A stretch of DNA of 64,000 bases. Source: Fimbriimonadaceae bacterium (lineage in GTDB: Bacteria; Armatimonadota; Fimbriimonadia; Fimbriimonadales; Fimbriimonadaceae). A program made the translations under genes and the position numbers. The notes below the pieces were generated by a model. That model saw only the letters and a list, made by a program, of their open reading frames with translations. It ran no database searches and was not told the DNA's origin. Of the stretch, positions 1 through 64,000 are shown piece after piece; within the stretch, counting starts at the first letter, position 1; each line of letters starts with the position of its first letter. Where the stretch lies: contig CP075364.1 in assembly GCA_019454105.1 (NCBI GenBank), positions 2,111,362-2,175,361 on the forward strand, in the 5' to 3' direction.

Positions 1-2
1 AA

Positions 3-1388
3 ACGCAAACGGCTTCGCGCCTGTCCCAGTTGGCTTCCAAAACTAACACTCAGTTATGGCTCCACCCGGCGCAGCGGGTCGACATTGCGAAGGACAAGAC
101 CGCCGCTCGAAGATCTTTGAGAGAACAGCTGTTCTCTAAGTATCCCGTGCTTATCGTCAACCTACCACCGGTGCCGCCAAGGCGAACGAATGACTGGGTG
201 GATGAGCAACTGGTACTAGCGCTGCAGCGTAACGCGGTGAGCGCCTTGATCACGGAAGACCGCCGCCTGACGCAAAAAGCCATCAAGCAGCTAGGCACAG
301 AACGTGTGCTGACACTAGCCGACGCGATATCCTTACTCGCATCTCTTGTCGAAGCGGAGCTTGCTCCGCCGCCAGCCGTCGAATGCGTCCGGGCGTACCA
401 GCTAGACATCCGTGACCGCTTTTGGGACAGCTTCCGTGCAGATTACGGGGACGACGCTTTCGACAGATGGCTCCAGAAGTGCCAACAGGAGCATCGGCTG
501 GCCTGGGTGATCCGAGCGCCCGACTCCTCTGCGTTGGTCGGGGCCGCGATCGTGAACCACGAGAAGAAGGAAACTAGGGGTCGGAAAACACTGAAAATCT
601 GCAGCTTCAAGGTCGACGCTGCTCACAGTGGGCGCCGTTACGGCGAGCTACTGCTGAAGAGCGTCTTTTGCCACGCCTTCGAGAACCGCTTCGACAGCTT
701 CTATATCACAGCATTTCCTCATCACGAGCAATTGATCGGTTTGTTGACCGATTTCGGCTTCGGGCGCGAAATCGCCGAACTGCCTAATGGTGAGATCGCA
801 TTGAGCAAGCCCCTTGCGCTCGATCTTCCCGTTCAGCGACAGGAGAAGCCTCTGCCATATTTCATCCGCGAGGGCCCTTTCTCGTTCGACCCGCACTGGA
901 CTCCTGGATACCTCGTCCCCATCTTGCCCAAGTATCACGCCATGCTTTTTCCTGAGCTCCAAGCGCAGCAGCCTCTTGTCCCAGGAAGGGAAGCGTTCGG
1001 TAACAGCCTCCGGAAGGCATACCTCTCCTGTTCGGGGACGCGAACGCTCAGACCGGGCTCGATTCTCTTCTTCTACCGCAGCGAGGACGAGCAGGCAGTC
1101 CGAACCTGGGGCGTTGTCGAACAGTCCCTTCGCTCCGATGATGCGGACCGGATCTGCGACTTCGTAATGCCGCGCACCGTCTATACCCGCGACGAGATTG
1201 TGGAAATGTGCGACCGAGGCCAAGTGCTTGCCATCATGTTCAGGCAGTGTCTGCGTCCGATTCGGAATCCCGTCCGACTGGAGGAAATGCTCAAGGAACG
1301 AGCGATCGCGGCTGCACCTCAGTCCCTAATGAAGCTGAAGCCACCCGCGAAGCAGTGGATGACCGAACGATGCCTGAAGCTGCCTTAA
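3..1388 (+). CDS. PIN-like / GNAT / PUA-like multidomain protein, 5' partial
   Basis: The frame is open to the left edge, so the N-terminus is missing; the TTG at 30 is only the first start-like codon in the window. About 460 residues are visible. The first ~110 look like the back half of a PIN-type ribonuclease domain (motif LITEDRRL, then LADAI). The next ~150 look like a GNAT acetyltransferase, with an acetyl-CoA loop around HSGRRYGELLL and a typical FGFGRE end. The last ~160, rich in PGYLVPILP and GSILFFYR type strands, resemble a PUA/EVE-like barrel; that last call is inference. The 3' end overlaps the ASCH gene by 19 bases, so the two are probably one operon. Such domain mixes suggest RNA binding or modification, or a toxin-antitoxin or defence role, but no function is proven. 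Confidence 0.7.
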   Translation, partial: TQTASRLSQLASKTNTQLWLHPAQRVDIAKDKTAARRSLREQLFSKYPVLIVNLPPVPPRRTNDWVDEQLVLALQRNAVSALITEDRRLTQKAIKQLGTERVLTLADAISLLASLVEAELAPPPAVECVRAYQLDIRDRFWDSFRADYGDDAFDRWLQKCQQEHRLAWVIRAPDSSALVGAAIVNHEKKETRGRKTLKICSFKVDAAHSGRRYGELLLKSVFCHAFENRFDSFYITAFPHHEQLIGLLTDFGFGREIAELPNGEIALSKPLALDLPVQRQEKPLPYFIREGPFSFDPHWTPGYLVPILPKYHAMLFPELQAQQPLVPGREAFGNSLRKAYLSCSGTRTLRPGSILFFYRSEDEQAVRTWGVVEQSLRSDDADRICDFVMPRTVYTRDEIVEMCDRGQVLAIMFRQCLRPIRNPVRLEEMLKERAIAAAPQSLMKLKPPAKQWMTERCLKLP

Positions 1389-1774
1389 TCTCCATCCATC
1401 CGAGATACGTTGATGCCATTCTATCAGGCGAGAAGCGCGTTGAGTTCCGAAAGGTCCCCTTCCGACGCCCGGTCGACCGCTTGATTGTGTACGCTACGGC
1501 GCCCGTGTCAGCCATCGTGGCGATCATCGAAGTCGGCGATATGGTTCATGACACGCCTTCGAATCTCTGGGAACTGTATGCCGACATCGGCGCAATCCAC
1601 GAGGACGACTTCTGGGCCTACTACCAAGGCCGTTCACTTGCTCTTGCTGTCGAGATTGCCGACGTCCGTAGGCTTCCACGAGCTGTGGAGTTGGTCGACG
1701 TGCTTCCTGAGGCCCGGCCGCCTCAAAGCTTCCGTTACGTGTCGTATGAGGCCATTCGTCCATTATTGGGATGA
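1370..1774 (+). CDS. ASCH domain protein
   Basis: A 134-residue protein starting MPEAALISIHPRYVDAIL. The pattern of SIHPRYVDAILSGEKRVEFRK and then an alternating strand region is typical of the ASCH fold, a PUA-like beta-barrel that binds RNA or nucleotides. The ATG at 1370 lies inside the end of the upstream PIN/GNAT gene, and its stop overlaps an ATG at 1771 (ATGA), so it is translationally coupled on both sides. It is likely the partner of the PIN/GNAT protein; the exact role is unknown. Confidence 0.75.
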   Translation: MPEAALISIHPRYVDAILSGEKRVEFRKVPFRRPVDRLIVYATAPVSAIVAIIEVGDMVHDTPSNLWELYADIGAIHEDDFWAYYQGRSLALAVEIADVRRLPRAVELVDVLPEARPPQSFRYVSYEAIRPLLG

Positions 1775-2330
1775 GTGCTCGCCTGCCCTGCGCCTCGGAC
1801 GCCGACCGCGCCGACATCGAGTCCCTTCCCGATAAATCGGGACAAGCTGTCCAGCGCATCCTCGACGCCAAAGCCGCCGACCCGGCCTCACCCCCGGCCC
1901 CTCTCCAGCGGACGGGAGAGGGGAGAACGAGGCGCACAAGGCGGCCGTCTTCACCTCCAGCCTCCGGGCCGCCTGCTCGAAGACCAACAAGGACGGCGGC
2001 ACCCCGCTCATCGGCGTCCACGACACCCAGGGCATCGTCGGCCTGGAGCGCGACGGCGCGACCGACGCGGCGGGCTGGGACAGGTTCCAGCAGAAGATCG
2101 CAAACTGCCTCAAGAACCGCGCCGTCAACTGCGCCCCGAACCTCATCGAGGTGCTCCCCGCAGACGTGGACGGCAAGCGCGTGGCGGTCGTGCGCATCAA
2201 GCCCACCCATGGGGCCAGGGTGCTGCTGGACGGCAAGCTCTTCGTCCGCGATCTGACCACCACCGTCGAACTCGACCCTGCCACAATGGCGTACCTGGCG
2301 AACGTGGAAGTGGACGAGGGGCCAAAGTGA
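1771..2330 (+). pseudogene. AlbA_2 (Schlafen-type) domain gene split by a palindromic repeat
   Basis: The gene appears to start at the ATG at 1771 (ATGA overlap with the ASCH stop) and reads MSARLPCASDADRADIE and onward to about base 1886. A palindromic repeat follows (1888-1923), and the recognisable AlbA_2 domain continues in a different frame from 1923 to the TGA at 2328. Key residues are TNKDGGTPLIGV, then VAVVRIKP and KLFVRD, as in the putative DNA-binding/ATPase AlbA_2 family. That downstream frame has no usable start codon, so the gene is broken. The simplest reading is insertion of the repeat with loss of frame. It was probably the third gene of the PIN/GNAT-ASCH operon. Confidence 0.65.
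1888..1923. repeat. Palindromic repeat inside the AlbA_2 gene
   Basis: Nine-base arms at 1898-1906 (CCCCTCTCC) and 1915-1923 (GGAGAGGGG) enclose a short loop, and a C-rich lead (CACCCCCGGC) precedes them. The element has the same layout as the CCCTCCCCCG palindromes at 3650, 4010, 46.8 kb and 47.4 kb, although the arm sequence differs. It separates the two halves of the AlbA_2 gene and changes the frame. Confidence 0.6.
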
Positions 2331-2422
2331 TGCCGATGGACCAAGCCTGGGCGACCCTCACAGGGGCATGGCAGACCGTCGACGCTGGAAGTCAGCGGGC
2401 GTGGCGGGGGGCGAGCGAATGA
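2330..2422 (+). CDS. Small hypothetical ORF, 30 aa
   Basis: The start ATG overlaps the stop of the AlbA_2 gene (TGATG) and its stop overlaps the next start (ATGA at 2419). These tight junctions are the only support; the product (MPMDQAWATLTGAW and so on) resembles nothing recognised. It may be a real linker gene of the operon or a chance ORF. Confidence 0.3.
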   Translation: MPMDQAWATLTGAWQTVDAGSQRAWRGASE

Positions 2423-2730
2423 GGCCCGAACCTCGTGGCTCGTCGTCGATTCGCAAGCCATCTGAAGCCGAACTGGAGGACATCGCTGACCTGGTCCATC
2501 GCCTCGTGGACTTGCGTCACCACCTGACGACCGGGGAGCCCATCCTTCCGTTCGGGTCTTATCGCGAAGACTACGGGCTCAAGATCATCGACGGCGACGC
2601 GCCCTATAACGCCAAAGCCGAATTCGCCCATCGTGAGCGGGAACTTGCGGCCCTGGTGGGGCGACTCCGGGAGCGACACGATGATGGCCCGGAGCCGGAC
2701 CTTGAGCCATCGCCCCCTGCGTCGGGCTGA
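2419..2730 (+). CDS. Hypothetical protein, 103 aa
   Basis: A hydrophilic, probably helical protein (LEDIADLVHRLVDLRHHL early, HRERELAALVGRLRERHDD late). The ATG at 2419 overlaps the stop of the preceding small ORF. No family is recognised. It is likely part of the same accessory operon as the ASCH and AlbA_2 genes. Confidence 0.5.
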   Translation: MRPEPRGSSSIRKPSEAELEDIADLVHRLVDLRHHLTTGEPILPFGSYREDYGLKIIDGDAPYNAKAEFAHRERELAALVGRLRERHDDGPEPDLEPSPPASG

Positions 2731-2823
2731 AGGTTTTTTGTCCGAGGCGCCGACAATCCCTTTGGGCCGCCCGAGCGGGGGCCTGCCCCGGGCCCCGGGG
2801 CGGAAAGGGGCAGAGGAAACACC

Positions 2824-3528
2824 ATGAAAGTGAACACCAGCATGGCCATCGAAGAGCTGGCCGGCAAGGACGGGAAGGTGGTGGCGAGGAGGTCGAAGTT
2901 CGGCACGGTCTTCACGCCCTATCTCATCCCCAACAACCCCAACACAGGGCCGCAGGAGCGGATCCGCGACTTCTTCGGCCGCGCCTCCCGCACCTTCAGC
3001 GCGCTCAGCCTGGCCCAGGTCGCGCAGTGGAAGGCTTATGCCAACACGCTCACCTTCCGCGACCCGGTCACGGGTAAGCTCTACCATCCCGAGGACATCA
3101 ACGCCTTCATGCAGTTGGCGGTCAAGTTCCTCCAGCTCAACCCGAGCGGCACGATTCCGGTCACGCCGCCCGCCGCCCCGTTCCTGGGTGATCCGGCCGT
3201 CGTCACTGCCACGAGCACGACGGGCAAGGTGACCTTCAATTCGAACCAACCCAATCAGAGCGGGGTGCGGACCGAGCTGTTGCTTCAGCGGCTCAAGGGC
3301 CCGAACTGGAATCCGCAGCCGGGGGCTTATCGCAGCCAAAAGTTCGTGCAGTTCGCGCCGGGCTCGCTGTCGTCGGACGTCGACGTCGCCCCAGGCTGGT
3401 ACGCGCCGGCCTACCGGTTCGTGCTCGCCGCGACCGGTCAGGCCACAGAAATCGTCCCACTGCCGGTACGACAAGTGTCGCTGTCGGTCCAGGCCGGCGG
3501 CACAGGCGGCAAGCGCAAGGCCGCCTGA
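2824..3528 (+). CDS. Hypothetical protein related to the 46-kb gene
   Basis: A 234-residue protein with no signal peptide. The N-terminal part (KVVARRSKFGTVF, TGPQERIRDFFGRAS, SLAQVAQWKAYA) follows the plan of a widespread uncharacterised family found near phage or mobile regions: a basic strand, a stretch that tolerates Q/R, then a W-x-x-YA motif. The window holds a second, diverged member at 45946-46572 with the same order of motifs. A Shine-Dalgarno-like AGAGGA lies just before the ATG, and a GC-rich hairpin sits upstream near 2785-2801. Function unknown; a phage-structural origin is only a guess. Confidence 0.6.
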   Translation: MKVNTSMAIEELAGKDGKVVARRSKFGTVFTPYLIPNNPNTGPQERIRDFFGRASRTFSALSLAQVAQWKAYANTLTFRDPVTGKLYHPEDINAFMQLAVKFLQLNPSGTIPVTPPAAPFLGDPAVVTATSTTGKVTFNSNQPNQSGVRTELLLQRLKGPNWNPQPGAYRSQKFVQFAPGSLSSDVDVAPGWYAPAYRFVLAATGQATEIVPLPVRQVSLSVQAGGTGGKRKAA

Positions 3529-3542
3529 CCCTCTCTGTCCTC

Positions 3543-3571
3543 ACGGGCCGTTGCCGAAGCGGCCCGTTTTC
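3543..3571 (+). terminator. Rho-independent terminator after the 2824 gene
   Basis: Stem ACGGGCCG (3543-3550) pairs with CGGCCCGT (3560-3567), a 9-base loop lies between, and TTTTCG follows. It sits 14 bases after the stop codon. Confidence 0.7.
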
Positions 3572-4050
3572 GTCTGTGGCTTTCCGGTTGTTTGGGTTGG
3601 TGTGACTGGTGTTTGCCTCTTTCTGGTTGGTGCGGGCTGTAGCCGCCATTCCCCTCCCCCGTTACGGGGGAGGGGGCAGGGGTGGGGGCACGGCAGCGGA
3701 GTGCGGGGGCACGGCAGCGGAGCGCGGGGGCTTGCCCAAACTGTGGAGTGGCCGGCTTGCCGGCCCGCCTGACGTCATAAGGAGCGCTACCCCGGAGTGC
3801 GGGGGCTTGCCCCCGCTGTGGAGTGGCCGGCTTGCCGGCCCTGGAGGCCCTCGCGCTCAGCGGAGCCTCGACCCCACGTGGGTCGAGGCATGACACCACG
3901 CCGCTCAGCCGGGGCGGACCGATCTGCCGGACCGAAGTCCGGCAATCCAAAGCCGGGCCAAGGCCCGGCACTCCGACAGGCCCCGAATAGAGGGGCTCAA
4001 GTCCGGAACCCCCTCCCCCGTTACGGGGGAGGGGGCAGGGGGTGGGGGCG
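3572..4050. repeat. Hairpin-rich repeat patch with two palindrome/G-tract elements
   Basis: No gene is seen in these ~480 bases. Two copies of a palindrome (arms CCCTCCCCCG / CGGGGGAGGG) lie at about 3651-3676 and 4010-4035, each running into a G-tract tail. Between them are several short perfect hairpins: 3795-3817 (GGGGGC loop TT), 3827-3841 (GGCCGGC type, also at 3750-3765), 3866-3890 (10-bp arms GCCTCGACCC), 3927-3944 (7-bp arms GCCGGAC) and 3953-3970 (8-bp arms GCCGGGCC). A GGCAGCGGAGTGCGGGGGCA-like unit is tandemly repeated near 3690-3735. The second palindrome abuts the pheA stop and may end that transcript. Confidence 0.75.
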
Positions 4051-5148
4051 TCACACGCTCGCCAGGTTCGGGTCATGGCTCGGATAGCTGCCCAGCAGGA
4101 TCGTCTCCATCGCGAGCCCCTGGATCGCGGCGACGGCCCGGGTCAGGTTCTCGTCCTTGATGTGCCCGGCGCAGTCGATATAGAAGAGGTACTCGAACGA
4201 CGCCCGCTGGGCGGGGCGCGACTCGATCATGAGCAGGTTCACCCCGTGCCGCTCGAACTCCCCCAGCACCCGATAGAGCTCGCCGGGCCGGTTGCGGAGG
4301 TTGAACATCATCGAGGTCTTGTCCTTCCCGGTACGGGCGGGTTCGTTGAACCCCAGCACCACGAACCGCGTCCGGTTGTTCTGGCTGTCCTCGATCCGCT
4401 CGGCGAGCGGCGTCATACCGAGGAGCTCGACGGTCAGCTCGTTCACGATCGCAGCCCCGTTCGGGTCGCTGAGCGCGGCCTGGGCGGCCCGCACCGTCGG
4501 GGCGACGCTCACAACCTCGGCCTTGGGGAGCCTCTCGCGGAGCCATCCCCGGCACTGCGCGGCGGGCTGGGGGCCGGCGTAGACCCGCTCCACGGAATCG
4601 ATCGGGTTGCCGCCGCTGGCGAGCACATGGTGGACCGACAGAAACTGCTCGTCGCAAATCTTCACGTTGGTCTGGGGGAACATGTCGAGGGTCTCGGGCA
4701 CGACCCCGGCGATGGAGTTCTCGATCGGCACGACGCCGTAGTCGGCCCGCCCTTGCTCGACGGCCAGGAACACGTCCCGGATCGAGTCGACCGGCACCGC
4801 CTCGGCGCTCCTTCCGAAGGTCTGAATCGTGGCCAAGTGGCTGAAGGTGCCCTCCGGGCCCCAGAACGCGGCGCTGATCGGTTTTTCGGCCGCCCGAGCG
4901 GCGCTGATGATCTCGCGGAAGACGGCCACGACCTGGGCGGGCTGGAGCGGGGCCGTGTCCATCGCCTTGAGCCGCGCTAAGATCTCGTGCTCGCGCTCGG
5001 GGGTGAAATAGGGGCGCCGGGCGTCTTCTTTGAGCTGACCGATCTCGCGGGCGAGGTTGGCCCGTCGCACCAGCCGTTGGACGATCTCCGCGTCGAGCGC
5101 GTCAATCTCCTTCCGCACGTCCGCCACCGACCGGCCTTCGTCGCCCAT
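4051..5148 (-). CDS. pheA: Bifunctional chorismate mutase / prephenate dehydratase
   Basis: A 365-residue P-protein for phenylalanine synthesis: chorismate to prephenate to phenylpyruvate. Residues 5-85 form an AroQ-type chorismate mutase helix bundle, 92-270 the prephenate dehydratase (GPEGTFS at 97-103 and the catalytic TRF at 260-262), and 277-355 an ACT domain with the ESRP motif at 309-312 that usually binds phenylalanine for feedback control. Length and domain order match the family. The gene stands alone, diverging from cdaA. A CAGAAT hexamer ends 8 bases before the ATG, so the mRNA may be leaderless. Confidence 0.95.
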   Translation of the reverse strand: MGDEGRSVADVRKEIDALDAEIVQRLVRRANLAREIGQLKEDARRPYFTPEREHEILARLKAMDTAPLQPAQVVAVFREIISAARAAEKPISAAFWGPEGTFSHLATIQTFGRSAEAVPVDSIRDVFLAVEQGRADYGVVPIENSIAGVVPETLDMFPQTNVKICDEQFLSVHHVLASGGNPIDSVERVYAGPQPAAQCRGWLRERLPKAEVVSVAPTVRAAQAALSDPNGAAIVNELTVELLGMTPLAERIEDSQNNRTRFVVLGFNEPARTGKDKTSMMFNLRNRPGELYRVLGEFERHGVNLLMIESRPAQRASFEYLFYIDCAGHIKDENLTRAVAAIQGLAMETILLGSYPSHDPNLASV

Positions 5149-5204
5149 CGCCGCTTATTCTGGACCATGCCCGACCGGTTCCAACGAAGCGAACCCCGTT
5201 CGGC

Positions 5205-5210
5205 CTACAA
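5205..5210 (+). promoter_or_regulatory. -10 element (TACAAT) for cdaA
   Basis: TACAAT overlaps the in-frame ATG at 5210. Transcription would then begin near 5217, which favours the TTG at 5225 as the true start; GGAGAGAGG lies just before that TTG. Confidence 0.5.
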
Positions 5211-5224
5211 TGGAGAGAGAGGCG

Positions 5225-6067
5225 TTGAACGACACGATCCGTAGCCTGCAGGAAGTCGCCATCCCGTCATGGCAAGGGCTGGTCGTGCTCATCGATGTCC
5301 TCCTTGTCGCGTTCGTCGTCTATCGGCTCCTCAAGCTGGTCCGCGGCACCCGGGCTTGGCGGGTCGCGTTCGGGGTCGGGGTCTTCGCCGGCGCCTACTT
5401 CCTGAGCGACTCGCTCGAGTTCCGCACCCTCCATTGGCTCTTGGACAAGGCCGCCCTCCTCGGCCCGGTCGCCCTCGCCGTCATCTTCCTTCCCGAACTC
5501 CGCCAAGCCATCGAGGGGTTCGGCAACATCGGTGGGCTGGGCGAAAAGCTCATTGGGTCAAGCCAGACGATGGGAGCGAACACACTGGAGGAGGTGCTGG
5601 CGGCGGTTAGTGAGATGGCCGAACAACGGACTGGCGCGCTCATCGTGCTCGAACGTGGCAACCGGCTTGACGACATTGCCGAGAACGGGGTGCCGCTCTC
5701 GGCCGAGGTGACGGCGGCCCTTCTCGTGACCATCTTTCAAGACGGTTCTCCGCTCCATGACGGGGCCGTCGTCATCCGGAGCGGAAAGATCGTGGCCGCG
5801 GCCTGCCGTTTGCCGCTGAGCGAAAATCCCAGACTCTCCCCCCAGATGCACATGCGGCACCGGGCCGGCGTCGGGATCAGCGAACAGAGCGATTGTGTCG
5901 TTATCATCGTGAGCGAGGAGCGCGGACAGGTCAGCTTGGCCCAGAACGGACAGATTGACCGGATGCCGATGGCGAGCGACCTGCGCAAAGCCCTTTCTGA
6001 GACCATGCGAGGGGGCCCTGCCAAGAGCGAGCCCCGGAACAAGGCCAAGAGCAGGAGAACAGGATGA
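5225..6067 (+). CDS. cdaA: Diadenylate cyclase CdaA
   Basis: Makes c-di-AMP from two ATP at the inner membrane. About three N-terminal membrane helices (residues ~17-90) are followed by a DAC (DisA_N) domain with the catalytic DGA at 179-181 (LHDGAVVI) and RHR at 211-213, counted from the TTG at 5225. This start is preferred over the ATG at 5210 because that ATG is part of a -10-like TACAAT and a Shine-Dalgarno-like GGAGAGAGG precedes the TTG. The stop overlaps the cdaR start by ATGA, the usual cdaA-cdaR pairing. Confidence 0.92.
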   Translation: MNDTIRSLQEVAIPSWQGLVVLIDVLLVAFVVYRLLKLVRGTRAWRVAFGVGVFAGAYFLSDSLEFRTLHWLLDKAALLGPVALAVIFLPELRQAIEGFGNIGGLGEKLIGSSQTMGANTLEEVLAAVSEMAEQRTGALIVLERGNRLDDIAENGVPLSAEVTAALLVTIFQDGSPLHDGAVVIRSGKIVAAACRLPLSENPRLSPQMHMRHRAGVGISEQSDCVVIIVSEERGQVSLAQNGQIDRMPMASDLRKALSETMRGGPAKSEPRNKAKSRRTG

Positions 6068-6999
6068 AGGTCAGTCAGAACGTGCTTCTGGCCATGCTGA
6101 GCCTCGTGATCGCCGTGCTATTGCGGCTGTCGCTGGCCCCTGTCTTCCAGCCGAACCGAGTCCAGGAGTTCGAGGCCAAGGTGACCTTTGAGAACCTTGA
6201 CGAGAAGTTTGCCCTCGTCGACGCGCCCCAGACATTGACCGTCGTCGCGACAGGCTCCGCTGAGTTCCTGAGCAAACTCGACCAGCAGCAGGTCACGGCC
6301 AGCGTCGACCTCTCGCGAGCCAAGCCCGGCCTCAAGCCGTACATCGTCGAGGTCCAGTCGCCCCCGAGGTCGCGCATCTCTGTCAGCCCCAAGTTTCCAA
6401 GGGTGCGTCTCATGGTCAACTCGATCGCAACGAAGTCGACCAAGGTCGAGCTTGAACCCTCCGGCCTGCCGACAAGCAACTATGTGTATCTGGGGGCCAG
6501 CATCGCGCCCACCCACGTGAACATCATCGGCCCCGAATCGGTGATCTCGCGAGTCAAGTTGGTACGAGCCAATCTTGACCTCACAAGGATCCGGCCCAAG
6601 GAGACCTTCGTGGTTCCGCTCGAGGTCCTCGACGCTGACGGGCGACCGGTTCCCAGCGTGTCCACCGATCCTTCGACGGTCCTGGTTAGCCCGGCCCTTT
6701 CGGCAGCGGAAGCGTCGAAGCGAGTGCTTGTCAGCCCGAACTGGTCTGGCCGACCGGCAGCTGGTTTCCGCATCCAAGACGTGGTCATCGAGCCGGCCCA
6801 AGTGACGGTCAGGGGGGCGAGCGAAGACCTTGCCCGCCTGTCGGTGGTCGAGACCGAACGGGTCGACCTGGAGGGCCTGACCGCCGACAAGACCTTGAAG
6901 GTCAGGCTTGTTCTTCCGCCGGGGGTCACAGCGCCGACGTCTCCAGAAGTGACTTTCGAGATCAAAGTAGCATCAGAGCGCCGAGGCCGGAACCCTTGA
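6064..6999 (+). CDS. cdaR: CdaR-like YbbR domain protein
   Basis: A 311-residue protein with one N-terminal membrane helix (NVLLAMLSLVIAVLLRL) and an extracytoplasmic region of repeated YbbR-type beta domains (for example VDAPQTLTVVATG, then PTHVNIIGPESVIS, then PAQVTVRGASEDLARL). In known systems CdaR binds CdaA and tunes c-di-AMP synthesis. The start overlaps the cdaA stop (ATGA) and the stop overlaps the next start (TTGA), so these are three coupled genes. Confidence 0.88.
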   Translation: MKVSQNVLLAMLSLVIAVLLRLSLAPVFQPNRVQEFEAKVTFENLDEKFALVDAPQTLTVVATGSAEFLSKLDQQQVTASVDLSRAKPGLKPYIVEVQSPPRSRISVSPKFPRVRLMVNSIATKSTKVELEPSGLPTSNYVYLGASIAPTHVNIIGPESVISRVKLVRANLDLTRIRPKETFVVPLEVLDADGRPVPSVSTDPSTVLVSPALSAAEASKRVLVSPNWSGRPAAGFRIQDVVIEPAQVTVRGASEDLARLSVVETERVDLEGLTADKTLKVRLVLPPGVTAPTSPEVTFEIKVASERRGRNP

Positions 7000-7769
7000 C
7001 CTGCGTCCGAACCTTGGAGCCCTCCGAGGCAGAGCCGTTCTTGTCCTTGCTCTGCCGCGTGTTCGACCTCGACCTCTCGCGGGCCCGGTCGGTCTTTTAC
7101 AGCGAGCCCCTTTACAACCTTGGCCGAAAGTGGGCCCTTTTCGAGGACGGCGAAATTCGCTCCATCCTCACCACGACCGGACTTGAGTTCGGCTGGGGGC
7201 GGGCGATCGGCATCGCCGGAGTCGCGACCGACCCCGTCCATCGGGGTCGCAGTTTGGCCCGACACCTCATCGAAGAGGTGCTCCAAGCGGCCGAGGCGGC
7301 CGGAGAGGGTCCCGCCATCCTCTTTGCCCAGAACCGCGATCTCTATCTCCGGTGCGGGTTCGAGGAGGTCGACGAGGTCGTGCGGGGTCCGATCGAAGCC
7401 GATCTCGACAGCGAGCCGGGCGAACCCATCGGCTTGGAAGAGGTTCGCCAGCTCTATGCCCGCTGGGCGGCGGAAAGTCCCGAGCGGCTCGTCCGTACTC
7501 AAGCCAGATGGGAGTATTGGGTTTGGAGCTACCGGCCCGCCGAACGGTTCGGCCCTGGCTACATTTGTGTCGAGCCTTCCCTGGTGCGCGAGGCGGTTCC
7601 GCTCCACCACTCTGACCGGTGGCCGGTCTCGCCTGGCACAGAATGGGTCGGCCTTCGCCGGGTCATCAAGGCTCTCTCCGTTCCTGTTGGCCCCACCAGC
7701 CACGAACTCGTTTTGATGGGCCGAGGCTTGCCCGGGCCCGTCCAAATGTTTATGACCGACCAGTTTTAA
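6996..7769 (+). CDS. GNAT family N-acetyltransferase
   Basis: A 257-residue protein with an N-terminal GNAT domain: GVATDPVHRGRSLARHLIEE is the acetyl-CoA binding loop, and LYLRCGFEEV the end of the fold. The C-terminal half resembles the extra domain of Eis-like acetyltransferases, but the substrate cannot be read from the sequence. The TTG start at 6996 overlaps the cdaR stop (TTGA), so it is the third gene of the cdaA operon. It ends in a 4-base TTAA overlap with the convergent methyltransferase. Confidence 0.8.
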   Translation: MTCVRTLEPSEAEPFLSLLCRVFDLDLSRARSVFYSEPLYNLGRKWALFEDGEIRSILTTTGLEFGWGRAIGIAGVATDPVHRGRSLARHLIEEVLQAAEAAGEGPAILFAQNRDLYLRCGFEEVDEVVRGPIEADLDSEPGEPIGLEEVRQLYARWAAESPERLVRTQARWEYWVWSYRPAERFGPGYICVEPSLVREAVPLHHSDRWPVSPGTEWVGLRRVIKALSVPVGPTSHELVLMGRGLPGPVQMFMTDQF

Positions 7770-8659
7770 GCCTGAATGGCCTCGAGCGCCGCCGCGATCA
7801 CAGCCCGGGCGACAGGCACCGGCACAGCGTTCCCGGCCTGACGCCTGGCCTGGGAGTACGACCCGGTGATCCGGAAGCCGTCTGGAAACCCTTGGAGCCG
7901 CAGCATCTCTCGCTCGGTCAGGCGACGCTCGCCATCGACGAGTAGATAATTGTGGGAAGCCCCCGCCCGAAGCGCACAGGCAAACGGGTGCTTGCTGACG
8001 TGGCCCGACTTGTTCTCGTGCCAGATCGTCGGTTCAGAGTCCTTGGTCTGTTGCAGGGATCTCGCGGACCGGATGGTCGGAGACGCCCAGTACCGGGCTG
8101 GAGCCTGGTCCTCGAGCACCTCCTTCAGGGGTCGAGGCTCAATCCCTCCTTCCGGCCAAGCGAAGGCCGCGGGACGGTCGAAGCCGACGATGAAGGTCCG
8201 CTCCCGCTTCTGGGGTAGCCCGAAATCAAGGGCGTTGAGCACTTTCCACGAGACGCAGTAACCGATCCCCTCCAGCGAGTCGAGGATCGTCTGAAGTGTC
8301 CTTCCTTGATCGTGACGAGCCAGCATCTTGACGTTCTCGAGAACGAACGCTCGCGGACGCCTTTGTTCCACGATCCTGGCGATCTCGAAGAAGAGCGTCC
8401 CCCGCGTGTCGGCAAATCCGAGCCTTCCGCCGATGATGCTGAACGGCTGACAAGGGAAGCCAGCCAGAAGCAGGTCGTGCTGAGGAACTTCGTCCGCGTC
8501 CACCTGGGTCACATCGGCCCAAGGCTCGATGCCGTAGTTTGCCGCGTAGACACGGCGGCACTCGGGGTCGATGTCGCAAGCCCAGACGCACCGGAGGCCA
8601 AGACTGGCGGCCGCCTGGTGAAAACCCCCGATCCCGCAGAACAAGTCGACAAAGGTCAC
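7766..8659 (-). CDS. DNA cytosine-5 methyltransferase
   Basis: A 297-residue C5 methyltransferase. Motif I is DLFCGIGG (5-12), motif IV GFPCQPFS with nucleophile Cys70, motif VI LENV, motif VIII QKRERTFIVG and motif X GNAVPVP near the C-terminus. The start is the GTG at 8659, directly before FVDLFCGIGG; the frame stays open far upstream only by chance. No restriction endonuclease or Vsr gene is adjacent, so it is an orphan methyltransferase, possibly regulatory or a phage/RM remnant. The target sequence cannot be told. Confidence 0.92.
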   Translation of the reverse strand: MTFVDLFCGIGGFHQAAASLGLRCVWACDIDPECRRVYAANYGIEPWADVTQVDADEVPQHDLLLAGFPCQPFSIIGGRLGFADTRGTLFFEIARIVEQRRPRAFVLENVKMLARHDQGRTLQTILDSLEGIGYCVSWKVLNALDFGLPQKRERTFIVGFDRPAAFAWPEGGIEPRPLKEVLEDQAPARYWASPTIRSARSLQQTKDSEPTIWHENKSGHVSKHPFACALRAGASHNYLLVDGERRLTEREMLRLQGFPDGFRITGSYSQARRQAGNAVPVPVARAVIAAALEAIQA

Positions 8660-8712
8660 TCGGCAAAGAGTAAGGACGAGCGGGCCGCCCGGCCCGGCCC
8701 GCGTCCCGGCGC

Positions 8713-8718
8713 TAAAAT
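8713..8718 (+). promoter_or_regulatory. -10 element (TAAAAT) for efp
   Basis: TAAAAT lies 19 bases before the efp ATG, implying a leader of roughly a dozen bases. No clear -35 was found. Confidence 0.5.
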
Positions 8719-8737
8719 CCTCTCGGAAACCAGCATC

Positions 8738-9310
8738 ATGGCGATCGACACCAGTGACTTCCGCAACGGCATGGCGTTCTATCTGGACGGCGACGTCGTC
8801 CAGATCCTTGAGTTCCAGCACGTCAAGCCAGGGAAGGGCGGGGCCTTCGTCCGCACCCGGCTCAAAAGGCTCAAGAACGGCTCGGTCGTCGAAAAGACCT
8901 TCCGCAGCGGCGAAAAAGTGGACCCTTGCTATATCGAAAAGGTGCCTTACCAGTTCCTGTTCAAGCAGGGCGACGAGGTCACGCTGATGGACCTTGACAG
9001 CTATGAGCAGATCCAGGTGCCAGAAGACTCGCTCGGGCCCCAAGCCCGGTTCCTCAAGGAGGAGATGGAGGTGCAGGCCGTGACCGCCGACGGACAGATC
9101 CTTGGATATGAGATGCCCAACTTCGTCGAACTCGTCGTCACGGAGACGGAGCCGGGAGTCAAGGGCGACACCGTGAGCGGCAGCGTCACGAAATCCGCGA
9201 CAGTCGAGACAGGGGCCACGGTCCAAGTTCCGTTCCACATCAACGAAGGCGACACCGTCAAGATCGACACGAGGTCCGGGGACTACCTGGAGCGCATCAG
9301 CAAGAAGTAG
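8738..9310 (+). CDS. efp: Translation elongation factor P
   Basis: A 190-residue EF-P that rescues ribosomes stalled at polyproline. It has a KOW-like N domain with the exposed loop KPGKGGA (modifiable Lys33), a central OB domain and a C-terminal OB domain ending YLERISKK. Length is standard. No lysine-, rhamnose- or hydroxyl-modifying enzyme gene is seen nearby. Confidence 0.97.
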   Translation: MAIDTSDFRNGMAFYLDGDVVQILEFQHVKPGKGGAFVRTRLKRLKNGSVVEKTFRSGEKVDPCYIEKVPYQFLFKQGDEVTLMDLDSYEQIQVPEDSLGPQARFLKEEMEVQAVTADGQILGYEMPNFVELVVTETEPGVKGDTVSGSVTKSATVETGATVQVPFHINEGDTVKIDTRSGDYLERISKK

Positions 9311-9315
9311 CGTCT

Positions 9316-9321
9316 TACACT
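9316..9321 (+). promoter_or_regulatory. -10 element (TACACT), leaderless type
   Basis: TACACT ends 7 bases before the ATG at 9329, the spacing expected for transcription starting at the start codon. Confidence 0.5.
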
Positions 9322-9328
9322 CATAGTC

Positions 9329-10414
9329 ATGGCAAGGGAGCAACGGCCCGGCGGCGATCAGGTCTCCGACGCGCTCGGAGAGTTTTTTGACCGCACGGCG
9401 CGGTTCCTCACCTTCGTCGGACTCGTCGCCATGGTCGCCGGGGTGACGATGGTGGTCTTCAACATCACGCGCAGCGCGTCTGCGGTCGGGCCCCTGGAAA
9501 AGGCGGCCCTTGACAACATCCGCGTCTTCGGAGCGGTCGCTTTCTATGGTGCGATCGTAGCCACGATCGGCATGTCGTGGCTCCAGTGGGGCGAGGAGGT
9601 CCTCGGCCCAGTCATCTTGATCGTGGCGGCCGCGTTCTATCTGTCTCCAACCTTCCTGCCTGGAATGTTGGGGGCGGAGGGGAACACCAAGGTCACTCAG
9701 CCGGGTTATGAGGCCCTTCAAGCCATTGGGATCCCGATCGGGATCATCGGGCTCTTGGTGATCGCGATCGACGTCGCGACCCGAGTGCGCCAACGGGCGC
9801 GCGAAGGATCGAAGGCGGATCAGCTCAAGTACGGAAAAGGGGTCAAGGAAGAGCGCGACATCCGCAACGTGCTGCTCGGAAAGTGCTGGCAGCTCCCTTA
9901 TTGCCGCAAGTTCGTGCGCGAACGGTGCCCCATCTATCACGCCCGTCGGAGTTGCTGGAAAGAACGGGTGGGATGCATGTGCGAAGAGTCGGTCATCCGC
10001 AACGCCATGGAGGGCCGGGTGATCCCAAGCGACATCGTCGCCGCCGCTCAGTACATCCCCAAGAACAGCCGCCTGACTCCGCAACAGAAGAAGGAGCGGT
10101 GCAACCAGTGCGTCATTTATAACGAGCACCAGAAGCACAAATACAAGATCGCCTTGCCCGCCGTCCTTGGGAGCGTGATCCTCTTCTACGCCCTCTTCAG
10201 GGAACCTTTGGTTCATGCCCTCGGCGGTCTGATCTCGTCCAGTGAGTCGGTCGTGCGCAAGTCGACCCTTGCCGGTGAGGGAACCGTCACGGGTCTGGGT
10301 CTGGGCGAAGGGGCCACGTTCTTCCACGAAGCCATCCTCGCCGTCCTCGTCCTCGTCGTCGCCGCATACTTGATCAGGCTCATTGAGTTCCTGTTCTTCC
10401 GGCTCAAAATCTGA
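9329..10414 (+). CDS. Polytopic membrane protein with a cytosolic Cys cluster
   Basis: A 361-residue protein with about six membrane segments (near 26-45, 66-83, 90-107, 132-150, 274-290 and 335-352). Between helices four and five lies a hydrophilic part with eight cysteines (186, 192, 200, 209, 216, 218, 258, 261). The order GKCWQLPYC, ERCPIYH, RSCWKE resembles the two-CW motif seen in some bacterial regulators, and CNQC follows. The cluster could bind zinc or an Fe-S centre. Function unknown. It sits between efp and the RtcA-like gene and is separated from the latter by only 2 bases. Confidence 0.7.
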   Translation: MAREQRPGGDQVSDALGEFFDRTARFLTFVGLVAMVAGVTMVVFNITRSASAVGPLEKAALDNIRVFGAVAFYGAIVATIGMSWLQWGEEVLGPVILIVAAAFYLSPTFLPGMLGAEGNTKVTQPGYEALQAIGIPIGIIGLLVIAIDVATRVRQRAREGSKADQLKYGKGVKEERDIRNVLLGKCWQLPYCRKFVRERCPIYHARRSCWKERVGCMCEESVIRNAMEGRVIPSDIVAAAQYIPKNSRLTPQQKKERCNQCVIYNEHQKHKYKIALPAVLGSVILFYALFREPLVHALGGLISSSESVVRKSTLAGEGTVTGLGLGEGATFFHEAILAVLVLVVAAYLIRLIEFLFFRLKI

Positions 10415-10416
10415 CC

Positions 10417-11478
10417 GTGAAGTCGGCAATGACCCCTCTCGTGGTCAACGGCGCCCATGGCGAAGGCGGAGGAGCTCTCTTTCGAACCGCCTTGGCGATG
10501 TCGGCCCTGACCCAGCGCCCCACCAAGTTCCACTCCATCCGCGGGGCGATGCGCAAGCCGGGGCTCAACGCCGAAGACCTCACCTACCTCAGCGCATTGG
10601 CCGTGAGTTGTCACGCCGACGTCAGCGGGGACGAGATTGGCTCCAGCGAGGTCACCTTCTCGCCCCAAAGGCACCCAAGGGCCCTTGACCAGAGGTTCGA
10701 CATTGCGAGCCATGAGCAAGGCTCGGTACCCGGAAGCTCGTTGATCGTCCTTGGATCGCTTTTGCCGGTGCTCGCGCGGGCTGGCAGCTCGAGCCGAGTG
10801 ACCGTCCTTGGCGAGACGTTCAACAACAACACAGTCTCCTACGACCCATTCGAGCGGGCGACGCTGGCGGTGCTGCGCTCGCTCGGGCTCTACGCGTTCC
10901 CCACCTTGGCCATGGCCGGATTCGGCTTCGGTGGGCGCGGAGAAGTCACGCTCGAAATCGAGCCGAGCGCGTTGCAGCCTTTGAGTTGGGACAAGCGCGG
11001 CGGACTTGTCGCTTGCCGGGGTGTGGTCTCCATCGCTGACTTGCCCGGCGAGATCGCAGACAGGGGCATCGACCGACTTCACGAGGTCTGCGCCTCCCAT
11101 GGCCTGAGCGGCGAGTTCGAGGTCGTGCCGGTCCGTTCAAAGTCGCCCGGAGTCTTCGTCACGATATGGGCCGAGTTCGAGAAGGGAGCAGGGTGCGGGT
11201 CTGCCCTCGGACAAAAGGGCGTACGGATGGAACAAGTGGTCGACTCGGCCTTTCGGGGCTTTCTTGAGTGGTACACGAGCGACGCGACGCTGGATGCCTA
11301 CCTTGCTGACCAAGTCCTGCTCACCGCGGCTCTTGCCGAGGGCCGGTCAGAGTTCACGACCCCGCGCGTCACGCGCCGATTGGTCACGATGGCGTGGGTC
11401 ATCAAGCAGTTCATGCCTTGCCACCTGACCATCCACGGTCAAGAGGGCTACCCAGGCCAAATCGTGATCGAGAAGTAG
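10417..11478 (+). CDS. RtcA-like RNA 3'-phosphate cyclase family protein, catalytic His missing
   Basis: A 353-residue member of the RNA 3'-terminal phosphate cyclase/Rcl1 family: GAHGEGGGALFRTALAMS at the N-terminus, SIRGAMRKPGL, TFNNN and YLADQVLL are family motifs. In E. coli RtcA, as I recall it, the adenylylated nucleophile lies in a PSCHLLTN segment; the aligned segment here is RVTRRLVTM, with Arg (about 321) in place of His. If that alignment is right the protein cannot adenylylate itself and may act like Rcl1, an inactive relative used in rRNA processing. The start is GTG 10417 or ATG 10429. No rtcB is nearby. Confidence 0.82.
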   Translation: MKSAMTPLVVNGAHGEGGGALFRTALAMSALTQRPTKFHSIRGAMRKPGLNAEDLTYLSALAVSCHADVSGDEIGSSEVTFSPQRHPRALDQRFDIASHEQGSVPGSSLIVLGSLLPVLARAGSSSRVTVLGETFNNNTVSYDPFERATLAVLRSLGLYAFPTLAMAGFGFGGRGEVTLEIEPSALQPLSWDKRGGLVACRGVVSIADLPGEIADRGIDRLHEVCASHGLSGEFEVVPVRSKSPGVFVTIWAEFEKGAGCGSALGQKGVRMEQVVDSAFRGFLEWYTSDATLDAYLADQVLLTAALAEGRSEFTTPRVTRRLVTMAWVIKQFMPCHLTIHGQEGYPGQIVIEK

Positions 11479-11484
11479 CCGATT

Positions 11485-12990
11485 TCAGGCTTCAGGGCCA
11501 CGGTACTGCACAGCCTCGGCCACGTGCTTCTGGCCGACGACCTGGCTCTCCTCCAGGTCGGCTATCGTTCGGGCTACCTTCAGCATCCTGTCGAACACCC
11601 TGGCCGAGACGTTCAGCCGATGCGCGACCCTGTGCATGAACTCGGTCGCCGCCGCGTCGAGTTCCAGCCCTTCTTTGATCTCTCGCGGCGTCATCTGGGC
11701 GTTGACCTTCGCCCGGCCGAACCGACGGGCTTGAAGATCGCGCGCCCGAGCGACACGGGCTCTGATCTTGCTCGAAGCCTCGCCCGTCGGCTGGCCTGAG
11801 AGCTCTTCCGGGGTCAGCCTCGGGACTTGAAGATGAAGGTCGATTCGATCGAGCAAAGGGCCACTGATCCGTCCGGCATAGCGGTCGCAGGCTGACGCTC
11901 CGACGCACTTGGCCTCCGGATACCCTTTGAACCCGCACGGACAGGGGTTCATCGCCCCGACCAGCACGCAGCCCGCCGGAAAGTCCATCGAGGCCGTGAC
12001 CCTCGAAACGGTCACGACTCCGTCTTCCAGGGGTTGCCTCAAGGCCTCCAGGACGTTCCGATCAAACTCGGGCATCTCGTCGAGGAAAAGGACGCCGTAG
12101 TGGGCCAGGCTGACCTCGCCGGGCCTTGGGGTCTTGCCGCCACCGATCAGGGCCGCATAGGACGTCGTGTGGTGGGGCGAGCGGAACGGGCGCTCCCAAA
12201 CCAAGCCCTCGCGGTTCCCCTTGTTCCCACTGGCGCTGTAGATCCGAGTCACTTGGATGGCTTCGTCCAAGGTCAAAGGCGGGAGGATCGTCGGAAGCCG
12301 GCGCGCCAGCATGGTCTTGCCCGACCCGGGCGGCCCGGACATCAAAACGTTGTGGCCCCCAGCGGCAGCGATCTCAAGCGCCCGGACCGCGTGCCTCTGG
12401 CCCTTGACGTCGGCAAAGTCGACGTCATAGGCGGGGTCGGGCCGGACTTCCGCCGCGTGGGCATACGGAGCCACTCCCAGGGAACCGTTCAACAAATGGA
12501 CGGCGTCAAGAAGGCAATCTAGGCCGTAGACCTCGACCCCTTCGGCCACCGCCGCCTCGGCCGCGTTCGGGCGAGGAACGACTAGCCGCCGGTACCCGGC
12601 CTCCCGCGCCATCAAGGCGATGCTGACCGCCCCGTCGATGGGCCGCAAGGCACCGTCCAGGCCGAGTTCGCCCGCGATCACCGTCCCGTCCAAGGCCCCT
12701 TCCGCCACCTGCCCCCCTGCAGCCAGCACCGCAAGGGCGATCGGTAGGTCGAGCAACGGGCCCTCTTTTCGCACATCCCCCGGGGCCAAGTTGCAGACAA
12801 CACGGGTGAACGGGAACGGCAGGTCGCTGTTCAGGATGGCGGCCTTGACCCGCTCCTGGCTCTCCTGCACCGATTTGTCGGGCAGTCCCACGATGACGAA
12901 CTCCGCTTTCGCACCGGTCAGATCGACCTCGACCACGACAGGAACCGCTTCGATGCCTGTGATGGTTGCGGCGCGTGCCTTGGCGATCAT
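11485..12990 (-). CDS. comM: ComM/YifB-type Mg-chelatase-like AAA+ ATPase
   Basis: A 501-residue protein with an N-terminal Lon-protease-like (ChlI) domain (ITGIEAVPVVVEVDLTGA), a central AAA+ module with Walker A GPPGSGKTMLARR and Walker B VLFLDEMPEF, a CPCG zinc-like motif (NPCPCGFKGYP) and a C-terminal helical domain. ComM is a branch-migration helicase in natural transformation. The length is typical. A hairpin with arms GCCCCT/AGGGGC (12991-13008) lies immediately before the ATG. Confidence 0.93.
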   Translation of the reverse strand: MIAKARAATITGIEAVPVVVEVDLTGAKAEFVIVGLPDKSVQESQERVKAAILNSDLPFPFTRVVCNLAPGDVRKEGPLLDLPIALAVLAAGGQVAEGALDGTVIAGELGLDGALRPIDGAVSIALMAREAGYRRLVVPRPNAAEAAVAEGVEVYGLDCLLDAVHLLNGSLGVAPYAHAAEVRPDPAYDVDFADVKGQRHAVRALEIAAAGGHNVLMSGPPGSGKTMLARRLPTILPPLTLDEAIQVTRIYSASGNKGNREGLVWERPFRSPHHTTSYAALIGGGKTPRPGEVSLAHYGVLFLDEMPEFDRNVLEALRQPLEDGVVTVSRVTASMDFPAGCVLVGAMNPCPCGFKGYPEAKCVGASACDRYAGRISGPLLDRIDLHLQVPRLTPEELSGQPTGEASSKIRARVARARDLQARRFGRAKVNAQMTPREIKEGLELDAAATEFMHRVAHRLNVSARVFDRMLKVARTIADLEESQVVGQKHVAEAVQYRGPEA

Positions 12991-13011
12991 GCCCCTTCTC
13001 GGAGGGGCAGG

Positions 13012-13686
13012 TTACCTCGGTGGCTTCACTTGCAAGAGCTTCCAAACGACATGAAGTTCGACAGGGGTCGGCTCTTCGTCGTCCGGCACCCGGACGTTGA
13101 AGAGCTTGACGTCCACGCTCCTGGGCCATCCGGTCGCCCGGTCCAAAACGATGGTTCCGTTTGCCGCCACAGGCAAAGGAACTTCTGATTCGGAGAACTC
13201 TAGCTTCACGGTCACTGTCGAATCGTCCGATCCTGCCAATGTCCACTCCACGGCAAACCCAGGCAGCCGTTCTTCGTTTTGCGGGGTCTTGGTGCCCCAA
13301 GTGTCACCAACCGCGAGTTCTGTCAGCGGATAGAAGACCCGCAAAGGCCTTGCCGCGCGCTCCATCCAATGGGGGTCGGGAAGCTCGGGATCGACCGATC
13401 TCACAGTGTTGCGGGTTGACCGCTCTTCCCTCAGCACCAACGGAACTGTGTCGCTGGGGGCGGGGATCCGCACCGAGTCATAGACCGCCTCAATCGGCAT
13501 CCTCTCTCGCCGAACCTTGAACCACCCTGGTTCGGTCTCTTCCTCGACCACATAGGTCACCCGCTCACGAAAGACCGTCGTCTCCTGGTGCTCACGGTTC
13601 GTGTATGTCCGTGTGACGTCGTAAACGTGGGTCGTCCCGGACTTCAGCGACAGGCTCAGGACGACTGCGGCAGCGATCAGGGTCAT
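13012..13686 (-). CDS. Secreted hypothetical protein
   Basis: A 224-residue protein with an N-terminal signal-like stretch (MTLIAAAVVLSLSLKSG) and a beta-rich body. No family is recognised. The start overlaps the stop of the upstream divIC-like gene (ATGA), so they form one operon. Confidence 0.6.
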   Translation of the reverse strand: MTLIAAAVVLSLSLKSGTTHVYDVTRTYTNREHQETTVFRERVTYVVEEETEPGWFKVRRERMPIEAVYDSVRIPAPSDTVPLVLREERSTRNTVRSVDPELPDPHWMERAARPLRVFYPLTELAVGDTWGTKTPQNEERLPGFAVEWTLAGSDDSTVTVKLEFSESEVPLPVAANGTIVLDRATGWPRSVDVKLFNVRVPDDEEPTPVELHVVWKLLQVKPPR

Positions 13687-13949
13687 GGTTCAAGGACGAG
13701 CGGCGTCTCGCTGGGTTTCCTATACCCACGCTTTCGGGCCAGGCTCTCGCGTCCGACCGGATCCGATGCCCTTGCCAGTTCGATCTCCGTCTCGACAAGC
13801 TCGGACTCGACGGCTTCGGCTCGTTGTTGCACTTGGCGGCTCTCCGCGGCCCTGGCCTGGAACAGCTCCCACGATCGACGGCTTCCGTAGAGCCCGATCC
13901 CCACGCTAGCCAACAGAGCCAGCAACCACCATCCTCGAATCTTCTTCAT
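13683..13949 (-). CDS. DivIC/FtsB-like septum formation protein
   Basis: An 88-residue bitopic protein: a short basic N-terminus, one membrane helix (GWWLLALLASVGIGLYG), a coiled coil (QVQQRAEAVESELVETEIEL) and a C-terminal ARKRGYRKPSETPLVL element. That plan is typical of FtsB/DivIC proteins that join FtsL and FtsQ/DivIB in the divisome. Sequence identity in this family is low, so the call rests on layout. Confidence 0.65.
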   Translation of the reverse strand: MKKIRGWWLLALLASVGIGLYGSRRSWELFQARAAESRQVQQRAEAVESELVETEIELARASDPVGRESLARKRGYRKPSETPLVLEP

Positions 13950-13986
13950 GTCCCTCCTTGGACGAGGCCATTATGGCGCCCGACGG

Positions 13987-13992
13987 TACCCT
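13987..13992 (+). promoter_or_regulatory. -10-like element (TACCCT) before the MFS gene
   Basis: TACCCT ends 6 bases before the ATG at 13999. It supports that ATG rather than the upstream in-frame ATG at 13948. Confidence 0.35.
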
Positions 13993-13998
13993 CCGCGC

Positions 13999-15240
13999 AT
14001 GGTTCCCGGTCTCAGAGCATTGGAGAGCCCGGCTTTCCGTCGGCTCTGGATCGGTCAGACCGTCAGCCAGTTCGGGGACGCCGTCTACGGCCTGCTCTTC
14101 ATCTTCATGGCAAGCAAGCTGACGGAGAACGACGTCATCGTCGGGCTGGTCGCCGCTTTGACAGCCCTTCCTTACTTCTTCCCTGGGCCTCTGGCCGGAG
14201 TCTTGGCCGACCGACTGGACCGCCGCACTGTCCTCGTCTGGTCCGACTTGGCGAGCATCATCATCCTCGGAGCGTTCCTCCTCCTGCTCGTCTTCACCGG
14301 CGATCCGCCCGTCTGGACGCTTTTGGTGACGCCGTGCCTCCTGTCGACGGCCAATGTCTTCTTCTTCCCGGCCAGGGCCGCGGCCGTGCCGAGACTGGTC
14401 CCCGAGGACAGGCTCTATGACGCGACTGCCCTTGGCAGCGCGACCATGAACCTGATGCAGTTGATCGGTCTGGGCTTGGCGGCAGGGCTACTCGGCCCGC
14501 TCGAGAAAGCGAATCCGACCGTGTTCTTCCCGCTTGCTATTGGGATCAACATGGCCACCTTCGCGGTCTCTGCCCTGTTCCTCCGGTCGCTGCCACCCCT
14601 TCCGCCAGAAGAAAAGCGCGAGAAGCACGACTGGAAGGCTGAGCTAGCGGAGGGTTTCCAAACGGTTTGGAGACACGGAGTCCTCCGTCCAATTCTCTTG
14701 GCCAACATGGCGGCTAGCTTGAGCATCGGCGGCTTCATGGTCGCGTACACGGCCACCAACCGGGCCTGGTTCGACGGGAAGTTTGCGACACTCGCCTGGA
14801 TCGAGGTCGCGTTTGTCGTTTCGATGCTCGTGGGAAGCCTGGCTGTCGCGCAAGCTCGTGTGAGCCGGGTTGGCGCCGCCTACGCAGTCGGAACGTTCAT
14901 CGTCGGCCTGACTGTCATCCTGATGGGCTACTCCCAAATTTATGGCTGGTTCGTGTTTTGGAACATCGTCGCCGGGCTCGCCCTGCCAATCGTGACCGTC
15001 CCTACACCGACCTACATGAATCTGGCCGTGTCGGACTCGGTCCGAGGGCGCGTGAACTCGTTCAGCGCCATGGTCTCGGCAGGCGTCCAGCCGATCGGGG
15101 CCGGAATCGTCGGTGTCGGTCTTGACCGACTAGGCATCACGACGGTGTATGTCGTCATGGGACTCGGCTTGATGGCCGCGGGCCTCGCGCCCCTGGCCTC
15201 GCGACAGTTCCGCGAGGCCAGGATGCCGAGTTCAGCCTAG
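13999..15240 (+). CDS. MFS transporter, DHA3/EntS-like
   Basis: A 413-residue major facilitator protein with about 12 helices. The start at 13999 gives MVPGLRALESPAFRRLWIGQ, the usual N-terminus of MFS_3 exporters, followed by QFGDAVYGLLF and the motif-A-like GVLADRLDRRTVL after helix two. Probably an efflux pump of unknown substrate. The stop overlaps the stop of the convergent WD40 gene by CTAG. Confidence 0.88.
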   Translation: MVPGLRALESPAFRRLWIGQTVSQFGDAVYGLLFIFMASKLTENDVIVGLVAALTALPYFFPGPLAGVLADRLDRRTVLVWSDLASIIILGAFLLLLVFTGDPPVWTLLVTPCLLSTANVFFFPARAAAVPRLVPEDRLYDATALGSATMNLMQLIGLGLAAGLLGPLEKANPTVFFPLAIGINMATFAVSALFLRSLPPLPPEEKREKHDWKAELAEGFQTVWRHGVLRPILLANMAASLSIGGFMVAYTATNRAWFDGKFATLAWIEVAFVVSMLVGSLAVAQARVSRVGAAYAVGTFIVGLTVILMGYSQIYGWFVFWNIVAGLALPIVTVPTPTYMNLAVSDSVRGRVNSFSAMVSAGVQPIGAGIVGVGLDRLGITTVYVVMGLGLMAAGLAPLASRQFREARMPSSA

Positions 15241-16235
15241 CGTCGGCGCCGAACCGTCGTCTTTTTGGCAGGCGCCGACGCCGCCCCAGTTTGCGGCGGG
15301 TTCACGGCGTAGACCTGAAGCGCGTCCGACGCGCTCGTGGCCACCATCGCGCGACCATCGCCGGTAAAGACAACGGGAGAGCCGATAGCCGACATCTCTT
15401 CCAATGTGGCGACTTTGCGCATGGCCGGGAGTTCCCAGACCGCGACAGTCCGGTCGCTGGAAGACGTCGCGGCGAGGCGGCCGTTAGGGGAAAGGGCCGA
15501 GCCGATCACCCAGTCGCTATGGGCCTGAACCGCCGCAACCCGGGCCCTTCCAGGCACGTTCATGAGTGTCAGCTTGCCGTCGCGGCCCGCAGTCACGGCG
15601 CGCGTGCCGTCGGCCGAGGCCGAGATCCCGTTCACTCCCTGGCCCCCGGGAACTCCGATCGTTCCGGCGAGACTCCACTTCTTAGGCTCGTAGACCCGCA
15701 GGCCGTCCCTGAGCGTGCCCGTCAACAGGGCTCCCGAGCTATTAAAGGCAACACCATAAAGGTTGGCGCCACCACCGAGGATCGTGCCGACAGGATGGCC
15801 TCCAGCAGTCGGCCAAACCTTGATCGTGTCGTCGTTGCCAACAGTGGCGATGCGACTCCCGTCCGGCGAGAACGCTATGGCGATAATGGCTCTCTGATGG
15901 CCTCGATCACGGGGAAACTCGCGGACCTTCTTGCCCGTCTTGGCGTCCCAGAGATAGAGTCGCGCCGACTCGTCGCCGCTCGCCACGAGCGTTCCCGCTC
16001 GGTTGAAGGCCACAGACATTACGGGACGCGGGTGGCCCTGCATGGCGGCGACGGTCTTCATCGCCCTGGTGTCAAAGAGCCGGACGGTGTTGTCCTCGGT
16101 CGAAAAAGCCACCATCGGTCCGGAAAAAGCGGCGGCCATGGCAGTCACACGGAACTGATCAAAGGTCTTGACCCGAGTGACGGTCGGGGCGCTCGACGGC
16201 GCGAGGATCACGGTAGCGACGGCTAGACTGATCAT
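15237..16235 (-). CDS. Secreted WD40-repeat protein
   Basis: The ATG at 16235 gives a signal peptide (MISLAVATVILAPSSAP). About six WD40 blades follow (for example GHPRPVMSVAFNRAGTLVAS, then AIAFSPDGSRIATVGNDDTIKVW), and the tail is very basic (KKTTVRRRR). It is probably a periplasmic or surface beta-propeller scaffold; partner unknown. A TTG at 16256 is an alternative start. Confidence 0.8.
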   Translation of the reverse strand: MISLAVATVILAPSSAPTVTRVKTFDQFRVTAMAAAFSGPMVAFSTEDNTVRLFDTRAMKTVAAMQGHPRPVMSVAFNRAGTLVASGDESARLYLWDAKTGKKVREFPRDRGHQRAIIAIAFSPDGSRIATVGNDDTIKVWPTAGGHPVGTILGGGANLYGVAFNSSGALLTGTLRDGLRVYEPKKWSLAGTIGVPGGQGVNGISASADGTRAVTAGRDGKLTLMNVPGRARVAAVQAHSDWVIGSALSPNGRLAATSSSDRTVAVWELPAMRKVATLEEMSAIGSPVVFTGDGRAMVATSASDALQVYAVNPPQTGAASAPAKKTTVRRRR

Positions 16236-16277
16236 CCTGTCTTTAATGACGAACAAGCGACAGGGTGGGAACCACGT

Positions 16278-17177
16278 CTAGGGCTTAGTAGGCACCACGA
16301 AGTCGCTGTCTTGATGCTTTCCGCCTTGAAACGACCACTTTGCCGTCCACATGACGCGGTCCTCGCCCCCGTCCGGACGCGTCTCACTGGCCCGGACCGT
16401 GAGAGGGACGGATCGCTGGACGTCGACCACGATTTCGACCGAGGCCTTGGTCGGCTTCGACCGCTCAGCGATGTACCGAATGATCTTGCGTTCCTTGCCT
16501 TGGACTTGGACCACCTGCGACTCGGAATTGAGCGCGTAGCCGGCTTCGCCCCGGGCCAGTGCCCTGATCAGCGGCCCCCAAAAAGGCTCACCTGACCGGA
16601 AGGGCGAGGCCATCCTCCGGACGATCGTCAACGGCAACTTATCGAGACTCTCGTCGCCAGCCTTCAGGGCCCCACCATAAGGTGGAAGATTCCTCCATTC
16701 CCCAAAGGCCAGTTCGACCCGCCGCTTCCCGTCTCCTTTGAGAAGGTTCTGCTGAGGCCCACTGTCAGGCGAAAAGTACTGGATCGAGAACGTTCTTTCG
16801 TCGCGGATCTTCCAGTCCGACTTCACGTCAAACGATCCTTCCTTGTAACTTGCGATCACCTGGGTCGACGCCAATGACTCTCGCAGAGCAAGAAGCGCCC
16901 GGTCCATCTTTTCGGCTTCAATCACCATTTGGTTGGATTCGGGCTTCCATCCCTTGGTTCCAGGCGGGCTGATCGACAGTTTTGCGTCCAAAGCCCTGCG
17001 CGCGGGCTCGCTGAGCTCGAAGCTCTTCGGGACTTCGGACCGCGCAGGAGTCTCGGCCCCAGTGGACGGGGGGGGGCTCTTGGCCGTGTCGTCTCGCACG
17101 ACGCCCCGGCCCGGCTCGCCGCATCCGACCAGAACCGCGAGCGCTCCAATGATCCAAACTCGCCTCACACCAGGCAT
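16278..17177 (-). CDS. Predicted lipoprotein, 299 aa
   Basis: The ATG at 17177 gives MPGVRRVWIIGALAVLVGC, a signal peptide with lipobox LVGC. The mature part has repeated antiparallel strands (SFDVKSDWKIRDERTFSIQY and others) reminiscent of LolA-like lipoprotein carriers, but no specific family is recognised. The gene lies between two minus-strand genes with gaps of 35-42 bases. Confidence 0.65.
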   Translation of the reverse strand: MPGVRRVWIIGALAVLVGCGEPGRGVVRDDTAKSPPPSTGAETPARSEVPKSFELSEPARRALDAKLSISPPGTKGWKPESNQMVIEAEKMDRALLALRESLASTQVIASYKEGSFDVKSDWKIRDERTFSIQYFSPDSGPQQNLLKGDGKRRVELAFGEWRNLPPYGGALKAGDESLDKLPLTIVRRMASPFRSGEPFWGPLIRALARGEAGYALNSESQVVQVQGKERKIIRYIAERSKPTKASVEIVVDVQRSVPLTVRASETRPDGGEDRVMWTAKWSFQGGKHQDSDFVVPTKP

Positions 17178-17212
17178 GACGTCGGAAAGACGGCCGAAAG
17201 GTCGGGGTCCCG

Positions 17213-18928
17213 TCACGAACTCGGCACGCCCGAAAGCGAAAGTGGGTGATCGAGCTTAGCCCAGTATGCAAGGTCGATCTCAGGGAAGCAAGCGTCCTTC
17301 TCTTGACAGTCAAGCAAGAACTCCTTCTCGGTTCCGGTCATGACGTGCCCTTGCTGGACCTCCAAGGCCAAATCGGCCAAGCGATTGAAGCGCTCGATGT
17401 GGTCGGCGAAACGTGCTTCTGCGTAGTCCCTGGCCGCCCAAGTCGAGATCAAGAACTGCCAGTCGCTCGCTTCTGCCAAGAGCAGCTCCCGGGCGCACTG
17501 CTCCACGATCTCATGGGCCGGCCCTCCCGCGAGGGCCGAGGCCATCTCCCTCATGCGCTTTTGGCACGGGTACAGGTCCGCCCAAGTCCAAATGTTGTCC
17601 TCGTTGAGCCAAACGCTGTGGTACCCGCCCTCGCCCCAAGAACCCTCGGGAAGCGAAATGCGGTGCCTCGGCGGCTCGCGGTCGATCAGGTCGCCTCCTG
17701 AGACCATCTCGACTGATCCATCCCTGTGCATCTCCAAGGCCGACTCGTAGAGGAACTCGGGGCCTTCCCACCACCAATGGCCAAAGAGCTCGGTGTCGTA
17801 CATCGCCACGACCGTGCCCTCTCGGTTCGCCTGGCCCCGATAGCGGGACAAGGTGCCCTTGACCAGCGACACAAAGTCGCGAGCATGGCCATGGATCCTG
17901 TCGTAGGCCACCCAGGGGTCGTACGGCTCCTTCGCTCCAAGATCGGCCTTGTTCTGACTGATGCGCCAGTAGCGCAGCCGACCGGGGTAAAGCTGCTTGT
18001 GAAACTCCAGGTAGTACTCATCGCCTGGATAGCCGATGTCGCCTGACCAGACCTTCACGGTCGTCTCGGGGTCTCTGGCCATGACCACCGTGCCACCGGC
18101 GAGCGTGTAATGCTCGTACTCGCTCCGGGCTTCGGCAGGAGGAGTGAAAAGGTGGCGGCTCCTTTCGAACATTTCGGCAAGTTGCGGGAACTTCTGCCAA
18201 TAAGTCCCGAGGGGCTCCCCGCCACGTATCAAGTGCGAGTCGACAAAGAAGTACTCAATCCCGCTTTCGCGGACAAAGTCGTCCACCGCCTTCCGCGGCC
18301 ACGGGGTCTCGTCTTCGCCGACAGGGGACTTCCAGTCGTAGCCAGGGCGGTAGGCGCACTCGGGCAGCCAGATCCCCCGCGGCTTTGACCCGAAACGCCT
18401 CACATGGGACGAGACGGCCAGTTTCACCTGAGCTTGCACGCTCTCATCGGTCCCGAGCAAAGGGAAGTAGCCGTGAGTGGCCCCACAGGTGATCAGTTCG
18501 ATGAGCCCGTCCTCTTGGAACTCGCGCAGGGCCCCTGTGATCGAACGGCCCCACTTGTGCTTGAACTGCATCAGAGCCCTCGAATAAACCCGTTGCCACA
18601 TGGCGGCGATCCCCACCATCTTCAGCTCGGAGTGCTTATCGAACCGGGCTTGGTCGCTGACCGCGTAGTCGATTTTCTCTTGACAGTAGTCCTCGAAGCC
18701 GGACTTGAACGAAGGGTCGTCCAACTGCTCTCCCAGGATGGGGGTCAGGTTGATCGTCCACCTTGGCTTGATCCCTTGTAGCCGAAGGCGGTCTAAGGCG
18801 TCCAGGATCGGCAGATAGCACTCGGCCGCGCTCTCGAAGAGCCAGTCCGTGCCGTGAGGCGACTTCCCGTGCGAGAGCACATACGGCATGTGCGAGTGAA
18901 GCACGAGCATGAACCGGCCTGCCGACAT
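17213..18928 (-). CDS. GH57 1,4-alpha-glucan branching enzyme
   Basis: A 571-residue GH57 enzyme that makes alpha-1,6 branches in glycogen. Conserved regions: HSHMPYV (11-17), CGATHGYFPLL (148-158), GIWLPECAY with nucleophile Glu190, and YDTELFGHWW with acid/base Asp378. The DUF1957-type C-terminal helical domain is present, and the length is typical. TAGAAT (18937-18942, complement) ends 8 bases before the ATG, suggesting a leaderless mRNA. No other glycogen gene is in the window. Confidence 0.92.
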   Translation of the reverse strand: MSAGRFMLVLHSHMPYVLSHGKSPHGTDWLFESAAECYLPILDALDRLRLQGIKPRWTINLTPILGEQLDDPSFKSGFEDYCQEKIDYAVSDQARFDKHSELKMVGIAAMWQRVYSRALMQFKHKWGRSITGALREFQEDGLIELITCGATHGYFPLLGTDESVQAQVKLAVSSHVRRFGSKPRGIWLPECAYRPGYDWKSPVGEDETPWPRKAVDDFVRESGIEYFFVDSHLIRGGEPLGTYWQKFPQLAEMFERSRHLFTPPAEARSEYEHYTLAGGTVVMARDPETTVKVWSGDIGYPGDEYYLEFHKQLYPGRLRYWRISQNKADLGAKEPYDPWVAYDRIHGHARDFVSLVKGTLSRYRGQANREGTVVAMYDTELFGHWWWEGPEFLYESALEMHRDGSVEMVSGGDLIDREPPRHRISLPEGSWGEGGYHSVWLNEDNIWTWADLYPCQKRMREMASALAGGPAHEIVEQCARELLLAEASDWQFLISTWAARDYAEARFADHIERFNRLADLALEVQQGHVMTGTEKEFLLDCQEKDACFPEIDLAYWAKLDHPLSLSGVPSS

Positions 18929-18936
18929 CTCGCTTG

Positions 18937-18942
18937 ATTCTA
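18937..18942 (-). promoter_or_regulatory. -10 element (TAGAAT) for the GH57 gene, leaderless type
   Basis: On the minus strand TAGAAT ends 8 bases before the ATG at 18928. Confidence 0.5.
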
Positions 18943-18971
18943 GCCAATCGGTCCAGCCGCTCTCTGCTGAA

Positions 18972-19763
18972 CTACCGACCCGTGAACAAAAGAGCCGTCA
19001 AGAAGTAGTTGGCGACATAGATGAGGACCATCGAGATGACAACCGTGTTCGTCGTCGCCCGGCCCACTCCGACCGCCCCCTCGCGCGAGCGGAGCCCCTG
19101 TTGGGCCGCCACGACCGCGATGATGGCCCCGAAAGCGACCGTCTTGACCATCCCCTTGAAGAGGTCGCCTGACTCCACCCACTGACGGATCGACGTCCAA
19201 AAAGCGCCCTCGGGCACCCCTCCACGGTATACCGAGACCAAGAATCCGCCTGTCACACCGGCATAGACGCCGACCAGGCACAGCATCGGAAGGGTGACGA
19301 CGGCCGCGATCAACCGCGGGACGACCAAGTAGCTGACAGGGTTGACATTGAGAGAGCGCAACGCGTCGATCTGCTCCGAGACGGCCATCGTCCCGATTTG
19401 GGCCGCCATCGCCGAACCCGCCCGGGCCGCCACCATGATCCCGGCGAGAACAGGCGCGATCTCGCGCGTGACGGCAAGGCCGATCGCAGCCCCGGCCAAG
19501 CTGGAAGCCCCATACCGGACAAGCAATTCGGACGAGTACAGGGCGAGCACTGCCCCCGAGGCGAAAGTGGTCAGCGCGACGATCGGCACCGAATTGAGAC
19601 CGATGAAAGCCATCTGGCTCAAGGTCTCAGCGGCCTCGAAGGGCCGCGCGATCAGGCGGCGCAACGACTCGGCCAGGAGGAGCGCGCACTCACCGACAAA
19701 CGTCAAGACAGCCCCGACCGCCCCTCGCGAAAGGGCCGACTCAGCGCCCGGTCTTTTGGCCAT
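18972..19763 (-). CDS. mlaE: MlaE family ABC transporter permease
   Basis: A 263-residue integral membrane protein of the MlaE family, which moves phospholipids between membranes of diderm bacteria. Hallmarks are REIAPVLAGIMVAARAGSAM and GTMAVSEQIDALRSLNVNP. Family length is usual. The partner ATPase (MlaF) and the MCE protein (MlaD) are not in this window. TAGTCT at 19771-19776 (complement) ends 7 bases before the ATG. Confidence 0.92.
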   Translation of the reverse strand: MAKRPGAESALSRGAVGAVLTFVGECALLLAESLRRLIARPFEAAETLSQMAFIGLNSVPIVALTTFASGAVLALYSSELLVRYGASSLAGAAIGLAVTREIAPVLAGIMVAARAGSAMAAQIGTMAVSEQIDALRSLNVNPVSYLVVPRLIAAVVTLPMLCLVGVYAGVTGGFLVSVYRGGVPEGAFWTSIRQWVESGDLFKGMVKTVAFGAIIAVVAAQQGLRSREGAVGVGRATTNTVVISMVLIYVANYFLTALLFTGR

Positions 19764-19770
19764 TCGAGCG

Positions 19771-19776
19771 AGACTA
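19771..19776 (-). promoter_or_regulatory. -10-like element (TAGTCT) for mlaE, leaderless type
   Basis: On the minus strand the hexamer ends 7 bases before the mlaE ATG. Confidence 0.45.
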
Positions 19777-19816
19777 CCCGCGGGGCCCCTGGACGAGGCC
19801 CCGACCGTTCAGACCG

Positions 19817-19822
19817 TAGAAT
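19817..19822 (+). promoter_or_regulatory. -10 element (TAGAAT) for the small selenoprotein candidate and hemW
   Basis: TAGAAT ends 9 bases before the ATG at 19832. It is the only promoter-like element seen upstream of hemW, so both ORFs are probably on one transcript. Confidence 0.5.
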
Positions 19823-19831
19823 GTGACCAGG

Positions 19832-19999
19832 ATGCTCGTCAAGGTCATTGTTTCAGTCGTCATCGGTGCGGCGGCAGGTGGGGCCTACGCCGCCTGGATG
19901 GCCAGCATGAAGACCGGGTGACTGAGTTGCCAACAACCGGCGGTGCCGGTTGTAGTTGGGGCCGTCATTGGCCTGATCTCCGCCTTGGCCTCGCGATGA
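19832..19999 (+). CDS. Candidate small membrane selenoprotein (in-frame TGA at 19919)
   Basis: Read with TGA 19919-19921 as selenocysteine, this is a 55-residue protein with two hydrophobic segments (about 3-24 and 37-53) joined by a loop holding TG-U-LSC, that is U30-x-x-C33. A hairpin follows the TGA at 19930-19959. The readthrough frame ends with TGA 19997-19999, overlapping the hemW ATG at 19996 (ATGA), as coupled genes do here. Without readthrough the ORF would end at 29 codons and leave a 75-base gap, yet that gap continues as hydrophobic membrane sequence. The shape recalls small two-helix proteins with Cys loops (DUF6132-like), but weakly. No sel genes are in the window, so Sec use by this organism is untested. 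Confidence 0.55.
19930..19959 (+). promoter_or_regulatory. SECIS-like hairpin
   Basis: Lower stem CCAAC (19930-19934) pairs with GTTGG (19955-19959); upper stem AACCGGC (19935-19941) pairs with GCCGGTT (19945-19951). The loop is GGT (19942-19944), and a 3-base bulge lies on the 3' side. The upper stem begins 13 bases after the TGA and the loop starts with G and contains GT, in line with bacterial SECIS rules. Confidence 0.5.
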
Positions 20000-21114
20000 T
20001 GGAACCCGTCGCCGTCTACGTCCACACACCCTTCTGTCCAAGCAAGTGCGGCTATTGCGACTTCAACAGCTACGCGATGTCGGGCGGCATCGTAGACCGG
20101 ACCGTCCAAGCGATGCTGGCGGAGATTCATCGGTCGCCGTGGCGAGGAAGGCCCGCCAAGACTGTGTTCTTCGGCGGCGGCACCCCGACATTCCTGTCAC
20201 CCGGTCAATTGACTGGACTCTTGAAGGCAGTCCTCGAGGTTCACCCACCCATCCCGGGAGCCGAAGTGACGAGCGAGGCCAACCCCGGAACGGTCGACGC
20301 CGAAAAGTTCGACGCCATGGTCGAAGCCGGATTCAACCGGCTCAGCCTCGGAGCTCAAAGCTTCGACACTGGCGACCTTCACCGGCTCGGCCGAATCCAC
20401 GAGGCCACCGACGTCGCGAAGGCGGTCGCGGCCGCCAGACGGGCCGGCTTTCGATCTCTGAACATCGATCTGATGTTCGCCTTGCCAGGACAGTCGATGC
20501 GGGGATGGAGAACCAACCTTGAATTGGCTCTGGGCCTCGCGCCCGACCACCTGAGCCTTTATTGCCTCACGATCGAGCCAAACACCCGGTTCTATCGCCA
20601 CCATCTTCGAGGGGCCCTTGAGCTCCCCAGCGAAGAGACGCAAGTCGCCATGTACGATCTGGCCGTTCAAAGGTGCCAGGAGGCCGGCCTTGATCACTAC
20701 GAGATCTCGAACTTCGCACGGCCAGGCCACGAGTCTCGCCACAACCTCTGTTACTGGCGAGCCGAGGAGTACCTGGCATATGGGCCCGGAGCTGTAGGAT
20801 GTTTCGGATCAGGCGACGATCAGCGAACTCGGTACACCAACACGAAGCACCCGGAACGCTATGCCGAGGCGGTCGAATCAGGTTTGCGCCTCTGGTGCGA
20901 TGAAGAAGCGGTGGACGGGCACACAAGGCGCACTGAGGCCGTCATGTTGGGACTTCGCTTGTCCGAAGGGTTGGACGTCCAATCAATGAATCTCGATCCT
21001 GACCCGATGGTCAAGGCCGTGGAGAGAGGCTGGGCCGCCGTCTCAGAGGGACGGTTCCGATTGACCGACCAGGGCCGCCATTGGTGTTCCGAGGTCGCCA
21101 CGTGGCTCATATGA
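19996..21114 (+). CDS. hemW: HemW-type radical SAM protein
   Basis: A 372-residue radical SAM enzyme of the HemN/HemW family. The [4Fe-4S] motif is CPSKCGYCDF (CxxxCxxC), followed by FFGGGTPT (GGTP-type SAM motif), TSEANPGTV, RLSLGAQSF and the C-terminal HemN_C winged domain. The short N-terminus before the cluster and the length fit HemW (heme chaperone) rather than oxygen-independent coproporphyrinogen oxidase. The start is ATG 19996 or 19999, overlapping the stop of the small upstream ORF. Confidence 0.9.
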   Translation: MMEPVAVYVHTPFCPSKCGYCDFNSYAMSGGIVDRTVQAMLAEIHRSPWRGRPAKTVFFGGGTPTFLSPGQLTGLLKAVLEVHPPIPGAEVTSEANPGTVDAEKFDAMVEAGFNRLSLGAQSFDTGDLHRLGRIHEATDVAKAVAAARRAGFRSLNIDLMFALPGQSMRGWRTNLELALGLAPDHLSLYCLTIEPNTRFYRHHLRGALELPSEETQVAMYDLAVQRCQEAGLDHYEISNFARPGHESRHNLCYWRAEEYLAYGPGAVGCFGSGDDQRTRYTNTKHPERYAEAVESGLRLWCDEEAVDGHTRRTEAVMLGLRLSEGLDVQSMNLDPDPMVKAVERGWAAVSEGRFRLTDQGRHWCSEVATWLI

Positions 21115-21230
21115 CCCAATCCGAGCGACTGTTGCGAACTCTCAGGCAGGACCTGTCGTCATAGCCGGTTGTCGCTGGCTCCAATTTCTCCGCGAAGCTG
21201 GTTTCCGCGACACCGTCAATCCTCAGTTGC

Positions 21231-21257
21231 CCGGCCGTTTTTCGGCCGGTCTTTTTG
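21231..21257 (+). terminator. Rho-independent terminator after hemW
   Basis: Stem CCGGCCG (21231-21237), loop TTTTT, stem CGGCCGG (21243-21249), then TCTTTTTGTCTT. The 115 bases between the hemW stop and this stem hold no gene. Confidence 0.85.
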
Positions 21258-21279
21258 TCTTAGCATCCCTGAGGATCTC

Positions 21280-23238
21280 TTAGCCTGCGCCCGTGGGCGA
21301 CGCTGCCCTGAGGCGGCCCCTAACGTGGCCAATGAGCAGGGCAATGTCCGAAGGCCGGACGCCCGGAATCCTGGTGGCCTGACCGATCGTCATCGGCCTC
21401 ACCCTTCCGAGCTTCTCTCGGCTTTCGAAGCTCAGGCCCGGAAGCGCGTCATAGTCGAGGCCCGCCGGGATCACCAAGTCGTCCAGGCGCTTAGCCATGT
21501 CGGCCTCTTCCTCCTGTCGCTTGAGATAGCCAGAATAGACCGCCTCGATCTCTACCTGAGCCCGCGCCGCCTGCTCGGGAGATCCTGGATCGTCCGATAT
21601 TCCGACCAGAGGACCAGGGCCAAGTCCGGCCTCTCCAGCCAGAGATTCGACCGTCTCGAGCCCGACTCCTGGGCGCTTCATGAGTTCGAGCAACGTCGAG
21701 CGTCCCTTGATCGGGGCCAGGCCCCGCCGTTCAAGCAGAGGGTTCTTGCTCTCAAAGACGAAAGTCGTGCCAAGCCATTCACGGGCCGAGTCCATGGCCC
21801 GGAGCTTGGCCTCCAAACGCCGCCGGCGCGACTCGCAGGCCAGCCCGATCTCCGCTGACAACGGGGTCAGCCGCTGGTCGGCGTTGTCGTGCCTCAGCAC
21901 AAGGCGGTGCTCGGCCCTGGCCGTCAGCATGCGATAAGGATCCTCGACCCCTTTGGTGACCAGGTCGTCGATCATCACCCCAATGAAGCTGTTGGTGCGA
22001 GACAAGACGACCGCAGGCTCGCCTGCCGCCGTCCGCGCCGCGTTGATCCCAGCCACGATCCCCTGCCCCGCCGCCTCCTCGTAGCCGCTCGTGCCGTTGA
22101 TCTGCCCAGCCAGGAACAGACCCTCGACCAGCTTCGACATGAGCGTGGGTTCGAGTTGGAGCGGGTCGGCCATGTCGTATTCCACCGCGTATCCCGGCCG
22201 CGTCATCTCGACCCGTTCAAGGCCTGGGATCGTGCGCAACGCCTCGATCTGGATCTCGGCGGGCAGCGACGTCGAGAATCCCTGGACATAGACGGAGTCG
22301 CTGTCCCACTCCTCTACCTCAAGAAAGATCGGATGGGAGTCCTTGTCGGCGAACCGGACGACCTTGTCCTCCACGCTCGGGCAATAGCGGGGCCCGACGC
22401 CTTGGATCTCGCCTGAGAACATCGGGCTTTCGTGGAGCCCGCTTCGAAGAATCTCGTGGGTCGCGGGCGTCGTCCTCGTCTGCCAAGTCGGAAGAAGCTC
22501 CCTCTTCGGAAATGGCAAGTCATGGAGGAAGCTCATCGGGCCTGCTTGCGGCTCGCTCGGCATCACCTCGGCCTTATCAAGGTCAATGGATCCCAGTCGA
22601 ACGCGGGGGGTCGTGCCAGTCTTGAAGCGACGCAACCTGACTCCGAGGCCAGCCAACCAGGCGCTCAGGCCCTCGGCCGCTTGGTCGCCGTGCCGGGCCG
22701 CGACCGTCTTGTTCCGCCCCTCGTGGCAGAGCCCATTGAGGAACGTGCCTGTCGTCACAACCACACTCTGGGCTTCGACCGCCTGCCCGTCTGCCAGACG
22801 GATCCCGCTCACCCGGCCTCCAGACGTTTCAAGGCTCTCGACGAGGCCCTCTCGAACGGTCAGTCTCGGCTGGCCCTCCAGCACGCGGCGCATGAAGGCT
22901 GGATAGTCCGACTTGCAGACTTGGGCCCGAGTCGTCTGGACGGCTGGGCCTTTTCCGGTACCGACACGCCTCAGGTGAGTCAGCGTGTGGTCGGTCGTCA
23001 CCGCCATTTGTCCCCCCAAAGCGTCGACTTCACGGGCCATGTGCCCTTTGGCTGGGCCCCCAATCGAGCAGTTGCACGGCAGATGCCCGATCCTGTCGGC
23101 GCGAAGCGTCACGCAAAGGGTCTCGCGGCCCAGACGGGCCGAGGCCAGGGCCGCCTCGATCCCGGCGTGCCCGGCTCCGATCACAATGACGTCGAACCGC
23201 TCCAAGTTCGCGAGTGTACTCGCCGCCGCCAGTCCCAT
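21280..23238 (-). CDS. mnmG: tRNA uridine-5-carboxymethylaminomethyl modification protein MnmG
   Basis: A 652-residue FAD protein that with MnmE modifies the wobble uridine of some tRNAs. FAD motif [14 protein letters not shown] lies near the start; [15 protein letters not shown], [23 protein letters not shown] and [21 protein letters not shown] are family signatures. The ATG at 23238 is preferred to the GTG-type start at 23295 because TACGAT lies 16 bases upstream of it. mnmE is not in the window. Confidence 0.96.
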
Positions 23239-23254
23239 CGCCTTCGGCCCGAGG

Positions 23255-23264
23255 ATCGTAGAGT
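23255..23264. promoter_or_regulatory. Overlapping divergent -10 elements, mnmG / ferredoxin reductase
   Basis: On the plus strand TAGAGT (23259-23264) lies 9 bases before the GTG at 23274. On the minus strand TACGAT (23260-23255) serves mnmG. The two hexamers share the central TA. Confidence 0.45.
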
Positions 23265-23273
23265 GCACAGGAC

Positions 23274-24260
23274 GTGGATCGGGTCGACCTGACAATCATC
23301 GGAGGAGGGCCTGTCGGGCTCTTTGCCGCCTTCTATGCGGGCATGAGGGGCATGAGCGTCCGGATCGTGGACAGCTTGGCCGAGCTCGGAGGGCAACTCG
23401 TGGCCCTTTATCCGGAGAAGTATGTCTTCGACATGCCTGGCTTCCCCAAGGTTTTGGCCCGAGACTTGGCCAACAGCCTGATCGAACAAGGGACGCAGTT
23501 CGGCCCCGAAGTCGTGCTGAGCCAGACGGCCGAGCGGCTGGATTCCGACGAGGAAGGCTACACGATCGTCACCCGGTCTGGACTCCATCTCCCGACCCGG
23601 ACCGTTGTCATCTCGGCAGGGGCAGGGGCGTTCAGTCCGACCAAGCTCGGTGTCGAGCGAGAGGACGACTTCGTCGGCCAAGGCGTGAGCTATGGAGTGA
23701 AGGCCAAAGCCGATTTCGCGGGGAAAAGGTGCCTGATCGTCGGCGGCGGGGACAGCGCCTTCGACTGGGCTCTGAACCTGCACAATGTGGCTGAGTCGAT
23801 CTCCATCGTCCATCGGCGCGACCAGTTCCGTGCCCATGAAGAGACGGTCAAGGAAGTCGCCGGACTTGGCGTGCCTTTCCGCCTTTGGAAGGTCGTGAAA
23901 GCCTTGCACGGCGAGGGCAGGCTCACTTCCGTGACGCTGGAAGACACCAGGAGCAAGGAGACCGAAGAAATCGCGTGCGAGGCCCTGGTCGTCAACATCG
24001 GCTTCAAGTCGTCTCTCGGCCCGATCAAAGAGTGGGGCTTGGAGCTCAATAGGAATCAGATCCTCGTGGACCATCTGGGCCGAACCAACCGTCCAGGAGT
24101 CTTCGCGGTCGGGGACGTATGCGACTTCGACGGCAAGCTCAAGCTCATCGCGACTGGGGTCGGCGAGGCCGCCACCGCCGTCTGTGTCGCCAAGACGATG
24201 ATCGATCCCGGGGCGAAACTCTTCCCAGGACACAGCTCCGACATGGAGCAGTTCGCTTAG
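23274..24260 (+). CDS. Ferredoxin/flavodoxin--NADP+ reductase, thioredoxin-reductase type
   Basis: A 328-residue FAD/NADPH protein of the TrxR-like FNR class. FAD motif [20 protein letters not shown]-type [11 protein letters not shown] near the end, and NADPH motif [15 protein letters not shown] are present. Where thioredoxin reductase has CxxC after the NADPH motif, this protein has SAFDWA, so it is not a thioredoxin reductase. The start is the GTG at 23274 with a -10 hexamer 9 bases upstream. It diverges from mnmG. Confidence 0.92.
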
Positions 24261-24270
24261 GCGACAGCCC

Positions 24271-25317
24271 TCATTCTTCGATCAGGTACTCGGCGATGAG
24301 GCCAGCCGTGTCGCGAAGGGCATCGACATGCGTTCGCTCGTACCCGTGGCTGGTGTCCACCCCGGGGCCGATGAGCGCCACTTGCGCCTGGCCACCCGAG
24401 AACCAATAAGCCCCACCGTCGGAGCCATAGTGGGGATAGGTGTCCGGCCGGAGTTCGATCCCAGCAGAGTCAGCGAGGGCCCTGAGCTTCTCAGAGAGCT
24501 CACGGCTATAGGGCCCGTTCGAGTCTTTCAGACAGATGGAGCAGTGGAACTCGTCCCCGTTCTGGCCCTCGCCGACGCAGGCCATGTCGAGCACCACGAT
24601 CTCGGTCAGGTCGTCGGGCAAACCGTCCATGCCTCCGTGCCCGACCTCCTCGTGGACACTGAACAAGGCGTGCGTCCTTTGCGCCGGACTCACCCCAGCG
24701 TCCTTGAGCGCCTTCAGCGCCGCCATCAGGCAAGCCACACAGGCCTTGTCGTCAAGAAACCGGGAGCGGACGAACCCAGCCTCGCCTCGCTCAAATCGAG
24801 GGTCGAACGCAACGTAATCACCGATCTCGATCCCAAGAACCTTGGTCTCTTCCGCCGTTGTCGTGCGCTCGTCCAACCGAATCTCCAAGTTGTCCTGATC
24901 TCGTTTGGCCTCCCTTGAATCCTTGTTCACGTGCGCGGCCCCATTGGCCAAGACGACCGAACCACGAAACTGCGTGCCTCGCCTGGAGCGCACGACGACG
25001 CCCTCGCTCTCGACCGCGGGCCAGACAACCCCGTTCAGGGCCGTCATCTTGAGCCGACCGTTCGGCTTGATCTCCTTGACCATCGCGCCCAAGGTGTCGA
25101 CATGGGCGGTCAGGGCCCGGGGGCGGTCGTTCTTGAGCCCGTCGATGCGGGCCACCAACGCCCCTTTGCCCGTCTTCACGCTGGTGATGCCGAGTTCCTC
25201 CAGCCCTTGCTGGACGAAGCTCACAGCCCAGTCCGTGTCTCCCGTCGGGCTCGGCGAGTTGATCAAGTCTTCGAGGAACCGAAGAAGGTAGTCGGTCGAG
25301 ACTTCGAACCGGGGCAT
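24271..25317 (-). CDS. M42 family metallopeptidase
   Basis: A 348-residue di-zinc aminopeptidase. Likely ligands and catalytic residues appear in LTAHVDTLGAMV (His/Asp), LDDKACVACLMAAL (bridging Asp), HEEVGHGG (Glu/Glu) and VLDMAC (Asp); the C-terminal TSHGYERTHVDAL supplies the last His. M42 enzymes trim peptides in large tetrahedral complexes. TAAACT (25326-25331, complement) ends 8 bases before the ATG. Confidence 0.92.
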   Translation of the reverse strand: MPRFEVSTDYLLRFLEDLINSPSPTGDTDWAVSFVQQGLEELGITSVKTGKGALVARIDGLKNDRPRALTAHVDTLGAMVKEIKPNGRLKMTALNGVVWPAVESEGVVVRSRRGTQFRGSVVLANGAAHVNKDSREAKRDQDNLEIRLDERTTTAEETKVLGIEIGDYVAFDPRFERGEAGFVRSRFLDDKACVACLMAALKALKDAGVSPAQRTHALFSVHEEVGHGGMDGLPDDLTEIVVLDMACVGEGQNGDEFHCSICLKDSNGPYSRELSEKLRALADSAGIELRPDTYPHYGSDGGAYWFSGGQAQVALIGPGVDTSHGYERTHVDALRDTAGLIAEYLIEE

Positions 25318-25325
25318 TGGGGGCT

Positions 25326-25331
25326 AGTTTA
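25326..25331 (-). promoter_or_regulatory. -10 element (TAAACT) for the M42 peptidase, leaderless type
   Basis: On the minus strand TAAACT ends 8 bases before the ATG at 25317. Confidence 0.5.
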
Positions 25332-25377
25332 GCCCGAAGATTCAAGGCCACCCACTGGCCCCTCCCCTTTGACGGAC

Positions 25378-25383
25378 CATAAT
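25378..25383 (+). promoter_or_regulatory. -10 element (CATAAT) for rimO, leaderless type
   Basis: CATAAT ends 7 bases before the ATG at 25391. It sits inside a perfect 15-base palindrome centred on 25381 (GGACCATAATGGTCC), which could also serve as an operator. Confidence 0.5.
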
Positions 25384-25390
25384 GGTCCCC

Positions 25391-26701
25391 ATGGAAGCGG
25401 GCCCCAAGAAGGTCAAGATCGTGACCCTCGGGTGCGCCAAGAACGATGTCGACAGTGAAGAGATCGCCGGCGTCCTCCAGAAGTCGGGTTACCAGGTTAG
25501 CGTCGACGCCGAGACCGATGTCACGGTTGTGAACACGTGCGGCTTCCTTGAGGCGTCCAAACAGGAGTCGATCGCTGCGATCCGAAAGGCCGTCGCCGAA
25601 AAGGGCGTGGGCCGCGTCATTGTCGCCGGTTGCCTGTCCCAGAGGCTAGGGGCCGAACTCGAAAAGCTGGCCCCGGGGGCAGACGCCTATGTCGGGGTCG
25701 GACAGATGGGCCGGTTCGATGAGATCGTCGATGGATTGGGCCATACCCCGCTGATCGACCTTTCACCCCCGCACCATCGCTGGGCCGACGTCAAGACTCG
25801 AGCCCGTTCCGGCCACCCTTGGAGCGCCTACCTGAAGGTGAGCGAGGGTTGCGACCACCGGTGCACCTTCTGCACCATCCCCAGTTTCCGCGGGGCCCAT
25901 CAAAGCAAGCCACTCGAGCGGATCCTTGACGAAGCGAGACAACTCACTTCGACTGGGGCCAAAGAGCTGAACCTGGTCGCTCAGGACGTGACCCAGTACG
26001 GCTACGACCTCTACCGGGAGTTCTCCTTGCCCAAGCTCCTCCGTTCCTTAAACGAGGTTGAAGGCGTCGAGTGGATCCGCCTTCTGTACTTCTATCCAAA
26101 CCGCCTCACCGACGAAGTGATCGAGGCAATGGCTGCGCTCGACAAAGTGCTTGAGTACATCGACATCCCGTTGCAGCACGTGCACCCGGACACCCTTCGC
26201 CGGATGAAGCGGCCCTGGGACGGCGAACGGTACTTGAAGCTGTTCGAACGGGTCAGGGCGGCCATGCCGCACGCTGCGATCCGGACGACCTTCATCGTCG
26301 GGTTCCCGGGCGAAGACGAGGGCGAGTTTCAAGCCTTGCTCGACTTTGTCCGCGACGCCAAACTCGACCGCGTCGGCGCCTTCACCTACAGCCGCGAACC
26401 AGGCACCCCGGCCCACGAAATGCCCGATCAGGTGCCCTTCCGGGTCAAACGGGAGCGGTACGACCGTCTGATGCGGCTCCAGCGGTCGGTCTCGATGCAG
26501 AAGAACAAGGGATTCCTGGGGCGAACCCTTGACGTCTTGATCGAGGAGAAAACTCAGAACGGGGGGCGTGGGCGATCCTACCGCGACGCTCCCGAGATCG
26601 ACGGCACTGTGGAAGTCGGCGGGGCTGCAGAACCTGGCTCGATCGTCAAGATCCAGGTCACTGGGTTTACCGAGCACGACCTTTCGGGAACCGTCGCCTA
26701 G
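25391..26701 (+). CDS. rimO: Ribosomal protein S12 methylthiotransferase RimO
   Basis: A 436-residue radical SAM methylthiotransferase. The N-terminal MTTase domain carries TLGCAKNDVDSE and VVNTCGFLE cysteines, the radical SAM centre is EGCDHRCTFCTIPSFRG, and a TRAM domain closes the protein. The LGCAKNDVDSE and FRG motifs indicate RimO rather than MiaB. The ATG at 25391 is chosen because the earlier ATG at 25382 lies within the -10 element. The stop overlaps pstA's stop by CTAG. Confidence 0.95.
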   Translation: MEAGPKKVKIVTLGCAKNDVDSEEIAGVLQKSGYQVSVDAETDVTVVNTCGFLEASKQESIAAIRKAVAEKGVGRVIVAGCLSQRLGAELEKLAPGADAYVGVGQMGRFDEIVDGLGHTPLIDLSPPHHRWADVKTRARSGHPWSAYLKVSEGCDHRCTFCTIPSFRGAHQSKPLERILDEARQLTSTGAKELNLVAQDVTQYGYDLYREFSLPKLLRSLNEVEGVEWIRLLYFYPNRLTDEVIEAMAALDKVLEYIDIPLQHVHPDTLRRMKRPWDGERYLKLFERVRAAMPHAAIRTTFIVGFPGEDEGEFQALLDFVRDAKLDRVGAFTYSREPGTPAHEMPDQVPFRVKRERYDRLMRLQRSVSMQKNKGFLGRTLDVLIEEKTQNGGRGRSYRDAPEIDGTVEVGGAAEPGSIVKIQVTGFTEHDLSGTVA

Positions 26702-27573
26702 GCACGTTTCTGGCTTCGCGCCCTGATCAGGACAGCCACCAAGTTCAACGTGATCAGTATCGCGAGGAGAACGATGATCGCGGCCGCTGCGGCCTGATGA
26801 AACCCACTCTGGGGGCGTGACGACCAGTCGAAGATCTGAATCGGCAGGACCGTGAACTTTGACGACAGATTTTCCGGCACGGTCGCGATGAACGCCACCG
26901 CCCCGATCGTGATCAAAGGCGCTGTCTCGCCGATGGCCCGGGAAAGGCTCAGGATCACACCTGTGACGATGCCGGACATGGCGTTCGGAAGGCTCTGGGT
27001 CCGCACCATCTGCCACTTGGTCGATCCGAGCGCCAACGCCCCATGACGGTAGCTGTCGGGAACGGCACGGATCGACTCCTGGGCGACCACGATGATGGTC
27101 GGCAAGACGAGCAACGAGAGAGTCAGCGCCCCGGCAATGATCGAGCGGTCCATGGCGAAGAACCGGACGAACACCGCGAGCCCGAGCAAGCCATAGATGA
27201 TCGACGGCACACCCGCCAAGTTGTTGATGTTGACTTGGATGAACGACGTCAAGGGGTTGTTCTTCGGGCTGAACTCCTCGATGTAGACGGCGGCCGCGAT
27301 CCCGACCGGCACCGCGATCGCGGCCGTGATCAAGATGATCCAGATGCTCCCCATCATCGCCGCCTTGATCCCGGCCGCTTCGGGCCGCCGCGAGCTGAAG
27401 TTCTGAAAGAACTCCGGGTTCAGCCTCGGGAGACCGTCTTGCAAAATGGAGAAGAGCAAGTACACCAACACGACGCACGACGCGACGACCGAGAGGAGGC
27501 ACACGACTCGGAACGCCTTGTCGGCCGCCTTCCGGCGTCTCGCTAACGGGCTGGTCTGGATCGAGAGGGCCAT
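26698..27573 (-). CDS. pstA: Phosphate ABC transporter permease PstA
   Basis: A 291-residue permease with six helices. Family markers are VYIEEFSPKN, GVPSIIYGLLGL and the EAA-type loop YRHGALALGSTKWQMVRTQ. It pairs with PstC in high-affinity phosphate uptake. The start overlaps the pstC stop. pstB and phoU do not follow; rimO converges here. Confidence 0.95.
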   Translation of the reverse strand: MALSIQTSPLARRRKAADKAFRVVCLLSVVASCVVLVYLLFSILQDGLPRLNPEFFQNFSSRRPEAAGIKAAMMGSIWIILITAAIAVPVGIAAAVYIEEFSPKNNPLTSFIQVNINNLAGVPSIIYGLLGLAVFVRFFAMDRSIIAGALTLSLLVLPTIIVVAQESIRAVPDSYRHGALALGSTKWQMVRTQSLPNAMSGIVTGVILSLSRAIGETAPLITIGAVAFIATVPENLSSKFTVLPIQIFDWSSRPQSGFHQAAAAAIIVLLAILITLNLVAVLIRARSQKRA

Positions 27574-28451
27574 CAGTTGTACGCGAGCCGGTACCGGCGG
27601 ACGATCCTCCTTGCGAGAATATTGAGGAACAGTGTGATGGTGAACAAGGTCGCGGCGACCGCGAAGAGCGTCAGGTAGGCCACACTTCCCGCTGGCGTGT
27701 CGCCCTTCGAGATCTGCACGATGTAGGCGGTCATCGTGGCGATGCTCTCGCCAAAGTTCAGCGTCATCTTCGGGGTCTGGCCGGCGGCGAGGGTCACGGC
27801 CATCGTCTCGCCGATCGCGCGCGAGACCGCCAGGATGAACGAAGCCATGATCCCTGAAAGCGCCGCCGGGATCAGGATCTTTCGTACGACTTCAAAGGAG
27901 GTCGAACCCATCGCGAGACCACCTTCTCGCAACGAGCGGGGCACCGCGGCCAAAGCGTCGTCGCACAATGACGTGACCAAAGGCAAGATCATCACACCGA
28001 CCACGATCGCGCCCGACGCCGCGTTGAAGACTTCGACCGATGGGAAGAAATGACGGATGAGCGGCGTCACGTGGAAGAGCGCGAAGAACCCATAGACCAC
28101 GGTCGGTATCCCCGCCAGGATCTCAAGGATCGGCTTGAGGATGTTCCTCGCCGTCGCCGAGGCGTATTGGCTCAGATAGACGGCGCTCGCCAAGCCCAGT
28201 GGCAGGGCGATCACGCTCGCGCCGACCGTGATCATCAGCGTGCCGTTCACCAAAGGCAAAATCCCGAACTCAGGGTTCGCGAAAGTCGGCGACCATCGGG
28301 TGCCCGCAAAGAACTCCCACGGAGTGACCCCGGACTTGACGAAGAACGCGACCGTCTCGATCCCAAGGATCCAGATGATCGCGGCGGTGGTCACGATCGA
28401 GACCGCGGCGCAAAGGAAACAGAGAAATCCAGTGACGCCCTCTTGAACCAC
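27573..28451 (-). CDS. pstC: Phosphate ABC transporter permease PstC
   Basis: A 292-residue permease with six helices; EAA loop REGGLAMGSTSFEVVRKI and GIPTVVYGFFALF are diagnostic. The start marked is a GTG giving MVQEGVTGF. The frame stays open upstream to a CTG that overlaps the pstS stop (CTGA) and would add a basic cytoplasmic N-terminus (RFHKRV), usual for PstC; the true start may lie there. Confidence 0.93.
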   Translation of the reverse strand: MVQEGVTGFLCFLCAAVSIVTTAAIIWILGIETVAFFVKSGVTPWEFFAGTRWSPTFANPEFGILPLVNGTLMITVGASVIALPLGLASAVYLSQYASATARNILKPILEILAGIPTVVYGFFALFHVTPLIRHFFPSVEVFNAASGAIVVGVMILPLVTSLCDDALAAVPRSLREGGLAMGSTSFEVVRKILIPAALSGIMASFILAVSRAIGETMAVTLAAGQTPKMTLNFGESIATMTAYIVQISKGDTPAGSVAYLTLFAVAATLFTITLFLNILARRIVRRYRLAYN

Positions 28452-28519
28452 GAGGGCGGTGACCCTCTTGTGAAAACGCTGAGGCTTCAGCGCCTCCTGG
28501 CCTGCCGCCGCGCCCGGAC

Positions 28520-29566
28520 TCAGCCGCCCGTCTCCCTCTTCAAGATCTCGGCGATTCCGAGGCCCACCTCAGCCCCCTTGAACAAAGAACCGGTCTTTCG
28601 CTCATCAAAGTGCTTCTTCACGACGTCCAGAACCTCCTTGGGCAAGGGAATGAACTTGGCCTCTTCGACTAGCTGAGAGCCATTGGCGAAAAAGTACTCC
28701 ATGAAGGCCCCGACCACCTTGTTGGTCTCCATGGCCTTGGTGCTGACGTAGATCAGCAACGGTCGGGAGAGCGGCTGATACGTCGCCCCGACCACCGACC
28801 GGACGCTCGGGGCGACCGGGCCTGACCCATTGTCAATGGCGACCGCTTTCAGGTCGTCTTGGTTCTCTTCATAGTATCCGAACCCAAAGTAGCCCAGAGC
28901 CCCCTTGTCGCCCTTCACGCCTTGAATGAGGACGTTGTCGTCCTCGCTGGCTTGATAGTCGGTGCGACTCGCCTTCTCCTTTCCTACGATCGCCAATGTG
29001 AAGTAGTCGAACGTGCCGGAATCGGTGCCGGCGCCGTAGAGCTTGAGCGGAACGTCAGGGAAGCCGGGCCGCACGTCCTTCCAATTGTTGATCTTCGAGC
29101 CCGGCTCCCAGATCTTCTTGAGCTCGGCCACAGTGAGATGGTCGACCCAGTTGTTCTCCTTGTTGACCACGACCGTCAAGCCGTCAAGGGCGACTGGCAG
29201 CTCAATGAAGTCGATCCCATTGGCCTTGGCTTTGTCGATCTCCTCTTGCTTGATCGGTCGGGACGCCATCGAAATGTCGATCTCCCCCGCGTCGAACTTC
29301 TTGAATCCGCCTCCGGTTCCCGAAGTACCGACCGTCACTCTGGAGTCAGGATGGGTCTTGGAGAACTCCTCGGCAACGGCGGCCAGGATCGGCGTGACCG
29401 TGCTGCTGCCATCGATGGTCAGGGAGCCCGATACCCCGCCCGACTTCGAGCCGGTCTCCTTCGATCCGGAGTCGCCGCTCTCGGACGTCGGCCCGCAACC
29501 AACGAGGCAAGCGGCCAAGGCCGAGCCGACCAACAGCGTCAGAATCCCAACTGTGCGTGAACTCAT
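28520..29566 (-). CDS. pstS: Phosphate-binding lipoprotein PstS
   Basis: A 348-residue periplasmic phosphate binder. The signal peptide ends in lipobox LVGC. The phosphate site is formed by IDGSSTVTPI, VGTSGTGGGFKKF and GAGTDSGTFDYF. The ATG at 29566 is preferred over the TTG at 29575. An AT-rich direct repeat and a TACTGT hexamer lie just upstream, so it is likely phosphate-regulated. Confidence 0.95.
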   Translation of the reverse strand: MSSRTVGILTLLVGSALAACLVGCGPTSESGDSGSKETGSKSGGVSGSLTIDGSSTVTPILAAVAEEFSKTHPDSRVTVGTSGTGGGFKKFDAGEIDISMASRPIKQEEIDKAKANGIDFIELPVALDGLTVVVNKENNWVDHLTVAELKKIWEPGSKINNWKDVRPGFPDVPLKLYGAGTDSGTFDYFTLAIVGKEKASRTDYQASEDDNVLIQGVKGDKGALGYFGFGYYEENQDDLKAVAIDNGSGPVAPSVRSVVGATYQPLSRPLLIYVSTKAMETNKVVGAFMEYFFANGSQLVEEAKFIPLPKEVLDVVKKHFDERKTGSLFKGAEVGLGIAEILKRETGG

Positions 29567-29575
29567 CTCTTCCAA

Positions 29576-29608
29576 ACAGTATTCCGCACTCGTTAACGGT
29601 TTATTAAA
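29576..29608 (-). promoter_or_regulatory. pstS promoter with possible Pho-box-like direct repeat
   Basis: On the minus strand TACTGT (29581-29576) ends 9 bases before the pstS ATG. Upstream, TTTAAT and TTAACG are spaced 12 bases apart (starts at 29608 and 29596) in an AT-rich island unusual for this window. A PhoB/PhoP site is plausible but unproven. Confidence 0.35.
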
Positions 29609-29936
29609 GATTGGGACGCTCGATCACTGCCATGGCCACGGCCGTCCCTCGTTCGTGGCTGATGCTGACGTGCACCCTGAGGCCGGGCGAGTCGGAAAGA
29701 GAAGCAACCGGGGCGCCGAGCGCGCCGGTCGTCACTTCAATGACCTGGAATGACACGGGACGGCCCAAGGCCTTGATGACGGCTTCTTTGGCCGCCCAAC
29801 GGCCCGCGACCCATTCCGCCTCCTTGATCTCCGACCGCTCAGTTGGGGTCAAGAGTCTCTCCAAGAACCGCTCGCGGCGCATCGCTTTGGCGATCCTCTC
29901 GACCGAAACAATATCGATCCCGACACCAGCGATCAT
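29604..29936 (-). CDS. acpS: Holo-[acyl-carrier-protein] synthase
   Basis: A 110-residue phosphopantetheinyl transferase that activates ACP. GVGIDIVSVERI near the N-terminus and RWAAKEAVIKALG carry the Mg-binding Asp and Glu; HVSISHERG is the C-terminal family motif. The start overlaps the stop of the HdrD-like gene (ATGA). Confidence 0.95.
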   Translation of the reverse strand: MIAGVGIDIVSVERIAKAMRRERFLERLLTPTERSEIKEAEWVAGRWAAKEAVIKALGRPVSFQVIEVTTGALGAPVASLSDSPGLRVHVSISHERGTAVAMAVIERPNL

Positions 29937-31999
29937 GGAGACGGATTGGCCTCTTCCAATAGCTCGGCGACGTCGACCAAGCTCACCCTGTCATCTTTCA
30001 GGCTCGCCCCCAACATGATCCGGCAGAATGGACAAGCCACCGCGATCTTCTCCGCTCCCGTGTCGGTCAGCTGCTTGAGGCGACGCTCGCTCGGCCGTTT
30101 GCCGATCTCTTCGTCCATCCACATCCTGCCTCCTCCCGCGCCGCAACAAAGCGTCTTGGCAGCGTGGGCCTTGGGCTCGACCAGTGCCCGGTTCGGACTG
30201 GGGTCGGCCTTCAGCGCGTGGACCAGGCCAGGATCCTCTGTGTTGTGGCGGGACTCCTCGCCCAACAGTCCCCTTTGCGCGTCGCTCTCGCCGTTGACCC
30301 GGGAAAGATAACAAGGATCATGGAGCGTGACCGACCCTGGGGCCGGGGTGGCAGCGCGCAAACGCCCCTCTTGCACCATCTGGTTGAGCAACTGCGTGTG
30401 ATGGAACACTTCAAGACTCCCGCCAAAGTCTCCGTACTCGTTCTTGAAGGTGTTGAAGCAGTGGGGGCACGCGGTGACGACCTTCTTCACGTTGTATCTG
30501 TCGAAAACACCGACGTTCTTGGTCGCCTGCTCCTGGAACAAAAACTCGTCGCCCGTGCGGCGAACCGGGTCGCCGGTACACGCCTCTTCATTGCCAAGAC
30601 ACGCGAAGCTGACACCTGCTTGCTTCAAGAGTCGAGCGACCGCCTTCGTGGTCTTGACCGCCGCCGGATCGGTCGCCCCCGCGCACCCGACCCAGAACAA
30701 GTATTCAAACTCGGCACCGTCGCGGCAGAGCGGGATCTCAAGGCCCTTCATCCAGTCCTCGCGGCTGGATGAGGCCGCTCCCCAAGCGTGGCCGGTCGAT
30801 CCGACCTGTCGCAGCATCACAGCGCCCGTTCCTGCAAACCGGCCCTCGGCGACCAAGTTGCGGCGCGAGTCGACAATGATGTCCACGTGCCGAATGAGGA
30901 CCGGGCACGCCTCGACGCAGGCGTTGCACGTCGTGCAAGCCCAAAGCGCCTCCTCGGAGACCGCCTCTGCCACGGGCACCCCGGACTTGGCGGCACCGAA
31001 GACGTCGGCCACAACCTGCTTCGGATTCAGGACCTTCCCAACGTTGTAAGCAGGACAGACCTCGGTACACCTCCCACAAGACATGCAGGCGTCCAGTGAA
31101 AGGAGATGCCACCTCGAGTACTCATCGGCCCGGCTCACCCCGATCTGGCCCGTCTTCTCGACCTCTTCCATCGAGATCGGCTTCAAGGCGCCCATCGGCT
31201 GGTCTGGCGCCCCGGAGGCGGTCAGCGTCGCCGTTACGATGTGCTTGATCCGCATGTTCGGCAAGTACACGAAAAACCCAGCGACGAGCAGGGAATGGAA
31301 CCACCAGACTCCGATGTAAACCGCCGGAGTCACGCCCGGCATGAGCCCTGCGACGGCGTTCCCAACTGGGGACGCCCAATCCCAGGGCTTGGGATCCGCC
31401 GAAATGCGGGCCCCCTCCAGCACGTACCCGGTGATACCAAGGGCCAAAAGCAAGGCCAGCGTCCAATAGTCGCTCGGTTCGTGCGACAACGGGTTCTTGG
31501 TGAAGGCGGGCTTGCCCGTGTCCGAGTCGACCCTGGCTTGACCATGGGCGCGCACCAGGCTCCAACGGCGCCAAAGAGCCCATCCGACACCGACCACGAA
31601 GAACAGACCGAGGATGTCGAAGACGGTCTCATAGACCAAGTAGTACGTGCCCCGATGGAAGTTGGGGATTCCGAGCAAAGGGCCATAGCTCGCGATGGCG
31701 AGGAGGGTCGTCGCCAAGAAGAGCGACAAAAACCCGTAAAAGATCATCAGGTGCATCGGCGCCCCGTCTTTGGGACGACTGCCCTGCACCTTGCGTTGGC
31801 CAAGAACGTACTTGACCACGCCGCCAAAGTAGTCCGGCTTCCAATCGATCGGCCGGCCCTTCATCCAGACCCGTGCCCGTGCCCAGAACTGCCACACCAT
31901 GGCGGCGAGGCTCAGGGCCATCAGGCCATAAAATGCGGCCTTCCAGGCCGGACCCTCCATGAAGAGGAACTCGGTACGGGTCGGTTCCACCGTCGCCAC
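29933..31999 (-). CDS. HdrD/NarI-like membrane Fe-S oxidoreductase
   Basis: A 688-residue fusion. The N-terminal part has about five to six helices with His residues, like a NarI/heme b subunit. It is followed by two [4Fe-4S] ferredoxin motifs (CMSCGRCTEVCP and CTTCNACVEACP), then two CCG-type cysteine-rich domains (CPHCFNTF, LHDPCYLSR and TLCCGAGGGRMWM). Such proteins pass electrons between membrane quinone and a partner dehydrogenase, for example ETF or an acyl-CoA system. The start is GTG 31999; its overlap with acpS suggests one transcript. Confidence 0.9.
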   Translation of the reverse strand: MATVEPTRTEFLFMEGPAWKAAFYGLMALSLAAMVWQFWARARVWMKGRPIDWKPDYFGGVVKYVLGQRKVQGSRPKDGAPMHLMIFYGFLSLFLATTLLAIASYGPLLGIPNFHRGTYYLVYETVFDILGLFFVVGVGWALWRRWSLVRAHGQARVDSDTGKPAFTKNPLSHEPSDYWTLALLLALGITGYVLEGARISADPKPWDWASPVGNAVAGLMPGVTPAVYIGVWWFHSLLVAGFFVYLPNMRIKHIVTATLTASGAPDQPMGALKPISMEEVEKTGQIGVSRADEYSRWHLLSLDACMSCGRCTEVCPAYNVGKVLNPKQVVADVFGAAKSGVPVAEAVSEEALWACTTCNACVEACPVLIRHVDIIVDSRRNLVAEGRFAGTGAVMLRQVGSTGHAWGAASSSREDWMKGLEIPLCRDGAEFEYLFWVGCAGATDPAAVKTTKAVARLLKQAGVSFACLGNEEACTGDPVRRTGDEFLFQEQATKNVGVFDRYNVKKVVTACPHCFNTFKNEYGDFGGSLEVFHHTQLLNQMVQEGRLRAATPAPGSVTLHDPCYLSRVNGESDAQRGLLGEESRHNTEDPGLVHALKADPSPNRALVEPKAHAAKTLCCGAGGGRMWMDEEIGKRPSERRLKQLTDTGAEKIAVACPFCRIMLGASLKDDRVSLVDVAELLEEANPSP

Positions 32000-32038
32000 A
32001 ATACTCGGACCCAGGCGGACGGTGCCTATTGGGCTCGG

Positions 32039-32737
32039 TTAAACGAGGCGCAACTTCGGACGCGCCCCGACGGAGAATCTTTGGGCCACATCGAGAAGCG
32101 GCGCGATCTCGATCTTGGACCGATGGGCCGTTAACCAGTCGATCAGAGACTGGTGGGCCGACGGATCGACCGTCTCAAAAGAAAGAACGACCCAATCAGG
32201 ATCGTCGAAGGCTCTCTCCAGCACCTTCGTCACTCCGAGGATGTTGTCAGCGGGCACCGGCACGACCCGGAGCCTGAGAAGATCAGGCGACCGAAGGTCG
32301 TTGCGCCCGGTCTCACCGGACCGGCACACGGCACACCGCTTCTCAACGACCGGGCGATAGTCCTCGTAGTCGGCGCACCTTGGCTCGCCCAACGGATAGG
32401 CAAAGCTCGTCGGGCCCTGCGACGGGAACAACTCCGCCAGTAAGCGTCCGCATTCTTCTATGTCGTCGGCTATCATTTCTGGCGTCCACGCGGGCAACGA
32501 GCCGTCCGGCAGTGCCGCCGCAACCAAACACCCGTTCCCAATTTCGTGTCCGGCCGCCTGCGCGGCCCGCCAAGTCTGGATCGAATCGAGCATCAGGGCC
32601 GGCTCGGCATAGAAAGTCGCCTTGAGGCCAGCCGCCTCAAGTTGCGGAAAAACGACCGACCCGTGCTCGGTCAGGGTGCCGTCATAGGTAAGCGAGACGA
32701 CCCCTTTGTCCTCTCGGGAGCGACGCCCTGTCGCCAT
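32039..32737 (-). CDS. NodB-like polysaccharide deacetylase fold, degenerate metal site
   Basis: A 232-residue protein with the CE4/NodB plan (VVSLTYDGTLTEHG near residue 14, LKATFYAEP, GHEIGNG at 63-69). CE4 enzymes usually have DD in the first motif and HxxxH after GHEIGN; here there is a single Asp in YDG and no His after GHEIGN. Zinc binding is therefore doubtful. TATCAC ends 6 bases before the ATG. Confidence 0.7.
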   Translation of the reverse strand: MATGRRSREDKGVVSLTYDGTLTEHGSVVFPQLEAAGLKATFYAEPALMLDSIQTWRAAQAAGHEIGNGCLVAAALPDGSLPAWTPEMIADDIEECGRLLAELFPSQGPTSFAYPLGEPRCADYEDYRPVVEKRCAVCRSGETGRNDLRSPDLLRLRVVPVPADNILGVTKVLERAFDDPDWVVLSFETVDPSAHQSLIDWLTAHRSKIEIAPLLDVAQRFSVGARPKLRLV

Positions 32738-32771
32738 ATGCTAGTGATACTCCGGACACGGGCCAAATGGT

Positions 32772-33245
32772 TCAGCTTTTAGGCAGTTCCCTCGTAAAAA
32801 CGACAGTCTCCCCTTCAGAATCGTCCGGTTCGAGCCGCAAACCGCCTTCACCGTCCTTTCTCAACTGGAGCTTCTTGTCGAACCACCTCAAGTCGGACTC
32901 GACATCGTCAATCCGGTTGCGGTCGGCGAGGAGTTGCTGGCGCGTCATCCCGAAGACCCGCTCGACAATCAGTGTCAAGCCGGACTCGTCTTCCTCGACT
33001 TTGCCTTGCAACACCCGGCCACGAGCTTCGAGGAGGAATTGACGGTCCTCGGTGATTTGAAGCTTGTAGCCTCCCAAGGCGTCGGCCAAAGCGTCCGACG
33101 TGACCGTCTGGGACGGCTTCGAGCCGTCCGCCGGCAATCGACCGACAAAAGAACCGCTCCATGGATCCTGCGTTTCCGAGTTCGTCGGGCCAGAAGGAGC
33201 GCATCCCCAAGCGAGACAGACCACAGCGATGAAAGTTGCCCGCAT
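32772..33245 (-). CDS. Predicted lipoprotein, 157 aa
   Basis: MRATFIAVVCLAWGC is a lipoprotein signal peptide (lipobox LAWGC). The mature part (GGYKLQITEDRQFLLEARG, then a short charged tail) resembles many small secreted proteins of unknown function. It is downstream of queE in the same direction, 18 bases apart. Confidence 0.6.
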   Translation of the reverse strand: MRATFIAVVCLAWGCAPSGPTNSETQDPWSGSFVGRLPADGSKPSQTVTSDALADALGGYKLQITEDRQFLLEARGRVLQGKVEEDESGLTLIVERVFGMTRQQLLADRNRIDDVESDLRWFDKKLQLRKDGEGGLRLEPDDSEGETVVFTRELPKS

Positions 33246-33263
33246 CCCTTTATTGAACCCGGA

Positions 33264-33956
33264 TTAGGTTCCCCTCGTGTTGCCGAAGAGCGTCACGTGG
33301 TAGCGCGGCGTCAGCCGCCAGCCAAGCTCAGCCACTCGGGGCAACAAGGCTCTTTCTCGGGCGACCAGCACGTCGGTGTCGGTACCCTCCGCCATCACGA
33401 AAATTCTTTCTGGCGAAACTTTGGGCAATGATGCGACCAGTTCGGCCGCCTCGGTAAGTTCGTCAACTTCGAGATCGGGGTTGACGACAAACTTGAGTTG
33501 GCAATGGTGCCTCGCCAGGAGCTTGTGAAGCGGCCCACGGTCAAGGCGGGTCGCCTCGTGACGTTGACGCCACTCGCCGTCCGGCGTTGAACCCGAGAGC
33601 TTCGGGCTCACCGACATGAGGTCGCACTCCAGATCGCGGTAGAGCGTCCCGGCCGTCTCGATGGTCACGACTCGGCCAGCCTTCTGGAGGGCCGCGACCA
33701 GATCTTCGACTGGATCGAACAGCATCGGCTCTCCGCCCGTCACCACGACGTGACTGACCGGGCTCGCCAACGCTTGGGAAAGAACCTCGTCGACGCGGCA
33801 CACCGGCCCCTCAGGACTCCAACTGGCGTAAGGCGTGTCACACCAAGAGCACCGCAAATTACAGCCACTCAGGCGGACGAAGACGGAGGGAACCCCCAGC
33901 CAAAATCCCTCGCCTTGGACGCTGGTAAAAACCTCGGCGACCCGGAGCTTTCCCAC
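33264..33956 (-). CDS. queE: 7-carboxy-7-deazaguanine synthase
   Basis: A 230-residue radical SAM enzyme of queuosine/7-deazaguanine synthesis. VQGEGFWLGVPSVFVRLSGC is followed by NLRCSWCDT (CxxxCxxC) and VVTGGEPML. QueC, QueD and QueF are not adjacent. The coiled-coil gene follows upstream with an 8-base gap. Confidence 0.93.
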   Translation of the reverse strand: MGKLRVAEVFTSVQGEGFWLGVPSVFVRLSGCNLRCSWCDTPYASWSPEGPVCRVDEVLSQALASPVSHVVVTGGEPMLFDPVEDLVAALQKAGRVVTIETAGTLYRDLECDLMSVSPKLSGSTPDGEWRQRHEATRLDRGPLHKLLARHHCQLKFVVNPDLEVDELTEAAELVASLPKVSPERIFVMAEGTDTDVLVARERALLPRVAELGWRLTPRYHVTLFGNTRGT

Positions 33957-33964
33957 TGGAGTGG

Positions 33965-34543
33965 TCAGAGCGCCTTGACTTTCTCGCGGAGCGGCTGGGC
34001 AGCGAGGGCTGTCTCGGACTCCGACAGGTGAGTCTTGCCGCGCTCCACCTGGGCCAGAACCTTGCCAACGGTAGCTTCCAACTGGGTCATGACTTCAAGC
34101 GCGTAGCGATCCGCCCCACGCCGCATTTGGTTGCTCTCCCGTTCCGCCGAGTTTCGCACCTCGTCGGCCTGCGCTTTGGCGAGCTTCAAGATCTCACTGT
34201 CGGCGATCATCTGCTCTTGGGCCAGCCTCGCTTGCTCGACGATCCGCTCAGCCTCGGCCTTGGCCTCAGCGATTGTCCGATCGGCCTGCACCTTGGCCTG
34301 GTCCACCGTGACGACGGCCTCTTCGTTCGCCGATTCGAGGATCCGCTCGGTGGCGCGGGCGATCGACGCCGCATCCTTGACCTCCCGAGGAAGGGAGGCG
34401 CGGACCTTCTCGATCTGCATCACCATTTCTTCAGCGTTGTAGCCAAAGGCGATGCCCGCAAAGGTCTTGGGCTTGGCCGCCAGTTGCCGAAGATTGTCCA
34501 GCAACCGGAGGACGTCCAGAGTCGAGTCGCGTTGGTTCGACAT
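33965..34543 (-). CDS. Coiled-coil protein, ATP synthase b-subunit/DivIVA-like
   Basis: A 192-residue highly charged helical protein. A long coiled coil of Ala/Glu/Arg heptads spans about residues 65-185. Proteins like this are often found near coaD and are annotated as ATP-synthase-b-like or DivIVA-like; no function is established. Confidence 0.65.
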   Translation of the reverse strand: MSNQRDSTLDVLRLLDNLRQLAAKPKTFAGIAFGYNAEEMVMQIEKVRASLPREVKDAASIARATERILESANEEAVVTVDQAKVQADRTIAEAKAEAERIVEQARLAQEQMIADSEILKLAKAQADEVRNSAERESNQMRRGADRYALEVMTQLEATVGKVLAQVERGKTHLSESETALAAQPLREKVKAL

Positions 34544-34608
34544 GTCGGCCTCGTGGGTCTTATTCTTATTCTACTCGGTCAAGCGGCTCCGACCGGTTCG
34601 TCCGACCC

Positions 34609-35103
34609 CTAGCGAGCTTGCCGGGCTCGCGAGGCTTCGCGCACCATGGCCTCGACGACGGGCGGGACGAACGACGACGTGTCGCCCCCCAGTCGGGCCA
34701 CTTCTCGCACCACTGAAGACGCCAGGAAGGAGTGCTCGTCCCGGGACATGAGGAACAGGGTCTCGATCCCAGGCCGAAGGCGACGGTTCGCCATCGCCAC
34801 CCTGAACTCATACTCAAAGTCGCTCACCGCCCGGAGCCCACGAACGATGACTTGGCACCCCTGAGCCTCGGCAAAGTCGACCAAGAGCCCGTCAAAACTT
34901 GAGACTTGGACGTTCTTGAGTCCGGCCATGCACTCGGTCAACGACTCGATCCGGTGGGCCACGCTCAAAAACGGTTGCTTGTCGGAGTTCGTACCCACGG
35001 CCACGATCAACTCGTCGAACAGTCCACTGGCCCTCTCGGCTATGTCCAAGTGCCCGAACGTCGGTGGGTCGAAAGAACCTGGGTAAATCGCTCGTTGGGC
35101 CAT
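34609..35103 (-). CDS. coaD: Phosphopantetheine adenylyltransferase
   Basis: A 164-residue PPAT of coenzyme A synthesis. The nucleotidyl transferase signature YPGSFDPPTFGHLD and the C-terminal SSSxVRE-like SSVVREVA are intact. The ATG at 35103 gives MAQRAIYPGSFDP, as in the family; the ATG-like start at 35139 would be too long. TACAAT (35114-35119, complement) ends 10 bases before it. Confidence 0.95.
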   Translation of the reverse strand: MAQRAIYPGSFDPPTFGHLDIAERASGLFDELIVAVGTNSDKQPFLSVAHRIESLTECMAGLKNVQVSSFDGLLVDFAEAQGCQVIVRGLRAVSDFEYEFRVAMANRRLRPGIETLFLMSRDEHSFLASSVVREVARLGGDTSSFVPPVVEAMVREASRARQAR

Positions 35104-35165
35104 GAATGGCACGATTGTAGCCGCGTCAGCCGAGACCACATCTCGGCTCGAACGTCAACACATCC

Positions 35166-36203
35166 ATGAACCGAACCGTCGCCGTCGTCCTTCTTGCCAT
35201 CGGAGCCCTTGGCCTGGCTTCGGCCCAGAAGCCGCCGCTCGTGCGCCGCGCACCGGCTCCGACCAAGCTCGAAGTCCCTCGAGGAGAAGGGGCCATGGCC
35301 GCCGCGTTCGTCCTCTTCGGCGGAATCGCCGAGACGCCTGGAACGGCCGCTTCTCATCCGAGCACAGCGACCACGGACCAATTCCGGCGGACCCTCAAAG
35401 ACCTTCGCATCCTTCCCGAGGGCGCGCGCATGATGGTGAGCCTGGGCGGACTCGTCCAGCCAGCCCCAAGCGATCTCCTCGCCTCACGCCTGGACGCCTG
35501 GCAGGCCTGGCTGAAGTCAGAATTGAAGTACCCCGAACTCACCGCCGTTCCTGGCCCAGAGGTTCTCGGGGCCACACCGACTTGGGTCAAGTGGGGAACC
35601 AAGGAGAAGTACTTCTCGGTGGCCCAAGGGCGAGAGCGAGCCGACTTCGTCCGCGACGCCTCTGGAGTCCGGTTTATTGGGCTAGACACAGAGACGCCTG
35701 GCCCCAACGGCCAGTCTCCGTGGATCGATTTGAACTGGCTCAAGGCCCAACTCGCTGAAGCTCAGAGCTCTTCAAAGGTCAGGAACATCGTGGTCGCGGG
35801 CTTCCGCCCTCTCACCGTCCCCGCCTCGGTCGAACTCAGCGACGCGATGATGAAGGTCGTCGGTTCAGAGGCCTGGAAGGAGGCCAGGAGGCTCCTGGAG
35901 TCCACACCCAAGGTCGTCGGGTACTTTTGCGGGAGCCCCGCAGCCTATGACGTCGCCACGTTCGGCCAAACGAAGAGAATCCATCAGATCGTCCTGGGCA
36001 ACGGCGGCGGGCCCCTCGATCCAAAGTGGAATCCGCCCGGAGGCCAGTCTCACGGTTTCGGAATCCTTGCCGTCTACCAAAACGGAGCCGTCGAGTTCGT
36101 CCCGGCCCTGAGAAAGGCGGCCCAGCCAGGGACACCGACCGACAAGATCGAGCCGACCTCGGCCCGCCGCGAGATCGAGCTCAAGCCGCGCGACAAACGC
36201 TGA
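35166..36203 (+). CDS. Secreted metallophosphoesterase-fold protein without metal ligands
   Basis: A 345-residue protein with a signal peptide (MNRTVAVVLLAIGALGLASA). The body follows the purple-acid-phosphatase/calcineurin-like phosphoesterase plan, but each metal motif is altered: FGGI (51-54) where GDxH is expected, SLGGLVQ (92-98) for GD, PGPEVLG (129-135) for GNHE, GFRPL (212-216) for GHRPL and CGSPAAYD (255-262) for GHxH. Spacing and flanks, such as FIGLDTETPG, are kept. It is probably an inactive binding protein. Confidence 0.75.
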   Translation: MNRTVAVVLLAIGALGLASAQKPPLVRRAPAPTKLEVPRGEGAMAAAFVLFGGIAETPGTAASHPSTATTDQFRRTLKDLRILPEGARMMVSLGGLVQPAPSDLLASRLDAWQAWLKSELKYPELTAVPGPEVLGATPTWVKWGTKEKYFSVAQGRERADFVRDASGVRFIGLDTETPGPNGQSPWIDLNWLKAQLAEAQSSSKVRNIVVAGFRPLTVPASVELSDAMMKVVGSEAWKEARRLLESTPKVVGYFCGSPAAYDVATFGQTKRIHQIVLGNGGGPLDPKWNPPGGQSHGFGILAVYQNGAVEFVPALRKAAQPGTPTDKIEPTSARREIELKPRDKR

Positions 36204-36209
36204 CCGCCG

Positions 36210-36215
36210 TAAAAT
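36210..36215 (+). promoter_or_regulatory. -10 element (TAAAAT) for hutH, leaderless type
   Basis: TAAAAT overlaps the in-frame ATG at 36214 and ends 7 bases before the GTG at 36223, pointing to GTG as the true start. Confidence 0.55.
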
Positions 36216-36222
36216 GGCGCGC

Positions 36223-37719
36223 GTGACATTGCGCGGCCAACGACTGAGCCTGGATGACCTGGAAGCGATCGGTCAGGGCCTTTCACGACCGAACCTCGAC
36301 CCGGTCGCCCGTGACGCCATGGCGCGGTCACGAAAGCTGGTCGAAGAGATCGCCGGCTCCGGACGGCCTGTGTACGGCGTCAACACCGGCTTCGGCAAGT
36401 TGTCAGACGTCCATGTCCCTCCCGACCAGTTGGGCGCGCTCCAGGTCAATCTCGTCAGGTCTCACGCTTGTGGGATCGGCGAGCCCCTCTCGAACCAGGA
36501 GGTCCGGTGCATGCTTGCCCTTCGGGCCAACGCTCTCGCCAAGGGCTTCAGCGGGGCCCGACCCGAGGTGGCTGAGTTGCTCCTGGCGATGCTCGAACAT
36601 GACGTCTTGCCGGTCGTGCCGTCGCGAGGCTCGGTCGGCGCCAGCGGCGACCTTGCTCCCCTCGCCCACCTTGCTTTGGCCGTCATCGGAGAAGGCGAAG
36701 CATGGGTTGGCGAAGGCCGAGCGTCTTCGGCCGAAGCTCTCGCTCGGGCGGGCCTCAGTCCATTGGCGCTGGTCGCCAAAGAAGGGTTGGCCCTGCTCAA
36801 CGGGACCCAAGCCATGCTTTCTGTCGGGGGCCTCGCCCTTGCCAGGGCCCAACGGCTCGCCATGACAGCCGACCTCGCCGGGGCCATGAGTCTGGAAGCC
36901 CTTATGGGGACACCCGTCGCCTTCGACGAGCGGATCCACGAAGCCAGGGGGCAATCGGGGCAGTCAAAGGTCGCCGCTCACCTGCGCAGGCTGCTCGAAG
37001 ACAGTGAGATCCGAGAGTCGCACCGAGAGGGCGACCCGCGAGTCCAGGACGCCTACTCGCTCCGGTGCATGCCTCAAGTCCACGGGGCTGTCCGAGACGC
37101 GCTGGACTTCGCGACGGAGATCGTCGAGCGTGAGACCGGCGCCGCCACCGACAACCCGCTCGTCTTCCCCGAGTCGGGGGATGTTCTCAGCGGCGGCAAC
37201 TTCCATGGCGCCGGACTCGCACACGCTTTCGACTTCGCCGCCATCGTCCTGACCGATCTCGCATCCATGGCAGAGCGGCGCATCGACCGACTTGTCAATC
37301 CTGACCTCAGCGAGGGCCTGCCCCCGTTCTTGACGCTCGAACCAGGGCTCTCAAGCGGCCTCATGATCGCTCATGTCGCGGCGGTCTCTTTGTTGGCTGA
37401 GGCCCGCGTGCTCGCCCATCCGGCGAGCGTCGACAACTCCCCGACCTCTGCAGGCAAGGAGGACCATGTCTCGATGGGAATGACATCGGCGCTCAAGCTC
37501 CGTGCGACTGTCGGGCTGGTCGAACACCTGCTGGCTGTGGAGATCATCGCGGCGGCCCAGGGCCTGGAGTTCCGCAAACCGTTGAGACCGGCCAGAGCCG
37601 TCCAAGCGGCAGTCGACCGTTTGCGACAAACAGTGTCTCCAGTCCGAGAGGACCGCCCCCTCGCGCAAGACATCGAGAAAACGGCCTTGGCCTTGGCTCG
37701 CGGCGAGTTCTTAGGCTGA
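36223..37719 (+). CDS. hutH: Histidine ammonia-lyase
   Basis: A 498-residue lyase converting histidine to urocanate. GSVGASGDLAPL holds the Ala-Ser-Gly that forms the MIO cofactor (residues 140-142 from GTG 36223). YGVNTGFGKL, TDNPLVF and QDAYSLRCMPQVHG are family motifs. PAL/TAL-type selectivity changes were not seen. The GTG start gives MTLRGQRLSLDDL; the ATG at 36214 lies in the -10 hexamer. No hutU/I/G is nearby. The 3' end overlaps mdh by 9 bases. Confidence 0.94.
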   Translation: MTLRGQRLSLDDLEAIGQGLSRPNLDPVARDAMARSRKLVEEIAGSGRPVYGVNTGFGKLSDVHVPPDQLGALQVNLVRSHACGIGEPLSNQEVRCMLALRANALAKGFSGARPEVAELLLAMLEHDVLPVVPSRGSVGASGDLAPLAHLALAVIGEGEAWVGEGRASSAEALARAGLSPLALVAKEGLALLNGTQAMLSVGGLALARAQRLAMTADLAGAMSLEALMGTPVAFDERIHEARGQSGQSKVAAHLRRLLEDSEIRESHREGDPRVQDAYSLRCMPQVHGAVRDALDFATEIVERETGAATDNPLVFPESGDVLSGGNFHGAGLAHAFDFAAIVLTDLASMAERRIDRLVNPDLSEGLPPFLTLEPGLSSGLMIAHVAAVSLLAEARVLAHPASVDNSPTSAGKEDHVSMGMTSALKLRATVGLVEHLLAVEIIAAAQGLEFRKPLRPARAVQAAVDRLRQTVSPVREDRPLAQDIEKTALALARGEFLG

Positions 37720-38643
37720 CGCCTGGACTTGTGCCCAGGTGTCTTTGAGCGACTGCGCGCTCTTGTGGAGAAGCTCGCGCTCCTCGTCGCTCACCCTCGG
37801 CTCCCAGACCTGTGTCGCCCCCAACCGGCCTACGACGGTCGGCATCGAAAGCGTGATATCTGAGATGCCCAGCGCCCCTTTCTGGAGGGCCGACACCGGC
37901 AAGATCCGACCATTGTCGAGCGCGATAGCGTTGACGACCTCCATGATCGAGACACCGACCGCACGGCCCGCGCCTCCTTTCTGCTTGATGACCTCGGCCC
38001 CACTTGTCTTGGTCGCCTGGAACACCTTCTCGGCCGAGTCCCCGCTCCAGCCTGGGATCGACCCGACCGGCACGCCCCCGACGGTGGCCGAGGACCAGAT
38101 CGGGACCATCGAGTCGCCGTGTTCGCCGAGGATGGTCGCCTTCACATCGATCGCGTTGACTCGGAAGTGGTCGGCGAGCAGCGACCGGAAACGGGCCGTG
38201 TCGAGCACTGTCCCGAGCCCGATCACTTGTCGGTCAGGCAGGATGCCGCTTTGGATCGCCAGGTGCGACAAGATATCGACCGGGTTGCTCACGACGACGA
38301 TCGTGGCGTGCCCCGGCAATTTCACGCCCTTTAGGTCGCTCAGGATCCCCTTGAACAGTCCGACGTTGCGGTTGATGAGGTCGAGACGACTCTCGTCGGG
38401 CTTGCGTCGAAGGCCAGCGGTGATCACGACGCAGTCGCTCCCGTCCACGGCCCCATAGTCGCCGCTTGTGAAGAACTGCCCTCCGACGAGCGCGGCACCG
38501 TGGCGCAAGTCCAAAGCTTCGCCAGCGGCCATGTCGGCGTTGGCGTCGACCAAAACGATCTCCCGAACGATTCCTGTGAGCTGAAGAGCGAACGCGGCGT
38601 CAGAACCCACACGACCGCCGCCACCGATGATGCTGACTTTCAT
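37711..38643 (-). CDS. mdh: Malate dehydrogenase (LDH-like)
   Basis: A 310-residue NAD-dependent dehydrogenase. SIIGGGGRVGSDAAFAL is the NAD fold, ITAGLRRKPDESRLDLINRN carries the substrate-recognising Arg expected of malate (not lactate) dehydrogenase, and GEHGDSMVPIWS holds the catalytic His. The ATG at 38643 has an AAGGG Shine-Dalgarno; CATAAT lies further upstream. Confidence 0.92.
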   Translation of the reverse strand: MKVSIIGGGGRVGSDAAFALQLTGIVREIVLVDANADMAAGEALDLRHGAALVGGQFFTSGDYGAVDGSDCVVITAGLRRKPDESRLDLINRNVGLFKGILSDLKGVKLPGHATIVVVSNPVDILSHLAIQSGILPDRQVIGLGTVLDTARFRSLLADHFRVNAIDVKATILGEHGDSMVPIWSSATVGGVPVGSIPGWSGDSAEKVFQATKTSGAEVIKQKGGAGRAVGVSIMEVVNAIALDNGRILPVSALQKGALGISDITLSMPTVVGRLGATQVWEPRVSDEERELLHKSAQSLKDTWAQVQASA

Positions 38644-38701
38644 ATCCCTTGCCTCTGAGGGGCTTGCGGGGAGGATTATGCCGACGGGCTCTCGGCGGAG
38701 G

Positions 38702-39562
38702 TCAGCGGAGGTCCCAAAGATAGCGACCGCTGTCGCCAAGCGTCCCGCCCCAGCCAGGCAGGACTTCGCACCCTTCGTACATCCTCGCGATGGGAAGCAT
38801 CTTCACGTGGCCGTCAGTGAATGCCACGGTCAGCTTTCCGTCGTGCCAGGGCCAAAGACCGCCCATTTGCGTGGGCTCCCTTTGCGGCCGCTCCCACCGA
38901 TGCGCGGGCGTGTAGATTTGGTGGTTCTCATAGCCACCGAGCTCAAAGCTGTCCTTGCGGTCGAGCGCCCACCGACACGGGGGGACCACCAAGTAAGTGC
39001 CTCCTCCGGTCGGCCGCTTCTTCGAGTCGGTAGCGAACACACTGTCCGCGATCAACAACGTCATGGCAGGGTCATAGATCACTGTCGTCGACCGGGGGAA
39101 GGCGAACGTGTTTTCGCCGTCCTTGACGAGCGGAGCGAGATAGACGAAGTTGTAGCCCGTGTTGACCCGCATCGATGACAAGTAAAGGTGGTGCCACGGG
39201 TCACCTGGCACGAGGTCGCCGTCGAACTTCCCTTGTGAGCGCAGATCGTGGCCCTGGTCTCTAGGGCACTTGTAGTTGACCAAGTTGCCGACGTACGGCA
39301 AGGTCAACTGGACCCACGTCTTGTCGCGCATCGGGTCGAACTCGTCGCCCGCTTGGTACTTCGCCAAAACGAACCGGTCTTCGTAGCTTCCCTGATACAG
39401 GGCGACGGCGACAGAGACCTGTCGGAAGTTCGTCACGCACTGGACGTCCGACACCGCGTTACGGGCGGACACTAAGACAGGCGTGAGCAACGCGGCGAGC
39501 ACGACCAACATCGTGACCACGGTAAGAAGCTCGACGATCGACAGCCCAAGCCTGCGTCTCAA
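38702..39562 (-). CDS. Type IV prepilin-like H-X9-DG domain protein
   Basis: A 286-residue protein starting MRRRLGLSIVELL: a prepilin leader cleaved before LSIVE, followed by a membrane helix. The C-terminus carries the WHDGKLTVAFTDGHVKMLP signature of H-X9-DG pseudopilin-like proteins. These families are expanded in Planctomycetota and Armatimonadota. The peptidase and assembly genes are not in this window. Confidence 0.85.
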   Translation of the reverse strand: MRRRLGLSIVELLTVVTMLVVLAALLTPVLVSARNAVSDVQCVTNFRQVSVAVALYQGSYEDRFVLAKYQAGDEFDPMRDKTWVQLTLPYVGNLVNYKCPRDQGHDLRSQGKFDGDLVPGDPWHHLYLSSMRVNTGYNFVYLAPLVKDGENTFAFPRSTTVIYDPAMTLLIADSVFATDSKKRPTGGGTYLVVPPCRWALDRKDSFELGGYENHQIYTPAHRWERPQREPTQMGGLWPWHDGKLTVAFTDGHVKMLPIARMYEGCEVLPGWGGTLGDSGRYLWDLR

Positions 39563-40354
39563 TCAATTCCTCGCCCAGGAAGTTCGATTATAGTCCCAAA
39601 CTGGGCCTTTTGGCAATGCCAAGGCCCGAATATCTCCGCACTCCTTAAATCCCAGGTTGAAATACCAGGGCACTAGCCTTCTCTCACATTGCAAGACCAC
39701 CTGGCGCCTCTCACTTCGGGCGAGACTCAAGACCGCCCTCACCATGGACGACCCGATCCCCCGCCCGCGCCAGTCCGGCCGAACGCAAAGGTTGTAGATC
39801 CCTAAAGTCCTGGTCGTGCGCGAGACCATCACGGCTCCCACCAACTCCCCCTCCTCGGATCGGGCCAGAAGATCGTGCGAAGAGTCAGCGGTCGCTACCG
39901 CCACGGCCCGCTTGATCGGCAAGGAACTCGAGCCGAAAAACTCCTCAGTCATCAACTCGGCGACTCTCACACGCTCGGCGTGGCCGCTCATTTCGTCCAG
40001 CGCGTCCGCGTCTAGCGCGTCGCCTGTGCTGACCATGTGCACCAAGGTCTGCCGCACCGTCGCGCCCCGGTCGCGCAACCTCGACTCGAGGTCTGCAGGC
40101 ATGTCGTCGCTGTCGACGAACAACCACAACACCGGTTGTTTCACCACGACCGCCAGCAACTCGTCGATCCAAGCGTCCGCACGCTCCGCGGGCCAGTCGA
40201 ACCCCGCGACGAAATTGGAGAACGAGACGGGGAGCTCGCCTCGAGCGACCAGACAGCCGCGAAACTCACCAAGGGCCGTGCCCGGCACGTGTCTCGCCAA
40301 CTCACCGTAGGTCGCCAAAACGTTCTCCCGACCAAGGCTCTGGCGAACCGTCAC
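39563..40354 (-). CDS. GNAT family N-acetyltransferase
   Basis: A 263-residue protein. The GTG at 40354 overlaps the stop of the upstream hydrolase gene (GTGA), fixing the start. The C-terminal half is a GNAT domain with the acetyl-CoA loop VRPDWRGRGIGSSMVRAV and YFNLGFKECG; the N-terminal half is an unassigned accessory domain. Substrate unknown. Confidence 0.78.
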   Translation of the reverse strand: MTVRQSLGRENVLATYGELARHVPGTALGEFRGCLVARGELPVSFSNFVAGFDWPAERADAWIDELLAVVVKQPVLWLFVDSDDMPADLESRLRDRGATVRQTLVHMVSTGDALDADALDEMSGHAERVRVAELMTEEFFGSSSLPIKRAVAVATADSSHDLLARSEEGELVGAVMVSRTTRTLGIYNLCVRPDWRGRGIGSSMVRAVLSLARSERRQVVLQCERRLVPWYFNLGFKECGDIRALALPKGPVWDYNRTSWARN

Positions 40355-41559
40355 AGCACCGTGCTCCAAAATGCCCCGATGACCGGACGCCTTGGCAAGA
40401 CGACCACGCCCAGAGAAAGACCTCGGCCAAGCTGGACTCCCGCAAAGCCTTGCAGACCTTGAGGCGTGCCCAAGACGCTCCCGAACGTCGAACCGCCCCG
40501 GCTGCCCTTCCACAAATCGATCCCGGCCGCGAACTGAAGCGACCGCTCTTCGGAATAAAGCAGTCCCACCCGGAGCGTCGGCGCCGAGACCGACGCCGGA
40601 GCCCGGTAGTCGCGCCCGAGAAGCGTCTCGCCTAAGAACCGGGCCACCGTCCGAACCAGCCTCCGTTGCACCAACGCCCCGCCATAATGCCCGGTCCCGA
40701 TGCGCGTCACCTGCGGTTCGTGCAACGCCTCGATCAGCGCGTCGCTGCACTTGGCGGGCACGACCGTGTCCATGTCCGCCACGATCACCAGCGACGGGCG
40801 GGACGGTGCCGTCAGGAGATATCCGAGCGGCTCGATCTTGACCAGCTCCTGTCGGAGCCGCGCCTCCGTGTACCCAGCCCTCCGCAGCGCGTCCCGTTGG
40901 CCGACGACTCGAGAACTGTTCCAGAGAAGACCGGCCAAGTCGGCTCCGGCCAGCATGAACGCGGCCGACTGAAACCGGTGCTCGACCGCGAACGCCAACG
41001 ACGCCACCACCCCGCCCAAGCTGACTCCGGCGATCCCGACCCGGCCCCGGTCGAACTCAGGCCGGCTCTCGATCCAGTCGACCGTCCGCTTCACGTCCTG
41101 AACCGACTGCATCATCGTCCGCACCAGCGCCGCCGGGTCGGGCGTGATCGCCTGCTCGCCGCTCCTTGAGCCCGGGGGCGTGCGCTCCAAGTGATAGGGA
41201 AGGGCCAGCGACACGACCGCGATCCCCCGCGAGCAAAGATCCGTCGCCGCCTGGCGCTCCAGGCCTCGGTTCGTCGCCCCCCAGTAGTGCAACATCACCA
41301 CGACCGGCACCGGGCCAGTGCTCTCGGGCGGCATGAAGCAGCGCAGACGGACCGTGTCGTTCGCCGCCACCCCCGATAGCTCCGGCGAAGGGAAAGCCGC
41401 CTCGAACTCATTGAAGAACTCTCCACGCTCGATCGCCTGCCAAGGGTCGAAGACGATCGGAGGAGCTGGGGTCTTCAGCCTCTCCTCCACCGAGCCGCCC
41501 TCGTCCTGGGCCAGAATCGGCAAAGTGCTCAACACGATGAAGACGGCGAGCGCCACCAC
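40351..41559 (-). CDS. Secreted alpha/beta hydrolase
   Basis: A ~402-residue protein. The GTG at 41559 (or 41556) gives a signal peptide (VVALAVFIVLSTLPILAQ). It has the hydrolase fold: VVVMLHYWGATN (oxyanion region), nucleophile elbow GIAGVSLGGVVAS, later DMDTVVP (acid) and GTGHYGGALV (His). A beta-rich C-terminal extension ends the protein. The 5' end overlaps the divergent beta-roll gene by 23 bases. Substrate unknown. Confidence 0.78.
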   Translation of the reverse strand: MVALAVFIVLSTLPILAQDEGGSVEERLKTPAPPIVFDPWQAIERGEFFNEFEAAFPSPELSGVAANDTVRLRCFMPPESTGPVPVVVMLHYWGATNRGLERQAATDLCSRGIAVVSLALPYHLERTPPGSRSGEQAITPDPAALVRTMMQSVQDVKRTVDWIESRPEFDRGRVGIAGVSLGGVVASLAFAVEHRFQSAAFMLAGADLAGLLWNSSRVVGQRDALRRAGYTEARLRQELVKIEPLGYLLTAPSRPSLVIVADMDTVVPAKCSDALIEALHEPQVTRIGTGHYGGALVQRRLVRTVARFLGETLLGRDYRAPASVSAPTLRVGLLYSEERSLQFAAGIDLWKGSRGGSTFGSVLGTPQGLQGFAGVQLGRGLSLGVVVLPRRPVIGAFWSTVL

Positions 41560-43552
41560 CCTCGCCTTGCTCGCGGCAGCCCTCAGCTTCGGCCAAGCGA
41601 CGTCGGCCCCGCTGGACTCCGCCTTCGACCTCGCCCTTGGAACAGCAGGTCTCACCACGGCGACAGCCCGCTTCGACGAAGACATCGTCTCATTTTATCG
41701 CGAGAGCCGGGGAGCCACGCAGCTTTTCAAATCGAGCTATAGCGACCCATGGCTCATGCCGTTCTTCGTCGACATGCACCGCGCCACCCTGCGGGGGGCC
41801 GTGCGCCAGCCCCAGACCCTGGTCGAGACCGCCGGCCGCCTCCTTGGCGTCGGAACCCGGCGCACCCTCCTCGGCGACGCGGTCGATGCCAGGGCCAAGG
41901 GCCTCGCCGCCACCGGCGCCCTCGACTCAGCGCTCCGGGCCATGCAGGCGGCAGGCCACCTTCGCGGGTCGTGGCCAGACACCAGCGCCTTGCCCAAAGA
42001 AGTCCAGCAGGCGGCCGCCCTGGTCATCCTCACCGGGCTCGAGGCCCACGCCTTCCGCCGGGCCGCCCTCGATGGAGCAGGCGAGCCGTCCGAGCTCTTC
42101 AGGACCCTCGGCCAACCACCAGCGCCAGGCAACGACCCCGTCGCCGAGCGGGCCGCCCTCAGCCGCATCGAAAGGATCGACGTCGGCTACCTGGCCGCCG
42201 CCGGGTTCGACATGACCGCCGCCGCCGCTTCGGCCGCCGCCATCGCCAGCCGGGCCCCTGCCACGGCCCGCTTTGACTTCAAGGTCGAGACGAACTGGGG
42301 CAGGATCGTCTTGACCGGCGGCAAGGACGACACCCACGACGGGGCCCCCACCTTCCTCATCATCGACACAAGCGGCAACGACACGTATGTCAACAACCCG
42401 ACGAACTCCACCGTAGGCACCTGGTGCAGCGTCGTCATCGACTGTCGGGGCAACGACCGCTACCTCAGCGACCTCTCCCTCGCCGACAAGAAGGTCGCCG
42501 ACTGGCCCGAACGCGCCAAGGGACGCCTCCAACTCGGCCCCGCCAGCGCCCGCCTCGGCGTCTCCGTCCTCATCGACCTCGAAGGGAACGACCTCTACCG
42601 CTCCCACCGCCCCGGCCTCGCCTCCGCCCACTTCGGCGTCTCCGTGCTGAGCGACCACGAGGGCGACGACGTCTACGACGCCTATGCCGACGCCCAGGCC
42701 TGTGCCCGGCACGGCATCGCCGTGCTCGAAGACGCCACCGGCAACGACTCCTACACCGGGTTCACCCAGATCCAGGGGGTCGGCCTTGAGGGCGGGATCG
42801 GCATGCTCGTCGACCGCAAGGGGGACGACACTTACCTCGCCAACGACCAAGTCATCGACTTCCCGTCCGCCCAAAGCCCCGAGCACAACATCAGCCTCGC
42901 CCAGGGCGCAGGATACGGCGTCAGGGCCGACTACAGCACCGGCAAGAGCCTCAGCGGCGGGATCGGCCTGCTCTATGACGAGACCGGCGACGACTCCTAC
43001 ACCTGCGGCGTCTTCGGCCAGGGCGTCGGCTATTGGGAGGGCCTTGGCATGCTCTGGGACGACGAAGGACGCGACCGTTACACCGGGCAATGGTACGTCC
43101 AGGGAGCTTCCGCCCACTTCGGCATCGGCTACCTCGAAGACCGGGGCGGCGACGACACCTACACCGCCCACCTCAACATGGCCCAAGGGGCCGGGCACGA
43201 CTTCGGTTTCGGCATGCTCATCGACCGCCAAGGCGACGACGCCTACAACGCCCCCAACCTCAGCCTGGGAGCCGCCAACGCCAACGGCATGGGCATCTTC
43301 CTCGACGTCGCCGGAAACGACTTCTACAACGCGCGCGGCATCACCCTCGGCTCCTCGCCCGAGGCCCAAAAGCTCTCGCTCCGAGAACGCGGCCTGATGC
43401 TCGGCCTCTTCGTCGACCTCGGCGGACAGGACACCTACCCGGCCTCAGCCCCCTGGGCCCGGAACGACCACCGCGTCGCCAACTGGATACTGCGCGCCCA
43501 CCGGCCCGAGCAGAGCCAGGTGGGCGTGTTCTACGATCGCGCAGCCCCTTAG
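41537..43552 (+). CDS. Secreted repeat protein with Asp-rich beta-roll-like repeats
   Basis: A 671-residue protein with a signal peptide (MKTASATTLALLAAALSFGQ). From about residue 275 to 620 it contains at least ten repeats of ~25 residues on the pattern (I/L)xDxxGNDxY or GDDxYxG, separated by hydrophobic strands such as GxGxGxLxD. Pairs of Asp before an aromatic recall calcium-binding beta-roll repeats (RTX-like), though the exact consensus differs. The N-terminal 250 residues are helical and unassigned. It may be a cell-surface or outer-membrane-associated protein. Confidence 0.75.
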   Translation: MKTASATTLALLAAALSFGQATSAPLDSAFDLALGTAGLTTATARFDEDIVSFYRESRGATQLFKSSYSDPWLMPFFVDMHRATLRGAVRQPQTLVETAGRLLGVGTRRTLLGDAVDARAKGLAATGALDSALRAMQAAGHLRGSWPDTSALPKEVQQAAALVILTGLEAHAFRRAALDGAGEPSELFRTLGQPPAPGNDPVAERAALSRIERIDVGYLAAAGFDMTAAAASAAAIASRAPATARFDFKVETNWGRIVLTGGKDDTHDGAPTFLIIDTSGNDTYVNNPTNSTVGTWCSVVIDCRGNDRYLSDLSLADKKVADWPERAKGRLQLGPASARLGVSVLIDLEGNDLYRSHRPGLASAHFGVSVLSDHEGDDVYDAYADAQACARHGIAVLEDATGNDSYTGFTQIQGVGLEGGIGMLVDRKGDDTYLANDQVIDFPSAQSPEHNISLAQGAGYGVRADYSTGKSLSGGIGLLYDETGDDSYTCGVFGQGVGYWEGLGMLWDDEGRDRYTGQWYVQGASAHFGIGYLEDRGGDDTYTAHLNMAQGAGHDFGFGMLIDRQGDDAYNAPNLSLGAANANGMGIFLDVAGNDFYNARGITLGSSPEAQKLSLRERGLMLGLFVDLGGQDTYPASAPWARNDHRVANWILRAHRPEQSQVGVFYDRAAP

Positions 43553-44037
43553 CTTCGCGGCACGACGATCAGGTCGCCGTCCGTCACCAAGCCACGATAG
43601 TCGAACTGAGCGTTGCTCAGGCTCGCAAAGGCCACGGCAATGGTGTCCCGGTCGCCCCTCCCGTTGGCCCCGCGGTCCTGGACCCTCGCCATGAATGTGC
43701 CTTCCACCCGACGGGGCCCGAAAGGAGTCGCATAAACCGCCACAGCCCGGCCCGCGAACTCCGCGACCTTCGTGCGGGCGTCGATCGCCAGCCTTGTCGG
43801 GCGGCCTGTGATCATGATGGTGCCCCGCTCGCTTCGGGCTGTGAAGTTGAACTCGCCTTCGACATACTCCGTGTTGCCCCGCGAGTATCGGGCGACCGCA
43901 TAAAGGAACCGGGCGTCGTTGCCCGCGTTCGAGCTCGCCGCCAAGCCAGTCCCGCGCGAGCCCTCGATGAACTGCGCTTGGGCGACAGCCGCGACGCTGA
44001 GGGCGAACAGCCCCGCCAGAAAAGTCTTCGTTCTCAT
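43549..44037 (-). CDS. Secreted hypothetical protein, 162 aa
   Basis: MRTKTFLAGLFALSVAAVAQA is a signal peptide; the rest is a beta-rich domain (FNFTARSERGTIMITGRPTRL and others). No family is recognised. It ends in a 4-base TTAG overlap with the convergent repeat protein. Confidence 0.6.
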   Translation of the reverse strand: MRTKTFLAGLFALSVAAVAQAQFIEGSRGTGLAASSNAGNDARFLYAVARYSRGNTEYVEGEFNFTARSERGTIMITGRPTRLAIDARTKVAEFAGRAVAVYATPFGPRRVEGTFMARVQDRGANGRGDRDTIAVAFASLSNAQFDYRGLVTDGDLIVVPRS

Positions 44038-44140
44038 AGTCTCATACTCCTATGGCCCGGCCGAGACCGGAAGCCATAGGAGCGAGGACGCCGAGACTGT
44101 CAGTTTGTTCAGTATTGCGAGATCTTTTCTCGCCACGGGT

Positions 44141-44857
44141 TCAATCCGCCGTCGCCGCCGTGCGCTTGAACCGCATCAGCTCATTCTCCCCGCGCCAAAG
44201 CACCAGCTCGCCCTCCTCGATGGTCAGCCGGTTCGTGAGCTCCAGGGCCTTGACATACTGCTGCTCGAGCTGCATGAGCTCCGGCGGCCCGGCCATCAGC
44301 GTCATCGGGCCTGGGTCGATCTGCGCCCACGGGGCCGTCCGAGACCAAATCCCCGAGAGCCGGTTCACCCCGGCGAAGCTCCCAAACCGTCCACCCTTCT
44401 CAAAGGTGATCGTCGGCTTCCTTTCGGCCTCGGTCCGCTTGCCGTCCATCGCCATCAGCTCCCAGGTCGGGCCCTCGAGCGGCCACATCGCCCCCGCCGT
44501 GGCCCGGACCAGCCTCAGCTCGGCGCTCGTCTTCCCGTTGGTCACCACCATCGTCGCCGACGGGGACTCGAACATCCGCTGCCCGCCAGCCGAGATCACC
44601 GCCGTCAGGCCGAACTTCTCGCCCGTCTTCCTCGGCGGCCGCAGGTAGGGCATGGTGAACCGCACTGGCACCTGCTTGCCCCCCAGCTTCATCGTCAGCT
44701 CGCTCACCGTCGTCTGCTCGGAGCCCACGTAGCGGTCGAGCCGCACCACCATCACCGCGTCCGGCGGCAGGGCCATCCGCTCCCGATAGGTCACCGATCC
44801 CGAGACCTGAGTCATCGACTGAGCCGCCACGGCTCCCACGATCAAAGTCGCCAACAT
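44141..44857 (-). CDS. YbaY-like plus META domain protein
   Basis: A 238-residue secreted protein. Residues 18-110 follow the YbaY/lipoprotein-21 pattern (VSGSVTYRERMALPPDAVMVV). Residues 125-235 are a META/HslJ domain: WELMAMDGK, ITFEKGGRFGSFAGVNRLSG and GPMTLMAGPPELMQLEQQY. HslJ-type domains are linked to outer-membrane stress and novobiocin resistance in E. coli. Confidence 0.8.
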   Translation of the reverse strand: MLATLIVGAVAAQSMTQVSGSVTYRERMALPPDAVMVVRLDRYVGSEQTTVSELTMKLGGKQVPVRFTMPYLRPPRKTGEKFGLTAVISAGGQRMFESPSATMVVTNGKTSAELRLVRATAGAMWPLEGPTWELMAMDGKRTEAERKPTITFEKGGRFGSFAGVNRLSGIWSRTAPWAQIDPGPMTLMAGPPELMQLEQQYVKALELTNRLTIEEGELVLWRGENELMRFKRTAATAD

Positions 44858-44991
44858 GCCGTCAGTTTAGACGCCTGACGGGGCTCCATGATCCACGACT
44901 CATCAGCGTGCGCCTACCGTGACGAGAACCCCTCCCCAGCGTGACGGACCGCACGTCCCGCCCCGTAACGGTCTCGAAACGGGCCATCCCC

Positions 44992-45036
44992 TAAAGTGCG
45001 CAGGTCACACGGCCTCAGGGCCGGACACAGAAAGGA
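44992..45036 (+). promoter_or_regulatory. Promoter and RBS of the PEP-CTERM gene
   Basis: TAAAGT (44992-44997) is a likely -10. A small hairpin CGGCC/GGCCG lies in the leader, and AAAGGA (45031-45036) precedes the ATG by 6 bases. This is one of the few clear Shine-Dalgarno starts for a first gene here. Confidence 0.5.
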
Positions 45037-45042
45037 ACAACC

Positions 45043-45903
45043 ATGAACTCCTGCAACACTCTTCGTCACCCCTTCCGCCTCGTCGCGCTCGCCCTCGTGT
45101 GCGGGTCGCTCGGCCTGGCCGCGACCGCCGAAGCTGGCTGGGTCAAGACCCGGACCTACATCAACTACCTCGTCTGGCGCGACTATAAGGACAACAAGGC
45201 CCAAGACTACGGGACGTCCGTTTCCAGCTCGAGCTGGTCGGGCAACCAAGGGCGCTCCGGTTACGCCTATGCCCAAGAGGGCTGGGAGTACTTCGGCAAC
45301 CAGTACAACCTGCGGAACTACTCGTACACCACCGCAAAAGGCAAGAACGTGAGCAGCCATGCCTCCGCCTGGCACTCCAACTTCCTCGGCCCCGACGGGG
45401 GCGGTCTCGCGCCATTCAAGAGCTCCCACGAGTCGCCCGCCGACGAGTCCGACACCATGGCCGTCCAGGACTTCCAGTACTTCGACCTCGGAGGGGGCCA
45501 ACTCCGGTGCCAGATGGTGGAGGGGGCCCTCAAGATCAATCTCGGTGAGATCCAAGACCCGCTCGAGGACTCGGTCGGGGCCATCCTCAACTTCAACGTC
45601 GATGACGACCTGAGCGCGATCAGCCTGGTCGGACGGATGGTCGATGGCAAGGCCGTCGTCGACGTCAGCGCCACCGGGATCTTTGAGGGGCGGAGTTACG
45701 AGCTCTTCGGGGCAGGTCCCGGGGTCTACTCGCTCGTGCTCGACCCGTTCTCGGCCCAAGTGGCCGGGTCGTTCAACTCCGAGACCTACCTCGACTCGGT
45801 CGCCTTTGTCGGCGAGGCCGTGCCCGAGCCGACCCTTCTGGCCGCCCTGGGCGCCGGACTGGCCGCTCTGGTGCGCCGAAGGAGGGGCCCCGCTCGGTCG
45901 TAG
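45043..45903 (+). CDS. PEP-CTERM sorting domain protein
   Basis: A 286-residue secreted protein: signal peptide (LVALALVCGSLGLAATAEA), a Tyr/Ser-rich body, and a C-terminal VPEPTLLAALGAGLAALV helix with an RRRR tail, the classic PEP-CTERM signal handled by exosortase. The exosortase is not in the window. Confidence 0.85.
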   Translation: MNSCNTLRHPFRLVALALVCGSLGLAATAEAGWVKTRTYINYLVWRDYKDNKAQDYGTSVSSSSWSGNQGRSGYAYAQEGWEYFGNQYNLRNYSYTTAKGKNVSSHASAWHSNFLGPDGGGLAPFKSSHESPADESDTMAVQDFQYFDLGGGQLRCQMVEGALKINLGEIQDPLEDSVGAILNFNVDDDLSAISLVGRMVDGKAVVDVSATGIFEGRSYELFGAGPGVYSLVLDPFSAQVAGSFNSETYLDSVAFVGEAVPEPTLLAALGAGLAALVRRRRGPARS

Positions 45904-45916
45904 CCGCGTCAAAACC

Positions 45917-45943
45917 CGGGCCGGCCCTTCGTGGGCCGGCCCG
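45917..45943. terminator. Inverted repeat between convergent genes
   Basis: Perfect 11-bp arms (CGGGCCGGCCC / GGGCCGGCCCG) with loop TTCGT lie between the PEP-CTERM stop and the stop of the minus-strand hypothetical gene. There is no T-run, but the position fits a two-way terminator. Confidence 0.55.
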
Positions 45944-45945
45944 CC

Positions 45946-46572
45946 TCACTCCACGATGACGCGGCCCAGCTCGGCGAAAGCCGTGGACTGCCCAGTGGGG
46001 CCCAGGATGAACCGGGCCGCGACGGCCCAGACCCCCGCCAGCACCCCCAACTCGACCGGCCCTGGCCCCGGCAGCGAAAGCACGACAGCCGACCGGTAGC
46101 GGGACAGATAAGTCCGACGATGGGCCGACACGAGACGCTGGAGGGCGACCACCGTCACCACCCCGGCGCTGTTCGCCCCGCTCGCGGTCACCACCACCCG
46201 GCCCGGCAGGGTCGAGAGCGAGAACTTGGGCGAGTCTCCCAAGAACGGGCCCTCCGGGGGAGAAGCGGGGATCGGATACCCGGCCACCATCGCCCGCACC
46301 GCCAGCCGGGTGAACAGTTGCTGGGCTGGCTCCTGGGGCTCCAACCCGCGCGCGTAGACCCGCCAGGCCTCCGCCTCGGCCACAGACATGTTCTTCCAAA
46401 AGAGCCCGATCTGGCGGACCCGTTCTCGGGCCTCGCAAGCCGCTGGGGTGAACGATCTGCGGCCTCTTGGCCGCTCGCGCACGACCGTGCCGTCTCGGGT
46501 CGAGACGAACACGGCGTTGCCCATCGATCCGCTCAGCCCGGGCATCCAGCCCGCCGTCACCACTTTCGCCAT
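45946..46572 (-). CDS. Hypothetical protein related to the 2824 gene
   Basis: A 208-residue protein; the ATG at 46572 gives MAKVVTAGWMPGLSGSMGNA. The order of motifs (NAVFVSTRDGTVVRERP, FTPAACEARERVRQIGLFWK, EAEAWRVYARGL, then GPFLGDSP) matches the protein at 2824-3528 point by point, so the two are diverged paralogs. Both lie beside palindrome repeats. Function unknown. Confidence 0.6.
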   Translation of the reverse strand: MAKVVTAGWMPGLSGSMGNAVFVSTRDGTVVRERPRGRRSFTPAACEARERVRQIGLFWKNMSVAEAEAWRVYARGLEPQEPAQQLFTRLAVRAMVAGYPIPASPPEGPFLGDSPKFSLSTLPGRVVVTASGANSAGVVTVVALQRLVSAHRRTYLSRYRSAVVLSLPGPGPVELGVLAGVWAVAARFILGPTGQSTAFAELGRVIVE

Positions 46573-46895
46573 CTCACCAAGATGGTCGGCTTCAGTACCT
46601 GGCGTCTTGAGCCCTTTGTCATGCCGCTGCGCGGACATGCGGGGGGTCGGACGCCTGCATGTCGCCTGCACACCCCTTGGACACCGCTTGGACGCTGAGT
46701 CCTGCTAGCGCGCGGGCCCGGGGCGGCTCCCTTGAGCCCGGCCCGGGCCCTGGGGTTGCTACCGGAGGCACCCCCCACCCCGGCTTGCTACCGGAAGCAC
46801 CCCCCACCCCGGCTCGCCGACCCTCCCCCGTAACGGGGGAGGGTATCCGCAAAGCCCCCTCCCCCGTTACGGGGGAGGGGGTTGGGGGTGGGGGC
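46573..46895. repeat. Gene-free repeat patch with palindromes and a G-tract
   Basis: No gene is seen. A 29-base unit (TTGCTACCGG and on) is repeated twice at 46756-46784 and 46785-46813 with one mismatch. It is followed by palindrome CCCTCCCCCG/CGGGGGAGGG with spacer TAA (46821-46843) and by a second palindrome with spacer TTA running into a G-tract (46871-46894). Bases 46813-46895 form the left copy of the 83-base repeat that flanks the DUF559 gene. Confidence 0.75.
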
Positions 46896-47294
46896 TCAGC
46901 GACCCTCGAAAAACCGCCGCCCCGCCCGCTCCTCGCACTCGAGTTGGATCGCCTTGTGCCACTTGGCAGAGAGGACGCCGCGATCGTCCCAGAGCTCCAG
47001 GCTCGGGATCCTGAGCGTCTTGACCCCGAGGCCCGCCAGGAACTCGTCGCGCTTGGCGTCGCTCTCGGCCCTCGAGGCGTGTCGCTCACCGTCCACTTCC
47101 ACGCACAGCCGGGCCTCGAAGCAGTAGAAGTCCAGCGTGTAAGGGCCCAAGGGATATTGGCGCAGGAACTTGAAACCGAGCTTCTTGCCGCGCAGCGCCT
47201 CCCAAAGCCGCTTCTCGGACCAGCCCATCTCGCGCCGGAGCCTCCGCGCCCGGACGGTCGCCTCTGGCGTCATGTTGCGGGGCGGCTTGCTCAT
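46896..47294 (-). CDS. DUF559 (Vsr-like) endonuclease domain protein
   Basis: A 132-residue protein of the DUF559/MTES_1575 family, a PD-(D/E)XK relative of very-short-patch repair nucleases. LGFKFLRQYPLGPYTLDFYC, LCVEVDGERH and a D/E-x-K-like active region (DFYC, EVDG) are present. The ATG at 47294 starts MSKPPRNMTPEATVRARRL, typical for the family. The stop touches the left repeat and the start lies 95 bases from the right repeat. Confidence 0.85.
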   Translation of the reverse strand: MSKPPRNMTPEATVRARRLRREMGWSEKRLWEALRGKKLGFKFLRQYPLGPYTLDFYCFEARLCVEVDGERHASRAESDAKRDEFLAGLGVKTLRIPSLELWDDRGVLSAKWHKAIQLECEERAGRRFFEGR

Positions 47295-47540
47295 AGCGCG
47301 GTCTATACCTGGCCGGGGCAGGCTCCTGTCCAGCCCTGGCGGCCTGCTTTTGGACGAATCCCGCTGGGCCCCCACCCCGGCTCGTCAAGCTCGCCGACCC
47401 TCCCCCGTAACGGGGGAGGGTATCCGGAAAGCCCCCTCCCCCGTTACGGGGGAGGGGGTTGGGGGTGGGGGCGCAAACCCACATCCCCAAGACAGAGGGG
47501 AGGCGGGAACGACCGAAGCGCGGGACGGAAACTGCACCAT
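47295..47540. repeat. Right copy of the 83-base palindrome/G-tract repeat and spacer
   Basis: Bases 47390-47472 match 46813-46895 in the same orientation, with one clear difference (CCGGAAAG against CCGCAAAG). Palindromes are at 47398-47420 and ~47433-47457, and the G-tract is at 47448-47471. The other bases up to the sufS promoter show no gene. Confidence 0.75.
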
Positions 47541-47544
47541 CGCG

Positions 47545-47550
47545 TAGAAT
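47545..47550 (+). promoter_or_regulatory. -10 element (TAGAAT) for sufS, leaderless type
   Basis: TAGAAT is followed directly by ATG 47551 and, 9 bases on, by GTG 47560. The GTG is the more likely start. Confidence 0.5.
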
Positions 47551-47559
47551 ATGAGGACA

Positions 47560-48785
<1,226 letters not shown>

Positions 48786-48789
<4 letters not shown>

Positions 48790-49211
48790 ACCTTGACGAT
48801 CTCTATCAGGAGATCATCCTTGACCACGGGCGTAAGCCGAGGAACCACCGCGAGATGCCCGACGCCACCCACGGGGCCGAGGGCTTCAACCCCATGTGTG
48901 GCGACCGGATCAAGCTGACCCTGCGGGTGGCGGACGGGAGGATCGAGGACGCCGCCTTCACCGGGTGCGGGTGCGCGATCAGCCAGGCGAGCGCGAGCAT
49001 GCTCACCCAGGCCGTGAAGGGGCAGAGCGTGGGCCAGGCCGAAGACCTCTTCTCCAGGTTCCACCGGGCCGTGACCGGCAAGGACGCCCCCGAAGGCGAC
49101 CTGGGCTGCCTGGAGGCCCTGCTCGGAGTCCAGCAGTTCCCGAACCGGGTGAAGTGCGCGACCCTGGCCTGGCACGCGATGCGCGAGGCTCTGGAGGGGC
49201 CTGATGCCTGA
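48786..49211 (+). CDS. sufU: SufU-type Fe-S/sulfur acceptor protein
   Basis: A 141-residue SufU protein. Zn/S ligands are Cys38 and Asp40 (NPMCGDR), Cys61 or Cys63 (TGCGCAIS) and Cys124 (RVKCATLAW). SufU takes sulfur from SufS. The GTG start overlaps the sufS stop, and the stop overlaps the next ATG by 8 bases. Confidence 0.93.
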
Positions 49212-49566
49212 GCCGATCCCGACGCCTGGGCCCGACCCGGCCGCGCTCAACTCGATCCAGCGAAGCGTGGTCGAAGGCGAGGTGATCGAGGCGATCCGCA
49301 CGGTCTATGACCCCGAGATCCCGGTGAACGTCTATGACCTCGGGCTGATCTATGCGGTGGACGTGGCCGAGGACGGGACGGTGGCGATCAAGATGACTCT
49401 CACAAGCCCGGCCTGTCCGGTGGCGGGGACGCTCCCTGGAGAGGTCGAGGCCGCCGCACGGAGCGCCCCGGGAGTGAAGGACGCGACCGTGGAGCTGGTG
49501 TGGCACCCACCCTTCAGCATCGATCGGATCCCCGAGCACATCCGGTTGGAGCTCGGGTTCTTCTGA
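49204..49566 (+). CDS. SufT-like DUF59/MIP18 domain protein
   Basis: A 120-residue protein with the MIP18/DUF59 pattern: VYDPEIPVNVYDLGLIY, MTLTSPACPVAGTLPGEVE and VWHPPFSIDRI. Such proteins help Fe-S cluster maturation in SUF operons. The start overlaps sufU. Confidence 0.9.
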   Translation: MPEPIPTPGPDPAALNSIQRSVVEGEVIEAIRTVYDPEIPVNVYDLGLIYAVDVAEDGTVAIKMTLTSPACPVAGTLPGEVEAAARSAPGVKDATVELVWHPPFSIDRIPEHIRLELGFF

Positions 49567-49572
49567 GGCTGG

Positions 49573-49578
49573 TATCGT
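49573..49578 (+). promoter_or_regulatory. -10-like element (TATCGT) before the epimerase gene
   Basis: TATCGT ends 7 bases before the GTG at 49586, so the epimerase gene may have its own leaderless promoter after the suf operon. Confidence 0.35.
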
Positions 49579-49585
49579 CGGGGCC

Positions 49586-50515
49586 GTGCGCGTACTGGTG
49601 ACGGGGGCGGCCGGCTGCCTCGGCTCCCATGCTGTGGAGAGGCTTCTCGAGCAAGGGCACGAGGTGCTGGCCCTCGACAACCTCGCGACCGGAAACTGGG
49701 CCAACCTTCCCGAGCACCCACAGCTGACTCGGCTTGAACAGGACGCGTGCGAGCCGATCCGGATCGATGGGCCGGTGGACCGGGTGATGCACATGGCGAG
49801 CCCAGCGAGCCCCAAGGACTTCACCCGCATCCCGTTCGAGGTGCTGCGGGTGAACTCGGTGGGCACCTGGAACTGCCTGGAGTTCGCCGCCGAAAAGGGG
49901 GCGCGTTTTCTCTTCGCCTCCACGAGCGAGGTTTATGGCGACCCGGCCGTCAGCCCCCAACCGGAGAGCTATTGGGGGAACGTGAACCCGAACGGGGTGC
50001 GCTCGGTCTATGACGAGTCGAAGCGGTTCGGGGAGTCAGTGACGATGACTTTCCGGCGGCACCGTGGGGTCGAGACGCGCATCGTGCGGTACTTCAACTC
50101 CTTCGGTCCGCGGATGCGGCTGGACGACGGGCGGGTGGTGCCGACCTTTGTCCGCCAGGCCCTGCTCGGCGAGCCCTTGACGGTCGAGGGGGACGGACAG
50201 CAAACGCGGTCGTTCGGCTATGTGGACGACTCGGTGCGCGGCACCTTGCTCCTTCTGGAGAGCGGCGAGCCGGATCCGGTCAACATGGGGGCCGAGCACG
50301 AGATGACGGTGCTGGAGCTGGCCGAGACAGTGATCAGGTTGATCCGGTCTTCGAGCGGGATCGTGTTCGTGCCCGGGGCGCCGGACGACCCCAAGCAGCG
50401 GCGGCCCGACCTCACCCGGGCGCGGACGATTCTCGGCTACGAGGCCGAAGTCGGGGTCGAGGAAGGCCTGCGGCGCACCATCGCCTGGGCCCGGGGCGTG
50501 CTGGGCCTGGGCTGA
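49586..50515 (+). CDS. UDP-glucuronate decarboxylase-like NAD-dependent epimerase
   Basis: A 309-residue short-chain dehydrogenase/epimerase: VLVTGAAGCLGSHAVERLL (NAD fold), MHMASPASPKDF, STSEVYGDP, YDESKRFGE (catalytic Tyr and Lys) and RYFNSFGPRMRLDDGRVVP. The motifs MASPASP and FNSFGPRM point to UDP-glucuronate decarboxylase (UDP-xylose synthase). Start GTG 49586. The last 54 bases are duplicated at 52443. Confidence 0.88.
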   Translation: MRVLVTGAAGCLGSHAVERLLEQGHEVLALDNLATGNWANLPEHPQLTRLEQDACEPIRIDGPVDRVMHMASPASPKDFTRIPFEVLRVNSVGTWNCLEFAAEKGARFLFASTSEVYGDPAVSPQPESYWGNVNPNGVRSVYDESKRFGESVTMTFRRHRGVETRIVRYFNSFGPRMRLDDGRVVPTFVRQALLGEPLTVEGDGQQTRSFGYVDDSVRGTLLLLESGEPDPVNMGAEHEMTVLELAETVIRLIRSSSGIVFVPGAPDDPKQRRPDLTRARTILGYEAEVGVEEGLRRTIAWARGVLGLG

Positions 50516-50536
50516 GGCGCGCCCTGGCCGTAGGTC

Positions 50537-50598
50537 TAAAGTCCTTTTTGGGGGAGGCCGAGGTACCTTTGGTCTGGAGCCTTAAGATGCCAAAGGTA
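50537..50598 (+). promoter_or_regulatory. Promoter and hairpin holding RBS and start codon in its loop
   Basis: TAAAGT (50537-50542) is a likely -10. Arms TACCTTTGG (50564-50572) and CCAAAGGTA (50590-50598) enclose a 17-base loop that contains GGAG and the ATG of gene A. The arms and loop are the same in the second copy (52545-52579). Confidence 0.5.
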
Positions 50599-50793
50599 TT
50601 CAGGCCGTCAACACTACGAGCCGTCTCGTGCTGGGGGGCGTTGTTGGCCTGGGCGCTCGCGCTCACCGCCACCGGCGACCTCCAGAAGGCGTCCTCACGG
50701 TGGAGGCCGGACGCGGGCCCTGAAAAGGCCCTGACAGGCCCGGCCCCGTGCGCCTATTCGCCCGGCGCCGAGGCTCCCGGAGAACCAAGATGA
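50587..50793 (+). CDS. Small signal-peptide-like protein, module gene A1
   Basis: A 68-residue ORF with a hydrophobic N-terminus (CWGALLAWALALTATG). It starts inside the RBS hairpin, and its stop overlaps gene B1 (ATGA). It is nearly identical to A2, but that is expected from the recent exchange, so coding status rests mainly on the overlap. No family recognised. Confidence 0.45.
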   Translation: MPKVFRPSTLRAVSCWGALLAWALALTATGDLQKASSRWRPDAGPEKALTGPAPCAYSPGAEAPGEPR

Positions 50794-51431
50794 AACCCAG
50801 AACAGCAGACCCCGCCAACGACCGGTACGCGCGGCCCTTCGACTTCGTCGTGGCCGGGTGCGCCGTCCTCGCGTTCGGGGCCGTGCTCTACGCCTCGACC
50901 TCGTTCGGCAAGAGGGCGGCCCAGTTCTCCGAGGCCGAGGCCAGGCTCGGGAAGATCCACCGGGCCATGGTCGCCTATGGCGAGGACTTCGACGTCTGGG
51001 ACGAGCTACCTGGCTGGGGCCGAGTCTCGTCTGGCGCGGTTTGCCCAGTGATGGTCAAGTACTTCCTTGGTGAAGGCGAACTGGAAGCTCTCTGGTCCCC
51101 TGCTCACCGACCCGGCTGGCGTGCTGACTCATTGACGAAGAAGCCAGTGGTCAGTAGCCACTTTTGGCGGAAGCCCGTCGTGTCCGATCGAGGCGTTCTG
51201 TTCCAAAAGTATCGCAATGCGCTCGAGGAGGCCAATGCTAGGGGCGAGAGCTATGCGATTGTCGTCGACCAAGTCTTCGACATGGAGCATTACTTCCCTG
51301 TTGAGCGAGACCAAAGCCGGGGCGCGGTGTTAGTAGAATTGGAGGTCGGAGGCGCCGTCAACGTGACGAGGCGGGCCGTTCCGCGAGTCGATATTGAGTT
51401 CGCATTTCACCAGGAGGCAATTCCCGAATGA
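50790..51431 (+). CDS. Pseudopilin-like protein, module gene B1
   Basis: A 213-residue protein: short basic N-terminus, one membrane helix (VVAGCAVLAFGAVLYAST), then EARLGKIHRAMVAYGEDFD, which resembles the helix after the membrane segment of H-X9-DG and other pseudopilins. No classic prepilin cleavage site is seen. The first ~70 residues match B2 almost exactly; the rest shares only scattered motifs (VVDQVFDMEHYFPVE, GAVLVELEVGGA). Start and stop overlap the neighbours (ATGA). Confidence 0.65.
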   Translation: MKPRTADPANDRYARPFDFVVAGCAVLAFGAVLYASTSFGKRAAQFSEAEARLGKIHRAMVAYGEDFDVWDELPGWGRVSSGAVCPVMVKYFLGEGELEALWSPAHRPGWRADSLTKKPVVSSHFWRKPVVSDRGVLFQKYRNALEEANARGESYAIVVDQVFDMEHYFPVERDQSRGAVLVELEVGGAVNVTRRAVPRVDIEFAFHQEAIPE

Positions 51432-51850
51432 GAGGGGGACTCATCCATCTGGCCGGATCTCTTTGTCTCGCAGCAACGATGATCCCGCCAGTTCTGGGAG
51501 GCACAGCTAACGACACGGGCGTTCCCTTCTGCCCAGGAAATTTTGGGGATCCCTTGTGCGCCATTCAACCGAACTGCTGGGAAAACGCGATGGATTGCGC
51601 CAATCAGTCCTATACGGCCTATTTCTACTGCTGCTCGACACACTCCGAGGGCTGTTGCCAATATGTCTGCAAGAATTGGATCTGTCCAACTGGCTGCTGG
51701 ATTCAGATTGGGGGCATTAGAATCGGAATGTGGCCGTTGGCGTGTTTTACAGGCGGGGTAGACGGTACTTCGCGGCTTAGAGTGACAGACCATCCGTTGA
51801 CAAACGCCACCTGCGTCGATCCTCCTGGCGTTTGCCAGACGCGAGAGTGA
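51428..51850 (+). CDS. Secreted Cys-rich protein, module gene C1
   Basis: A 140-residue protein with a signal peptide (LAGSLCLAATMIPPVLGG) and about 14 cysteines, including CC (68-69) and CC (76-77), then YVCKNWICPTGC and a conserved CVDPPGVCQ end. It is probably a disulfide-rich surface or secreted protein. The paralog C2 has the same Cys pattern except for a TGA at the position of Cys76. No family recognised. Confidence 0.6.
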   Translation: MRGGLIHLAGSLCLAATMIPPVLGGTANDTGVPFCPGNFGDPLCAIQPNCWENAMDCANQSYTAYFYCCSTHSEGCCQYVCKNWICPTGCWIQIGGIRIGMWPLACFTGGVDGTSRLRVTDHPLTNATCVDPPGVCQTRE

Positions 51851-51853
51851 GCC

Positions 51854-52429
51854 ATGCGTCCCTTGAAGCTTTTCTCTTGGCTGCTCGTCGCTTCCTTGGC
51901 CGGTTGCTTCGTTGACCGGGCTCCGTCGAAGGTTCAGTCTGAGACACCCGATCCAGTTAAAGTGTCCACGGAAGACGAGCGGCGCGAGAGAGATGGGAAC
52001 CGGAGCCCAAGCGCTATCGGGTGGGACAGTCCCGCCGATCCTGAAGCCACCGCCAATCTGCAAAGGGCCTTGCGCGAAGACCGCGGCAAATCAGTGGCAT
52101 TGGGCAAGATACCGATGGCCCGGGGCCTCAAAGTGGGTGACCCTGTCGAGCGGCTGAAAGAGTTGTTTCCGCAAGGCCCAGTGATCATCCAAGCCGGGTC
52201 GAGCGGCTACCAAACCCTGATCTTCCACTTCTATGATGAGGAGCCCAAGATCGTCGTCGTCAGTTCCTATCGAGACGACATCGCGATTGCGGCTGAAGCT
52301 CCTTTTCCGAAGGAGCAGATCGAGGGAAACCGCCTGGAGCCCTACGCCTGGAGCGAAGTGCCCGCTGAACTGGAACGCATGAAAGGCGCGAACGAGGGCA
52401 CCAGCGCTTTCAAAAAGCCGCCTGGCTGA
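51854..52429 (+). CDS. Predicted lipoprotein, module gene D1
   Basis: A 191-residue protein with lipobox LAGC (LLVASLAGCF). A conserved core shared with D2 includes ALREDRGKS, MARGLKVGDP, DDIAIAAEAPF and LEPYAWSEVPAEL. Function unknown; it is the last gene of the first module. Confidence 0.6.
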   Translation: MRPLKLFSWLLVASLAGCFVDRAPSKVQSETPDPVKVSTEDERRERDGNRSPSAIGWDSPADPEATANLQRALREDRGKSVALGKIPMARGLKVGDPVERLKELFPQGPVIIQAGSSGYQTLIFHFYDEEPKIVVVSSYRDDIAIAAEAPFPKEQIEGNRLEPYAWSEVPAELERMKGANEGTSAFKKPPG

Positions 52430-52442
52430 CTTTTGATTCGAA

Positions 52443-52496
52443 GAAGGCCTGCGGCGCACCATCGCCTGGGCCCGGGGCGTGCTGGGCCTGGGCTGA
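52443..52496 (+). pseudogene. Duplicated 3' fragment of the epimerase gene
   Basis: These 54 bases repeat the last 17 codons and stop of the gene ending at 50515. The fragment marks the left border of the duplication and shows that the copy arose from the epimerase side. Confidence 0.9.
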
Positions 52497-52567
52497 GGCG
52501 CGCCCTGGCCGTAGGTCTAAAGTCCTTTTTGGGGGAGGCCGAGGTACCTTTGGTCTGGAGCCTTAAG

Positions 52568-52774
52568 ATGCCAAAGGTATTCAGGCCGTCAACACTACGA
52601 GCCGTCTCGTGCTGGGGGGCGTTGTCGGCCTGGGCGCTCGCGCTCACCGCCACCGGCGACCTCCACAAGGCGTCCTCACTGTGGAGGCCGGACGCGGGCC
52701 CTGAAAAGGCCCTGACAGGCCCGGTCCCGTGCGCCTACTCGCCCGGCGCCGAGGCTCGAGGAGAACCAAGATGA
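52568..52774 (+). CDS. Small signal-peptide-like protein, module gene A2
   Basis: A 68-residue near copy of A1 with about six substitutions. Its stop overlaps the B2 start (ATGA), and its start lies in the loop of the second RBS hairpin (52545-52579). Confidence 0.45.
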   Translation: MPKVFRPSTLRAVSCWGALSAWALALTATGDLHKASSLWRPDAGPEKALTGPVPCAYSPGAEARGEPR

Positions 52775-53430
52775 GACCCAGAACAGCAGAACCCGCCAAA
52801 GACCGGTACGCGAGGCCCTTCGACTTCGTCGTGGCCGGGTGCGCCGTCCTCGCGTTCGGGGCCGTGCTCTACGCCTCGACCTCGTTCGGCAAGAGGGCGG
52901 CCCAGTTCTCCGAGGCCGAGGCCAGGCTCGGGAAGATCCACCGGGCCATGGTCGCCTATGGCGAGGACTTCGACGTCTGGGACGAGCTCCCTGGGTGGGG
53001 CCGCGTCAGCCAGCGAGCCCTTTCGGTCAGCATGGTCAAGGGTTACCTGGGCGCGGGAGGAGAGGATAACCTTTGGTCTCCAGCCCACCGCCCAGGTTGG
53101 CGCCGCCATGCCAGTTCGAGGAACCTGCTCGGGACGAGCCACTGGTGGTCGCGCCCGTCCGAGAGCAACCGAGGGACGCTCTTCCCGTGCCTCGACAACA
53201 GGACGCCTTGCTACAGGAACACCCTGGAAGAGGCCGTCGCTCGGGAGGAGCGCTACGCCGTCGTCATCGACCAAGTGTTCGACATGGAGCACTACTACCC
53301 GGTCGAAAATGACCAGTCCAAAGGCGCGGTCTTAGTCGAGCTAGAAGTCGGCGGAGCCACCCACGTCACTCGCCGTAGCGTCCCCCGGTTTCGGTTCGAA
53401 CAGTGGTTCGGACAAGAGACGAACCCATGA
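52771..53430 (+). CDS. Pseudopilin-like protein, module gene B2
   Basis: A 219-residue paralog of B1: same membrane helix and LGKIHRAMVAYGEDFD segment, then a diverged C-terminal region with extra cysteines (LFPCLDNRTPCYRN). VVIDQVFDMEHYYPVE and GAVLVELEVGGA are kept. The stop overlaps C2 (ATGA). Confidence 0.65.
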   Translation: MRPRTAEPAKDRYARPFDFVVAGCAVLAFGAVLYASTSFGKRAAQFSEAEARLGKIHRAMVAYGEDFDVWDELPGWGRVSQRALSVSMVKGYLGAGGEDNLWSPAHRPGWRRHASSRNLLGTSHWWSRPSESNRGTLFPCLDNRTPCYRNTLEEAVAREERYAVVIDQVFDMEHYYPVENDQSKGAVLVELEVGGATHVTRRSVPRFRFEQWFGQETNP

Positions 53431-53846
53431 GGGCGACTTGGCTCGTCCATGCTGTCTGCGCCATATTGGCGACAGGGCTGGCATTTCCGGCCGTTACCGG
53501 CTCCCATAGTGGTGTCGGATTGCGATCCTCGTGCCCAGAAGACTTCGGCGAGCCGCAGTGTGCGGCTCAAAACCTCTGTGGCGAAAACACCCTGGACTGC
53601 ACCCTGCAAGAGTACGGACAGCCTTGGTGGTGCTGCATGACGACTGGAGGCGGATGATGCCAGTATGCTTGCCACAACTGGGCTTGCCCCGAAAAGTGCC
53701 GCTTTCAGTTGTCGGGATTCATTGGCGGCTGGTTCTACTGCCCATCATACGGTTCCTCTGGCACCAGCCGGACAAGGCAGCACGCCAGTCCGAACCAGAA
53801 TGCCAGCTGCGTCGATCCTCCCGGAGTTTGCCAGCAGAGAGATTGA
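53427..53846 (+). CDS. Secreted Cys-rich protein, module gene C2, with in-frame TGA at 53655
   Basis: The ATG overlaps the B2 stop. The frame runs 76 codons to TGA 53655-53657 and then stays open for 62 more codons to a TGA at 53844. The part after the first TGA clearly matches C1 (CQYACHNWACPEKC, then CVDPPGVCQ), so both halves belong to one gene. The TGA falls exactly where C1 has Cys76. It is either a fresh nonsense mutation or a selenocysteine codon. Signal peptide: HAVCAILATGLAFPAVTG. Confidence 0.55.
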
Positions 53847-53848
53847 CG

Positions 53849-54427
53849 ATGTCATTGAAACTCGGATCGTTTTTTGCCTTTGGGATCGCCTTGGCAGGAT
53901 GCAGTGATCCGGCCCCAACGGTCTTGCAACGGGAAACCCCCGAACGGCGGCCCGTGCCAGCCCAACTTCGAACGAAGGAAGAAGACCCCGTTGCTAGAGG
54001 CGGAAAGATCACGTGGGACTATCCTGGCAACAAGGAAGGCTGGGAGAACGTCAAGCGGGCCTTACGGGAGGACAGGGGCAAGAGCACCGCCCTCGGCACG
54101 GTGCCGATGGCGAGGGGACTCGTGGTCAGCGACCCGCTCTCCAAAGTCAAGGCCATGTTCCCCCGAGGCCCTGTCGCCATCTCAGGAGGGCCGGACGGCT
54201 ACCGCGCCTACTTCTTCCACGTCAAGGATCCAGAGCCCGGCGTCTTCGCCGTCTTTTGCATCCACGACGAGATCGCGATCGCTGCCGAGAAGTCCTTCGA
54301 CCGGGAGACGCTCGACCAGAACCCTCTCGAACCCTACGCTTGGTCGGAAGTCCCGGCCGAACTCGCGCGGATGGAGCGCGATAACGAGGCCAACAGCCGC
54401 CCACGGCCCGCAGCCAAGCCGAACTAA
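53849..54427 (+). CDS. Predicted lipoprotein, module gene D2
   Basis: A 192-residue lipoprotein (lipobox LAGC), paralog of D1. Shared motifs are ALREDRGKS, PMARGL, HDEIAIAAEKSF and LEPYAWSEVPAEL. It starts 2 bases after C2 and ends in a CTAA overlap with tdh. Confidence 0.6.
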   Translation: MSLKLGSFFAFGIALAGCSDPAPTVLQRETPERRPVPAQLRTKEEDPVARGGKITWDYPGNKEGWENVKRALREDRGKSTALGTVPMARGLVVSDPLSKVKAMFPRGPVAISGGPDGYRAYFFHVKDPEPGVFAVFCIHDEIAIAAEKSFDRETLDQNPLEPYAWSEVPAELARMERDNEANSRPRPAAKPN

Positions 54428-55449
54428 AAAGCGAGCACGATCTTGCCCGCCTCTCCACGCTTGAGGGTCTCCATCGCCTCGGCGACCTCGGTGAAGGGCA
54501 TCTCGTGGGTGACGACCGGCGTCACGTCAAGGCCTTTCTCAGTGAGCAGCCACGCCATCTGGTCCCACGTCTCCCACATCCGCCGCCCGACGATCCCGTG
54601 CAATTGGAGCCCCTTGAAGATGACGCGGTTGAAATCGACCGACCGGAGCACGTCGGGGAACAGCCCGAGAAGGCTGACCCTCCCTCCAGGCCGTGTGAGC
54701 TCGATCGACATATCGAGTGAAGCAGGGTGGCCGGACATTTCGAGAGTGGCGTCGACCCCGTTCGGCTCGCACCGCCCGACGACGGCGTAGACGTCCTCCT
54801 GGAGCGGATTGAGCACGCAATCGGCCCCGAGCCGCTCGGCCAGGGCCATCCGGTAGGGCGAGACCTCGGTCGCATAGACCTTGGCCGCCCCCAAAGCCCG
54901 ACAGACCGCCACTGCGAAGAGCCCGATCGGCCCCATGCCCGTGATCAGCACCGTGCGCCCCTCGACCGGCCCGTCCATCACGGTGTGGACGGCGTTGCCG
55001 AGGGCGTCCTGCATGCTCGCCACTTTCTTGGGCACTGCTGCCGGGGTCGGGCGCGCGTTTTGCCACGGCACCACCGCAAAAGGCGCGAAGCCGCCGTCCA
55101 CGTCCACCCCAAGGATGCGGGTGGAGCGGGCCACGTGCCCGTCCCCTCGCAGGTAGTCGGGGTCGTCGAGATCGACGATGTGGGACTCGCTCGCGACGAA
55201 GTCGCCGACCTGGCGCTCGGTCACACCATCGCCAACCTCGACGATCGTGCCGCAGAACTCGTGACCGATGACCCGCACCGGGTGGATCCTGCCCTGGGCC
55301 CAGGCGTCCCAGTTGTAGATGTGGAGGTCGGTGCCGCAGACCGACCCGTGCTCGACCCGGATCTTGACGGTGCCGGGTCGGACGGTAGGCTCCACGACGT
55401 CGATGATCTCGACGCCTGGCTCGGGGCGGGTCTTGGCGATCGCCTTCAC
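54424..55449 (-). CDS. tdh: L-threonine 3-dehydrogenase-like enzyme without structural zinc site
   Basis: A 341-residue medium-chain dehydrogenase. Catalytic zinc ligands Cys38 (SVCGTDLH), His63 and Glu64 (GHEFCG) are intact, as are IYNWDAWAQ and the NAD fold GMGPIGLFAVAV. This matches threonine dehydrogenase, which makes 2-amino-3-ketobutyrate. The four-Cys lobe that normally binds structural zinc (about 92-112) is replaced by DLDDPDYLRGDGHVARST, with no cysteine. No kbl gene is adjacent. Confidence 0.85.
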   Translation of the reverse strand: MKAIAKTRPEPGVEIIDVVEPTVRPGTVKIRVEHGSVCGTDLHIYNWDAWAQGRIHPVRVIGHEFCGTIVEVGDGVTERQVGDFVASESHIVDLDDPDYLRGDGHVARSTRILGVDVDGGFAPFAVVPWQNARPTPAAVPKKVASMQDALGNAVHTVMDGPVEGRTVLITGMGPIGLFAVAVCRALGAAKVYATEVSPYRMALAERLGADCVLNPLQEDVYAVVGRCEPNGVDATLEMSGHPASLDMSIELTRPGGRVSLLGLFPDVLRSVDFNRVIFKGLQLHGIVGRRMWETWDQMAWLLTEKGLDVTPVVTHEMPFTEVAEAMETLKRGEAGKIVLAF

Positions 55450-55501
55450 TGACGGGCCAGGATACCGGCCCGGGGTGTCGCCGCCGCCTTCTGTCCCATG
55501 C

Positions 55502-55507
55502 TAGAAT
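55502..55507 (+). promoter_or_regulatory. -10 element (TAGAAT) for the KOW-like gene
   Basis: TAGAAT lies 42 bases before the TTG start and leaves room for a ~36-base leader with a hairpin. Confidence 0.5.
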
Positions 55508-55511
55508 CCGA

Positions 55512-55540
55512 TCCAGGTCGGCAAGGTAGCCGACTGGAGG
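55512..55540 (+). promoter_or_regulatory. Leader hairpin overlapping the Shine-Dalgarno
   Basis: TCCAG (55512-55516) pairs with CTGGA (55534-55538), and TCGGC (55518-55522) pairs with GCCGA (55529-55533). The loop is AAGGTA, with one bulged G. The 3' arm covers GGA of the GGAGG Shine-Dalgarno (55536-55540), so the hairpin could block translation. Confidence 0.5.
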
Positions 55541-55549
55541 CAGCACACT

Positions 55550-56674
55550 TTGGGCAGCGCATACACCCCTGGTCTCACCGTCAGCCGCGACATTGTCGTC
55601 CAACGCGTCCGCCGGCTCCCGATCAAGGGCGAGGTGGCGGTCAAGCCCGGCGACAAGGTCGGACATGACACGGTGGTGGCCCGGGCGATGTTGCCGGGGA
55701 TCCTCCAGACCATCCGACTCGCCGAGAAGCTCGGCGTGGAGGCCAAGGAAGTGCCTGGTTTCTTCCATCTCCAGGTCGGCGACCCGATCGGCGTGGGCCA
55801 ACAAGTCGCGGAGACCCCCGGGTTCTTCGGCCTTTTCAAGCAGCCGGTCATTTCCGACTTTGCTGGAACAGTGGAGACCATCTCCGAAGTCACGGGCCAT
55901 GTCCTGGTGCGCGAGCCCTCCATCCCTGTCGATGTGACCGCTTACCTGGACGGGTCGGTGATCGACGTCATGCCCGAAGAGGGCGCCGTGATCGAGACCC
56001 GCGGGGCAATGGTGCAGGGCATCTTCGGGATCGGCGGCGAGCGCAACGGGCCCATCCGGATCGCGGTGTCATCAGCGGACGAGGTCTTGGATGCGGGCCA
56101 CATCAAGCCCGACGACGCGGGCAAGATCCTTGTGGGCGGCTCGGGCGTGACCTACGAAGCCCTTGAGAAGGCCAACAACGAGGGCGTCGTGGGGCTCGTG
56201 GTCGGGGCCGTGCGCGACGTCGACATCACCAAGTTCCTCGGCTATGACATCGGCGTTGCCATCACCGGGCAAGAACCGATCAACGTGACCCTCATCTGCA
56301 CAGAAGGGTTCGGCGTGTTGCGCATGGCCGACCGCACTTTTGAACTCCTCAAATCGATCGAAGGCCGCACTGCCAGCCTGAACGGGGCGACCCAGATCCG
56401 GGCGGGCGTCATCCGGCCGGAGGTCATCGCGCCGAGCGATTCGGTCTCTGGCGAAGGGCAAATCGCGAGTTCTGGCGGCACCCTGGAGCCGGGCACGCCG
56501 ATCCGGATCATCCGGGAGCCGTACTTTGGGTTGCTCGGAAAGGTCACTGGCCTGCCAGCCCAGCTCGTCACGGTCGAATCGGGGGCCGAGGTTCGCGTCC
56601 TCAACGCCAAGCTTGATGATGGCCGGGAAGTCACCGTCCCAAGGGCCAACGTGGAGATCATCGCCTTGTCATGA
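55550..56674 (+). CDS. Conserved hypothetical protein with C-terminal KOW-like segment
   Basis: A 374-residue protein from a TTG with a good GGAGG Shine-Dalgarno 9 bases upstream. Beta-rich, glycine-rich domain; no signal peptide. GILQTIRLAEKLG and VVARAMLPG lie in the N-terminal part. The C-terminal GLLGKVTGLPAQLV and DGREVTVPRANVEII resemble a KOW-type nucleic-acid-binding strand pair. It is coupled (ATGA) to the response regulator downstream. The role is not known. Confidence 0.65.
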   Translation: MGSAYTPGLTVSRDIVVQRVRRLPIKGEVAVKPGDKVGHDTVVARAMLPGILQTIRLAEKLGVEAKEVPGFFHLQVGDPIGVGQQVAETPGFFGLFKQPVISDFAGTVETISEVTGHVLVREPSIPVDVTAYLDGSVIDVMPEEGAVIETRGAMVQGIFGIGGERNGPIRIAVSSADEVLDAGHIKPDDAGKILVGGSGVTYEALEKANNEGVVGLVVGAVRDVDITKFLGYDIGVAITGQEPINVTLICTEGFGVLRMADRTFELLKSIEGRTASLNGATQIRAGVIRPEVIAPSDSVSGEGQIASSGGTLEPGTPIRIIREPYFGLLGKVTGLPAQLVTVESGAEVRVLNAKLDDGREVTVPRANVEIIALS

Positions 56675-57342
56675 AAGTTCTCGTTGTCGACGATGAGCCG
56701 GTCGTTCTCGAGACCGTCGAGACAAAGCTCCGCAAGGAAGGCTTCACCTCGTTCATCGCCGACTCGGCCGAAGAAGGCATGAGGCTTTTTCGCATGGTCA
56801 AACCCGACTTGATCCTGCTTGACGTCATGCTGCCCGGCCGCAGCGGGTTCGAGTTCTGCCAGACCATCCGGAAGACCTCCAAGACTCCGGTCATTTTCTT
56901 GACCGCACGGTCGAGCGAGGACGACCGTGTCCAGGGCCTCGAGCTGGGAGGGGACGACTACGTGATCAAGCCCTTCTCGCTCGCCGAGCTTGTGGCCAGA
57001 ATCCGGTCGGTCCTCAGACGATCCGGCGGCGACGGAGCGGGCGAGGTCGTCGAAGCGGCCCACATCAAGCTCGATCCACGCACCCATGAGGCATGGATCC
57101 GGGGAAGCTTGACGTCCCTCTCGCCCAAGGAGTTTGGCCTGCTCTACTTTTTGGTTCGGAACAACGGGCACGTGTTTTCGAGGGACACGCTCCTCGACCG
57201 AGTCTGGGGGCCGGACTCCATGGTCAGCCCGAGGACGGTCGATGTCCATGTACGGTGGCTCAGGGAGCTGATCGAGACCGATCCGTCCACCCCAGTTCAC
57301 CTGATCACGATCCGAGGCATCGGCTACAAGTTTGTCGGGTGA
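56671..57342 (+). CDS. OmpR/PhoB-family response regulator
   Basis: A 223-residue regulator. Receiver domain 1-115: VVDDE acidic pair, phospho-acceptor Asp in LILLDVMLPG, Thr in FLTAR and Lys in VIKPF. Winged-helix DNA-binding domain 128-222 (LSPKEFGLLYFLVRN, SPRTVDVHVRWLRELIE, GIGYKFVG). No histidine kinase is adjacent. The start overlaps the upstream gene. Confidence 0.93.
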   Translation: MKVLVVDDEPVVLETVETKLRKEGFTSFIADSAEEGMRLFRMVKPDLILLDVMLPGRSGFEFCQTIRKTSKTPVIFLTARSSEDDRVQGLELGGDDYVIKPFSLAELVARIRSVLRRSGGDGAGEVVEAAHIKLDPRTHEAWIRGSLTSLSPKEFGLLYFLVRNNGHVFSRDTLLDRVWGPDSMVSPRTVDVHVRWLRELIETDPSTPVHLITIRGIGYKFVG

Positions 57343-57689
57343 CGTAAAAAGAGCACCGCAGTGGACGGAGAGGACAGATCCACTGCGGCGAGTTTGGTGT
57401 GGCTCGCGTCGAGAGTGCCCAGGTCATGAGTGTCCTGGCGCCTCGCGACTGTCTCTTCTCTGTGATTCGGCGATTTTTCGCTGATCTTGAGTGTCGCCCG
57501 TACCAAGTTCTTGTTTTCGAGCGCCGGTCTCCTAGTTGAGTCCTGCCTGCTGCGGCTTTGGACTGTTCTCGACCTGGCCTCGGCGATCCCGCGGTTTCGG
57601 CGGATTCGCTCATTTCCGTGCCGAAACTTTCAAGAACTGTTAAGGTAGACCAGATTCCGACGTTAATCGTTCCAGGCCTTGGCTCTAAA
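57343..57689. other. 347-base gene-free interval
   Basis: No convincing gene is seen on either strand. It holds the 57356-57388 hairpin, which is a terminator for the minus strand, and a stretch with short ORFs of unconvincing composition. A small RNA or 3' UTR of lpxB on the minus strand is possible. Confidence 0.5.
57345..57388 (-). terminator. Rho-independent terminator on the minus strand
   Basis: Arms CCGCAGTGGA (57356-57365) and TCCACTGCGG (57379-57388) with a 13-base loop. On the minus strand the stem is followed by TGCTCTTTTTAC. It lies about 300 bases after the lpxB stop. Confidence 0.75.
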
Positions 57690-58994
57690 CTAGGACTCTT
57701 CGACTATCTCGAGTGCCAATTGAGCCGTCCTGTCGATGGCGTCGCTTGGCCCAAGGACTTCGTCAAGCTCTTCGAACCCCTCCATTTGAACCTGTCTGGC
57801 GGAACCGTCCTCCAAGAGACGCTCCAACTCGCCCATGACTGATTCGGGCTGGGCGTACCACTGGAGCAGCTCGGGCAGCAGCGGCCTTCGGAGCAAAATG
57901 TTTGGCAGGCTGATGAACTCGATCTTGGACCGCCTTGCCAAAAACTCGGGAACGGCCCAAGGTGACACCTTGTAGACCACGACCATCGGGCACCGGCAAA
58001 GCGCGGCCTCCAGCGTCGCCGTCCCACTGCAGACGATCGCGGCACGGCTCTCTTTGAGGGCCTCGTACTTGTCCAAACGCAACTCGGCGTCACCCCCTCC
58101 AAAACGGATCCAGCTTTCCTGGACTTTGTTCGGATCCAGGTTTGGGGCGACCACAATCCGAACTGTGCCCTGAAAGTTCTGGAGCGTCTCGGCCGCAAGG
58201 GCCAAGTGCCGGCTCACTTCGTGGAGCCGGCTACCCGGCATCACCGCCACCCCCTCCTTCAGGCGACCTTCGTCCAATGGCCCGACCATCTGCTTGAGCG
58301 GGTGTCCAAAAAAATGCGCGTTGGCTCCCATGCCCCGCAAGATCTCGGCGCTCCAAGGGAAGGGCGTGACAATGGCGTCAGCGATCAACGGGAGGTCCCC
58401 GCCTTGTTTGTCCCGTCGCCAGCTTCCTGGAGGGACAAAGTACAGGACCTTCCAGCCGTTTTGCTTGGCCCTCCGGGCCAACTTCACATTGATATAGCCG
58501 AAATCGATCGGAACGAAAAGCCCCTGGTGCGTGTGGCCCAGCCGCAGTTTGGCTTGCTGATAGCCACCAAAGACCCTTGGCGCGACCCGGACCGACTCGA
58601 GGATCCCCACCGCCCCCCAGTTGGACGAGTCAGCCACGAGTGCCACCCCCGCTGACTGGAGCAACCGGCTTCCAACCGCGGACACCACCTCGCCCCGGAG
58701 CCGCTCAGAGGGGATCAATCCCTGGAAAACGTCCACGGCGATCTCGCTTACGAGATCGTCGAACCGGCTCTGCGGCGAGATTCGAGAGACAAAGGCGCCT
58801 CCGTAGTAGTTGCGGATCCAATCGCCGATCCGGGCAGGGCTCGCGTCTCCGCCGAGTTCCCACTTTTGCACGTCTTGGGCCAATTGCCACGCGAGGCGGA
58901 TCTCTGAGAACGCGCCCGCGCGGTTCATGGCCCGGTAGATCTCGGCCCCGTAGGCGTCGCCACTGGCCTCGCCAGCAGAGAAGAAGACCCGCAC
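57690..58994 (-). CDS. lpxB: Lipid-A-disaccharide synthase
   Basis: A 434-residue GT19 glycosyltransferase that joins lipid X and UDP-diacylglucosamine. The GTG at 58994 gives VRVFFSAGEASGDAYGAEIY, the usual N-terminus. VMPGSRLHEVSRHL and VCSGTATLEAAL are family motifs. It is somewhat longer than typical (about 380), with extra sequence before GGYQQAKLRLGHTHQG. Other lpx genes are not here. Confidence 0.9.
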   Translation of the reverse strand: MRVFFSAGEASGDAYGAEIYRAMNRAGAFSEIRLAWQLAQDVQKWELGGDASPARIGDWIRNYYGGAFVSRISPQSRFDDLVSEIAVDVFQGLIPSERLRGEVVSAVGSRLLQSAGVALVADSSNWGAVGILESVRVAPRVFGGYQQAKLRLGHTHQGLFVPIDFGYINVKLARRAKQNGWKVLYFVPPGSWRRDKQGGDLPLIADAIVTPFPWSAEILRGMGANAHFFGHPLKQMVGPLDEGRLKEGVAVMPGSRLHEVSRHLALAAETLQNFQGTVRIVVAPNLDPNKVQESWIRFGGGDAELRLDKYEALKESRAAIVCSGTATLEAALCRCPMVVVYKVSPWAVPEFLARRSKIEFISLPNILLRRPLLPELLQWYAQPESVMGELERLLEDGSARQVQMEGFEELDEVLGPSDAIDRTAQLALEIVEES

Positions 58995-59002
58995 GGCTTC
59001 GA

Positions 59003-60043
59003 CTAACCGCCACGGGGCGGACTTGGCGGCGATGCCTGAGCCCAAAGCGAGACGACTCGGCCATGCGGGTCGTGGAGCGTCGCGCGCTTTGGCTCGCCCG
59101 ACGGGGCCCAAACAAGCAACCCGGCCGAGGTCTGCCGTACAGCCGCGTCGGCCGCAATCTCCCACTGGGCCCCTGTGAAAAGGTTGATCAGCGCCGTGCC
59201 CTTGGCGGTTTTGACCCTGGAATAGGCCGGCTCAAAGAATCCGGTCACCTGGCCGCGCACTTCGGCCGCCTGTACGAACTCCTGCGTCTCGATATCGGCA
59301 TATCCAATCATCACCGTCCGCTGCCGAGTGGAAGTGTGGGTCCAAACATAGCGGCCGCTCGGTGAGATCCGAGCGCGTTCGACCGTCGGCCCCAAGGGCA
59401 CCACAGCCGGGGGCCCCGGCTGCCCGACCTTGAACTTGGCCAAGCTGAACTGCGAGCCCTTCTGGCTCAATGCCCACAGTTCGTCCTCGCGGGCCGCCAG
59501 GACGTCGTCGACAAGCCCGACGGCATATGAGAACCCAGGAAGGCGGTCGATCAAACTGGCCTGAGGCTTGGCATCGGCCAAGTCCACGACGAGAAGCGCT
59601 TCGAGCCAAGGGTTTCGGGACTTGTCCTCCCAACGGGCCAAGAGATAGGCCTTGGTGCCGATAATCTCCACGCCTGAGAGGGCCGTGACTTCGAGCCGCC
59701 TGACCCCATCGGCGACCAGCTTCAACAAGGCCTCGTTCGACTCTTTGGTGGCGATCTTTCCACTGGTCGGTACTGACGAGAGGCGCGAGATCGACTTCTT
59801 GGCCCCTTGTGCTATCGTCAAACCGTTGGAGTCGAAGGTCAGGGTCTTGCCAGCGATCTGGGCCGACCAGCGCTGGTTCTTGCGGTCCAAGCCCGCGGTG
59901 TCGGTCGCCGGTTGCCGGATGGGCACGACGACCGTGTTCCCCGAGCCGCCAACAAGGAACGCCCCGTCCTGATAGGAAAGGGTGTTCGGCGAGCTCTGGG
60001 AGACCAGGGCCACAAGAGCAAAGAGTCCGGTCATCTGACTCAC
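59003..60043 (-). CDS. Secreted hypothetical beta-propeller-like protein
   Basis: A 346-residue protein with a short signal peptide (MTGLFALVALVSQSSP from ATG 60034, or from GTG 60043). The body is a series of beta repeats (ISPSGRYVWTHTSTRQRTVM and others) like those of propeller proteins. No specific family. It precedes lpxB by 8 bases. Confidence 0.6.
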   Translation of the reverse strand: MSQMTGLFALVALVSQSSPNTLSYQDGAFLVGGSGNTVVVPIRQPATDTAGLDRKNQRWSAQIAGKTLTFDSNGLTIAQGAKKSISRLSSVPTSGKIATKESNEALLKLVADGVRRLEVTALSGVEIIGTKAYLLARWEDKSRNPWLEALLVVDLADAKPQASLIDRLPGFSYAVGLVDDVLAAREDELWALSQKGSQFSLAKFKVGQPGPPAVVPLGPTVERARISPSGRYVWTHTSTRQRTVMIGYADIETQEFVQAAEVRGQVTGFFEPAYSRVKTAKGTALINLFTGAQWEIAADAAVRQTSAGLLVWAPSGEPKRATLHDPHGRVVSLWAQASPPSPPRGG

Positions 60044-60051
60044 AGACGAGT

Positions 60052-60252
60052 ATGCACTGCCAAGATTGTCCCCGGTACGACCTTGAACAAGGCGAATGCC
60101 GCGACCAAAAGCTCAACCCGCAACGGTGGGAGCAGGCCGTCGAAGTGGCGAACGTTTTTGGCGTCCGTGCCGTGTGCGTCTTCAATGATCACCGAGAGCG
60201 GTTGCTTCGATCCCGCCATCCGCAGGCCCCTTCTTCGCCCAAGGGTCCATAA
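60052..60252 (+). CDS. Small Cys-containing conserved-looking protein, 66 aa
   Basis: The ORF starts MHCQDCPRYDLEQGEC and has RVAVCVFNDHRERLL-like conserved texture (VANVFGVRAVCVFNDHRER). Four cysteines (3, 6, 16 and about 41) could bind zinc. It is divergent from the 60043 gene and lies in the same direction as the zinc-ribbon gene, whose -10 includes this ORF's stop. Real by composition, unknown in function. Confidence 0.5.
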   Translation: MHCQDCPRYDLEQGECRDQKLNPQRWEQAVEVANVFGVRAVCVFNDHRERLLRSRHPQAPSSPKGP

Positions 60253-60253
60253 T
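60248..60253 (+). promoter_or_regulatory. -10 element (CATAAT), leaderless type, for the zinc-ribbon gene
   Basis: CATAAT ends 7 bases before the ATG at 60261 and contains the TAA stop of the preceding small ORF. Confidence 0.5.
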
Positions 60254-60260
60254 CAAGGAC

Positions 60261-60977
60261 ATGGCCGACACAGGGCTGTTCGCGCTCTACAAGCTGTCGC
60301 TTGTGGACGCCGCCCTCTATGAACTCAAGCAACGCGCTGGCCACTTGGACGTCGGACGGGAAGAGCTCGTGACGATCAAGAAGCTCCAAGCCGAAGCCGA
60401 GGCCGGAAAGTCAGGAGTCGCCAAGCAGCAGGCCGCGGTTACCAAAGACCTCGAGTTTCAATCCGAGACCCTCCGGGAAAGGCTCAAGCGCCTGGACAAG
60501 GACCTCTACGGCGGCTCGGTCGTGAACCCGCGGGAGGTTGAGCAGATCGAGGAGGAGATGGCGACACTGAAATCGCAGATCGAAGCGATCGACAATCAGT
60601 TGCTGGACCTCTATGAGGCCCAACCCGCTCTTGATGCCGCACGCCAAGAGGAGTCGAAAGAGATCGAGGAGCTGAAGCGAGCAGCCGCCCGGAAGCAGGC
60701 GATGGCCAAGAAGGAGCATGAATCGCTCCAAGCCGCCTACCGATCCAAGGCGGCCGAAAGGGCCCCGCTCGTCGCCAAGGTTCCGCAACCTTTGCTTGAC
60801 ACCTACGAGCGGTTGCGCGAGAAGCTCGGGCTCGGGTTAGCGACGGTCACAGATCAGCAACGGTGTGGACAATGCGGCATGCACGTCCCCGAAAAGGCGA
60901 TGGATATGATCGTCCAAGACCGCATCGTCCAGTGCGAGCAATGCCGTCGGATCCTGTTCAGGCTTCAACAGGGATGA
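60261..60977 (+). CDS. Coiled-coil zinc-ribbon protein (DUF164/CT398-like)
   Basis: A 238-residue protein: a long antiparallel coiled coil (residues ~20-175) and a C-terminal C4 zinc ribbon (RCGQCGMHVP and VQCEQCRRILF). This is the zf-RING_7/CT398 plan; such proteins bind partners of motility or secretion systems in some bacteria. The stop overlaps the next gene (ATGA). Confidence 0.88.
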   Translation: MADTGLFALYKLSLVDAALYELKQRAGHLDVGREELVTIKKLQAEAEAGKSGVAKQQAAVTKDLEFQSETLRERLKRLDKDLYGGSVVNPREVEQIEEEMATLKSQIEAIDNQLLDLYEAQPALDAARQEESKEIEELKRAAARKQAMAKKEHESLQAAYRSKAAERAPLVAKVPQPLLDTYERLREKLGLGLATVTDQQRCGQCGMHVPEKAMDMIVQDRIVQCEQCRRILFRLQQG

Positions 60978-61696
60978 AACGTCTCCTCCTTTCTGGAACG
61001 ATTCTCGCGGTCTTGGGCGCCGGGTGCGCCAAGTTCCCCGGCCAAGGACAGTCTGGGTTCGGGAAGCGCTTGGTGGTCACGATGCGGGTCGCCGGCCAAA
61101 TCCGAACCGGGCTCGAGGCGGGAGGTTCGGGCCAGCCCTACGTCTATATTTTTGCGATCAACCTGAGCCGGGAAGCCAACCCGACGACGCTCGGACCCAT
61201 CCCCGTGACGACCCAAGGAGGCAACGGCTTCGTCGATGGGGACTGCACCCACTTTGTCGCCTGGGATCCGCGGTCATCGCCCCAGTTCAGGATCTTCCAG
61301 TTCCGGACTGCCAGCCTCAGCGAGTGGTTCTTCAAGGACAACGTCATCAACTTCGTCACGGTCAGGCCAGGAGACCGTTCGCTCCAATTCGAGTTCGACT
61401 TGAACCAGCTGGTGCCACCTGCGGAACTCGACAACTATCAAAGCGCGCAGGTGAACTTCCTGACCATGAACAACACCGACGCCACCGGCACGATTCCTCG
61501 CAGTTGGGAGGCTCTGGGAGATGGCCGCCAGGCGAGCACCGTCAATAGCCCGCTGACTTTTCGACTCAACAACGCCCGGCTGCTCACGAACGACAACACT
61601 GGCAGTCGGGAACCACAAGGCGACGTCCGTCCAGGGAACGACCCTGACCTTGATCTTGTCGATTGGTCAGTGGAACTGAGGCTCCCGCCCCGCTAA
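60974..61696 (+). CDS. Predicted lipoprotein, 240 aa
   Basis: MKRLLLSGTILAVLGAGC ends in lipobox LGAGC. The body is beta-rich with repeated DNTG/NDP loops (FEFDLNQLVPP, DVRPGNDPDLDLVDW). No family recognised; such proteins are common in Armatimonadota-like genomes. The start overlaps the zinc-ribbon gene. Confidence 0.65.
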   Translation: MKRLLLSGTILAVLGAGCAKFPGQGQSGFGKRLVVTMRVAGQIRTGLEAGGSGQPYVYIFAINLSREANPTTLGPIPVTTQGGNGFVDGDCTHFVAWDPRSSPQFRIFQFRTASLSEWFFKDNVINFVTVRPGDRSLQFEFDLNQLVPPAELDNYQSAQVNFLTMNNTDATGTIPRSWEALGDGRQASTVNSPLTFRLNNARLLTNDNTGSREPQGDVRPGNDPDLDLVDWSVELRLPPR

Positions 61697-61699
61697 AGC

Positions 61700-62002
61700 T
61701 CAGGACTCCGGAGTCGCCTCGACCTGGATCCCGATCGTCGCCACGACCTCGGCGACTCCCCTGCACTCGTCCTCGTCGGCCCGGTGCACGACACATTGGC
61801 CGTAGTGGTCGATCTCCCATGCCTCAATGTAGGCTTCTTCCGCTGTGCAACAGGTGGCGAGCATGAGGACGGTCATGACCTCCTCATAGGTGTTGACGTC
61901 GTTGTTATAAACAGTCACGATCCAAGCGGGGCCGACCAGAGGCTCGGTCGACGCCTCGCGCTCGGGGGCCTCGATCGAGGCGAGCCATGGGCGGTCAGTC
62001 AT
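61700..62002 (-). CDS. clpS: ClpS-like adaptor, copy 2 of a tandem pair
   Basis: A 100-residue ClpS family protein: VTVYNNDVNTYEEVMTVLML (N-degron pocket region; NND followed by V rather than the usual NDD), then EIDHYGQCVVH with the substrate-binding His. It overlaps the upstream clpS by 8 bases. Probably an N-end-rule adaptor with altered specificity. Confidence 0.85.
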   Translation of the reverse strand: MTDRPWLASIEAPEREASTEPLVGPAWIVTVYNNDVNTYEEVMTVLMLATCCTAEEAYIEAWEIDHYGQCVVHRADEDECRGVAEVVATIGIQVEATPES

Positions 62003-62300
62003 CCCATTCCCGCCTGACTTCTGTCGAGACTCCGGCAGTACCGATCACTTTGGCCGCAACGAGGCACTCGTCCTCGGAGGCGAAGTGAACGGAAGCTTGG
62101 CCATAGTTGTGCGCTTCCCAAGTCTCTATCGCAGCTTCGTCAAAGTCGCAGCCCGTCGCTCGCATGAGGACCTCGATGACAGCGTCATAGGGAGTATCGT
62201 CATTGTTGAAAATCACGACCATGTAGCGGCCATCGGCCGTTTTGGGCTCAACAGGGCTCGGAAGGACTCCGGGGCTTGACGATCTCCACGCGCCATCCAT
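61995..62300 (-). CDS. clpS: ClpS-like adaptor, copy 1 of a tandem pair
   Basis: A 101-residue ClpS protein: MVVIFNNDDTPYDAVIEVLM (NDD intact) and EAHNYGQASVHFASEDEC. No clpA or clpC is in the window. It lies downstream of the YfhO-like gene, 17 bases apart. Confidence 0.88.
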   Translation of the reverse strand: MDGAWRSSSPGVLPSPVEPKTADGRYMVVIFNNDDTPYDAVIEVLMRATGCDFDEAAIETWEAHNYGQASVHFASEDECLVAAKVIGTAGVSTEVRREWDD

Positions 62301-62317
62301 GAGTTTGGTAACTAGGA

Positions 62318-64000
62318 TTATGGCACACCGTCGTTCACGCCTTTGTCAATGGATTTGAACTTTTGGGCCCGCCCCCCGAAGTACAAGCCAGCGGCCACGG
62401 CCGACAAACCCAGCGCAAAGAGAGTCAACCCGGCTTCAAGACCAGGCGGCCGATAGGTGGCCACGACCCGATTCGGACCTGGCTTCAATTCAGCTTCGAT
62501 CCAGGGACCCTTGAAGGATCCCTCCGATTGACCGTTGGCCTCGACCCGCCATCCCGGCATGGCCCTCTCTCGGATGGTCAACCGGCCAGGCCCTTCGCAA
62601 TCCACAACAATCCGGCCCGGTGACTCCGAGGCGACTATGGGAGAACCTCCGGTAGAACTGACTCTGCCAGGGCCTGGCAACGGGGTTACGACGAGCCCTT
62701 TTTGCCGGTCCCAAACCCAGAGCTCTGTCACGCCCATCTCGGCCAAAACCTGCGACTCGGCCCCAGGCTTCACTAGCATCATGTTGCCGTTGGCGGGCGG
62801 AGCGGGATCTTGACGGTTGGCATCGGCCAGTAGCTTGACCGTGTCCCTGTGGAGCAAAGAGTCGTACCCCCCAACGTCGCGAGAACGGAACAGCGAGGCC
62901 GTGTTGGGAGGCATGAGGGCGGGCGCCGGGGCGAGAAGTCCCCATTGGTCGTTCTGGAACGCCCGACGGACGTCGGCTTCGAGGCCCGAGGGCCTTTCCA
63001 AGGGCCGACCCGTCGGCACGAGACTGGCCACGCCCACGAGTTGGGCGGCCACGCACATCGCCATGGCAAGTCCGGCCTTGCCCTTTTCACAGGACCAGAG
63101 CCCGAACAGGGCCAGACCAAGACCAATGAGCATCGCAGGACGTGCCATCGCCAAGGAGCCCCTGGCGACCTGTCCAAGGGGAAACTGAGGCCCTAGCCAC
63201 GATTCGGTCGCCTCGGGGACCGGAACAGACAGGAGCGTGGTGAGCCCAATAGCCATCAGGGCCGTCCACAGCAATGGCCGCCAGGATCGGTCGCCACTCA
63301 TCTCTCGCACGGCCAGCCCGGCCGCCACACTGAGTCCGAGCACGACAAGCACCACCGCCCGGCCCGGACTGCCCGTGGAAGACCACCCGGGAAGACCGAA
63401 GTAAAGGAGCGCGCTCAGTGGGCCGAAAGCTAGGAGCCCTCCGACGGCCGCCACTATCAAGGGTCCGGCAAGACCTTGCCACCGCCGCCGTGCGATCAAC
63501 AAGCCGAGCACCAAGACGACCGCTGGACCCAAGGAGACCGCCGACTCGGCAAAGTTCGCACCCCTTTTCGCGTAGGCCGGCCAGAACGAAGGCATTGAGC
63601 TTCCACCGATCTCCACCGATTGGCCCGGGAGGCCAGTCGCGCCAGGGAACACGATCCCGGCCAATTCGACCGGACGCAAGGCCGAAGCCGAGTAGGCGGC
63701 CCAGCCCTCAGCTGACGGTTTTCCCGCCCGATGGCTGAACTTGCTGTACTCAAGGGTCGGAACCAACTGGGGGGCCGCGATCAGCCCACCGACCAAGGCG
63801 CAAGCCCCAACTGTCAAGATCGAGGCATCCTTCCGACCCGCCGCCAGAACGATGGCCATGACTGCGACCCCGATGAGCCCATACGCGGCGAACTGGAGGT
63901 GCCCGCCCAAAAGCATCATCCCGACGCTAAGAGCAAGCAGAGCCCCTTGCCGCAACTTCGACACGCCCACACTGGGCACCGTCAACCCTAAACACCACGG
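62318..64000 (-). CDS. YfhO-like polytopic membrane protein, N-terminus cut by the right edge
   Basis: The frame stays open to the right edge; the TTG at 63985 is only the first start-like codon inside. About 560 residues are visible with around nine or ten helices, then a soluble C-terminal domain ending RERAMPGWRVEANGQ and a last membrane helix. This is the plan of YfhO-like bacterial membrane proteins, which are usually ~800 residues and include glycosyltransferase-related proteins of the cell envelope. Confidence 0.75.
   Translation of the reverse strand, partial: PWCLGLTVPSVGVSKLRQGALLALSVGMMLLGGHLQFAAYGLIGVAVMAIVLAAGRKDASILTVGACALVGGLIAAPQLVPTLEYSKFSHRAGKPSAEGWAAYSASALRPVELAGIVFPGATGLPGQSVEIGGSSMPSFWPAYAKRGANFAESAVSLGPAVVLVLGLLIARRRWQGLAGPLIVAAVGGLLAFGPLSALLYFGLPGWSSTGSPGRAVVLVVLGLSVAAGLAVREMSGDRSWRPLLWTALMAIGLTTLLSVPVPEATESWLGPQFPLGQVARGSLAMARPAMLIGLGLALFGLWSCEKGKAGLAMAMCVAAQLVGVASLVPTGRPLERPSGLEADVRRAFQNDQWGLLAPAPALMPPNTASLFRSRDVGGYDSLLHRDTVKLLADANRQDPAPPANGNMMLVKPGAESQVLAEMGVTELWVWDRQKGLVVTPLPGPGRVSSTGGSPIVASESPGRIVVDCEGPGRLTIRERAMPGWRVEANGQSEGSFKGPWIEAELKPGPNRVVATYRPPGLEAGLTLFALGLSAVAAGLYFGGRAQKFKSIDKGVNDGVP

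Follow-up and report, generated by a model that had tools for sequence, protein, structure and literature searches.

Evidence for selenocysteine in a small two-helix, DUF6132-related membrane protein encoded upstream of hemW in Armatimonadota

Comparative genomics was used to analyze a short reading frame upstream of hemW in the window, the 64,000-nucleotide stretch of a Fimbriimonadaceae genome that consists of a single 2.74 Mb contig. The in-frame UGA at position 19919 is very probably decoded as selenocysteine (Sec) in a member of a DUF6132-related protein family, an assessment that leaves the proposed relay function aside. Comparative genomics strongly supports the Sec decoding, about as well as sequence allows. 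In the proposed mechanism, the ribosome with SelB and tRNA-Sec would insert Sec at UGA 19919 under the direction of a 9-bp hairpin with a GGU loop, and the product would be a 55-residue, two-helix membrane selenoprotein. Sec and one nearby cysteine (C33 here) would form a selenol/thiol pair in the short interhelical turn. As a minimal thiol/selenol relay in the membrane, the protein would transfer electrons between a reductant of the thioredoxin type and a substrate in the membrane or envelope.

The selenoprotein gene occupies 19832..19999 of the forward strand, encodes 55 residues followed by a TGA stop and translates as MLVKVIVSVVIGAAAGGAYAAWMASMKTG-U-LSCQQPAVPVVVGAVIGLISALASR-stop. Translation reproduced the 55-codon frame of the initial annotation, with its single in-frame TGA at codon 30 (19919..19921) followed by L-S-C. 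The start, the length and the Sec/Cys position of this frame are the same in homologs. The product is DUF6132-like and has two hydrophobic helices, the first at residues 2-25 (19835..19906, forward strand) with a glycine-rich GxxxG pattern and the second at residues 37-53 (19940..19990, forward strand). The two-helix membrane shape proposed at the outset agrees with the hydropathy profile of 81 members and with the AlphaFold2 model, which places helices at 2-25 and 37-53 at low confidence (pLDDT 67; low to moderate within the first helix). Foldseek, run with this weak model, and a PDB sequence search returned no related structure. A hemW-like radical SAM gene follows at 19996..21114 on the forward strand. 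Its ATG (19996-19998) and the terminal TGA of the selenoprotein gene (19997-19999) form the ATGA overlap that had been described, and the distance to hemW if TGA 19919 terminated translation is 74 nt, correcting an earlier count of 75 bases. The two genes would form one unit in which the selenoprotein is translated first, and the ATGA overlap suggests that readthrough would bring ribosomes to the start of hemW. Upstream, a divergently oriented gene (18972..19763, reverse strand) for a membrane permease with an MlaE-like sequence bounds a 68-bp intergenic region and is not kept as a neighbor in relatives. A gene for a flavoprotein that by its sequence resembles TrxB/ferredoxin-NADP reductase lies at 23274-24260 of the window, 2.2 kb beyond hemW.

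A search of 101 related genomes at E values up to 0.1, where the weakest matches are doubtful, detected homologs in 55 genomes. The existence of Cys homologs at the TGA position had been set beforehand as a test, and they were found: the codon at the Sec site in 48 aligned homologs is TGA in 36 and TGC or TGT in 12, with no other codon present. Sec/Cys30, G12 and G16 are invariant in this alignment, and P39 is almost invariant. Conservation past the TGA was a second preset test. In pairwise comparisons of the TGA genes, amino acid identity rises from 0.38 upstream of the UGA to 0.50 downstream of it and drops to 0.09 beyond the final stop, so conservation is not lost at the TGA. A profile search extended the family to 102 of 291 Armatimonadota genomes (E up to 0.01), and many of the matches, distant families included, carry exactly one TGA.

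The TGA form follows the presence of SelA, which was found in 35 of the 36 TGA genomes versus one of the 12 Cys genomes (Fisher p = 6e-9). Both exceptions come from partial assemblies: G035 has the TGA form and no SelA match in a 74% complete assembly, and G049 has the Cys form with SelA in a 77% complete assembly. A genus-mate of G049 (locus L035), G030, has the TGA form. The switch occurs within genera, as in g4, where G050 has TGA with SelA and G003 and G032 have Cys without SelA, and in g6 (G005 versus G034). The hemW tree, whose deep branches are poorly supported, requires at least seven U/C changes, and an independent-pairs test on the tree had too few supported pairs and is under-powered. 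SelA is also present in six genomes of the same family in which a homolog was not detected (G001, G008, G013, G019, G057 and G060), so Sec decoding is presumably maintained there by other selenoproteins.

The window genome itself encodes the full decoding machinery. The presence of selA, selB, selC and selD was a further test set in advance, and all four genes were found. SelA scored 387 bits, SelD 341 bits and a full-length SelB 323 bits, above its cut-off; tRNA-Sec scored 74.6 bits and was reported by ARAGORN as tRNA-SeC with anticodon tca. The SelD frame contains a single TGA, within HLVSCAGUASKLGP, a context with the UxxK motif given for Sec-type SelD (PMC13188914). Besides the new candidate, the genome therefore encodes a known selenoprotein. 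The SelD gene (L136:1531; G000:C1:1687082; CAGUASK) resembles the new gene in having an in-frame TGA and a loop hairpin, in this case of the GGUC type 36-37 nt downstream of the TGA. It differs in encoding selenophosphate synthetase, an already known selenoprotein, and in its longer spacing, with the loop at nt 36-37 versus nt 24 in the new gene.

The bacterial SECIS-type hairpin of the window gene lies at 19933..19953 on the forward strand and has a 9-bp stem (19933-19941/19945-19953) and an apical GGU loop (19942-19944). The initial annotation had recognized the hairpin and its GGU loop; the stem it gave, 19935-19951, is the inner 7 bp of the 9-bp stem. Published criteria for bacterial SECIS elements are a 3-9 nt loop (G in the first two loop positions), a 4-16 bp stem, a spacing of 16-37 nt and an energy of at most -7.5 kcal/mol (PMC13188914), and the window hairpin falls within all four, with 20 nt between the UGA and the loop and a fold energy of -17.3 kcal/mol. 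It also shares the 3-nt loop with G first, the 9-bp upper stem and the 20-nt spacing of the consensus model (PMC13188914, Fig. 2A). No Rfam SECIS match was found in this stretch. RNA folding had been suggested as a check; the 9-bp stem folds, yet compared with dinucleotide shuffles it is not unusual on its own (z = -1.3). Free-energy z-scores are weak for single sequences, and the comparison of homologs at a fixed site, which departs far from chance, carries the hairpin. Counting the U of the UGA as nt 1, 32 of 36 TGA genes and 0 of 12 Cys genes have a stem of 5 bp or more that puts the loop exactly at nt 24-26. Such a stem together with the loop G occurs in 31 of 35 TGA genes versus 0.5 expected from synonymous codon usage, and a 32-sequence alignment shows no variation in the wobble bases at nt 21, 24 and 30. 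In L014 and L022 a compensatory change turns the closing C-G pair into U-A, and the outer pairs covary. In L116, Sec and the PAVP motif are one codon further apart and the stem is wholly new (AGGGACC/GGTTCCT), yet the loop is still at nt 24. The stems of L108, L117 and L051 are likewise new and lie at about the same distance from the UGA.

Distant families of the same protein depart from the consensus model in having a larger, different hairpin, in which nt 14-20 pair with nt 52-58 (97% of cells paired) and C-G, U-A and G-C alternatives occur at one position. The larger hairpin after the TGA was observed in L085, L090, L091, L092, L095, L098, L100, L101, L103-L106 and L119-L121.

The window protein has the sequence U30-L-S-C33, which places the partner Cys codon at 19928..19930 on the forward strand, three residues after Sec (U+3). 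The UxxC motif first noted here stands for the window protein. It was dropped as a family-defining motif once partner positions were counted, since family-wide the partner sits on either side of Sec, with CxxxU or CxxxxU versus UxxC or UxxxC spacings. A Cys is present only after Sec/Cys (+3 or +4) in 54 of 81 members, only before it (-3 to -7) in 24, on neither side in 3 and on both sides in none. The Fisher p of 1e-17 for this exclusion ignores relatedness and is not to be taken at face value; at least six changes of side are required on the hemW tree. Because the two sides are mutually exclusive, we strongly infer that Sec/Cys and its partner are a working redox pair. The simplest reading is a selenylsulfide/disulfide pair that would require one partner and would not tolerate, or not need, a second.

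Gene neighbors suggest what this pair may do. The Sec gene follows the end of a thioredoxin gene at a distance of 7-31 nt in nine genomes of family f8 and two of f35 (L098, L100, L101, L104, L105, L106, L119, L120, L121, L090 and L095), and in family f13 a Cys member lies a few hundred bases upstream of a thioredoxin gene. The thioredoxin link is not seen in the window's own family. Positive charges are gathered in both tails, away from the Sec loop, and the positive-inside rule therefore favors a loop on the outside; the f8 thioredoxins, however, look cytosolic. The L095 thioredoxin begins with a lipoprotein-type signal, and that of L090 with a hydrophobic stretch. Chances are about even that the protein is a thioredoxin-coupled membrane relay, its partner and direction being read from the gene neighbors only. 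The data lean toward the broader view of a new Armatimonadota-wide selenoprotein family with two SECIS architectures and a resolving Cys, nearly always a single partner, that has moved repeatedly from one side of Sec to the other; its 55-residue, two-helix product may rank with the smallest membrane redox devices coupled to thioredoxin.

A less likely but serious alternative is a selenoprotein, such as a HemW-linked membrane chaperone, in which the Sec/Cys pair serves to bind or carry a metal, haem or selenide. Metals are often handled by small membrane Cys proteins, hemW lies next downstream in 30 of 48 homologous loci (usually less than 60 nt away), and FmdB-type zinc ribbons are encoded near some distant members. 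Loci adjoining hemW, however, are common only within the window's own Fimbriimonadales family, and the arrangement may reflect inherited synteny; hemW was downgraded as a functional clue because it is mostly absent outside that one family. Thioredoxin or OsmC neighbors in other families, and the presence of exactly one partner Cys with no further conserved ligand, also count against a binding role.

The junction with hemW admits a mainly regulatory role, in which Sec readthrough would couple the selenium supply to hemW translation. The ATGA overlap in the window and the near-zero gaps in many hemW-linked loci fit such coupling, but Cys genomes that lack SelA retain the overlap, hemW is not a neighbor of many Sec members, and the protein sequence itself is conserved. 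These observations make a primarily regulatory function improbable.

The same comparisons bear on whether Sec is inserted at all. Under the standard code TGA 19919 would be an ordinary stop, leaving a 29-residue single-helix peptide and an untranslated hemW leader, and the window hairpin is only mildly stable beyond chance. Termination there is nonetheless very improbable: amino acid conservation rises after this TGA and drops sharply at the second stop, the frame of Cys homologs continues uninterrupted across the position, TGA tracks SelA and the hairpin is confined to TGA genes. Readthrough by a near-cognate tRNA such as that for Trp would yield a full-length protein without selenium and accommodates a readthrough frame that is clearly under coding selection, but a replacement residue that is always Cys and never Trp or another, the association with SelA and a SECIS-type hairpin at fixed spacing leave it hardly credible.

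The family so decoded was placed relative to known proteins with Pfam. The best match of the window protein is DUF6132 (PF19628) at 12-13 bits (13.0 with Cys in place of Sec), below the gathering cut-off of 23.2 bits. Both are about 60 residues long and residues 2-55 align to positions 5-58 of 60; DUF6132 differs in having Cys where the window protein has Sec. Two distant Sec homologs, in genomes G254 and G255, score 24.1 and 24.2 bits against DUF6132, over the cut-off, carry CAGGGUPMTSNP and match the profile of the new family with E values of 8e-10 and 3e-10. Because these homologs pass the DUF6132 cut-off and also match the new profile, the window family and DUF6132 are, judged by sequence, one superfamily, a relationship claimed at the superfamily level only. 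The weak DUF6132 lead in the initial annotation was right at this level, with the window protein itself below the cut-off.

A search of the open-licence literature turned up no description of a Sec form of DUF6132; the sole paper there containing the string DUF6132 is unrelated. There is no NCBIfam model for the family, and a search for DUF6132-like relatives in plasmids found none. A two-helix DUF6132-like family is absent from Table 1 of the 2026 prokaryotic selenoprotein catalogue (PMC13188914) and from the deep-Sep study (PMC12013277). The family is new to these catalogues, and an earlier report may exist outside the open-licence literature. Like the catalogued UxxC/CxxU redox selenoproteins (PMC13188914), its members combine Sec with a nearby Cys and a hairpin after the UGA, and Cys replaces Sec in genomes without Sec machinery. 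Unlike them, the new family has a partner Cys that switches sides of Sec.

Annotation normally misses short genes with an internal UGA, and the present analysis therefore adds a whole selenoprotein family to a phylum whose selenoproteins are almost absent from the open-licence papers searched. For DUF6132, whose function is unknown, the candidate redox pair and the thioredoxin neighbors are a first functional clue. In changing sides, the partner Cys offers a natural experiment on the requirements of a selenol/thiol pair, and the many U/C switches with and without SelA supply naturally matched variants for studying the retention of Sec.

A contig scan with a narrower alignment identified 11 named loci, all with titles of Fimbriimonadales/-aceae or Armatimonadetes save one archaeon. 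This record, L125 (JADZEW010000008.1), is titled 'Methanoregulaceae archaeon' and is probably a misnamed bin; its protein is at least 93% identical to that of the Fimbriimonadaceae bin L126.
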